38,719 nucleotides of DNA from positions 1-38,719 of the forward strand of contig NZ_CAJQQI010000100.1 of the NCBI RefSeq assembly GCF_905480415.1, given 5' to 3'. A program made the position numbers and the translations under genes. The notes below the pieces were generated by a model. The model was not told where the DNA came from, made no database searches, and was given only the letters and a program-made list of their open reading frames with translations. Shown here piece by piece: positions 1 to 38,719 of this stretch. Positions within the stretch are counted from its first letter, which is position 1; each line of letters begins with the position of its first letter. Source of the DNA: an uncultured Algibacter sp. GTDB lineage: Bacteria > Bacteroidota > Bacteroidia > Flavobacteriales > Flavobacteriaceae.

Positions 1-3000
1 CACACCACCTTTACCCCCCAACAATAGATAGCCTTTTGATGCATCATAGCGAATAGTTTCTACTTCAGTATCAAAGGTGTTTCCAACTCCAAAAACATCC
101 AAATAACCATCATTATTAATGTCGTAAACTTCAAAATTTAAGGTAGGACTAAATTGAGCTTGGTTAGGTAGGTTTTTAATTTCGAAGGTGCCGTTGCCTT
201 TATTTTTTAATAGCATAGAAGTGAAGTTATGTGCTTGAAAATGATTGGCTTTTTCAAGTTTATCTGCCCCATAAATATCTGGTAAGGTAGACAGTGCAAA
301 ATCCTTATAAGTCTTTAGTTTATTATTTATAAATGGTGTTTGTTGTGAGGAACATTCTTTACCACGTATAGGAATTAAATCGCCAGTTTTTGAAACTTTA
401 CTTAGGACGATATCAAAAGTTTTATTGTTGTCAAAATAATCAGCATAAATATGTAATGGTTTTTCTTTTGTAGGATGAAATTTATTATTATTTCCCCAGT
501 TTCCGACCAGATAATCGGTTAAACCATCATGATTAATATCTGCTTCTTTAATAGTTTGGAACCAACCATTATTATTTGTTAATCCCAAAATGTCCTTTTT
601 AGAAAAAGTATTATCTATATTCTCATAAAAAACTATAGACATCCACTCACCAACAACTATTAAGTCTAAATCTCCATCATGATCATAATCGGAAAAGAGA
701 GCATCATTAATTACCGGAAGGTTGGACAAGTCATTAATTCTTTCGGCAGTAACATTCGTAAACTGGCCTTCTTTATTTTCTAATAAATACGGCTCAAAGG
801 ATAGAGGGTACCTACCATGTTCAACACCGCCTACAAGAAAAACATCTTGATCACCATCTTGGTCAAAATCTGAAAACACCGCCTTTTTAGTTTGAATTAA
901 ATTTTCAAATAATTTGGTTTTTTTAAAGATTCCTTTTCCGTTATTTAAGTACAACCTATTTTGGAGTAATTTACTGTTTTCTAGATTTTCATAACCTCCA
1001 GATGTTACATATAAGTCTAAATCATTATCGTTATCAATATCGACAAATTCAGCATCGGTGTCTTCAAAGATTCGATCTAAATGGAATAAATTTGGATTAG
1101 TTTCTACAAATACTCCATTGGGTTTTTGGACGTAAAGTGAAGCTACTGCGTCTTTGGCATTTCCAACAAAAAAATCATCTAAGCCATCGTTATTAATATC
1201 GCCAACGGCCAAAGCTGAACTATTTTCAGACTGCTTTTGGGGTAATAACAGTTGCAAATCAAAATCGTTAAAATTATTTTCTTTTTGTGTATAGTTAATC
1301 CCTATTGAAGAAGGTTCAATATTTTCAAATAAAGTGTTAGATTTCGAGTTTAAATTAGAGGTTTCATTTGCATTTTTATAGGTGATAGTTACCGTTTTAT
1401 TAACCTCTAAGTTTGTAATTATTTGATGTTTATTATCTGGCCACAATATAGAAATGCTATCTATTCCACTAAGGTTTCCTAATCCAAAATGTAAGCTATT
1501 TGAAACAGAAGACTGATAGCCTCTGCTGAGAAACAGTGTTTTTGATTGTTGTAAGTTTTTAGTAAATACCTGAACCGTACTACCAATGCCATTGATGTTT
1601 TTATTAGGCCCTTCTAATTTAAATGTGATAAAATTATTGGTAGCATTATTTTTGTAAATAGAAGCTTCTTCGTCTTGATTGTTTAAAACAATATCTACGT
1701 CTCCATCATTATCTAAATCGGCATAAATAGCACCGCTTGAATTTATTTTTTTATCAAAACCCCAATTTTGGCTTTTGTTTTTAAAGGTTAAATCCTTATT
1801 GTTTTGAAATATGTAATTACTTAATTTAGTAGATGGCATCATATTTATGGCCTCATCTAAAGATACTTTTTTACGATTTCGAATATTGGTTTTCATCTGA
1901 TTTCTAAAATCTTGATTAGAAAGATCATTTTTAATACCATTAGTAACAAACAAATCATTGTAACCATCATTATTAAAATCTGCTAATAACGGTGCCCAAC
2001 TCCAATCTGTTTTGGCTATTCCGGCCAATTGTCCAATCTCACTAAAAGTGCCATTACCATTATTAAGCTGAAGCATATTAGACATGTATTGATGATGATA
2101 TCCTCTGTCAACCAATAAATTAAAATTAGTGGTGCTCATAGTCGCCATATTCTGTTTGCTACGAATATGATCTTCTGCAAGCATGTCTAAAACAATCAAA
2201 TCTGGTTTTAAATCGTTATTGATGTCTACATAATCAGACCCCATACTATTGGAAGAAATGTGTTTGAACCTTAGTAAGGCTTCGTCCTTAAAAGTGCCAT
2301 CACCTTGATTGATATACAAAAAATCAGGTTCTAAAAAATCGTTAGCCACAAATATATCAGGGAGATTATCATTATTAAAATCGCCTATAGAAGCACTTAA
2401 ACCCCAAGCTTTGTTTTCTATTCCAGCTTGTATTGTGACATTTGTAAATTTCCCATCATCATTTCTAAATAATTGATCGGAATTATAGGGCTCTTTGTTT
2501 TTCTGAACCAAAGAATCAATAGTTGTATTATTTTGAAAGTCCTGACGATGATTTACCAAATACATATCCAAATCGGTATCATTATCATAATCAAAAAAAT
2601 AAGCCTGAGTTGAAAATCCAAAATGATCTAACCCATAATCAGCAGCGACCTCTTTAAAAGTGTTGTTTTTCTGATTTATAAATAATTTGTTTTTTCTAAG
2701 TTGATGACTCTTTAAAGACCCTGATTTACAGACATAAATATCCAGCCAACCATCATTATTAATATCAATCATAGTAACTCCAGTAGTCCACCCTGTATCA
2801 TCAGCAACACGTGCCTGTAATGTGATATCCTTAAACTTAAGATCACCTTGATTTAAGTATAATTTATTTGAACTTTGATTAGATGTGAAGTATAAATCTT
2901 GAAGGCCATCATTGTTAATATCTCCCACGGCAACACCAGCGCCATTATAAATATAAGAGTAGTTTATAAAGTTAAAATACAGATTTTCTTTTACTGTATT

Positions 3001-3147
3001 TGAAAAGTGAATTTGGGTGTGTTGATTATCAACTAAATTGAATAATGTAGTACTTTCTATTTCTTTACCCTGTTGACACGCACTGAATATTAGAAAAAGC
3101 AAAGCTGTAGTCACTTTTTTTTGAGATAATAAATTCTTAATATACAT
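1..3147 (-). CDS. FG-GAP/VCBS repeat lipoprotein with ASPIC/UnbV domain (partial, C-terminus off window)
   Basis: An open frame of 1049 codons runs from ATG (3147-3145) to the window edge without a stop. The N-terminus MYIKNLLSQKK, a hydrophobic stretch and the lipobox IFSAC predict a lipoprotein, probably exported to the outer membrane. I count about 13 FG-GAP/VCBS-type calcium-binding repeats of the form DINNDGxxDLY (for example VGDINNDGLQDLYF, FSDFDQDGDQDVFL), which normally build beta-propellers. Around residues 505-575 lies an ASPIC/UnbV segment (GIGSTVQVF, SRGYQSSVSNSLHFGLG, SILWPDN), as in CRTAC1-like proteins. The gene starts 44 bp after the kinase gene on the same strand, so it is probably the last gene of the susC operon. 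Homologues often sit next to SusC/SusD pairs; a glycan-binding or surface role is inference. No enzyme motif was seen. Confidence 0.9.
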   Translation of the reverse strand, partial: MYIKNLLSQKKVTTALLFLIFSACQQGKEIESTTLFNLVDNQHTQIHFSNTVKENLYFNFINYSYIYNGAGVAVGDINNDGLQDLYFTSNQSSNKLYLNQGDLKFKDITLQARVADDTGWTTGVTMIDINNDGWLDIYVCKSGSLKSHQLRKNKLFINQKNNTFKEVAADYGLDHFGFSTQAYFFDYDNDTDLDMYLVNHRQDFQNNTTIDSLVQKNKEPYNSDQLFRNDDGKFTNVTIQAGIENKAWGLSASIGDFNNDNLPDIFVANDFLEPDFLYINQGDGTFKDEALLRFKHISSNSMGSDYVDINNDLKPDLIVLDMLAEDHIRSKQNMATMSTTNFNLLVDRGYHHQYMSNMLQLNNGNGTFSEIGQLAGIAKTDWSWAPLLADFNNDGYNDLFVTNGIKNDLSNQDFRNQMKTNIRNRKKVSLDEAINMMPSTKLSNYIFQNNKDLTFKNKSQNWGFDKKINSSGAIYADLDNDGDVDIVLNNQDEEASIYKNNATNNFITFKLEGPNKNINGIGSTVQVFTKNLQQSKTLFLSRGYQSSVSNSLHFGLGNLSGIDSISILWPDNKHQIITNLEVNKTVTITYKNANETSNLNSKSNTLFENIEPSSIGINYTQKENNFNDFDLQLLLPQKQSENSSALAVGDINNDGLDDFFVGNAKDAVASLYVQKPNGVFVETNPNLFHLDRIFEDTDAEFVDIDNDNDLDLYVTSGGYENLENSKLLQNRLYLNNGKGIFKKTKLFENLIQTKKAVFSDFDQDGDQDVFLVGGVEHGRYPLSFEPYLLENKEGQFTNVTAERINDLSNLPVINDALFSDYDHDGDLDLIVVGEWMSIVFYENIDNTFSKKDILGLTNNNGWFQTIKEADINHDGLTDYLVGNWGNNNKFHPTKEKPLHIYADYFDNNKTFDIVLSKVSKTGDLIPIRGKECSSQQTPFINNKLKTYKDFALSTLPDIYGADKLEKANHFQAHNFTSMLLKNKGNGTFEIKNLPNQAQFSPTLNFEVYDINNDGYLDVFGVGNTFDTEVETIRYDASKGYLLLGGKGGV

Positions 3148-3191
3148 TTTCACAATTTGAATATCAATATATTACAAGTAACCTTTATAAT

Positions 3192-4040
3192 CTAGCTAAT
3201 TTCACTTTGTTGTTTAATTATTTTATCAATTGGGCTTTTAATAAAACTAGAAGCTTTTAATCCTCTTTTGCTTAAAGCTAATGCTATATAATCTTGTGCA
3301 AAATATGCTATAGAACCTACAAAATGTAACGGAACTGTTTTCAACTCTTGACTATATAACGCTATGTGGTTTTTAACAAAAGTATTCATCCCTTTCATGA
3401 TTAACTGTTTTATAAAAGGATTGTTTTCGTTTTTAAACAAGAAGTGAGCAAATTCTGCTAAGTATTTATTGGGTGTTGAAGATTTGTATAATTTTTTTAT
3501 TATTTCTTTTTCTTTTAAATTGTAATCTTTCTCAAATAAAAGTCGCAATCCTTTAGGCATTTGCTTGTAATAGTAGGCTTTTAAAAGGGCTTTTCCAAAG
3601 TAGTTTCCGCTACCTTCGTCCATCAGGATGTAGCCAAAAGCAGGTGTTTTTAAATGTATGCTTTTACCATCATAATAGCAACAATTAGATCCAGTACCTA
3701 AAATACAAACTACCGCAGGCTCTTTTGTTGTAGCCATGACTGCTGCCATGGTATCTTCACTTGTTTCGGATTTAGCGTTTTGAAAGTAGGACTCCAATAT
3801 CTTATTGACCTTCTTTTGGGTCTTTTTTGTACCGCAACCTGCTCCGAAAAAGTTAATCTTAGTTACTAAACCTTTATATTTTTTTAGGGCATCACTTTTA
3901 TATAAAACCTCAGAAAATTCTTTTTTGGACAAAATAGCTGGGTTTAGCCCTTTAGTTTTTATTCTAATAGGTGCTTTTACTGAGTTTTCACAAAGAATCC
4001 AATCACATTTGGTAGAGCCGCTATCTGCTATTAAAATCAT
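3192..4040 (-). CDS. BadF/BadG/BcrA/BcrD-type ATPase, probable N-acetylglucosamine kinase
   Basis: A 282-residue protein of the ASKHA kinase fold. The N-terminal phosphate-1 motif ADSGSTKCDW, the second nucleotide motif CILGTGSNCCYYDG and the segment GYILMDEGSGNYFG match the BadF/BcrA family, which includes eukaryotic-type GlcNAc kinases. In this setting the likely reaction is ATP-dependent phosphorylation of GlcNAc released by the neighbouring hexosaminidase, giving GlcNAc-6-P in the cytoplasm. The gene follows the GH20 gene by 16 bp on the same strand. No signal peptide is visible. Glucosamine or another hexosamine as substrate cannot be excluded; the fold is certain and the substrate is inferred from context. 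Confidence 0.88.
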   Translation of the reverse strand: MILIADSGSTKCDWILCENSVKAPIRIKTKGLNPAILSKKEFSEVLYKSDALKKYKGLVTKINFFGAGCGTKKTQKKVNKILESYFQNAKSETSEDTMAAVMATTKEPAVVCILGTGSNCCYYDGKSIHLKTPAFGYILMDEGSGNYFGKALLKAYYYKQMPKGLRLLFEKDYNLKEKEIIKKLYKSSTPNKYLAEFAHFLFKNENNPFIKQLIMKGMNTFVKNHIALYSQELKTVPLHFVGSIAYFAQDYIALALSKRGLKASSFIKSPIDKIIKQQSEIS

Positions 4041-4056
4041 GTCTTGTAAAATGCTG

Positions 4057-6108
4057 TTAGTTTGATAAATAACTCATTTCGCAATAGGCAGTCAATTTCT
4101 TTAAAGTGTCTACAATGACTACTTCAACATCAACAAAAGGTTCATTTAAAATTTCAATATAATTTTTAACGGCATTGAGGTTTTTAGCTGAAATACTTTT
4201 ATTCTGAATCGTTTCGTGCAGTATTAGGGATACTTCTGAAAGGGTTTTAGATAAATTTTGTAATGGTTTTATTTTTGGATTTTTTGTCAGTTTCACAAAA
4301 TCATCATGGTTCATAGCCCAAGTTTTTAAATAAGATAAAACCTGAATGGCATTTGGTCTATTTGAATCATTAATAAAATTGTTTGCTAAATGGTTAAAAT
4401 CGGAAGCATCTTTGGCATCAACAACACAAGCATCAGCAAACAAATTAAATGGTGAGAATGATTTATATTCAATACCGCCTTTATTACGACTGTATACTTT
4501 TAGAGGTTCACAAATTTTTGAAAGAGCAATAAGCGAAGTAATATCTTGATTGTTAGTCATACCCCTTAAAATAACATCTCTGTTTTTAATATGTGTTATC
4601 CCTAATTCTTCTAAATGAAAAGACACCCTTTTAAGACGTTTTTTCATGTCATTAACATTGTTAATGTTTTGCGGTGACCAAAAACGTTCTGCTATAGCTG
4701 CCGTTCTGGGCCAAATTCTAGAATCTATGGTTAACGGCGTAACTAATTCGCTCCACATAGTAGCTTCTCCACCTAAAATACGCGATTGTTCCTGTTCAGT
4801 TAATTGTGCATCACCTATAGGATCTACAGTATAGTGATGTTCAACAGATAACATTCTATCTATGTAATAGCCGTTAGACAGCACGGTGTGGTAGCCTTTT
4901 TTAGCAGCACTAATTAATGAACCACCTTTTTTAAGTCCTTCATTTTCCCCACGCCATGAATGTATTACAGCAGTTGTTGGCATATTTGGAGTCATAATTT
5001 CATCCCATCCCATCAATTTTTTACCTAATTTATTTAGAATTTTTTCTAGTTTAATATTGAAATAGGTTTGTAAATTGTGATTTGTTTTTAAACTATGATG
5101 TTTTTTAAACTCTTGAATATCTTGACTTTCATCCCAATGTTTACCTTCGTTTTCATCACCACCAATATGAAAATAGTTGTCAGGAAATAAAGGCGTTATT
5201 TCAGAAAATAAATTTTCTAGAAATTCATAAGTGAAGTCTTTTGTTGGATTTAATGTAGGGTCAAATACACCAGAAAAACGCTCAATAGCATAATCATAAC
5301 CATCTTTACTACCAAGCTCGGGGTAAGCGTTTAAAATAGCTGAGGCATGACCAGGAACATCAAATTCTGGAACAACACGAATCCCTAAATTATCTGCATA
5401 CGCTACTAGATCTTTTACTTGTGCTCGTGTGTAGTATAAACCATCTGAAGCTAATTCGTGTAATTTAGGATATACTTTTGATTCTATTCTAAACCCTTGA
5501 TCATCCGTTAAATGCCAATGAAATACATTCATTTTAACGCTTGCCATAGCATCAAGATTACGTTTTAAAACATCAATTGGCTGAAAGTGTCTGGCAACAT
5601 CAATCATCAATCCACGCCAAACAAATCTTGGTTCATCGTTGATGCTAACACCGGGAAAAAAGTAATTGGTTTCATCGTTATGAGTTAATTGCAACAGTGT
5701 TTCTAAACCTCTAATGGCTCCAATATCTGTTTTTGCTTTTATATTTATAGACGTATCGTTTACAGCAAGCGAATAAGATTCGTCATTTTCAACACCTAGT
5801 ATAGAAACTGTATCAAAAACTACATGAATATTTCCTTTTTCATTTTTTAAAGGAAACCCTTTATCTAAAAAAACAGCTGTTCTCGTGCTTAAACGTCTTA
5901 GAAAATTAATACCGGCATTACGAACTCGTCCATTATTATCTGGATTTATTGAGATCGTAACGTCGCTATTAATAATAAACTTAGCAGGGTTTTCTTCAAT
6001 AGCTTTTGGCCAAGGCATTAAATTATATGTTTCGGCCAACATGTTTTGAGAAACCAAATGTCCACTATAGATACTACATATTATGAAAACCAATACAAGT
6101 TTTTTCAT
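4057..6108 (-). CDS. Beta-N-acetylhexosaminidase, glycoside hydrolase family 20
   Basis: A 683-residue exported enzyme. A signal peptide is visible (MKKLVLVFIICSIYSGHLVSQ), then a GH20b-type domain (to about residue 150) and the GH20 TIM barrel (about 155-500). The catalytic Asp-Glu pair of substrate-assisted catalysis is D318-E319 in HIGGDENEG. Other family hallmarks are WRGLMIDVARHFQP, KMNVFHWHLTDDQGFRIE, VVPEFDVPGHA, GWDEI and GGEATMWSE. It removes terminal GlcNAc (or GalNAc) from chito-oligosaccharides or glycans, probably in the periplasm. The C-terminal 170 residues are a helical tail with no recognised domain. It sits between nagB (8-bp gap) and the kinase gene, so its product feeds directly into that pathway. 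Confidence 0.95.
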   Translation of the reverse strand: MKKLVLVFIICSIYSGHLVSQNMLAETYNLMPWPKAIEENPAKFIINSDVTISINPDNNGRVRNAGINFLRRLSTRTAVFLDKGFPLKNEKGNIHVVFDTVSILGVENDESYSLAVNDTSINIKAKTDIGAIRGLETLLQLTHNDETNYFFPGVSINDEPRFVWRGLMIDVARHFQPIDVLKRNLDAMASVKMNVFHWHLTDDQGFRIESKVYPKLHELASDGLYYTRAQVKDLVAYADNLGIRVVPEFDVPGHASAILNAYPELGSKDGYDYAIERFSGVFDPTLNPTKDFTYEFLENLFSEITPLFPDNYFHIGGDENEGKHWDESQDIQEFKKHHSLKTNHNLQTYFNIKLEKILNKLGKKLMGWDEIMTPNMPTTAVIHSWRGENEGLKKGGSLISAAKKGYHTVLSNGYYIDRMLSVEHHYTVDPIGDAQLTEQEQSRILGGEATMWSELVTPLTIDSRIWPRTAAIAERFWSPQNINNVNDMKKRLKRVSFHLEELGITHIKNRDVILRGMTNNQDITSLIALSKICEPLKVYSRNKGGIEYKSFSPFNLFADACVVDAKDASDFNHLANNFINDSNRPNAIQVLSYLKTWAMNHDDFVKLTKNPKIKPLQNLSKTLSEVSLILHETIQNKSISAKNLNAVKNYIEILNEPFVDVEVVIVDTLKKLTAYCEMSYLSN

Positions 6109-6117
6109 TTCTTTTTT

Positions 6118-8040
6118 TTAAAAGTGGTAGCGTTTAAAAGCTTCTATAGCAGCATAATCCGCTAATCCTAAATCATTATATTTTTTACCTGTTAATCTAT
6201 TTCTGTCTTCAACCCGTACCCAAAATTCACGAGAATCTCCGCCTTGGAACATTACTCCATCTTTTTGAGATTGGTGATAAAATATAGCATGGCGCTTTTT
6301 CAGTACTTGATCTGGACTCATCGGAACTGCCATTTCAATTTGGTAAGATTCCCATTCGTGCCAAGCGCCACGGTAAAGCCAAACCCAACAATCATCCATA
6401 TATTTATTGTGTTTAAGTTTCTCTAATGCTATAAATAAGGCGTCTAAACAGACTTTATGTGTGCCGTGTGGATCGGCTAAATCTCCTGCGGCATAAATTT
6501 GATGTGGTTTTATGTTTTCAATTATACTGCACATGATATGAACGTCATCATCTGAAATATTTTTCTTTTTAATGGTGCCTGTTTCATAAAAAGGCAAGTC
6601 AAGAAAATGAACATTTTCATCATTAAGTCCTAAATATCTTGTAGCTGCCAGTGATTCACTTCGTCTAATTAATCCTTTTAATTGTCGTACTTCATTAGAA
6701 TCAATATCATTATACGTTTTCAGTTTTAGAAAATTGATAATGCTTTCAGTTTCCTCACAATCAGGACATAGCGTTTGAGTGATTTCAGCAAATTTTAATG
6801 CTTCTTCATCTGAAACAGCAATATTACCAGACGTTTGGTAGGCTATATGCACGTCGTGTCCCTGTTCTACTAATCTATCAAAAGTACCACCCATAGAGAT
6901 AACATCGTCATCAGGGTGAGGACTAAATATAATCACACGCTTTTTCGGGATATTGGCTCGCTCTGGTCTGTTAGAATCGTCTGCGTTTGGTTTTCCACCT
7001 GGCCACCCTGTAATAGTATGCTGTAATTTGTTAAACATTTTTATGTTTAAATGGTAAGCAGTTCCTTCCTCAGTAAGAAGACCAGACATACCATTATTGT
7101 TATAATCTTTGTCCGTTAATTTTAAAATAGATTTATTTAAAAGCTCAGAAAGCCAAACTACAGCCTTCAGCTTTAATGATTCGTCCCAAACACAAGAGGT
7201 AACTAACCAAGGTGTTTTTACTCGGGTTAATTCAGAGGATGCGCTCTCGTCTATAATAAATGAGGTGTTGTTGTGATGTTGTAAATAGGTTGCTGGAACT
7301 TCAGAAGTTATTTCGCCTTCAACGGTGTCTTTAAGAATTTCTGCTTTATTAGCCCCCCAACCTAAAAGGACTATGCGTTTTGCACTTAGTACCGTCCCTA
7401 TTCCCATAGTAATGGCTTTTCTTGGTACATTATCAATGCCCAAAAAGGCGGGCGCAGCATCTAAACGTGTAATATGGTCTAAGGTAATGCTTCTTGTCCC
7501 CGAATTAAGATGAGATCCAGGCTCATTAAAACCAACATGACCTGTTCTACCAATACCTAATAATTGAAAATCTAGACCACCTACAGCCTTAATTTTCATT
7601 TCGTAATCAATACAGGATTGGTATAAATCTTCACTACTAACCTTTCCATTTGGTATGTTGATGTTTTCTGGCAAAATATCAATATGATTAAAAAGGTGTT
7701 CGTGCATGAAATAAAAATAACTTTGAATGTTATTCTTATCCATAGGGTAGTACTCATCTAAGTTGAATGTGATAACGTTTGCAAAGCTTAATCCTTCTTC
7801 TTTGTGGATTCTAATGAGCTCTTCATAAACTTTTATAGGAGATGAGCCTGTTGCTAAACCTAAAACACAAGGTTTATTTTGACTTTCTTTTTCCCTAATC
7901 AAATCGGCAATTTCATCAGCTACAAGAATTGAAGCCTCGTTTGAATTCTTGAAAATAATGTTGTGTATTTTTTCAAAACGAGTGTCTTCAAACTTTCCTG
8001 CTTGTGTGTAAGCTATATTTTTATGACTTGCAATTTTCAC
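6118..8040 (-). CDS. nagB: Glucosamine-6-phosphate deaminase fused to a PIG-L/LmbE-type deacetylase domain
   Basis: A 640-residue two-domain protein, against about 266 for E. coli NagB. Residues ~30-300 are NagB: the phosphate loop GLATGSSPIKVYEEL, the catalytic region FNLDEYYPM (D95) and GIGRTGHVGFNEPGS (ring-opening H168, E173). The Asp two residues before that His in E. coli NagB is Thr166 here. Residues ~365-560 are a PIG-L (LmbE) domain with the zinc motif SPHPDDD (H375, D377, D378) and a downstream HGTH motif. The first domain converts glucosamine-6-P to fructose-6-P and ammonia. The second could remove the acetyl group from GlcNAc-6-P, which would explain why no nagA is seen nearby; that is inference. 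The fusion itself is common in Bacteroidota. No signal peptide; cytoplasmic. Confidence 0.93.
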   Translation of the reverse strand: MKIASHKNIAYTQAGKFEDTRFEKIHNIIFKNSNEASILVADEIADLIREKESQNKPCVLGLATGSSPIKVYEELIRIHKEEGLSFANVITFNLDEYYPMDKNNIQSYFYFMHEHLFNHIDILPENINIPNGKVSSEDLYQSCIDYEMKIKAVGGLDFQLLGIGRTGHVGFNEPGSHLNSGTRSITLDHITRLDAAPAFLGIDNVPRKAITMGIGTVLSAKRIVLLGWGANKAEILKDTVEGEITSEVPATYLQHHNNTSFIIDESASSELTRVKTPWLVTSCVWDESLKLKAVVWLSELLNKSILKLTDKDYNNNGMSGLLTEEGTAYHLNIKMFNKLQHTITGWPGGKPNADDSNRPERANIPKKRVIIFSPHPDDDVISMGGTFDRLVEQGHDVHIAYQTSGNIAVSDEEALKFAEITQTLCPDCEETESIINFLKLKTYNDIDSNEVRQLKGLIRRSESLAATRYLGLNDENVHFLDLPFYETGTIKKKNISDDDVHIMCSIIENIKPHQIYAAGDLADPHGTHKVCLDALFIALEKLKHNKYMDDCWVWLYRGAWHEWESYQIEMAVPMSPDQVLKKRHAIFYHQSQKDGVMFQGGDSREFWVRVEDRNRLTGKKYNDLGLADYAAIEAFKRYHF

Positions 8041-8075
8041 AATATATTATTTTGTGATTAATAATTTTTGTTAAT

Positions 8076-8105
8076 GCAAACGGAAAACCTAAATCTTCCG
8101 TCTGC
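8076..8105 (-). promoter_or_regulatory. Intercistronic hairpin between susD and nagB
   Basis: On the minus strand GCAGACGGAA and TTCCGTTTGC form a 10-bp stem (one G-U) with a 10-nt loop, about 40 nt after the susD stop and 36 nt before the nagB start. No U-run follows, so it is a weak candidate terminator. It may instead be a 3'-end stabiliser that lets susCD mRNA outlast the enzyme genes. Confidence 0.5.
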
Positions 8106-8143
8106 TTAACTCTCAAACTAAACTAATTCAAACTAATTTTATC

Positions 8144-9730
8144 TTAAAAATTCGCTGCTCCTGTGTCCCACCAAAGACGAGTTCCGCCATTGTCTGAACC
8201 TCCAAGTTTTGAGACTGCACCTGTTACTCCATCAGGGTTTGTAGAAAGCTCACTATCTACAAAAGGAATTCTTCTTATTTGAATATCAGTATCTATGGTT
8301 CCTCCACTTTGGTTACTTACTACAGGGAAAATCTTAGGATAACCTGTACGTCTAAATTCACTCCAAGCCTCTTGTCCTTCTGGGAACATTGCAATCCATT
8401 TTTGGGTAATAATTTTTTCTAACCTTTCTTCATTATCAGCCGCATCTGTCCACGCAATAGTAACATCACTTAATGCTGCAATATTATTTGCAGGATTGTA
8501 TGTATCTACATAATCTATAAAAGTAGAGGTGTTATCTGCTACATAGCCAGTAGCTCCACTAGCACCATGTTGGTCAAACGATAATTGTATTCCTGTCTCA
8601 TAGTTAGCTTCAGCATCTCCTGCTCCAGACCAACCTCTTAACGCGGCTTCAGCTTTTAAGAAAGCTACCTCTGAAGCGGTCATTAATTGCACTCTTGAGG
8701 TATGAATATTATCATTAAGTGTAGAATAATTAATATAATCAGCTTTTTGAGCTAATTCATCTGCATAACCTGCTAATAATGGTAAACCACCTCTTACTCC
8801 TTTAAGACCTCCTGTAGCTACAGAATTATCAAAATAAGCACTAGCTCTAGGATCGTTATATCCAACCAATATAGACTCCATAGAAGCATTCATTCTTATA
8901 TCACCCCATGAATTATCTATAGTTTGTAAAGGATGATCTACAATACTATTTACAAAGAAGCTGTCTGTATTAGCTTCCATAACACCTAAGCTTTGACTTA
9001 AAGCTTTTTCTCCTTCAGTTTTTGCTTTAGTAGGATCTATTTTAGAGATACGAATAGCTAAACGTAATCGTAATGAATTTGCTAATTTTACCCATTGAGA
9101 GTAATCTCCTCCATATGATAAATCAAAAGCCGCAAATCTTGGGCTATCAATATTTGCCATAAGATTAGCTTCTGCTGTATCTAAGTCTGCAAAAAACGCA
9201 TTGTAAACCTCTTGTTGAGAGTCATAAATCCCTGCATTTGCTAGGTCTCCAAAGTTAGAGTACACTATTGGTCCAAAAACGTCTGTTACACGGTGCATTG
9301 CTGCTACTTTTAAAATTAATGCAGTACCATATAATGTAGGGAATTCAACTTCTGTTAATTCACTAATTGTTTGAACGTTATTCATAACATTAGAATAAGG
9401 CACACTCCAAATAAAACCATTCCAACCACTTACTAAGTTATAGGTAGTATTATTTGCTCCTGCCACAAAAGGTCTTGGCGGAGTTTGATATCCTGAATAT
9501 ACATCAGCATTTAAGTTTTGCTGTAATTGGTAAGACCAAGCAGGACTATATTGATAAATACTCTCAAAAATAGGTTTGTATTTTGAGCCCACTTGTTGAA
9601 AGTCAACCTCTAGCTGCTCTTGTGTAATATTTCTATCGTTTACATTAAATTGTTCTAAATCACTACACGACGTAATAACTAGACCCAATACAACTAAACA
9701 TGCTAATATTTTACTTATATTTTTCATCAT
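8144..9730 (-). CDS. SusD/RagB-like outer-membrane nutrient-binding lipoprotein
   Basis: A 528-residue surface lipoprotein that caps the SusC porin and binds oligosaccharide. The N-terminus has a signal sequence ending in the lipobox VITSC (Cys22), followed by SDLEQFNVNDRN, typical of the SusD-like_2 (SusD/RagB homologue) family. The helical TPR-like scaffold is recognisable in LKVAAMHRVTDVFGPIVYSN, VKLANSLRLRLAIRISKIDP and SEVAFLKAEAALRGW, and the C-terminal segment has EAWSEFRRTGYPKIFPV. Length is normal for the family. It follows susC by 11 bp, so the two are translated from one message. The GlcNAc-processing genes downstream suggest a chitin oligosaccharide or other GlcNAc-containing glycan as ligand. 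Confidence 0.95.
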   Translation of the reverse strand: MMKNISKILACLVVLGLVITSCSDLEQFNVNDRNITQEQLEVDFQQVGSKYKPIFESIYQYSPAWSYQLQQNLNADVYSGYQTPPRPFVAGANNTTYNLVSGWNGFIWSVPYSNVMNNVQTISELTEVEFPTLYGTALILKVAAMHRVTDVFGPIVYSNFGDLANAGIYDSQQEVYNAFFADLDTAEANLMANIDSPRFAAFDLSYGGDYSQWVKLANSLRLRLAIRISKIDPTKAKTEGEKALSQSLGVMEANTDSFFVNSIVDHPLQTIDNSWGDIRMNASMESILVGYNDPRASAYFDNSVATGGLKGVRGGLPLLAGYADELAQKADYINYSTLNDNIHTSRVQLMTASEVAFLKAEAALRGWSGAGDAEANYETGIQLSFDQHGASGATGYVADNTSTFIDYVDTYNPANNIAALSDVTIAWTDAADNEERLEKIITQKWIAMFPEGQEAWSEFRRTGYPKIFPVVSNQSGGTIDTDIQIRRIPFVDSELSTNPDGVTGAVSKLGGSDNGGTRLWWDTGAANF

Positions 9731-9741
9731 TTTAATTTTTT

Positions 9742-12700
9742 TTAGAATGTTAAATTAAGGTTCAGACCTATGCTTCTTGTTGATGGAAGCCCTAAAACAT
9801 CTACACCTTGTAACGAATTCCCTGTACTTAGAGATACATTAGGATCATGTGGTGCATCTTTGTGGAAGAAAAACAAATTGTTTCCTATTAAAGATGCTTT
9901 AATTCTTGAAAAGAATGAATTTTCTGCAAGATTAAAGTTATATCCCAAAGCAAATTCTGCTAATCTAACATTAGTTGCGCTATAAATATATTCTCCAGTA
10001 AAGCCATTTCTACCACCTACTTTTCCATAATAATCTTGTGCAGACATTGTGGTAGCAGCACCATCAACTTGCACATTTACAGTACCATTTGAAGTTTCTC
10101 TAGAAGAGTTGTTACTAAATCCTTCAACAATAGCCTCAGTCATACTCATAGTTTCGCCACCGAATTTTCCGTCAATTAAGAAATCTACTGTAAAGTTTTT
10201 ATACTCAAAAGAGTTGTTCCAACCTAAGGTAAAATCAGGATTAGCGTTCCCTACTTTTGTTAAACCATCAATAGTATTATCATCATTTGCTATAACAGCA
10301 TCACCTTCAATAATTGGCAAGCCATCTGCATTGCGTCTTACTACTTGAGCATAAATATCACCAAACGAACCACCTTCGACTAAGTAAGATCCGAATGTGT
10401 TTACACCTTTGCTAGATAGGGTGAAAAATTCAGGTTCAATTAAACCTTCTAGTACTTGGCCATTATAGATTTTTACAATCTTATTTTTGTTAGATGCGAA
10501 ATTTACAGTTGTCGTCCATTTTAAATCTTCATTTTGAACAGGGATAGCGAACGCAGATATCTCAATACCTGTATTTGAAATTTCTCCTGAATTCAAGTAT
10601 GCTTGGGCTGCTCCAATAATAGATGTAGAAGTTGAAAATGGATAATATTGATCTACTGTTTTAGTGTTATAGTATCCTAAATCAATACCTATTCTATTAT
10701 TATTAAATTTCCATTCTGTACCAATTTCAAAAGACTTTTGTCTTTCTGGTTTAGGCGTAGAACCAGGGAAAGGTCGTATTGGACTTTGTGAATTTACACC
10801 ACCACCACCAAAAATGATAGTGTTGTTAGGAGCTATTTGATCAGCTGCAAATCCATTTCCTACTTCTGCATAAGATGCTCTTAATTTAGCAAACGAAACA
10901 TTTTTTGGTAATTCAAATATTTCACTTAAAATACCTGTTACACCCACTGATGGGTAAAAGAATGAATTGTTTACTGCAGGCAATGTAGAAGTCCAATCGT
11001 TTCTTGCTGTTAAATCAATAAATACTCTGTCATTAAAGCCTATTGTAGCACTTGCAAAAACAGAGTTAACTCGAGTTTCTAAAGATCTTTGAGTTAAATT
11101 CACAGCAGGGTTACCATTAAAGTTTTGATACGCAAATACGTTTGCAAATTGCAAACCGCCGTTAGTTCCAGAATCAGCAACTAGAGACTCTGTAGTATTA
11201 CGTGTAGTACTTGTTCCTATTATTGCTGAAACAGACGTAGTCTCATTAATTTGAGTATTTATATTTGCAATAACATCACCGTATAATTGTGTAAAGTCAG
11301 TTTCGTTTACAATATATCTACCATTTAAAGGTGCTAAAGTAGCTTCAGTTGTAGCGTAGACCTTTTTTTCATAGCTAAGTTGAGATTTATCATATGTTCC
11401 TCTTGTTTGAAGAGAAAGCCAATCATTTATTTTGAAATTTAAATTTAAAGATGCTACTAATTTATTATTGACATCTTTACCTACATTGCGATTAATAATC
11501 CAATATGGATTTTGTTCAATATCAGATGTTCCTCTAAACCAACGTTGCGCCATTATATTTCTATTAGGGTCTAAAGCTTCAAAATTTGAATAGTCTGATA
11601 AACTTTCTGAAGCCGACTCAAAAGCATAAGCCCCAACTAGTGGGTTAAAATACAATCCGGAAACCGGTCTGTTTTTTATATTTTGCGTAGACGCCATTAC
11701 ACTCGCATTTGCAGTTACCTTACCATCAAAAAATTGAGCAGTTTCTCTAACATTAAATGTATGTTGCTTTAATTCATTTGTTGGCAATACCCCTTCTGAA
11801 AATGTATTACTATAAGAAAAATAAGTTTGTGCATTTTCTGTTCCACCAGATGCAGATATTGAGTTAATACTTGTAAAACCAGTGGTTAAGAAATCATCAA
11901 TATTATTTTGTGTAGTACTATTAAAATCCATAGCGTAAGCAGCACTATCAACTGTCAGGTTTGATGAGAAATCAACCTTAAAACTCCCGGATTTCCCTTT
12001 TTTAGTAGTAATTAATATTACACCATTTAGACCAGCACTACCATATAAGGCAGATGCAGATGCTCCTTTTAAAACTGTTAAAGATTCGATGTCATCTGGG
12101 TTTATTAAAGATAAAGCATCACCGCCATCACGGTTACCTCCACTAGCATCGCCGAAAGTATCACTTGGCTGGCCAGATGTTGGATTAGATAATGGCACAC
12201 CATCAATAACGTACAAGGGTTGATTATTTCCTATTGAAGAGTTACCTCTTAATGTCACCTTAACAGATCCACCAGCACCTGATGCACTTCTTGAAACAGC
12301 AACACCAGCTACCTTACCAGACAAACTGTTAACAGGGTTGGTTTGTCTAACCTTGTTTAATTCATCAGCATTAATGTCCTGAGCTGCGTAAGTTAATGAT
12401 TTTCTACTTTTCTTAATACCAAGCGCTGTAATAACAACCTCACTAAGTTGCTCAGCGTCCTCTTCTAATTGTGCGTTAATCACACTCGAGTTACCAACAG
12501 TTATCTGAATCGCTGTCATCCCTACATAAGAAAAATTTAATATGTCTCCAACGGAAGCTGTAATTGAATAATTGCCGTCAAAATCTGTTTGGGCACCATT
12601 AGAGGTCCCTTGTACAATAACATTCACTCCAGGAAGAGGGATGCCATCGGTTTTTGAAGTTACTGTTCCGGTTATACTTTTTTCCTGAGCAAAAGAAATT

Positions 12701-12756
12701 TGCATAATTAAAAGTAAAAAAGAAAACAAGAAGAGTGTTCGTAAGTTTTGTTTCAT
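9742..12756 (-). CDS. SusC/RagA-family TonB-dependent outer-membrane transporter
   Basis: A beta-barrel importer of about 1004 residues. From ATG 12756 it begins MKQNLRTLFLFSFLLL, a clean signal peptide ending ISFAQ. An in-frame ATG at 12798 would add 14 polar residues in front and is less likely. After the signal comes a carboxypeptidase-D-regulatory-like domain (SITGTVTSKTDG ... YVGM). The plug follows, with VVITALGIKKSRK, PLYVIDGVPL and the hallmark VLKGASASALYGSAGLNGVILITTKKGK split across about residues 225-255. The 22-strand barrel ends in LNLNLTF, with the terminal aromatic residue needed for assembly. It works with the SusD-like protein encoded 11 bp downstream and draws energy through TonB-ExbBD. 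First gene of the minus-strand amino-sugar operon. Confidence 0.96.
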   Translation of the reverse strand: MKQNLRTLFLFSFLLLIMQISFAQEKSITGTVTSKTDGIPLPGVNVIVQGTSNGAQTDFDGNYSITASVGDILNFSYVGMTAIQITVGNSSVINAQLEEDAEQLSEVVITALGIKKSRKSLTYAAQDINADELNKVRQTNPVNSLSGKVAGVAVSRSASGAGGSVKVTLRGNSSIGNNQPLYVIDGVPLSNPTSGQPSDTFGDASGGNRDGGDALSLINPDDIESLTVLKGASASALYGSAGLNGVILITTKKGKSGSFKVDFSSNLTVDSAAYAMDFNSTTQNNIDDFLTTGFTSINSISASGGTENAQTYFSYSNTFSEGVLPTNELKQHTFNVRETAQFFDGKVTANASVMASTQNIKNRPVSGLYFNPLVGAYAFESASESLSDYSNFEALDPNRNIMAQRWFRGTSDIEQNPYWIINRNVGKDVNNKLVASLNLNFKINDWLSLQTRGTYDKSQLSYEKKVYATTEATLAPLNGRYIVNETDFTQLYGDVIANINTQINETTSVSAIIGTSTTRNTTESLVADSGTNGGLQFANVFAYQNFNGNPAVNLTQRSLETRVNSVFASATIGFNDRVFIDLTARNDWTSTLPAVNNSFFYPSVGVTGILSEIFELPKNVSFAKLRASYAEVGNGFAADQIAPNNTIIFGGGGVNSQSPIRPFPGSTPKPERQKSFEIGTEWKFNNNRIGIDLGYYNTKTVDQYYPFSTSTSIIGAAQAYLNSGEISNTGIEISAFAIPVQNEDLKWTTTVNFASNKNKIVKIYNGQVLEGLIEPEFFTLSSKGVNTFGSYLVEGGSFGDIYAQVVRRNADGLPIIEGDAVIANDDNTIDGLTKVGNANPDFTLGWNNSFEYKNFTVDFLIDGKFGGETMSMTEAIVEGFSNNSSRETSNGTVNVQVDGAATTMSAQDYYGKVGGRNGFTGEYIYSATNVRLAEFALGYNFNLAENSFFSRIKASLIGNNLFFFHKDAPHDPNVSLSTGNSLQGVDVLGLPSTRSIGLNLNLTF

Positions 12757-12875
12757 AATTTGATTATTTTGTTTTTTTAGTTTAGCCAAACTATTCATAA
12801 TCAGAATAATTTAAAAAAATATTATATAAACTGCATCATTTTGCACATAGACGGCATTTTATGTTCGATAAGTGA

Positions 12876-12900
12876 TTTGGCCAAAATAAACTATTGCCAA
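12876..12900. promoter_or_regulatory. Inverted repeat, candidate operator between susC and the kinase gene
   Basis: TTGGC (12877-12881) is repeated inverted as GCCAA (12896-12900) with 14 bp between. Its left half is also part of a perfect 10-bp palindrome TTTGGCCAAA (12876-12885). It lies in the 240-bp space between the divergent susC and two-component genes, where a regulator would be expected. The bound protein is unknown. Confidence 0.4.
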
Positions 12901-12912
12901 TTTAATTGTTAG

Positions 12913-12931
12913 TTAGTGAATATATCACTAA
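12913..12931. promoter_or_regulatory. Perfect 7-bp inverted repeat, candidate operator
   Basis: TTAGTGA and TCACTAA flank a 5-bp AT spacer. The symmetry suggests a dimeric DNA-binding protein. It is 13 bp from the TTGGC/GCCAA repeat and could control susC, the kinase gene or both. It does not look like the direct repeats usual for LytTR regulators. Confidence 0.4.
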
Positions 12932-13036
12932 AATTGCTATAGATTAATAGGGTTTTAGTAATGAAAATCTCATAAAATTAAAATTATTTCAATATTTAAC
13001 AGAAAAATAGGTGATACAATTCCAATCAAATATCAT

Positions 13037-14029
13037 GTGATATTTTGGTTGAGTTATTTCGTTTTTAACATTGTGCGATGGGGAAGTTATTTTGACGACT
13101 ACTGGTATTCTTTAAAATCTAATTTAGTAGAATTTCCAATTCACATTATAGTAATTTACATAAATGTCTATTATTTGATTCCAAAATTTATACTTCGGAA
13201 GAAATATCGGACTTATGTCTTTTTGTTGCTTCTTATGTTAATTATGGTATATTTAGTTAGAACAGGTCTGAATTACCTTTTGGTAACAAAAGATATTTGG
13301 CCAGAGGCAGAGGACCCTGCAAAGTTTATGGAGCTAAATCACATAATAGCCGTGGTGCTGGGTGAATTGTATGTTATTGGTTTTGTTTCAGCTATTAAGC
13401 TAGTCTTAGATTGGGCTATTGAAAAACGAAGAAATGAAGATTTAGCAAAACTGCAAATGAGCACGGAGCTTAAATATTTACGCACACAAATTCAACCTCA
13501 TTTCTTTTTTAACACCTTAAATAATTTATATGCATTAACTTTAAAAAAATCTGATAATGCTCCAAGATTGGTTATTAAGTTATCCAATATGATGCAATAT
13601 ATTTTGTACGAAGTAAAAAGCTCCAAAGCTAGTTTACTTAAGGAAATAGGTCATATTAATAATTTTATTGATATTGAACGTTTAAGATTTGATGATAAAG
13701 TGGATTCTGAAATGGATATTACTGGAAATATTGAGGATGTTATTGTGCCACCTTTATTATTTCTTTCCTTTGTTGAAAATTGTTTTAAACATGGGATGAA
13801 AGAGAACGATAATTTAAGAATAAATATGAGTTTTGATATTTCAAATAATGGCTATTTGGAATTTACTTTAGTTAACAGTTTTAATCCAAAAAAAACTCAA
13901 GATGATAGTATTGGAATTGGTAACGAAAATGCAAAACGACGATTAAAATTATTATTCTCGAATAATTATATTTTAGACTCTAAAATAGAGGGCGAAAACT
14001 ATAAACTGTTCCTAAAAATTCCTGTTTGA
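13037..14029 (+). CDS. LytS/YehU-type membrane sensor histidine kinase
   Basis: About 330 residues from GTG 13037. Three or four membrane helices fill the first ~135 residues (VIFWLSYFVFNIV, FPIHIIVIYINVYYL, YVFLLLLMLIMVYLV, a segment near ELYVIGFVSAIKLVL). The His_kinase (PF06580) region follows, with the phosphoacceptor H155 in RTQIQPHFFFNTLNNLYAL, then an ATPase part with PPLLFLSFVENCFKHG (N box) and SIGIGNENAKRRL (G box). No periplasmic sensor domain is evident. Its stop overlaps the regulator's ATG by one base (TGATG). The GTG is the only normal start in the frame, yet family-like sequence (IPIKYH) continues upstream of it, so the true start is uncertain. It probably senses or relays the state of the divergent susC operon. 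Confidence 0.9.
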   Translation: MIFWLSYFVFNIVRWGSYFDDYWYSLKSNLVEFPIHIIVIYINVYYLIPKFILRKKYRTYVFLLLLMLIMVYLVRTGLNYLLVTKDIWPEAEDPAKFMELNHIIAVVLGELYVIGFVSAIKLVLDWAIEKRRNEDLAKLQMSTELKYLRTQIQPHFFFNTLNNLYALTLKKSDNAPRLVIKLSNMMQYILYEVKSSKASLLKEIGHINNFIDIERLRFDDKVDSEMDITGNIEDVIVPPLLFLSFVENCFKHGMKENDNLRINMSFDISNNGYLEFTLVNSFNPKKTQDDSIGIGNENAKRRLKLLFSNNYILDSKIEGENYKLFLKIPV

Positions 14030-14757
14030 TGAAAATTAAGTGCATTATAATTGATGATGAACCCTTAGCAATATCAGTGATTGAAAATCATTTAAAAAAC
14101 TTTGATCATGTTGAAATTGTTGAGACATTTAATAACCCCCTAAAAGCGTATCGTATTTTGGAACAAGAAAAAATAGATCTTATTTTTCTTGACATTAATA
14201 TGCCACAAATGACGGGTTTTGCATTTATAGGGAACTTGAGTCATAAACCTTTAATTGTTATTACAACTGCCTATCGAGAATATGCTGTAAAAAGCTTCGA
14301 GCTTAATATTTTAGATTATTTGGTTAAACCTATTCCTTTCAATCGGTTTTTAAAAACTATAAATAAGGTGTATCAACAAATTTATGTTAGTAATTCTTCT
14401 ACAGATGTTAGTTTACAACAAGAACCACATATCTTTCTAAAAGTCAATAAAAAGCTAATCAAAATAAACCTAAATGATATCCTTTATATAGAAAGCCTTA
14501 AAGACTATATTAAAGTCATTACTACTATAGGAGATTATGTAGTACATAAATCGCTTACTGCTATAACCGAAGAATTGCCTCAATCAAATTTTATACGTAT
14601 TCATCGGTCTTATACTATTTCAATTAATAAAGTTATTGCATTGGAAGGGAATACTGTTGAAATTTCAAATAGAAAGATTCCGATAGGACGAAACTACGTG
14701 AAACAAACAAAAGAGCGCATATTTAATATTAACGACAATAAAGAAAATAACAGCTAA
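14029..14757 (+). CDS. LytTR-family response regulator
   Basis: About 242 residues. The start is ATG 14029; a TTG just before it is also in frame but unneeded. Residues 1-120 are a receiver domain with acidic pocket D9-D10, phosphoacceptor D55 in LIFLDINMP, a Thr in VITTAYREYAVKSF, and Lys in LDYLVKP. Residues ~140-240 are a LytTR DNA-binding domain (FLKVNKKLIKINLNDILYIE, DYIKVITTIGDYVVHKSL, FIRIHRSYTISINKV, IPIGRNY). It is translationally coupled to the kinase gene and is the likely activator of the divergent amino-sugar operon and perhaps of the permease gene 22 bp downstream. The target is inferred from position. Confidence 0.94.
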   Translation: MKIKCIIIDDEPLAISVIENHLKNFDHVEIVETFNNPLKAYRILEQEKIDLIFLDINMPQMTGFAFIGNLSHKPLIVITTAYREYAVKSFELNILDYLVKPIPFNRFLKTINKVYQQIYVSNSSTDVSLQQEPHIFLKVNKKLIKINLNDILYIESLKDYIKVITTIGDYVVHKSLTAITEELPQSNFIRIHRSYTISINKVIALEGNTVEISNRKIPIGRNYVKQTKERIFNINDNKENNS

Positions 14758-14779
14758 CCATAAAATCACATAAATAATT

Positions 14780-16105
14780 ATGCCCAATACACAAGAAATA
14801 TCATCTAAAAACAAAACATTCATTCCTATACTTATTATAGCTGGATTATTTTTTATTTTCGGATTTGTTACATGGATAAATGGGGCTTTGATTCCATTCA
14901 TGAAAACCATAAATGAATTGACCGATGCGCAGTCCTATTTGGTTGCAACAGCTTCGTATATTTCGTTTGTTGTGATGGCGTTACCAGCATCGTATATTAT
15001 TAATAAAATAGGGTATAAAAAAGGAATGTCATTAGGTTTGATTATTATGGCTTTGGGAGCATTGATTTTTATTCCAGCTGCAGGCGCAAGAACTTATTGG
15101 ATGTTTTTAGCTGCCATTTTTATTCAAGGCGCAGGTATGACTTTATTGCAAACAGCATCTAATCCGTATATTACTATTTTAGGGCCTATAGAATCCGCAG
15201 CAAAGCGAATTGCTATAATGGGGATTGCCAATAAGGTGGCAGGAGCGTTAGGTTCAGTGATATTTGGAGCTATATTATTGTCAGGAATAGACGATATTAA
15301 ACAAAAACTAGATCTAGTTGATGCTACTGAAAAAGAAAGTTTATTAAATACTATGGCTGATAGTGTGGTAACTCCTTATATAGTTATGGCTATAGTGTTG
15401 TTTTTGCTGGGTATTTTAATTAGGAAAGCGCCTTTACCACATGTAGAAGCTGATCCAATAAAAGCTTCAGAAACAGGAGGGAAAACAAAATCAAGTATTT
15501 TTCAATTTCCACATTTATGGTTGGGAGTTTTAGCGCTGTTTGTTTACGTAGGTGTTGAGGTTATTGCTGGAGATACTATTATTTCATATGGTATTTCACT
15601 TGATATTCCTGTAGAGCAAGCCAAATTTTTCACATTGTTTACGCTCATGGCTATGGTGGTAACCTATGCTTTAGGCGTATTTTTAATCCCTAAATATATA
15701 AGTCAAGCCTTTGCTTTAAAATTTAGTGCTGTTTTTGGAATCGTTTTATCATTTTGTATAGTGTTTACTAATGGTTTCACTTCGGTTCTTCTTGTAGCTT
15801 CTCTAGGGTTTGCGAATGCTTTAGTATGGCCAGCTATTTGGCCTTTAGCGTTAACCGGCTTAGGTAAATTTACTAAAACAGCATCAGCTTTATTAATTAT
15901 GGCTATTTCAGGAGGCGCTATTTTGCCCTTATTATACGGAAAATTAGTTGATGTAAAAAAAGAACAATTGATTGAAACTGGTCTTGATACTATTGCTGCA
16001 ACCATTGATTCGGCAACTTTTGGATACTGGGTTTTATTACCGTGTTATATTATCATATTTTATTATGCCTTTTGGGGTCATAAAGTTGGTTTAAAGAGTA
16101 CATAA
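14780..16105 (+). CDS. nagP: FucP/GluP-family sugar:proton symporter, probable GlcNAc permease
   Basis: A 441-residue inner-membrane protein with 12 hydrophobic segments of the major facilitator superfamily. The family signature is near the N-terminus: LFFIFGFVTWINGALIPF, LVATASYISFVVMALPASYI and AGMTLLQTASNPYITILGP. The second half begins near residue 240 (FPHLWLGVLALFVYVGVEV). Relatives carry fucose, glucose/galactose or GlcNAc (NagP). Because all flanking genes process GlcNAc, transport of GlcNAc from periplasm to cytoplasm is the best guess, matching a kinase-dependent rather than PTS route. It follows the response regulator by 22 bp and probably shares its transcript. Confidence 0.88.
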   Translation: MPNTQEISSKNKTFIPILIIAGLFFIFGFVTWINGALIPFMKTINELTDAQSYLVATASYISFVVMALPASYIINKIGYKKGMSLGLIIMALGALIFIPAAGARTYWMFLAAIFIQGAGMTLLQTASNPYITILGPIESAAKRIAIMGIANKVAGALGSVIFGAILLSGIDDIKQKLDLVDATEKESLLNTMADSVVTPYIVMAIVLFLLGILIRKAPLPHVEADPIKASETGGKTKSSIFQFPHLWLGVLALFVYVGVEVIAGDTIISYGISLDIPVEQAKFFTLFTLMAMVVTYALGVFLIPKYISQAFALKFSAVFGIVLSFCIVFTNGFTSVLLVASLGFANALVWPAIWPLALTGLGKFTKTASALLIMAISGGAILPLLYGKLVDVKKEQLIETGLDTIAATIDSATFGYWVLLPCYIIIFYYAFWGHKVGLKST

Positions 16106-16126
16106 TTATATTCTTAAAACTAGACG

Positions 16127-17212
16127 GTGAGACAACGAATTGAATCTGTAGATATTTTAAGAGGTTTTACCATTGTTGCAATGATTTTGGTAAATACTCC
16201 AGGAGAGTGGGGTCATGTATATACGCCTTTATTGCATGCCGAATGGCATGGACTAACACCAACAGATTTAATATTCCCCTTTTTTTTATTCATTGTTGGA
16301 ATTTCAATTTATTTCGCATACAAGAATAAATCGAATAATAAATCCACTTATAAAAAAGTAGCAATTAGGAGTTTAAAACTGATTGGGTTAGGGTTGTTTC
16401 TAAATGCATTTTTACCTTATTTTCCTTTTGTTCAGGATTTTGAAACAATGAGACTTCCAGGTGTACTGCAAAGAATAGGAATTGTTTTTTTTATTTCATC
16501 TGTATTATACCTTAATTGTAATTGGAAAAGTTTATTAGGTATTTCAATTTTTATTTTAATTGGATATTGGTTATTTATGGCCTTCATACCTTTTCCAAAT
16601 GAAATAACATCGACTTTTGATAGAGCCTCAAATAATTGGGCTAATTATTTAGATCTAAATATTTTAGGGAAGCACATGTGGCAACAAGATTATGACCCCG
16701 AGGGTATTTTAAGTACAATTCCTGCAGTTGCAACCTGTATTTTAGGTGTTTTAATAGGTAAATTGTTAGATGGGCTTACTGAAATAAAATGGTTGTTTTT
16801 GGTTGCTTTAACATTGCTTGTTTCAGGCTATGCTTTCAATACAACTTTTCCAATAAATAAGGCAATTTGGAGTAGTAGTTTTGTTTTGGTAACGAGTGGC
16901 TGGGGAACTTTAATTATTGCTGTTATTTATTATCTAAAGGACATAAAACAATATAAATTCGGAACCATTTTTAAATATGTAGGTATGAACGCTATTACTA
17001 TTTATTTTTTGTCTAGTCTTATTTCTAAAACCATGTATTTGATAAAAATTGGAGAGGATAGTAATATCCATTCTTGGGTTTATAATACTGTATTTGTACA
17101 CGATTTTTTTAGCCTTAACCTTTCTTCTTTATTGTATGCGTTAGTTGTTGTTGTGTTTTATATGTTATTAGGTTATATAATGTATAAGAGAAAGATATTT
17201 ATAAAAGTATAG
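16127..17212 (+). CDS. DUF5009/HGSNAT-like membrane acyltransferase-family protein (NagX-like)
   Basis: A 361-residue protein starting at GTG 16127 with about 10 membrane helices. The N-terminus RIESVDILRGFTIVAMILVNTPGEW, split as seen, and LTPTDLIFPFFLFIVGISI are hallmarks of the COG4299 family, related to human heparan-alpha-glucosaminide N-acetyltransferase. The His in LLHAEWHGL corresponds in position to the conserved luminal region, but I cannot assign the active His with certainty. It ends the plus-strand cluster, 21 bp after the permease gene. Members called NagX occur in GlcNAc operons of other bacteria. Here it could acetylate or transport an amino sugar across the inner membrane; its reaction is not settled. 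Family assignment is firm, function is inference. Confidence 0.85.
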   Translation: MRQRIESVDILRGFTIVAMILVNTPGEWGHVYTPLLHAEWHGLTPTDLIFPFFLFIVGISIYFAYKNKSNNKSTYKKVAIRSLKLIGLGLFLNAFLPYFPFVQDFETMRLPGVLQRIGIVFFISSVLYLNCNWKSLLGISIFILIGYWLFMAFIPFPNEITSTFDRASNNWANYLDLNILGKHMWQQDYDPEGILSTIPAVATCILGVLIGKLLDGLTEIKWLFLVALTLLVSGYAFNTTFPINKAIWSSSFVLVTSGWGTLIIAVIYYLKDIKQYKFGTIFKYVGMNAITIYFLSSLISKTMYLIKIGEDSNIHSWVYNTVFVHDFFSLNLSSLLYALVVVVFYMLLGYIMYKRKIFIKV

Positions 17213-17334
17213 ATAAAAGAAAGGTTTGTTTCTCATTTAATCAAATTATTCCTCTTAATACGTTGTTTGCTAAGTATTTAAATACAGTTCTGTATTTGCG
17301 TTTTCTGAAACAGTATCTTTTATAGAAACCAATT

Positions 17335-18177
17335 TTAACAATTTAAAAATGAAATGATTTTATCTATAGCATCATTTAGATGTTCTGGTGAATCTTCTTT
17401 TTCCCAAGGATGTTGAGCTCCAAAAACATGGTTAGCACCTTTGATTGTTTCTAAACAACTATTTGTGTTCCAATTATGCAAAGTATGGGCTTCTTCAATT
17501 AAAACACTTGTATCAGCATCTCCATGAATAATTAAATATGGTATTTTCAAACGTGAAACAGCTCTTTTGATGGTAAGCCGTTCTTCGTTTGCAATATAAT
17601 TTTCATAAAACTGGTAAAAATGAGGCATTTGTTGTTTTGTTCGTCCGTTTACAACATATTTAACACCATCTTTTTTCCATTGATTTAAGTCGCCTGTTGT
17701 TGAGGTTCTTTTCCCAAAACTAGAAACACCTGCAAGGCTTATAACTTTTTTTATACGATTATCTTCTTCGGACTTTATTGTAACAATGCCGCCAGCTCTG
17801 CTATGACCTATTAAATTAATATGACTTAAATTAAGTTTATTTTCAAATTTTGTATTTGAAGATATCCAGTCCAAAACAGTTTCTAGATCATCTAATTCTT
17901 TTGTATAGTTATTATTTCCAAAAGCCTCTAAGTCTGGAAAGTCTATGGGCTGTTCAGCAGTTCCTCCGTTATGAGAAAAATTAAATTTGACAAAAAAGAA
18001 TCCAGCTTCAGCAAATGCCTTAGCCATCAAATCCCAAGCGCCCCAATCTTTAAAACCTTTGTAACCATGACAAAATATTACCACTGGTTTTGGAGTGTTA
18101 TTTTCTGTATAAAAAACATCCGTAATTATTGGTTTGTTGTGTTTTCCAGGAATGATAATATTTTTTGTAATAGTCAT
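17335..18177 (-). CDS. Alpha/beta hydrolase (dienelactone hydrolase-like)
   Basis: A 280-residue cytoplasmic protein with an alpha/beta hydrolase fold: VVIFCHGYKGFKDWG (oxyanion loop), nucleophile elbow GHSRAGG with S126, acid in IHGDADTSV, and His in KGANHVFG. There is no signal peptide. The substrate cannot be told from sequence; relatives are esterases or peptidases of the YqiA/BAAT type. It starts only 4 bp after the addB-like stop, so it is probably cotranscribed, though no functional link is obvious. Its end converges with the membrane acyltransferase gene. Confidence 0.88.
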   Translation of the reverse strand: MTITKNIIIPGKHNKPIITDVFYTENNTPKPVVIFCHGYKGFKDWGAWDLMAKAFAEAGFFFVKFNFSHNGGTAEQPIDFPDLEAFGNNNYTKELDDLETVLDWISSNTKFENKLNLSHINLIGHSRAGGIVTIKSEEDNRIKKVISLAGVSSFGKRTSTTGDLNQWKKDGVKYVVNGRTKQQMPHFYQFYENYIANEERLTIKRAVSRLKIPYLIIHGDADTSVLIEEAHTLHNWNTNSCLETIKGANHVFGAQHPWEKEDSPEHLNDAIDKIISFLNC

Positions 18178-18181
18178 AATA

Positions 18182-20938
18182 TTAAACTTCTTTTTCAGTA
18201 AAATCTATTTTTGGATTACAAATTTCAAGGATTAGTTTTTTCAGTTCAGCTTCAAAGTCAAGTAGAGTGTCATCGGTTACTAAAGAATTTTTACTTCTAC
18301 TAAAAGCACTCTCTTTTTTGGAGAATTTTAAAAAACCAGAGCTTAAATTTTTAAATGAAATAATACCAGCTTCAATAGGAAGACTAATCTTATTAGATTT
18401 TTGCATCATATAGGCATAAGTTAATACTTGAAAACTTTTGCTATACTTTTTGTAATCCGCAGTAATGTCTTCCCAGTTAACTATTTCTAATTGATTTTGC
18501 TGTACATTTCCTGTTTTGTAATCAATTATTCGGATTATACCATTACACTCATCAACTCTATCAACTTTACCTTTAATTTTAATAGGGAAATTAAGTTCAG
18601 AGATCTTAATTGAAATAGTATTATCAGATTCAATGGCAATAATTTTAATTTTATCTCCGGCTCTTAAAGATTTCATCTCTGAGTCTAAAAAATTTGAAAC
18701 ATAACGTTTTGCTATTTCAAAAATAATTAGGTTTTTACCCTTTGTAATATCTCCTTCTTTGTATTCGTTTTTAAAATGATAAGTAACCGTTTGCTCAATT
18801 TGAGATTTTAAGCCTTTAATGGCATCAATAGTTAAAAGCGCACCTACCAAAGGTTTATAAAAATCTTCTAATGTATTATGAACAACAGTTCCTAGGGTAT
18901 TGGCTGCCACGGTTTCTTCAACATCAACATGATCTTTTATTTTTAGAATTTTCTGATAATAAAAATCAATAGGGTTTCTAATATAGTTTGTTAATGATGA
19001 AGGCGAAAAACCTTCACTAGCGAGATGAATTATTTGTTTATGTAGAGCTTCAGTCTTTTTTACAACATTTAAACACGTCTCAATAATTGGAACTTGAGGT
19101 GCCACGATTTGATGGTTGATATTATGAATACCCTCAAGTTCTAATTGGGTAATGAATCGGCTTTTTTCGCCGCCAGTTAGAACATCAGCTTCTGTGTTGT
19201 AAATTATATAAACGTTTTTAGCACGTTGTAGAAGTCTGTAAAAATGATAGGTATAAACAGCATCTTTCTCTTTATAGGTGGGTAAGTTGTTCTCCAGTTT
19301 TACATCAAAAGGAATAAAAGAATTATTACTTTTTCCGGCGGGTAATATCCCTTCGTTCACAGAAGAAATAATTACGGTTTCAAAATCTAAAACGCGTGAT
19401 TCAAGCATTCCCATAAGTTGTAAGCCTTGTAATGGTTCTCCTTGAAAGTCTAGTGTTTCTGTGCTTAAAAGTTCTTTATAAATGCTGTATAATGTTGAAA
19501 TATCCTTTATATGCCTATGTTCTGAGTTTAACCTTGTGAGTTCGTTAAATAGTTCGTTAAAACGGAATACATATTCTAATGATAACAAGTTTGATGTTTT
19601 GTTTTCATCTAAAGAAGCTTTTATGGTTAGTATGAGTTTAGAGCAATTATCCAGTGCTAATACAATTGAATTTCCCCAACTAGAAAACAATAAATCTGTG
19701 ATGATAATACTTTTCTCAGCTATTTTAATTAATCGGTCTTTATTTAAAAAAACCAGATTATTATTATCAATAGTTTCAATGATTTTTAATGAATAATCGA
19801 TGCCTTCAATAAAAAATAATGGCCTAATAAATTGGTGTGATATAATGTTAACGACATCTTTATAGTAAAAAGAGTTTGAGTTATTTTTATGTAATTGAAA
19901 AAGGGCATTAAACAATGAGGCCAAAGGGATTGATTTTAAAGGAAGTCCCATAGTCACATTTAAAGCATGAATATTTGACGGTATTGAATTTAATACAGGA
20001 ATCAATAGATTCTCATCACCTAAAATAACTGCGGTACTATTTAGTAGATTATTTTCTTTTTGTAGTTCGCTGAGAAGTGAACCAATATATTTTGCTTGAC
20101 CTATATTTTTAGGAATACCAATTGCTGATATGTTTTTATCTTTTGAATAATTTTCGGTAATCCAATTAAAAGAATTGTTTTTAAAGAATTTCCAGTTTTT
20201 TTTGTGTTGCCTGGTGAATAGCGCAGCGTCATGCTTTTGATTGTTCATGAAAACCGTATCAACATCCCAATAAATTTTGGCCAAATCCTTTTGAAGTAAT
20301 TCTTGAATAATGGTCTCTTCTGAAGTATTTAGGGCGTTAAAGCCCACAAACACATGTTTTTTTTCTGGGTTATTTTGAATATAAGCTTCCAAATTCTCCA
20401 CAGCCTCTCTATAGATTAAACCTTGATACCCAACTTTGTTATTTAAAAGGGAATCTGTAAAATGTGTATAGTAGTCGTGTAATTTATACCAAAAAGATAA
20501 ATAGTTTTTTACAAAATCGGTTTTGTTTTCTTCTAAAGACCAATGTTTTAAATCTTGAATGGCGCTTAAGTAATTGAAAACATGCTCTTGAGGAATTAAA
20601 TAGCGATCAATTTCATTAAAATCTTGAAGTAATATTTGTGCCCATTTTGAAAAAGATTCAAAAGAATCTAAACTTTCTTTTTTTGTTAATTGAGAATATG
20701 TAGAGTAAAACTCAAAAAGAAGTTCAGTATTAGAAATAGATTTAAGTTGAGATAGTTCTTGTACAAACTCTTCAATACTTAAAATTTGTGGAGCAAATAT
20801 TGTTTTATTAACAACTTTAGACAGATGATGTTTTAAAAAGAGCCCAGCTCTTTTGCTGGGTAATACAAAGGTTAAATCAGAAAGATTTTGCTTGTTATTC
20901 TGTAAATCTTTTAAAACATCGTGAATGAAAGTTGTCAT
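18182..20938 (-). CDS. AddB-like helicase/nuclease subunit (PD-(D/E)XK family)
   Basis: A 918-residue protein that begins with a UvrD-like N-terminal region lacking a clear Walker A motif (FVLPSKRAGLFLKHHL), as expected for the inactivated helicase of AddB. It ends with a PD-(D/E)XK nuclease core: DRVDECNGIIRIIDYKTG with D806 and K808, preceded by NTLGTVVHNTLEDFY. Four clustered cysteines of an iron-sulphur AddB are not evident. Its partner should be the AddA-like protein at 23727-26861, with which it would process double-strand breaks for RecA loading. A strong hairpin separates it from ompA upstream; no promoter was recognised. Confidence 0.85.
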   Translation of the reverse strand: MTTFIHDVLKDLQNNKQNLSDLTFVLPSKRAGLFLKHHLSKVVNKTIFAPQILSIEEFVQELSQLKSISNTELLFEFYSTYSQLTKKESLDSFESFSKWAQILLQDFNEIDRYLIPQEHVFNYLSAIQDLKHWSLEENKTDFVKNYLSFWYKLHDYYTHFTDSLLNNKVGYQGLIYREAVENLEAYIQNNPEKKHVFVGFNALNTSEETIIQELLQKDLAKIYWDVDTVFMNNQKHDAALFTRQHKKNWKFFKNNSFNWITENYSKDKNISAIGIPKNIGQAKYIGSLLSELQKENNLLNSTAVILGDENLLIPVLNSIPSNIHALNVTMGLPLKSIPLASLFNALFQLHKNNSNSFYYKDVVNIISHQFIRPLFFIEGIDYSLKIIETIDNNNLVFLNKDRLIKIAEKSIIITDLLFSSWGNSIVLALDNCSKLILTIKASLDENKTSNLLSLEYVFRFNELFNELTRLNSEHRHIKDISTLYSIYKELLSTETLDFQGEPLQGLQLMGMLESRVLDFETVIISSVNEGILPAGKSNNSFIPFDVKLENNLPTYKEKDAVYTYHFYRLLQRAKNVYIIYNTEADVLTGGEKSRFITQLELEGIHNINHQIVAPQVPIIETCLNVVKKTEALHKQIIHLASEGFSPSSLTNYIRNPIDFYYQKILKIKDHVDVEETVAANTLGTVVHNTLEDFYKPLVGALLTIDAIKGLKSQIEQTVTYHFKNEYKEGDITKGKNLIIFEIAKRYVSNFLDSEMKSLRAGDKIKIIAIESDNTISIKISELNFPIKIKGKVDRVDECNGIIRIIDYKTGNVQQNQLEIVNWEDITADYKKYSKSFQVLTYAYMMQKSNKISLPIEAGIISFKNLSSGFLKFSKKESAFSRSKNSLVTDDTLLDFEAELKKLILEICNPKIDFTEKEV

Positions 20939-20950
20939 TGTATAAAAATA

Positions 20951-20980
20951 AAAAACGCTTCGGATATCCGAAGCGTTTTT
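20951..20980 (-). terminator. Intrinsic terminator after ompA (symmetrical)
   Basis: A perfect 30-bp palindrome: arms of 15 containing ACGCTTCGG/CCGAAGCGT, flanked by A and T runs. It sits 32 bp after the ompA stop and 12 bp before the addB-like start. The symmetry lets it act in either direction, but only minus-strand transcription is expected here. Confidence 0.88.
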
Positions 20981-21012
20981 TGTAAACTTATTTATTTTAA
21001 AATTGCGTTAGC

Positions 21013-22395
21013 TTATTTTGCTAAGTTAATTTCTACACGTCTGTTGTTAGCTCTACCTGCTCTAGTTTTATTAGAGTCAATTGGTTTTGTTTCACCATAA
21101 CCTTCAGCAGAAAGTCTAAATTCGTCAACACCATTTTTAACTAAATAATCTTTGACAGCAAGTGCTCTAGCATCTGATAATCTCATGTTAAGTTTCTCAC
21201 TACCCGTACTATCAGTGTGACCTTCTATCGTAAATTTAGCTGTTGAGTATTCGTTTAAAATTGCAACTATATCCATTAATACACCAGCAGATTGTTCTTT
21301 TATACTCTCTTTTCCAGTATCAAATAAGATTGTTTTAGCATAAGCATTTAAAGCTTTTTTAACAGCCTCAGTAACTTCAGGACAACCGTTGTTAGCAACA
21401 GTACCTTTAACGTCTGGACATTTATCATCTTTATCTAAAACACCATCAGCGTCTGCATCTGGCCAAGGACAACCTTTATTTGCAGCAGGACCAGCTTCGT
21501 TTGGACAAGCATCATCAGCATCAGTGACTCCGTCACCATCAGCATCAGGACATCCGTTTAAAGCTTTTAAACCAGCAACTGTTGGACAGTTATCTTTATT
21601 ATCAGCAATACCATCTCCGTCAGTATCAGGACAACCATTAAGCTCAGCTAAACCAGCTTCGTTAGGACAATCGTCTTTACTATCTTCAATGCCATCACCA
21701 TCAGTATCAGGACAACCGTTGAATGCTTCTAAACCAGCTACATCTGGACAAGCATCATCTTTATCGTATATACCATCATCATCAGTATCGGTTCCACCAA
21801 ATTTGATAGAAAAACCAGCTGTATGTTGGAAGTGAGAATTTAAGTAATCCTCAAAAGCATGTTTATAAGTAGCTTGGTAAGTTAAACCAATGTTATCACT
21901 TAACCATACGTTAAGACCTAATGTACCATTTAATGTTCCAGCACCAATGTCATTTACCCAAGTGTAACCACCACCGATACCTGCATAAGGATCGAAAGTT
22001 TTTCCATCTCTGAAACTATATTTGATTATACCATCTAAACCGTAATATGATAAATTATCCACTTCATTAGTTACATCAGGATTTGTGCTGATGTCTCCCC
22101 ATTTATCTATCTTATTGAATGAACCAGCAATTCCAAAAGAAAAACCGTCATTTAAATATTTAGATACCGAGATTGTTGAAAGTGATGGTAAAATATTCCA
22201 GTGATCATCAACGTTAAATAATTCATCACCGAATGTTTCACTAAATATCCCCCCATCTCCTGATGGATAGGCGTCAACTGCGTTTACCCCAATAGTAATT
22301 TGCCATGGGTTGTTGTTGTCTTGTGCATTTACGTTGCTATAACCAAGTACAAGCAACATAGCGAACAATAATCTGCTAAGATTTTTCATATTCAA
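21013..22395 (-). CDS. OmpA-family outer-membrane protein with thrombospondin type 3 repeats
   Basis: A 460-residue abundant-type envelope protein. The signal peptide ends near NVNAQ (residue 25). Residues ~28-200 form an eight-strand OmpA-like beta-barrel. Residues ~203-335 hold five calcium-binding thrombospondin type 3 repeats ([16 protein letters not shown] and variants), encoded by roughly 78-bp DNA repeats. Residues ~350-460 are the OmpA peptidoglycan-binding domain ([59 protein letters not shown]). It anchors the outer membrane to the wall. It has its own near-consensus promoter and a strong terminator, so it is probably monocistronic and highly expressed. Confidence 0.95.
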
Positions 22396-22423
22396 AAGTT
22401 TAATTTTAAGTGTTAATCGTGAA

Positions 22424-22454
22424 CAAAAGTAAGTTGTTAAATGTTATTAACAAA
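22424..22454 (-). promoter_or_regulatory. Near-consensus Bacteroidota promoter for ompA
   Basis: On the minus strand TTTG (22454-22451), a 19-bp spacer and TACTTTTG (22431-22424) match the -33/-7 pattern TTTG-N19-TAnnTTTG. The predicted 5' leader is about 22 nt. A second -7-like box (TATATTTG) lies further upstream with a poorly spaced -33 box. Confidence 0.65.
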
Positions 22455-22511
22455 GACAAATATATAAAAAAATAGAACAAATCGGTAGTTCGTCGATAGT
22501 CTAGACTGAAT

Positions 22512-23705
22512 TTAGATAATATTTAGAGCTTTCCCAACTTTATTAAAAGCTGTGATTGCTTTATCTAAATGTTGTTTTGTGTGCGCTGTAGAAAGCTGTA
22601 CGCGTATTCTAGCTTTACCTTTTGGTACTACAGGAAAGAAGAAACCTATAACATAAATCCCTTCTTTTAATAACATATTCGCCATAGTTTGGGATAGTTT
22701 TGCATCATATAACATGACAGGTACAATTGCAGAATCTCCATCTACAATATCAAACCCAGAATCTTTAACTCCTTTTTTGAAATAATTTGCATTCCATTCT
22801 AAGGTATCTCTAAACTCAGTATTATTTGCTAACATATCAAAAACCTTTATAGATGCCCCAACAATTGCGGGCGCCAGCGAATTGGAAAATAAATACGGTC
22901 TAGAACGCTGACGTAGCATATCTATAATTTCCTTTTTACCAGTGGTATATCCACCCATGGCACCTCCTAAAGCTTTTCCTAGAGTACCCGTTATGATATC
23001 AATACGGTTTAAAACACCTTTTTCCTCTAGAGTGCCTCTACCTGTTTTTCCGATAAATCCAGTGGCATGACATTCGTCAATCATAACCAATGCATCGTAT
23101 TTATCAGCTAAATCACAAATTTTATCCAAAGGCGCTAAAAGGCCATCCATAGAAAACACACCATCTGTAACTATAATTTTAAAACGAGCCTTATTTTCAT
23201 TGGCAGCTATCAATTGCTTTTCTAAATCTACCATATCATTATTTTGATAGCGGTATCTGGCCGCTTTACAAAGGCGCACACCATCTATAATAGATGCGTG
23301 ATTTAAGGAATCTGAGATAATGGCATCTTCTTTTCCAAGTAGTGGTTCAAAAACACCTCCATTAGCATCAAAAGCAGCAGCGTATAATATTGTGTCTTCG
23401 GTTTGGTAAAAATCAGCTATTTTTTGCTCCAGTTCTTTATGAATATCTTGTGTTCCACAAATAAAACGAACAGAACTCATGCCAAAGCCATGCGTATCCA
23501 TAGTGTCTTTCGCTGCCTGTATAACTTCTGGATGAGATGATAAACCTAAATAATTATTAGAACAAAAATTTAATACAGTCTCACCGGTATTTAAAGTTAT
23601 TTCCGCTCCTTGAGCAGAAGTAATGATTCGCTCTTCTTTATAAAGCCCATTATTTTTTATGTCTTGCAATTCTTCTTGAAGATGATTTTTCAGTTTTCCG
23701 TACAT
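22512..23705 (-). CDS. kbl: Glycine C-acetyltransferase (2-amino-3-ketobutyrate CoA ligase)
   Basis: A 397-residue PLP enzyme of the alpha-oxoamine synthase family. Visible hallmarks are [55 protein letters not shown] and the PLP-lysine motif [13 protein letters not shown] with K244, the position used in E. coli Kbl. It condenses glycine with acetyl-CoA or, in the physiological direction, cleaves 2-amino-3-ketobutyrate in threonine breakdown. No tdh is adjacent. It follows the AddA-like gene by 21 bp, suggesting cotranscription. AONS or serine palmitoyltransferase relatives are less likely because of the length and motif match. Confidence 0.93.
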
Positions 23706-23726
23706 TTTATTGCGTTTTATGCGAAT

Positions 23727-26700
23727 TTAAACATCTTTCACTAAAATATCGTCATTTATATAAATAAGAATCTTCTGTTTGACATCTATTTTCATGTCTT
23801 CTAAAACATCTTGATAAGACTGAAGTTGTTGTTCATGTTTTTTGTCTTCCAACCCTGTTTTGTAATCAATAATTATAGCTTCGTTTTTAACGTTTATTAC
23901 AATTCTGTCAGGTCTTAAAATGATACCATTTTTTGAAATAATATCACGTTCATTATAAACGGTGTAATTTGAAGAATAATAATCGTGAAGTTTTGGATGT
24001 TCGAGAATATTTTTAACCGTTGTTTTTAAGAATACTGCCTGTTCTTCATTTATAGTTGAAGCCTTTAGGAAATCGATAATGACATCATCAACATCATCGC
24101 TAGTTTTTATTTGAGCCATAATATCATGAATCAAATTTCCTTTTTCAATGGCTTCTTGCTGATTGGTATCCCACAACAATCCGGATTTTGTAACCATTTT
24201 TATATTATGATCTTCTTTTGCTGTCGAAATAAACTCACTTTGAAGATGCATTTCTTTTCTGTTTGTAGAATTTTTTGATGCTTTTTTAGAACTTCCGAAG
24301 CTATAATTGGCCTCTGAATCATTCCAAATTCCTAGATCCTGGAGGTAATTTATTAATAAGCCTGAATATTTTTTGGTATTAATTTCACCTTTAGTCGATA
24401 TCTCTTTTGTTGAGATTATATGTATTTGTTCAATGGCGCGTGTTAGTGCAACATATAGCAAATTAATATTGTCTAATTCTTGTTCAGATTGATGCTTGTT
24501 ATAAATGCGTAATCCTTCAGCTCCATAATTTTCAAAATCTTTGTTATAGTTTAAGAGTGTATGTGAAAACCCATTGTATTTTTCTGAATCTAAACTAAAC
24601 CATTCTTTAGGCTCTAATTCTCTATAAATATCTAAATCGGCATAAGGAAAAATCACCACAGGGAATTCTAGACCCTTGGATTTGTGTATTGTCATGATTT
24701 GAACCGCATTTTGTCCTTGTGGAGAAATGATACTCAAACTATCTTTTTTCTTATCGAAGTATTCTAAAAACCCTGAAATATCAGAGCCCTTTTTTTGAGA
24801 AAAATCTAAAATAATATCCAAATAAAATTGAATGTATGCATTTGAATTTTTGACTAAATTGAAACGTCTAACAATAGCTTCAACTAAATCATAAAGTGGA
24901 AACTGTAGTAATGAATTACAGTCTATAAATACGCCATAATTTTGCAAACTTTTGAATAGTTTATCAGTAGAAAGGTGAATATGATTTGTAAAAAAATGAT
25001 GCTTGTCGTCTATATTAAAAAGTGTGGTTAAATAATTTAAAACCTTAATTTTTGTTTCATTGTTTTCCGGCTGAACAAGAAGGAATAATAAATCATTGAT
25101 AAAAACGACATCAGGTGAATTATTAATCAGTAAAGTTTCAGAAGAAATAATTGGAATTTCGTGCTGACTTAAATAATCAGCAATGGCAACCCCTTCCTTT
25201 TTCTTTCTAATTAAAACACAAATGTCTTCCAAATTAAAACCGTTTTCAATGCACTCATTTATAGTCCTTAAAACGGCTTCAGGAAATATTTCGTTTCTAT
25301 CATCTTCTTTATTATTGTCTAAAAACGAGAGCGTTACAAAACCGTCTTTATCTTCTGTTATATTTTGATGTGCTTTTTCGAATAGAGTTTTATAATCATC
25401 ATTATTAAAAACATGATTGGCTAAAAACTTAAAAAAACCATTGTTAAAATTTACTACTTCTTTATAGCTTCGGTAATTTTCTTTTAGACTCCTTACATCT
25501 TGTAATGCATGAAAAGGGCTGCTTTTTTTATTAAACAAATCAATAAACTGTTCCGCTTTTCCGCCACGCCAGCGATATATAGCTTGTTTAGCATCACCAA
25601 CTAACATGGTGCTTCCGTTTACAGTAGATAATGAATTTTCTAATAATGGGATTAAATTCTCCCATTGCATCACAGATGTATCTTGAAACTCATCAATGAA
25701 ATAATGTTTAAATTTTTCACCTAAACGTTCATAAATAAAAGGTGTAGGCTGTGCTGAAATTTCTTTGCTAATAATGGCATTAAATTCTGAAATCAGCATT
25801 TTGTTTTGATCCTCTTTTAAAACTTCTAACTCACTATTTATAGCCTTCAAAACGGATAATGGTGTAATATTTCTATAAAATGCTTTTAAAAATTTTAAAT
25901 GAAATATAGCTCGCTTAGTGACATTAAAGCTAGATGCTATTTGTGGTTGTATTTGTTCAATTATTGAAGCAATATCAGCAGTTACTCGCTTAGGATATAA
26001 CGTTTTGGTTTCTATATCTTCTTGCCATTTAGTATCAAAATTTACGTTAAAGTTTTTTTCTGACAATTTCGAAAAATGTTTAGGCAAATAACCACTAGTA
26101 AAGTCATTAAATTCTAATCCAGACTCTTCAATTAATGTAAGTACAGTTTGAGCGTTTTCAACAATATGGGTTTCTAAATCTGAAATTTCTTTTTTGAGTT
26201 GTGCTTTAAGCACTTTAAAATCATTTAAAGTTTTGTCTTTTAAACCATTGATAAAGGGCATATCGTTTTCATTTACCAAGAGTTTAGCAATCTTGTTAAA
26301 ATCAAAAGACACATCCCAACTTTTATCATCATCAGCTTTTTCAATAGCAAAATCAACTAAAATCTTTGTAAGATCATTATCATTTCCTGCTTTGGCAATT
26401 AAACTATCTACAGCTTCGTTGAGCAATGAATCTTGGTCTAGCTCCACTTCAAAATTCAAAGGCAGTCTTAAATCATAAGCAAAAGTTCTAATCAATTTAT
26501 GAGTAAAACCATCAATAGTAGAAATATCGAAGGCGGCATAATTGTGCAGTATAGTATTTAATAAACTTTTGGATTTCTCATGGAGTTTAATAGGTTCCAT
26601 TTGTAACTCCTTGCAAATACTCTCAAACATCGAGTTTTCACTTTCTAAAACAGAATCATCAGAAAACGTTTTTAGTGTTTCAACAATACGCGCTTTCATT

Positions 26701-26861
26701 TCTGCAACAGCCTTATTAGTAAAGGTTATGGCTAGAATACGTTTAAAAGGTTCTGGATGATTTGATTGAAATAAAATTTTTAAATATTCTTTTACGAGTG
26801 TATATGTTTTTCCGCTTCCTGCTGAGGCATTATAAATGGTAAAAGGATACGTTTGTTGCAT
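23727..26861 (-). CDS. AddA-like UvrD/Rep helicase-nuclease
   Basis: A 1044-residue superfamily 1 helicase with a C-terminal nuclease. Walker A is NASAGSGKTYTL (K18). The Q/Ia region is ILAITFTNKAVAEMKARI. Walker B is FIDEFQDTS (D390, E391). Motif III is MLVGDAKQAIYRWRGG, motif V MTIHKSKGLEFPVVIF, motif VI LLYVALTRA. Near the end, IIIDYKTGLEDKK (D999) is the PD-(D/E)XK core. With the AddB-like protein it would form the RecBCD-equivalent end-resection enzyme. The start ATG is 122 bp from the divergent superoxide dismutase gene. RecB-like naming is also possible; there is no RecC or RecD nearby. Confidence 0.9.
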   Translation of the reverse strand: MQQTYPFTIYNASAGSGKTYTLVKEYLKILFQSNHPEPFKRILAITFTNKAVAEMKARIVETLKTFSDDSVLESENSMFESICKELQMEPIKLHEKSKSLLNTILHNYAAFDISTIDGFTHKLIRTFAYDLRLPLNFEVELDQDSLLNEAVDSLIAKAGNDNDLTKILVDFAIEKADDDKSWDVSFDFNKIAKLLVNENDMPFINGLKDKTLNDFKVLKAQLKKEISDLETHIVENAQTVLTLIEESGLEFNDFTSGYLPKHFSKLSEKNFNVNFDTKWQEDIETKTLYPKRVTADIASIIEQIQPQIASSFNVTKRAIFHLKFLKAFYRNITPLSVLKAINSELEVLKEDQNKMLISEFNAIISKEISAQPTPFIYERLGEKFKHYFIDEFQDTSVMQWENLIPLLENSLSTVNGSTMLVGDAKQAIYRWRGGKAEQFIDLFNKKSSPFHALQDVRSLKENYRSYKEVVNFNNGFFKFLANHVFNNDDYKTLFEKAHQNITEDKDGFVTLSFLDNNKEDDRNEIFPEAVLRTINECIENGFNLEDICVLIRKKKEGVAIADYLSQHEIPIISSETLLINNSPDVVFINDLLFLLVQPENNETKIKVLNYLTTLFNIDDKHHFFTNHIHLSTDKLFKSLQNYGVFIDCNSLLQFPLYDLVEAIVRRFNLVKNSNAYIQFYLDIILDFSQKKGSDISGFLEYFDKKKDSLSIISPQGQNAVQIMTIHKSKGLEFPVVIFPYADLDIYRELEPKEWFSLDSEKYNGFSHTLLNYNKDFENYGAEGLRIYNKHQSEQELDNINLLYVALTRAIEQIHIISTKEISTKGEINTKKYSGLLINYLQDLGIWNDSEANYSFGSSKKASKNSTNRKEMHLQSEFISTAKEDHNIKMVTKSGLLWDTNQQEAIEKGNLIHDIMAQIKTSDDVDDVIIDFLKASTINEEQAVFLKTTVKNILEHPKLHDYYSSNYTVYNERDIISKNGIILRPDRIVINVKNEAIIIDYKTGLEDKKHEQQLQSYQDVLEDMKIDVKQKILIYINDDILVKDV

Positions 26862-26941
26862 GAAGAATGATTTGCTTACAAGATAAAAACTATCGATGGT
26901 TTCATAACAATTTATTATTTTTAATTGACCTGTTTTATGTG

Positions 26942-26949
26942 TAAATTTG
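26942..26949 (+). promoter_or_regulatory. -7 box of the superoxide dismutase promoter
   Basis: TAAATTTG matches TAnnTTTG and ends 34 nt before the ATG. A TTG lies upstream (26925-26927) but with only 14 bp between, shorter than the usual 17-23, so only the -7 element is convincing. Confidence 0.4.
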
Positions 26950-26983
26950 AATGAAATTAAATATTAATTAAAACAAAATAATT

Positions 26984-27592
26984 ATGGCTTTCGAATTACC
27001 AAAATTAGGATATGCTTATGATGCCTTAGAACCTCATATAGATGCAAGAACCATGGAGATACATCATTCTAAACATCACCAAGGATACACAAATAATTTA
27101 AATAACGCTATTGCAGGAACAGATTTAGAAGGGAAATCTATTGATGATATTCTTGGAAATTTAGATATGAATAATAGTGCTGTTAGAAATAACGGTGGCG
27201 GATTTTATAATCATTCTTTGTTCTGGGAGGTTATGAATCCAGAAGATAGAGGTTATCTGTCTGGTGATTTAAAAGACGCTATTGAGGCTGCTTATGGTTC
27301 AAAAGATGAATTTATACAAGCTTTTTCAAATGCAGCAGGAACACGTTTTGGTTCTGGTTGGGCATGGTTGTGTGTGCACAAAGGAGGTAAAGTAGAAATT
27401 TGTTCAACGCCAAATCAGGATAATCCATTAATGCCAGGAGTAAGTTGTGGTGGTACACCAATTTTAGGACTTGATGTTTGGGAGCACGCATACTATTTAA
27501 ATTATCAAAATAGGCGTCCAGATTACATTAAGGCATTTTTTAATGTCGTTAACTGGAATGAAATGGAAAAGCGTTACGCAGAAGCTAAATAA
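26984..27592 (+). CDS. sodA: Superoxide dismutase, manganese type
   Basis: A 202-residue Fe/Mn superoxide dismutase, full length. Metal ligands are H27 (MEIHHSKHH), H77 ([10 protein letters not shown]), D164 and H168 ([11 protein letters not shown]). The glycine-rich NNGGG before FYNH and the Gln in [11 protein letters not shown] match E. coli MnSOD rather than FeSOD, in which the active-site Gln sits in the first domain; manganese use is therefore likely but not proven. There is no signal peptide, so it acts on superoxide in the cytoplasm. A monocistronic unit, with a -7 box before it and an intrinsic terminator after it. Confidence 0.94.
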
Positions 27593-27618
27593 AACTAGTT
27601 ATTAGTTTAAATATAAAG

Positions 27619-27648
27619 GCAAATTCAGAAATGGATTTGCTTTTTTTT
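27619..27648 (+). terminator. Intrinsic terminator after sodA
   Basis: GCAAATTC pairs with GGATTTGC (one T-G wobble) and is followed by eight T, 27 bp after the sodA stop. Confidence 0.8.
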
Positions 27649-27649
27649 G

Positions 27650-27801
27650 GCGTTACCCAAAGGTCGGGCTCTACACTATATCTTTTCTTATGCTAAATTT
27701 GTATCCGGATCTCATCAAGTATTTAAATTATAAGATGATTTATGTTTAGATTGAGTTGTTTTGTAAGCATAAAAAAAGGATGCCGTTTCTATCCCTAACG
27801 C
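27650..27801 (+). repeat. Dispersed foldable repeat, copy A
   Basis: The 152-bp element begins GCGTTACCC and ends CCCTAACGC, with inverted termini GCGTTA/TAACGC. The first 37 bp match copy B (37186-37222) at 34 positions. The right arm shares AAAAGGATGCCGTT with copy B. An inner stem joins ATCTTTTCTTATGC to GCATAAAAAAAGGAT and closes a 73-nt AT-rich apical region. It starts 2 bp after the T-run of the sodA terminator. Confidence 0.75.
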
Positions 27802-27876
27802 GATAATTATTATTTTTAAGAAAAACGCATTACCAATAAATGGGTACTCCCATTTTTTTAGAAAGTATATAAAATG

Positions 27877-27944
27877 AAAAAGGTGAACGTTAGTTCACCT
27901 TTTTGCCCCAAATCTACCATAAACTTAACCTACTTATGTTATGG
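27877..27944 (-). ncRNA. Candidate small RNA, copy 1
   Basis: Read on the minus strand, about 68 nt starting CCATAACATAAGTAGG. The 5' part can pair CCATAA with TTATGG. The 3' part is a perfect 12-bp hairpin (GGTGAAC/GTTCACC plus A/T pairs, loop TAAC) ending in five T, a good terminator. A -7-like box TATATTTG lies 5 nt upstream (27957-27950), which puts the start at the first base of the unit. No -33 box or open frame is seen. The 40-nt core (27905-27944) is 39/40 identical to copy 2. Confidence 0.5.
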
Positions 27945-28087
27945 TTTTTCAAATATATGGTAGCGATATTGTTTGATAAAATATTTTAGATAAACTACGC
28001 AAATATTGGCTTAAAAGAAATTGTGTTAGCTAATTAGGGTAAAGTGTAAACACATATAATCAAATTAATTAGGAAACTAAATTGCAT

Positions 28088-28159
28088 AAAAAAAGGCGAA
28101 CAGATGTTCACCTTTTTTTGCCCCAAATCTACCATGAACTTAACCTACTTATGTTATGG
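28088..28159 (-). ncRNA. Candidate small RNA, copy 2
   Basis: Same layout as copy 1: 40-nt core (28120-28159) followed by a terminator hairpin with seven A/T pairs at its base. One stem base differs: on the minus strand GGTGAAC pairs with GTTCGCC through a U-G wobble, whereas the plus strand would have a C-A mismatch. That favours a minus-strand RNA. A -7-like box TAAATTGG sits at the same 5-nt distance as in copy 1. It lies about 116 bp after the purF-like stop codon and could also be part of that gene's 3' region. Confidence 0.5.
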
Positions 28160-28274
28160 TGAGACCAATTTATACGTAATTTAAATATTTTGACTATTTT
28201 TTAGGTGAACTGCGTTTTTTTTGGGTGAAATGCAAATATTACAGTTTTTACTTATAAAATTATTGATTTCATAA

Positions 28275-30173
28275 TTAATAGGCACGTTCATTATTGCCTT
28301 CGTAAAAGTTGATAAACGCACGATTTACAACTCTATTCCCGCCAACAGTTGGATAGTTTCCCGTAAAATACCAATCGCCCAAATGCTCAGGACAAGCTTT
28401 ATGTAAATTTTCTACAGGTTGAAAAATAATTTTCACTTCTGCCTTTATTGATTCATCACTCAACAACTCTGAAATTTTATCTGATATTTCTTCGGCTGTA
28501 AAAGGGTCATATATTTCTTTTACAAAATTTTGTACGTGCTTATCTTCCAAATCTGTTTGCGTTACACACTTATCATAAACCTCTTTTACAATATCATATT
28601 TGCCAGAATCTTTTAGTAATTCTAAAGCTGCTTTAAAAGCAACTAAGCTTTCAAGGTTTGCCATATCAATGCCATAACAATCTGGATATCGTATTTGTGG
28701 CGCAGAAGACACCACAATTATTTTTTTAGGATTTAAACGATCTAGCATTTTTAAGATACTCATTTTTAAAGTTGTACCTCTAACGATACTATCATCAATA
28801 ATAACTAGATTATCGGTAGGTTTAATAACACCATAGGTTACATCATAAACGTGTGCTACTAAATCATCTCTACTGCTATCTTCGGTAATAAAGGTTCTAA
28901 GTTTAACATCTTTAATAGCTATTTTTTCAACTCTCGCGTGCTCAGATAATATCTCGGTAACTTTTGCTGCCGATAATGATCGTTGTCCATTTAAAATAGC
29001 TGCTGTTTTAGTTTTATTTATAAAAGCCTCAGCAGTTTCAATCATTCCAAAAAACGATGTTTCTGCGGTATTAGGAATATACGAGAACACTGTATTTTTT
29101 GTGTCATTATCAATCGCTTCAAGTACTTTAGGCATTAATAATTTACCTAACATTTTACGTTCTTGATATATTTCTGCATCACTACCTCTAGAGAAATAGA
29201 TGCGTTCAAAAGAACAAGACTTTCTTGCTAAAGGTTCTAATATTTGTTTAAGTCTAACTTCTCCTGAATGTTTAGTAATAATGGCTTGTCCAGGTTCTAA
29301 TTCTTTAACGTCTTCAAATTTCACATTGAAAACTGTTTGAATCACGGGTCGTTCAGAAGCTACAACAACTACTTCATCATCCTTATAATAAAAAGCGGGT
29401 CTAATTCCAGCAGGGTCTCTCAAAACAAAAGAATCCCCATGTCCAATAAGTCCGGCCATAGCATAACCACCATCCCAATTTTTTGCAGCTCGCCTTAAGA
29501 TTTTAGCCACTTTTAAACGCTCAGCAATAAGCGGTGATGCCTGCTGTTTATTATAGCCTTCTTTTTTTAAGTCTTTATATATTTTACTCACTGCATCATC
29601 AAGAAAATGACCAATTTTCTCCATTATAGTAATGGTGTCAGTATATTCTTTAGGGTGCTGTCCTAATTCTATAAGGTTACTAAAAAGTTCTTTAACATTG
29701 GTCATGTTAAAGTTTCCAGCCATAATTAAATTTCTATGCATCCAGTTGTTTTGCCTTAAAAAAGGATGAACACTTTCTACGCTATTTTTTCCGAAAGTTC
29801 CGTAGCGAACATGACCTAATAAAACTTCTCCTATGTACGGGATATTCTTTTTTTGTGCAGCAACGTCCTCTTTGTACTCTGGGTGCGTTTCAAATTCTTT
29901 ATTAACTCTATCGTTAATTTGTGCGAAAATATCTTGAATGGGTTGTTGTGCTATTGAACGAACTCTACTTATGTAACGTTGACCAGGTTCAGTATCTAAT
30001 TTTATACTAGCAAAACCAGCACCGTCTTGACCTCGGTTATGTTGTTTTTCCATCAATAAATACATTTTATTCACACCATAAAATGCACTGCCATATTTTT
30101 CTTTATAAAACTCAAGCGGTTTTAAAAGTCTAATCATTGCTATTCCACATTCGTGTTTTAAGACATCGCTCAT
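28275..30173 (-). CDS. PurF-like class II glutamine amidotransferase/phosphoribosyltransferase
   Basis: A 632-residue protein, clearly longer than E. coli PurF (505). The N-terminus MSDVLKHECGIA would be processed to expose nucleophile Cys9. The Ntn amidotransferase part has EKQHNRGQDGAGFAS, LLGHVRYGTFG and AGNFNMTN. The phosphoribosyltransferase part has the PRPP loop LVIIDDSIVRGTTLK and the segment RTFITEDSSRDDLVAHVYDV. Canonical PurF would make phosphoribosylamine, the first step of purine synthesis. Several PurF hallmarks are altered (RGSD where PurF has RPDS; IPNTAETSFFG where PurF has a PDSG motif), so it may be a paralogue. Own unit after the pfkB terminator. Confidence 0.85.
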   Translation of the reverse strand: MSDVLKHECGIAMIRLLKPLEFYKEKYGSAFYGVNKMYLLMEKQHNRGQDGAGFASIKLDTEPGQRYISRVRSIAQQPIQDIFAQINDRVNKEFETHPEYKEDVAAQKKNIPYIGEVLLGHVRYGTFGKNSVESVHPFLRQNNWMHRNLIMAGNFNMTNVKELFSNLIELGQHPKEYTDTITIMEKIGHFLDDAVSKIYKDLKKEGYNKQQASPLIAERLKVAKILRRAAKNWDGGYAMAGLIGHGDSFVLRDPAGIRPAFYYKDDEVVVVASERPVIQTVFNVKFEDVKELEPGQAIITKHSGEVRLKQILEPLARKSCSFERIYFSRGSDAEIYQERKMLGKLLMPKVLEAIDNDTKNTVFSYIPNTAETSFFGMIETAEAFINKTKTAAILNGQRSLSAAKVTEILSEHARVEKIAIKDVKLRTFITEDSSRDDLVAHVYDVTYGVIKPTDNLVIIDDSIVRGTTLKMSILKMLDRLNPKKIIVVSSAPQIRYPDCYGIDMANLESLVAFKAALELLKDSGKYDIVKEVYDKCVTQTDLEDKHVQNFVKEIYDPFTAEEISDKISELLSDESIKAEVKIIFQPVENLHKACPEHLGDWYFTGNYPTVGGNRVVNRAFINFYEGNNERAY

Positions 30174-30300
30174 AATAAAAATGTTTTGGCTTTACTCATT
30201 ATTTTATTCCATATCACTGAATTCGTTAACCTTTGATTTCGCGAAAATGAAAAACTATTTTTATATCCCCACTTTAGTAGAAACACAAATTGATTTAAAT

Positions 30301-30332
30301 AAAAAACGCGCTCTAAATAGAGCGCGTTTTTT
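30301..30332 (-). terminator. Intrinsic terminator after the PfkB-family gene
   Basis: A perfect hairpin: arms with ACGCGCTCT/AGAGCGCGT, loop AAAT (plus strand), A and T runs of six on the outside. It touches the stop codon of the sugar kinase gene and separates it from the purF-like gene. Confidence 0.88.
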
Positions 30333-31258
30333 TAGGTTAATTCTATTTCAAATTGCGTTAGTTGTTTAAATTGCAACAGTCGCTTATGAATTTCTTCGTT
30401 TGATAAATTTTGCATGCGCTCCGTTCCAAATTTTTCAACACAAAATGACGCCAAGGTCGAACCATATATCACAGCATTCTTCATATTTTCAAAGGACACA
30501 TCTCCTGTTTTGGCTATATATCCAGCAAAACCACCTGCGAACGTGTCACCGGCACCAGTAGGATCAAAAACTTCTTCTAATGGTAAAGCAGGCGCATAAA
30601 ACACATGGGCATTATGAAATAATAAAGCACCATGCTCTCCTTTCTTTATTACCACATACTTTGGTCCCATTTCATGAATCTTTCTAGCTGCAACTACTAA
30701 AGAATATTCTCCTGTTAATTGCCTAGCTTCTTCATCATTTATAGTAATTACATCTACACGTTTTATAACATTTAGTAAATCGTCTAAAGCGCAATCCATC
30801 CAAAAATTCATCGTGTCTAAGATCACCAATTTTGGTTTTTTAGTCATTTGATCTAAAACACTAGATTGGACGATTGGATGTAAATTTCCTAACATCACCA
30901 CTTCAGCATCCTTATAACCTTTAGGAACTACTGGATTAAAATCCGCAAGGGTGTTTAATTCAGTGACTAAAGTGTCACGAGAATTCATATCATTATGATA
31001 TTTTCCACTCCAAAAGAATGTTTTCCCTTCTTTTACAATTTCAATTCCTGAAACATCAATATTTTTATTTGATAATAAGTCTAAATATTCTTTAGGGAAA
31101 TCGCCGCCAACAACAGAAACAGCAGCTGCATTAACATTAAAATGAGAAGCAGCAAGACCTATGTAAGTAGCTGCGCCACCAAGAATTTTATCGGTTTTAC
31201 CGAAAGGCGTTTCAATAGCATCAAATGCCACGGTACCTACAATTACTAATTTACTCAT
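30332..31258 (-). CDS. PfkB-family carbohydrate/nucleoside kinase
   Basis: A 308-residue ribokinase-fold enzyme. The N-terminal substrate region has GTVAFDAIETPFGK and LGGAATYIGLAAS. The C-terminal signature FDPTGAGDTFAGGF carries the catalytic Asp and the anion hole. The lid segment includes FFWSGKYHNDMNSRDT. Members phosphorylate sugars or nucleosides such as ribose, adenosine or fructose; none can be chosen from sequence alone. It lies upstream of the purF-like gene on the same strand, separated by a terminator. It has its own good promoter. Confidence 0.9.
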   Translation of the reverse strand: MSKLVIVGTVAFDAIETPFGKTDKILGGAATYIGLAASHFNVNAAAVSVVGGDFPKEYLDLLSNKNIDVSGIEIVKEGKTFFWSGKYHNDMNSRDTLVTELNTLADFNPVVPKGYKDAEVVMLGNLHPIVQSSVLDQMTKKPKLVILDTMNFWMDCALDDLLNVIKRVDVITINDEEARQLTGEYSLVVAARKIHEMGPKYVVIKKGEHGALLFHNAHVFYAPALPLEEVFDPTGAGDTFAGGFAGYIAKTGDVSFENMKNAVIYGSTLASFCVEKFGTERMQNLSNEEIHKRLLQFKQLTQFEIELT

Positions 31259-31281
31259 AAATGAGATGTGAAATTTAGGTG

Positions 31282-31309
31282 CAAATATAAGTCTTTTTAT
31301 AGATTACAA
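31282..31309 (-). promoter_or_regulatory. Bacteroidota-type promoter of the PfkB-family gene
   Basis: On the minus strand TTG (31309-31307), a 17-bp spacer and TATATTTG (31289-31282) fit TTG-N17-TAnnTTTG, with the box ending 23 nt before the ATG. Confidence 0.55.
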
Positions 31310-31417
31310 CGACTATATTTTTTTCAATAAATAGACGATTAGAATATTTTTTAACCCTTATGTGACATTTTTAAATAAGATGGTGTTTTAGCGTTAGATG
31401 CTATTATTACTTTAAGA

Positions 31418-31452
31418 TTGGGGATGTAATTAAAGGTGTCCCTAATTTTTTT
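31418..31452 (+). terminator. Orphan plus-strand terminator-like hairpin
   Basis: TTGGGGA pairs with TCCCTAA (one G-U) across a 14-nt loop and is followed by seven T. It points along the plus strand, where no gene lies upstream: both flanking genes are on the minus strand. It may end an unrecognised short or antisense transcript, or be chance. Confidence 0.4.
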
Positions 31453-31483
31453 AGTGTTTTAAGGGGTGTTGATAAGATGTAAG

Positions 31484-32125
31484 TTACTTTCTGCCAAAAT
31501 CAGCAGGAATTTCTCCCCAAGCTTTGGTTTCCCATTTTACAATTACGGTATTATAGGTGTTGCTTTTTAACCATTCTATAGCCCTTTCAACTAAATCAAA
31601 AACGGGTTTGTTTTTTTGGTTATGTTCTAGTTTGGTGTTGCAGTTTTTCTTCTTCACCCAACTCATAGCGGTTCTAGAATCTGTGTAAAGAATTCTATCG
31701 CTTTTATTTTTTTTAAGAATAGCCAATCCATGTACTAAGGCTAAAAACTCACCTATGTTATTTGTTCCTTCTTCAAAAGGACCTTGAATAAATAGTTGTT
31801 TTTTAGTTTTAGTATCTACTCCTCGATATTCCATTTTCCCAGGATTACCACTCGATGCTGCATCAACAGAAATAGAATTGTAGTTAGGTTGTCCTATCTT
31901 TTTAAGCTGCTCCCCAGATAGTTCACTCGTAAATTTCTTGCCGTTACCTATATAGTCCTTATAGTTACCTTTTAAAGCTTTTTTAGCCGCTTCAATCGTT
32001 GAAAACGATTTGTATTGTGCGCCTTGGTAATCTTTTATTTGGGATTTGCAGTCATTCCAAGATTCGAAAACGCCGATATGATGCCCTTTCCAAACGGTAT
32101 AATATTTTCTTTTCTTTTTACTCAT
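31484..32125 (-). CDS. rnhA: Ribonuclease H with N-terminal viroplasmin (hybrid-binding) domain
   Basis: A 213-residue protein. Residues 1-55 are a viroplasmin/RNase H hybrid-binding domain (KYYTVWKGHHIGVFESWNDCK, split here at the end, and YKSFSTIEAAKKAL). Residues ~75-213 are the RNase H fold, in the compact variant common in Bacteroidota: ISVDAASSGNPG (first Asp), GTNNIGEFLALVHGL (Glu), ILYTDSRTAMSWV (Asp), and IPADFGRK at the end. It would remove RNA from RNA-DNA hybrids such as Okazaki primers and R-loops. It overlaps the end of purN by 8 bp, so the two genes are coupled. Confidence 0.9.
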   Translation of the reverse strand: MSKKKRKYYTVWKGHHIGVFESWNDCKSQIKDYQGAQYKSFSTIEAAKKALKGNYKDYIGNGKKFTSELSGEQLKKIGQPNYNSISVDAASSGNPGKMEYRGVDTKTKKQLFIQGPFEEGTNNIGEFLALVHGLAILKKNKSDRILYTDSRTAMSWVKKKNCNTKLEHNQKNKPVFDLVERAIEWLKSNTYNTVIVKWETKAWGEIPADFGRK

Positions 32126-32684
32126 TTAAAAGCTTTTCAACCACTTTCGGAAAATGTTCCATCTCTAATTCATGAATTTTCGACGCGACATCATTTGCAT
32201 TATCGGTTGCAGAAATATCACATTTTACCTGAAAAATAGTAGCACCTTCGTCATAACGTTCATTTACATAATGAATTGTAATACCAGTTTCAGTTTCTTT
32301 ATTCGCAATAACCGCCTCATGCACGTGCATACCATACATGCCTTTTCCTCCATATTTAGGAAGTAAAGCAGGGTGTACATTAATTACTTTATTTGGAAAT
32401 TCGTTTAATATATGTTCTGGGAATTTCCATAGAAACCCGGCTAAAATTATCAAATCAGGCTTTGAAGCTTTTAAAACATTCAAGACGTCATCTGTTTTTG
32501 AAAACGCTATTCTATTGAATGACAAAGCACTAACTTTTAATTTTTTTGCGCGTTCTAAAACTTTGGCATGGGGATTGTTAGTTAGTACCTGAATAACAGA
32601 CGCATTATCGCTGTTGTGAAAAAACTTAATTAAATTTTCAGCATTAGTTCCACTTCCGGACGCAAAAATTACAATACGTTTCAT
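32118..32684 (-). CDS. purN: Phosphoribosylglycinamide formyltransferase
   Basis: A 188-residue GART enzyme, normal length. The N-terminal phosphate loop is FASGSGTNAENLI. The catalytic segment has VINVHPALLPKYGGKGMYG (Asn and His) and VNERYDEGATIFQ (Asp). It transfers a formyl group from 10-formyltetrahydrofolate to GAR in the third step of purine synthesis, in the cytoplasm. It is divergent from acpP with 187 bp between; no clear promoter box was found for it. The downstream RNase H gene overlaps its stop. Confidence 0.95.
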   Translation of the reverse strand: MKRIVIFASGSGTNAENLIKFFHNSDNASVIQVLTNNPHAKVLERAKKLKVSALSFNRIAFSKTDDVLNVLKASKPDLIILAGFLWKFPEHILNEFPNKVINVHPALLPKYGGKGMYGMHVHEAVIANKETETGITIHYVNERYDEGATIFQVKCDISATDNANDVASKIHELEMEHFPKVVEKLLNE

Positions 32685-32831
32685 TTTACAGACTATAGTG
32701 TTAATATTATTCGAACAAAAAAAAGAATAATTATTAACAATTAGAAGAGAAAAACTAATTACTTAAAAGTAATTTTAGTAAATTACCGACACATTTTTAA
32801 CTTAAAAGTGTATTATAAAATATAAGTTTTT

Positions 32832-32839
32832 TATTTTTG
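32832..32839 (+). promoter_or_regulatory. -7 box of the acpP promoter
   Basis: TATTTTTG matches TAnnTTTG and ends 32 nt before the acpP ATG. No clean TTTG is seen at the -33 position. Confidence 0.4.
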
Positions 32840-32871
32840 CCAACTAATTAAAACATTTAAATTAAAAGATT

Positions 32872-33105
32872 ATGTCAGACATTGCATCAAGAGTAAAAGC
32901 GATTATCGTGGACAAATTAGGAGTAGATGAGAACGAAGTTGTTACTGAAGCTAGCTTCACAAACGATTTAGGAGCAGACTCTTTAGACACTGTAGAATTA
33001 ATTATGGAGTTCGAAAAAGAATTCGATATTCAAATACCAGACGATCAAGCTGAAAACATCGCTACAGTAGGTCAAGCTATCTCTTATATAGAAGAAGCTA
33101 AATAA
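32872..33105 (+). CDS. acpP: Acyl carrier protein
   Basis: A 77-residue acidic protein with the phosphopantetheine attachment serine S37 in [16 protein letters not shown]. It is full length and starts [11 protein letters not shown], as in other ACPs. It carries growing acyl chains in fatty acid synthesis. fabF follows by 20 bp, and the two are surely cotranscribed; rnc, a small gene and pyk follow on the same strand. Confidence 0.98.
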
Positions 33106-33125
33106 GTAAACAATCAAAATACTTT

Positions 33126-34376
33126 ATGGAATTAAAGCGAGTTGTAGTCACAGGATTAGGAGCTTTAACACCAATTGGTAATACCAAAGATGAATTTTGG
33201 GAAGGCTTAATTAGTGGCAAAAGTGGGGCTGCGCCAGTAACATATTATGATACCGAAAAGTTTAAAACTAAATTCGCTTGCGAATTAAAAAACTTTAACG
33301 TGACTGACTTTTTTGATAGAAAAGAGGCTCGTAAAATGGATAAATTTGCACAATACGCTATGGTAGCTGCAGATGAAGCCATTGCAGACTCAAAATTAAA
33401 TCTTGATGAAGTCAATAAATTGCGTGTAGGTGTTATATGGGGAGCAGGTATTGGTGGTTTAGAAACCTTTCAGCAAGAAGTTTTAAACTTCGCTGCTGGT
33501 GATGGAACACCGAGATTTAATCCATTCTTTATTCCTAAAATGATTGCTGATATTGCACCAGGTAATATCTCCATAAAACATGGTTTTATGGGGCCAAATT
33601 ACACAACAGTTTCTGCATGTGCATCTTCTGCTAATGCTATGTTTGACGCTTTAAACTCTATACGTTTAGGGCATACAGATGTGGTTGTTACAGGTGGAAG
33701 TGAAGCCGCAGTGACTATTGCTGGTATGGGTGGTTTTAATGCTATGCACGCACTATCTACTAGAAATGAAAGTCCAGAAACAGCTTCTCGCCCATTTGAT
33801 GGAACAAGAGATGGTTTTGTTTTAGGAGAAGGTGCAGGTGCACTGATTCTAGAAGAGTATGAACATGCAAAAGCAAGAGGTGCTAAAATATATGCTGAAT
33901 GTATTGGAGGAGGTTTATCTTCTGATGCCTATCATATGACAGCGCCGCATCCAGAAGGTATTGGTGTTATTGCAGTAATGAAGAATTGTTTAGAGAATGC
34001 AGGCCTAAATCCAGAAGATGTTGACCATATTAATACACATGGTACATCTACACCTTTAGGAGATGTTGCAGAGCTTAAAGCAATTTCAGAAGTATTTGGA
34101 AGTCACGCTAAGAATATAAATATAAATTCAACTAAATCAATGACTGGTCACCTTTTAGGTGCAGCAGGAGCTATTGAAGCAATTTCGGTGATATTGGCCA
34201 TGGAACACGGTATTGTACCTCCAACAATAAACCACACTACAATAGATGAAAACATTGATCCTGAATTAAATTTAACCTTGAACAAGGCTCAAAAGCGTGA
34301 TGTAAAAGTAGGAATGAGTAATACATTTGGATTTGGCGGACACAACGCTTGTGTAATATTCAAAAAAATAGATTAA
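33126..34376 (+). CDS. fabF: 3-oxoacyl-ACP synthase II
   Basis: A 416-residue condensing enzyme. The catalytic triad is C165 (VSACASSANAM), H305 (NTHGTSTPLGD) and H342 (MTGHLLGAAGA). The glycine-rich end NTFGFGGHNACVIF is typical. It extends acyl-ACP by two carbons with malonyl-ACP. It lies directly after acpP, and rnc starts 7 bp after its stop. Confidence 0.97.
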   Translation: MELKRVVVTGLGALTPIGNTKDEFWEGLISGKSGAAPVTYYDTEKFKTKFACELKNFNVTDFFDRKEARKMDKFAQYAMVAADEAIADSKLNLDEVNKLRVGVIWGAGIGGLETFQQEVLNFAAGDGTPRFNPFFIPKMIADIAPGNISIKHGFMGPNYTTVSACASSANAMFDALNSIRLGHTDVVVTGGSEAAVTIAGMGGFNAMHALSTRNESPETASRPFDGTRDGFVLGEGAGALILEEYEHAKARGAKIYAECIGGGLSSDAYHMTAPHPEGIGVIAVMKNCLENAGLNPEDVDHINTHGTSTPLGDVAELKAISEVFGSHAKNININSTKSMTGHLLGAAGAIEAISVILAMEHGIVPPTINHTTIDENIDPELNLTLNKAQKRDVKVGMSNTFGFGGHNACVIFKKID

Positions 34377-34383
34377 ATCCCGA

Positions 34384-35124
34384 ATGGATAGCATTCGTAA
34401 CATACTAAATTCCCGTTTTAAACGCAACGGGAATTTTTTTATGGAATTAACTAAAATACTTGGGTTTAAACCTAAGAATGTTAAATACTTCAGAAAGGCA
34501 TTTACGCATCGGTCTATGAATATTAAGGACACTAAAGGCGATCCTTTTAATTACGAGCGTTTAGAGTTTTTGGGAGATGCGATGTTAAGCTCGGTAATTG
34601 CATCACATCTATATCTTGAAGTACCAAGTGGCGATGAAGGCTACTTAACCAAAATGCGATCCAAGGTTGTTAGTAGAGAACATCTAAATGAGTTAGGTAA
34701 AGATTTAGAACTGATAAATTTAGTAGAAAGTAAAATCCCCGCAGGTCAATTTGGAGATAATATCCATGGTAATTTATTTGAAGCTTTAATAGGAGCTATT
34801 TTTTTAGATAGAGGTTATAAATACTGTGAAAAATTTATTTTTAAGCGTGTTATAATTCCTTATGTAGATATTGCAACTCTAGAAGGAAGAGTAATTAGTT
34901 ACAAAAGTTTACTTATTGAGTGGTGTCAAAAAGAAAAAAAGACATTTGGTTACAACGTATACGAAGATACGGGTAATGATGACGTTAGGCATTTTTCAGT
35001 AAAGCTATCTATAGACGAAAAAGTTATTGCCAAAGCCAGAGCAACTTCAAAGAAAAAGGCCGAGGAAAAAGCTTCAAAACGCGCCTTTTTTGCATTTCAA
35101 AGTAAAATGTCGAAGATGCTTTAA
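34384..35124 (+). CDS. rnc: Ribonuclease III
   Basis: A 246-residue double-strand-specific RNase. Catalytic-domain signature ERLEFLGDAMLSS (E58, E61, D65) and second acidic site FEALIGAIFLD; C-terminal double-stranded RNA-binding domain (about 175-246, YKSLLIEWCQKE ... KAEEKASKRAF). It processes rRNA and structured mRNAs. Start: ATG 34384 lies 7 bp after fabF and gives the N-terminus MDSIRNILNSRFKRNGNFF, which resembles other flavobacterial RNase III proteins. The in-frame ATG 34441 would give MELTKILG. Between the two starts lies a terminator-like hairpin that may control expression. Confidence 0.95.
   Translation: MDSIRNILNSRFKRNGNFFMELTKILGFKPKNVKYFRKAFTHRSMNIKDTKGDPFNYERLEFLGDAMLSSVIASHLYLEVPSGDEGYLTKMRSKVVSREHLNELGKDLELINLVESKIPAGQFGDNIHGNLFEALIGAIFLDRGYKYCEKFIFKRVIIPYVDIATLEGRVISYKSLLIEWCQKEKKTFGYNVYEDTGNDDVRHFSVKLSIDEKVIAKARATSKKKAEEKASKRAFFAFQSKMSKML
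34407..34440 (+). promoter_or_regulatory. Terminator-like hairpin inside the start of rnc
   Basis: AATTCCCGTT (34408-34417) and AACGGGAATT (34426-34435) form a perfect 10-bp stem, extendable by one A-T pair, with an 8-nt loop and a T-run to 34440. It lies 31 bp after the fabF stop and within the first 20 codons of rnc. Possible roles are partial termination after fabF, or an RNase III cleavage site for autoregulation. Confidence 0.55.
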
Positions 35125-35242
35125 TATTCTAAATTTTAAACGAATCAACTATAACGTTTTAGTTGTGTTTATTACCAAGATTAGCTTTAACGTAATACAA
35201 CTCCCCTTTATATATACTATATTTACGAGTTAAATATAAGTT

Positions 35243-35728
35243 ATGACTGTTCACAAACTTATTCTTGATGATGCCTTTGAGGAAGCATTATATACCTTAA
35301 TTGCAATTCATTGCAATCTGGAAGACTATCGTTTAGCATACCTTCTCAATAAACATTTGGGTATTACGCTTTCAAGAAAAGCATCAGATATAGACTATAA
35401 TAATGGGCAGGTTTCTTATTCAATTTTTGAATGGGAAGACCATAAACAATTAGTAACATGGAGTTTGGTGTCTAACATCTGTAAAACTGAAGAACTCCGA
35501 GAAACAGATTATAAGTCGTTATTCGACAACCAAGAAAAAATAACCAAAATATTTCAGTTATTACCAGAACACAAAACTGTAAACTATTTTTTAAAAATAG
35601 ATAGCGCATTCAGTTTTAGTAAAGAGAACTATATTTTAGATAGTATATTAAAAATACCTCAAATTGCAACGGCTTACAGTCTAGATTCTAGTGAACTGAA
35701 ATCTAAAGATAATTTAATTTTTAACTAA
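35243..35728 (+). CDS. IPExxxVDY family protein, unknown function
   Basis: A 161-residue small soluble protein (MTVHKLILDDAFEEALYTLIAIH). It matches the Bacteroidota family found between rnc and pyk and named for an IPExxxVDY motif. Here the corresponding motif near residue 140 seems degenerate (IPQIATAYS). No enzyme motif, signal or membrane segment is visible. Its stop overlaps the pyk ATG by one base (TAATG), so it is translationally coupled to pyruvate kinase. Assignment relies on gene context and general similarity. Confidence 0.72.
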   Translation: MTVHKLILDDAFEEALYTLIAIHCNLEDYRLAYLLNKHLGITLSRKASDIDYNNGQVSYSIFEWEDHKQLVTWSLVSNICKTEELRETDYKSLFDNQEKITKIFQLLPEHKTVNYFLKIDSAFSFSKENYILDSILKIPQIATAYSLDSSELKSKDNLIFN

Positions 35729-37170
35729 TGTCAATAAACAAAAAAACCAAAATAGTAGCAACTTTAGGACCCGCTACAAGTACTAAGGAAGTTTTAAAAA
35801 ACATGCTTGATGAAGGCGCAAATGTATTTAGAATAAACTTCTCTCATGCAGATTATAGCGATGTAAAGGAGCGTGTTCAAATGATACGTGAGCTAAATGA
35901 AGAACATGGCTATACGGCAGCTATTCTTGCAGATTTACAAGGCCCAAAACTTCGTCTAGGTGTGATGAAGGAGGAAGTAGTTGTAAATCCTGGAGATGAA
36001 ATAATCTTTGCTACGGGTGAACGTTTTGAAGGTACAAAAGAACGTGTTTATATGACCTATGATAGGTTTCCGCAAGATGCAAAACCTGGCGAACGTATTC
36101 TTTTAGATGATGGTAAATTACTTTTTGAAGTGATTTCTACTGATAAAAAGAAAGAAGTAAAAGCAAAAGTGATTCAAGGAGGTCCCTTAAAGTCTAAAAA
36201 AGGAGTTAACCTTCCAAATACTGATATTTCACAACCAGCATTAACAGAAAAAGATATTGAAGATGCTATTTTCGCCATTAGTCTTGAGGTAGATTGGATT
36301 GCACTCTCTTTTGTGCGTCATGCAGAAGATTTAATGCAATTGCGTGATTTAATAGCAAAACATTCTGATCATAAAATTCCAATTATAGCTAAAATTGAAA
36401 AGCCAGAAGCCGTAGAAAATATTGATAAAATTGTTGCACATTGTGATGGTTTAATGGTAGCTCGTGGAGATTTAGGAGTAGAAGTACCTGCTGAAGCAGT
36501 ACCACTTATTCAAAAGCAATTGGTGTTACGTGCTAAAAAAGCAAGAATTCCAGTAATTATTGCAACGCAAATGATGGAAACTATGATTGATAGCTTAACT
36601 CCAACAAGAGCAGAGGTAAATGATGTTGCAAATTCTGTTATGGATGGTGCCGATGCTGTAATGCTTTCTGGTGAAACATCAGTAGGTCAATATCCAGTTG
36701 AAGTAATTAGGCAAATGGCTAATATTTTAAAAAGTGTAGAGAACTCGAAATTAATTCAAGTTCCGCAATTGCCACCACATATTCGAACCAACCGTTATAT
36801 CACAAAATCTATATGTTACCATGCCGCTAATATGGCAAACGAAATTAATGCAAAAGCCATTTCAACATTAACAAATAGTGGGTACACAGCATTTCAAATT
36901 TCGGCATGGAGACCATCATGTCATATTTTAGTATTTACATCAAACAAACGTATTTTAACACGTTTAAGTTTACTTTGGGGCGTTCGCGCGTTTTATTATG
37001 ACAAATTTGTAAGCACCGATGAAACTATTGACGACGTTAACGGTATTGCCTGTAAAATGGGTTATTTAGATGTTGGTGATATGCTAATAAGTTTAGCAGC
37101 AATGCCAATGAAAGAAAAGGGCATGGTAAACACGCTTCGTGTTACCGAAATTGAAACCTGTAATTTTTAA
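35728..37170 (+). CDS. pyk: Pyruvate kinase
   Basis: A 480-residue glycolytic enzyme. Visible are KIVATLGPATSTKEVL, VFRINFSHADY (substrate site), ILADLQGPKLRLG, the catalytic lysine region IPIIAKIEKPEAVENID, GLMVARGDLGVEVP (metal site) and the signature TQMMETMIDSLTPTRAEVNDVAN. The C-terminal allosteric domain is complete. It converts phosphoenolpyruvate and ADP to pyruvate and ATP. It is coupled to the small gene before it. The dispersed repeat copy B starts 14 bp after its stop. Confidence 0.97.
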   Translation: MSINKKTKIVATLGPATSTKEVLKNMLDEGANVFRINFSHADYSDVKERVQMIRELNEEHGYTAAILADLQGPKLRLGVMKEEVVVNPGDEIIFATGERFEGTKERVYMTYDRFPQDAKPGERILLDDGKLLFEVISTDKKKEVKAKVIQGGPLKSKKGVNLPNTDISQPALTEKDIEDAIFAISLEVDWIALSFVRHAEDLMQLRDLIAKHSDHKIPIIAKIEKPEAVENIDKIVAHCDGLMVARGDLGVEVPAEAVPLIQKQLVLRAKKARIPVIIATQMMETMIDSLTPTRAEVNDVANSVMDGADAVMLSGETSVGQYPVEVIRQMANILKSVENSKLIQVPQLPPHIRTNRYITKSICYHAANMANEINAKAISTLTNSGYTAFQISAWRPSCHILVFTSNKRILTRLSLLWGVRAFYYDKFVSTDETIDDVNGIACKMGYLDVGDMLISLAAMPMKEKGMVNTLRVTEIETCNF

Positions 37171-37183
37171 ATTATAAATATTT

Positions 37184-37288
37184 GGGCGTTACCTAAAGGT
37201 CGGGCTTTGCACTATATCTTTTAAATAGAAAAAACTGCCCAAAAGCAGTTTTTTCTATTTAAAAGGATGCCGTTGCAATCGCTAACAC
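37184..37288 (+). repeat. Dispersed foldable repeat, copy B
   Basis: A 105-bp element beginning GGGCGTTACC and ending GCTAACAC. The left arm matches copy A at 34 of 37 positions. At its centre TTTTAAATAGAAAAAACTGC (37219-37238) and its exact reverse complement (37245-37264) form a 20-bp perfect stem with a 6-nt loop CCAAAA. Outside this, ATC pairs with GAT past one bulged G. The central sequence is unrelated to that of copy A although both are complementary. It may also terminate pyk transcription, since a T-rich run lies in the second arm. Confidence 0.75.
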
Positions 37289-37386
37289 ACTTGTACACTA
37301 ACTTATATTTTAAAACAGAAGTTATTTTATTTTTGGAGAAGTTCGTTTAGTAGGTTGATGTAATACACACGCCAAAATATCGGGAG

Positions 37387-37410
37387 CAAAAGAGTTGCGG
37401 AGCTCTTTTG
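37387..37410 (-). terminator. Possible weak terminator downstream of dinB
   Basis: CAAAAGAG and CTCTTTTG form an 8-bp stem with an 8-nt loop, 49 bp beyond the dinB stop. The following minus-strand sequence has no long T-run, so termination would be weak. Confidence 0.3.
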
Positions 37411-37458
37411 GTAACTTTTCTGATAAAGTCAAGTGGTTACTTAATCGTTAATAACAAT

Positions 37459-38559
37459 TTAAAACTCAAACCTCAATTGTACGCTAACACTTTTTTTTAG
37501 TTCAGGTTTTTTCTTTTTTTCAGTGTTTAAATTAGACATAGAAATGCCTAATAATCGAACAGAATTACTCAACTTTTCTTGGTATAATAAATCTTTAGCG
37601 GTTTCTAAAATCACGTCTTTATCACCTATATAATAGGGTAAAGTTTTGCTACGAGTGTGCAACGTAAAATCGCTATACTTAATTTTTAAAGTCACCGTTT
37701 TCCCAGCGACGTTGCTTTTTAATAATCTACGTGAAACTTCTTCTGCTATGTGCTCTAACTTTTCAAGCATAAATATTTCAGAAGATAAGTTTTTATTAAA
37801 CGTACGTTCAGCAGCTAAACTTTTCCGGATTCTATTAGGTTTTACTTCACTATTATGAACCCCTCTAACAATGTAATAATAGGATCCTCCAGATTTTCCG
37901 AAGTGTTCATCTAAATACTCTAAAGATTTCTGCTTCAAATCGAATCCGGTAAAAATACCTTTTTGGTACATTTTTTCGGCGGTAACTTTACCAACACCGT
38001 AAAATTTTCTAATATCCAATTGTTCTAAAAACGCAATAACTTCTTCAGGGTTTACCGTTTTTTGTCCGTTAGGTTTATTATAATCGCTGGCAACTTTGGC
38101 TATAAATTTATTAATAGAAATGCCTGCTGAAGCCGTTAAACCAACTTCATTAAAAATCCGTTCTCGAATTTCTTTTGCAATTAAAGACGCACTTGGGTTT
38201 CCTTTCTTGTTTTTTGTAACATCTAAGTACGCTTCATCAAGAGATAACGGTTCAACCAAATCCGTATAATCATAAAATATCTTTCTAATCTTTTTTGATA
38301 TTTCATTATATCTATCAAAATCTGTCTTCACAAAAATTAATTCTGGACACAATTTAACAGCCAGTGTTCCAGCCATAGCACTTTTAACTCCAAATTTTCT
38401 AGCCTCATAACTGGCAGCACTTACCACACCACGTTTTCCGCCGCCACCAACCGCAATGGCTTTCCCTTTAAGTTTAGGATTATCCATTTGCGCTACAGAG
38501 GCATAAAATGCATCCATATCTACATGAATAATTTTTCGCAACGTTAAATTGGTAGTCAT
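37459..38559 (-). CDS. dinB: DNA polymerase IV (Y-family)
   Basis: A 366-residue translesion polymerase. Catalytic motifs are IIHVDMDAFYASVAQ (first Asp) and LVEPLSLDEAYLDVT (Asp-Glu). GVVSAASYEARKFGVKSAM is the finger region. A helix-hairpin-helix lies in IRKFYGVGKVTAEKM. The little-finger domain follows, and the C-terminus VQLRFEF resembles a sliding-clamp-binding motif. It copies past damaged bases with low fidelity. It is apparently monocistronic. An inverted repeat overlapping its promoter box suggests repression, perhaps as part of a damage response. Confidence 0.96.
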   Translation of the reverse strand: MTTNLTLRKIIHVDMDAFYASVAQMDNPKLKGKAIAVGGGGKRGVVSAASYEARKFGVKSAMAGTLAVKLCPELIFVKTDFDRYNEISKKIRKIFYDYTDLVEPLSLDEAYLDVTKNKKGNPSASLIAKEIRERIFNEVGLTASAGISINKFIAKVASDYNKPNGQKTVNPEEVIAFLEQLDIRKFYGVGKVTAEKMYQKGIFTGFDLKQKSLEYLDEHFGKSGGSYYYIVRGVHNSEVKPNRIRKSLAAERTFNKNLSSEIFMLEKLEHIAEEVSRRLLKSNVAGKTVTLKIKYSDFTLHTRSKTLPYYIGDKDVILETAKDLLYQEKLSNSVRLLGISMSNLNTEKKKKPELKKSVSVQLRFEF

Positions 38560-38575
38560 TCTTTGATTCTTAATT

Positions 38576-38602
38576 CTATCAAAAATAAGATATCTTTGAT
38601 AG
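38576..38602 (-). promoter_or_regulatory. dinB -7 box overlapped by an inverted repeat (candidate operator)
   Basis: On the minus strand TATTTTTG (38587-38580) matches TAnnTTTG and ends 20 nt before the dinB ATG. A perfect inverted repeat, CTATCAAA (38576-38583) and TTTGATAG (38595-38602) with an 11-bp spacer, covers it. A TTG 24 bp upstream of the box is a loose -33 match. Confidence 0.45.
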
Positions 38603-38719
38603 AGATTATGCCAATAGATGAAACTAATTTATAATCACAAGGCTATATTTGGGACACGCAATCGGATATGTTATATGCAGCTATTCGAGCAATAATAGCA
38701 TTAATGACACTAAGCTAAT
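38603..38719. other. Window end, no gene recognised
   Basis: The last ~117 bp beyond the dinB operator contain no convincing start of a gene on either strand; frames are short and interrupted. I see no RNA gene. Confidence 0.5.

Follow-up and report, generated by a model that had tools for sequence, protein, structure and literature searches.

The 38,719-nt stretch of DNA analysed here (the window) carries two short, nearly identical intergenic units on the minus strand, each ~70 nt long; both lie in the 682 bp that separate a superoxide dismutase gene from a purF-like gene. Based on the names of the loci retrieved with the purF-like protein, the window belongs to the Flavobacteriaceae, with Algibacter luteus as the nearest match (94%). 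The purF-like gene scores 125.8 bits against the NCBIfam purF model, which is below the cut-off of 350. The features of the locus are listed below.

26984-27592, plus strand: Fe/Mn superoxide dismutase gene, convergent syntenic neighbour
27877-27944, minus strand: predicted sRNA unit 1, the distal copy (UUUAUGG variant), with predicted 5' hairpin, linker and terminator
27877-27904, minus strand: terminator hairpin of unit 1, found by a simple terminator scan
27905-27944, minus strand: 40-nt core of unit 1, holding the loop segment CAUAAGUAGGUUAAG and the linker UAGAUUUGGGG
27950-27957, minus strand: predicted -7 promoter box TATATTTG of unit 1, ending 5 nt before the core, at a position conserved in 224 units
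27984-27989, minus strand: CTAAAA upstream element of unit 1, at about -45
28088-28159, minus strand: predicted sRNA unit 2, the copy nearest the purF-like gene (UUCAUGG variant)
28088-28119, minus strand: terminator hairpin of unit 2, missed by the simple terminator scan
28120-28159, minus strand: 40-nt core of unit 2
28165-28172, minus strand: predicted -7 promoter box TAAATTGG of unit 2, ending 5 nt before the core, with one change from the consensus
28199-28204, minus strand: CTAAAA upstream element of unit 2, at about -45
28275-30173, minus strand: gene for a purF-like class II glutamine amidotransferase (632 aa; Pfam GATase_6 and GATase_7), upstream syntenic neighbour

The initial annotation had described this pair from the letters of the window, and its description of the anatomy held. 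The two cores differ at 1 of 40 positions and lie 215 bp apart, the -7-like boxes (27957-27950 and 28172-28165) end at exactly 5 nt from them, and a terminator hairpin lies 3' of each core. The stems differ at a single position, which reads T/G on the minus strand and A/C on the plus, in agreement with the claim made there. The accompanying statement that the flanking DNA has diverged is correct in part; divergence is not complete, as the CTAAAA element ~45 nt before each predicted start is common to both units and recurs across the taxonomic family in a profile of 224 units. This element may be an activator site or may resemble an UP element.

The flavobacterial sigma-A consensus TAnnTTTG is placed at -12 to -5 in PMC9723704; the boxes fit this consensus and spacing, that of unit 2 with one change, so the predicted transcription start is the 5' edge of the core. 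A clear -33 TTTG box did not appear in the profile of 224 units, and a sigma-70 promoter scan returned no excess of matches (3 found versus 4.1 expected). The simple terminator scan found only the terminator of unit 1 (1 found versus 0.4 expected). Based on folding predictions, the strand of the units is not settled: predicted energies are -18.8 and -20.5 kcal/mol on the minus strand and -19.7 and -17.3 kcal/mol on the plus strand, and the folding z-scores are more negative for the plus strand.

A DNA search covering 10 genomes of the genus identified the twin in every one, with a divergent second copy in genome G003 and as many as six copies in genome G010. Across 100 sampled genomes of the Flavobacteriaceae, 80 had a match to the sRNA at E 0.001 or better. 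We then used a covariance model (R1), built from 45 diverse units and containing 4 pairs, which makes it nearly a sequence model. This search, which the initial annotation had suggested as a check, returned strong matches (E < 1e-10) in 26 of 30 Flavobacteriaceae genomes versus 0 of 166 genomes from other families of the order; weak matches of at most 28.5 bits occurred in 16 of those 166. When R1 was applied to 295 genomes of the class, strong matches were found in 6 of 9 Flavobacteriaceae genomes and in 0 of the 286 others, 25 of which had weak matches of at most 34.6 bits. Among the matches outside the family (up to 34.6 bits), no core was apparent by eye in the 15 loci viewed. The window units match R1 at 27872-27945 (unit 1, 89.3 bits) and 28085-28160 (unit 2, 90.8 bits), both being part of the model's own alignment.

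The genomic context of the matches, also put forward for checking, proved to be conserved. In 65 of 80 named loci, units follow the purF-like gene and share its strand; one of the loci, L050 of Algibacter luteus, has two units. Several of the 15 loci without units in this place are short. The genera with this arrangement include Algibacter, Tamlana, Winogradskyella, Zobellia, Maribacter, Aquimarina and Flavobacterium, and the superoxide dismutase is present in the flanks of 66 of the 80 loci. In two loci (L120 and L121, around 6897-7021), the purF-like gene is followed immediately by the dismutase and the units are absent; these are naturally empty sites. Tandem arrays are common: 64 loci have between one and five distinct units, and 46 of them carry 2-5 copies. 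The distance from the purF-like stop codon to the first sRNA start has a median of 106.5 nt (62 loci, range 81-334), and the spacing between copies has a median of 205 nt (84 spacings, range 146-2568).

A gapless alignment of 224 distinct units showed the box positions T, A, T and T at 88, 88, 97 and 94%, with the last G at 75%, and a CCAT at the predicted start conserved at 93-98%; the pattern used for selection included neither the box nor the CCAT. Invariance of the core is partly by construction, because most of the near-invariant core was in the selection pattern. All 224 units keep a terminator stem with 11 or more pairs (median 13, counting G-U), built from 70 different 5' arms; the arms were counted unit by unit, and MAFFT with RNAalifold gave no useful terminator consensus. 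Folding predicts a 5' hairpin (CCAUAAC..GUUYAUGG) in 28 of 34 distinct 5' regions. No covariation supports this hairpin, the stem of which hardly varies, and the pair -7/+12 is standard in only 45%. One variant of the core, AAGAUUUGGGG, has an extra A; this insertion, together with differences in the A-runs, shifts the frames, so no reading frame is shared through the core. Within arrays, UUUAUGG occurs in the last copy of 39 of 46, and UUCAUGG in the first copy of 28 of 46. The fixed spacing of the box, the CCAT start, a stem kept despite sequence change, a fixed place and a family-wide spread agree with the earlier proposal that core and hairpin are under selection. The same comparative evidence backs the proposal that the units are minus-strand small RNAs, from which we infer their transcription.

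We next consider candidate targets, which the initial annotation did not mention. In all 10 congeners, the best non-self match to the core is one locus (opposite strand), the leader of a conserved ORF of ~42 aa.

G000:C146:33509-33634: ~42-aa ORF (L314 and relatives), with no Pfam or NCBIfam match and the pattern N-L-P..L-T-K-K-x-F-M-L

The leader lies 3' of a CoA-transferase gene and has its own TATATTAG-like box; its site, CCCCAAATCTACCATAAACTT, ends ~8 nt before the ATG of the 42-aa ORF, and a second site, CAAATCTACC, lies inside codons 5-8. The ORF ends in a terminator-like repeat common to a convergent ABC transporter gene. In congener G003, a site-like stretch is kept and the ORF is lost. 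Weak extra matches in the congeners correspond to the antisense strand of the peptide leader, and their reading as a third sRNA copy was rejected.

Of 30 peptide loci, 26 were aligned, leaving out L330 (incomplete), L340 and L341 (both within long frames) and L343 (out of register). The 26 leaders were found through the protein; they contain 39 sites with at least 12 of 15 matches versus 0.235 expected from 200 dinucleotide shuffles of each, although the genomes are related and the site counts overstate independence. There are up to three sites per leader, and in 24 of the 26 leaders a site starts 26-31 nt before the aligned first codon. The predicted duplex of unit 1 with the G000 peptide leader has an energy of -41.9 kcal/mol, whereas 300 shuffles had a mean of -20.6, a standard deviation of 2.9 and a minimum of -30.6; the duplex with unit 2 has -40.6 kcal/mol. 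As a control within the window, the best of 24 ORF starts chosen from 33 listed ORFs reached -23.3 with either unit.

The frame is open over 39-43 codons in every one of the 26 aligned members. When the 10 closest peptide genes are compared in 45 pairs, changes across codons 13-38 fall at 404 third, 247 first and 101 second positions, and codon differences comprise 314 non-synonymous and 251 synonymous, which indicates moderate constraint on the protein; the ORF thus looks coding. Codons 6-8 have zero substitutions in these 10 genes, synonymous ones included, which is what an added constraint at the RNA level would cause. There were no NCBIfam matches among the 26 members, and the only Pfam matches, each in a single member, were at E 0.16. 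The peptide has a net charge of 0 to +6, is mostly cationic and is low in mean hydrophobicity. Its C-terminal 22 residues are amphipathic (moment 0.34-0.55, a value reached by at most 8% of 500 shuffles in 25 of 26 members); with this C-terminus and charge, the predicted peptide may have a membrane role or be toxic.

At E about 0.01, the peptide was found in 26 of the 100 Flavobacteriaceae genomes, and a limit of E 1 raised the number to 50. It occurs in 26 of the 80 genomes with an sRNA match versus 0 of the 20 without (Fisher p = 0.0011); p becomes 0.008 if genome G032 is placed in the group without the sRNA, since its single weak match may in fact come from the target. This set of 26 genomes differs slightly from the 26 aligned members, in that it includes G032 and leaves out G075. 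Eight more distant relatives of the peptide come mostly from lineages with the AAGAUUUGGGG seed, and by eye four of them keep CCAAATC upstream. Among genomes with the sRNA, neither 12 of Flavobacterium (best E 0.03) nor two of Salinimicrobium had a credible match to the peptide, so the peptide cannot explain the sRNA everywhere; in Flavobacterium, either other targets must exist or the peptide must be unrecognisable.

A second candidate target is a lipoprotein with a CAP domain (Pfam CAP, E 3.6e-8 in G008), the leader of which reads CCAAATCTAAATAAACTTAACCT-ATG in that genome. The CAP leaders contain a two-part site that ends at the AUG; they end in ACTTAACCT-ATG or TTACCTACTT-ATG, and both endings are complementary to the sRNA loop segment. 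A protein search gave 32 matches in 20 genomes, and we analysed 21 of these (the best per genome and one second match), using unit 1 of the window for every genome and 60 shuffles each. The duplex z-score was -2.0 or below in 13 of the 21 rows and weak (-1.6 to -1.8) in four; the four rows without a signal were those of G003, G053 and G088 and a partial match in G001.

We searched 16 genomes for the two-part pattern (CAAATCT, 4-20 nt, WACYTATG). It occurred at 69 places, 32 of which are sRNA genes read backwards, and the reversed pattern had 26 matches in the same genomes. Known starts account for 19 of the other 37 places (6 peptide, 11 CAP and 2 SH3); the 17 peptide and CAP matches confirm rather than discover, as the pattern was drawn up after those leaders were known. 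The remaining 18 places are away from named starts, and in the eight of these that were viewed there was no long frame at the ATG except one of 50 codons. The only new start found with the pattern is that of an SH3-domain-like secreted protein in two congeners, where the two-part site also ends at the ATG; the SH3 match to Pfam (24.9 bits) comes from one of the two orthologues and is below the cut-off of 27.

G008:C2:134702 (L457): start of SH3-like candidate target
G009:C11:763 (L458): start of SH3-like candidate target

One-mismatch matches to the core pattern and 20 further places were mostly coding or scattered sites, and no SusC leader was among the complementary sites inspected.

The sequence features expected of a trans-acting, start-blocking sRNA are present: each unit's own promoter and terminator signals, a conserved seed and conserved complementary sites at starts. 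We consider it likely that the units encode a trans-acting sRNA, present in tandem and in several copies, which prevents translation from being initiated, where transcription, pairing in the cell and repression are what we infer from these features. Each unit would be a separate gene for an sRNA of ~70 nt, having a promoter of its own and an intrinsic terminator. The predicted 5' hairpin would contain CAUAAGUAGGUUAAG in its upper part, followed by the linker UAGAUUUGGGG, predicted to be mostly single-stranded, and last by the terminator. The loop and linker are complementary to the target mRNA from about -30 to the AUG; the sRNA would cover the start region, and ribosome binding would then be blocked. 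A steric block of initiation is the most likely mode of action, because the loop and linker face both halves of the site and the complement of the loop ends in the start codon. The sRNA probably turns down translation of the messages for the ~42-aa peptide and the secreted lipoprotein; the candidate targets with conserved sites are these two and, less surely, the SH3-domain secreted protein. Tandem copies may raise the dose and split the targets. UUUAUGG matches the CCAUAAA of the peptide leader, whereas UUCAUGG would match CCAUGAA, a start-codon context; based on these differing complements and the order of the variants within arrays, our guess is that there is a division of labour among the copies.

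Four other explanations bear on this evidence. The peptide mRNA could be mainly a sponge that soaks up the sRNA, with the CAP lipoprotein, secreted proteins and perhaps outer-membrane transporters as the real targets. Up to three sites in one leader would suit a sponge, as would the site-like stretch that G003 keeps after losing the ORF, the wide occurrence of the sRNA where the peptide was not found, and the larger number of non-synonymous than synonymous codon differences. We regard this explanation as doubtful, given that all 26 members keep the open frame, that change in the 10 closest genes is biased to third positions, and that the distance between the main site and the start hardly varies, which fits a translation block. 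The sRNA and a membrane-active peptide could instead form a trans-encoded pair resembling a type I toxin-antitoxin system. In the IstR-1/TisB pair, a short sRNA with its own promoter opposes the mRNA of a small amphipathic peptide, and the present system would share these traits; here, however, the sRNA is multicopy, is unlinked to the peptide gene and has a further conserved predicted target, and toxicity is conjecture. The size (~42 aa), charge and amphipathic C-terminus of the peptide, the very strong predicted pairing at its start and its occurrence only in genomes with an sRNA match are consistent with such a pair. Typical type I toxins are single-span, unlike a peptide of such low mean hydrophobicity. 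The peptide also matches no known family, the sRNA commonly occurs without it, and the CAP lipoprotein is a further conserved candidate target, so we consider a toxin-antitoxin role quite unlikely.

The two explanations that deny the units a trans-acting role are less probable still. The location on the same strand as the purF-like gene in 65 loci, with the first start at a median of 106.5 nt past its stop, is what would be expected of a cis-acting 3' UTR or attenuator of that gene, processed or read through; yet a separate box and a conserved start accompany every copy, the named loci contain as many as five distinct copies and G010 six, and there is strong complementarity to unlinked leaders, all of which makes a purely cis-acting element very improbable. 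That the units are a repeat family (a decayed mobile element or protein-binding DNA) that only resembles RNA is scarcely credible: they are indeed repeated, intergenic and tandem, but they hold a fixed genomic place over many genera, two core patterns had no exact match in viral contigs, and stem-preserving change, a box at fixed spacing and sites in mRNA leaders would not be expected of such repeats.

An Rfam scan of the units identified no family at its cut-off. Sub-threshold matches (STnc40, STnc320, MicX and the like) were set aside, as they align mainly through the terminator. The initial annotation had named Flavo-1 (RF01705) for comparison; this identity was rejected, as neither unit matches Flavo-1, which differs in sequence and place. 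Flavo-1 itself does match the window above its gathering score at 27658-27806 and 37194-37290 (both minus strand), the first of these just downstream of unit 1. We found no published description of the sRNA family in a literature search whose reach stopped short of supplements and most subscription papers, and the listed text matches to core strings have titles on other subjects.

The closest resemblance, also absent from the initial annotation, is to FopS (family of paralogous sRNAs, RF04319), which PMC11697453 describes from Bacteroides thetaiotaomicron together with GibS. According to that paper, FopS RNAs bind close to the start codon and thereby repress SusC-like transporters. Both groups are short and multicopy (in our case two copies in the window, six in G010 and 1-5 distinct units in 64 loci), with a TAnnTTTG-type box and a terminator, and FopS is reported to act near the start codon of envelope-protein mRNAs; a further, possible likeness is that the seed contains UUCAUGGUA..AGAUUU. 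FopS RNAs are also characterized by RbpB binding and repression of SusC-type mRNAs, and by a single-stranded 5' seed followed by a terminator. In the present units the terminator is present, whereas the 5' region is predicted by folding to form a hairpin. This extra 5' hairpin, the AGUAGGUUAAG segment and the other predicted targets set the units apart from FopS, as does their tandem arrangement at one locus, the FopS copies being dispersed.

Against the FopS model (gathering score 56 bits), unit 2 scored 20.6-21.0 bits and the second copy of G003 25.2 bits. FopS exceeded its cut-off in 0 of 15 genomes (the window's own and relatives) and in 4 of 149 genomes of the class, none of which was among the four Flavobacteriaceae genomes of that sample. 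Local alignment to two FopS 5' ends gave p values of 0.54-0.58 for unit 1, 0.09-0.11 for unit 2 and 0.014-0.016 for the AAGAUUUGGGG variant, a likeness of seeds that is non-significant, weak and modest, respectively. We viewed 16 of 30 loci with FopS-model matches in the genus and order: the G003 match is a unit of the present sRNA family, those in G013 are FopS-like, and the rest resemble terminators or chance. The best reading is therefore an sRNA family with predicted start-codon targets that is FopS-like in its predicted action and is not filed as FopS, because its scores are far under the Rfam cut-off.

Genome G013, from another family of the same order, has FopS-like candidate sRNAs at about 255-520 in L151, including a tandem pair, and at about 1500-1570 in L160 and L175. 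They have a seed of the type UUCAURGUA(A)-AUUU-GGG and a terminator, and their seeds are between those of FopS and the present units; unlike the latter, they have no CCAUAAC..AGUAGG 5' part, and they exceed the cut-off of no named family. L160, which was retrieved with the FopS model, aligned to the present units with p values of 0.001-0.07. The low p value of L151 (0.0003 with unit 2) is circular, as that locus was retrieved with a pattern from the present core.

In Flavobacterium psychrophilum, 85 new Rfp RNAs have been reported; PMC9723704 describes Rfp18 as pairing via its third stem-loop, and its loss as lowering two metalloprotease mRNAs. Conservation among flavobacteria, strong predicted structure and a link to secreted-protein genes are common to the present units and to Rfp18 and other Rfp sRNAs. 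Rfp18 has three stem-loops and the present unit two; as the Rfp RNAs were compared through that text's descriptions only, another Rfp may be identical to the present sRNA.

What emerges is one sRNA family, widely conserved at one place, together with precise predicted target sites and a small protein that is undescribed. Through this family, post-transcriptional control in the group would become directly testable, and it offers a case of co-evolving seed and site. It also bears on a possible ancient origin of start-codon sRNAs of the FopS type within Bacteroidota. In a broader reading, which we think unlikely as a whole, tandem and functionally diversified two-seed sRNAs covering start codons would form a circuit throughout the Flavobacteriaceae, would control envelope lipoproteins and the undescribed amphipathic peptide of ~42 aa (perhaps in a toxin-antitoxin-like pair encoded in trans), and would represent the flavobacterial branch of an ancient FopS-like superfamily in Bacteroidota.

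Beside unit 2, at 28199-28232 of the window, a T-run together with the stretches GGTGAAC and GGGTGAA has the look of a decayed terminator like those of the units.
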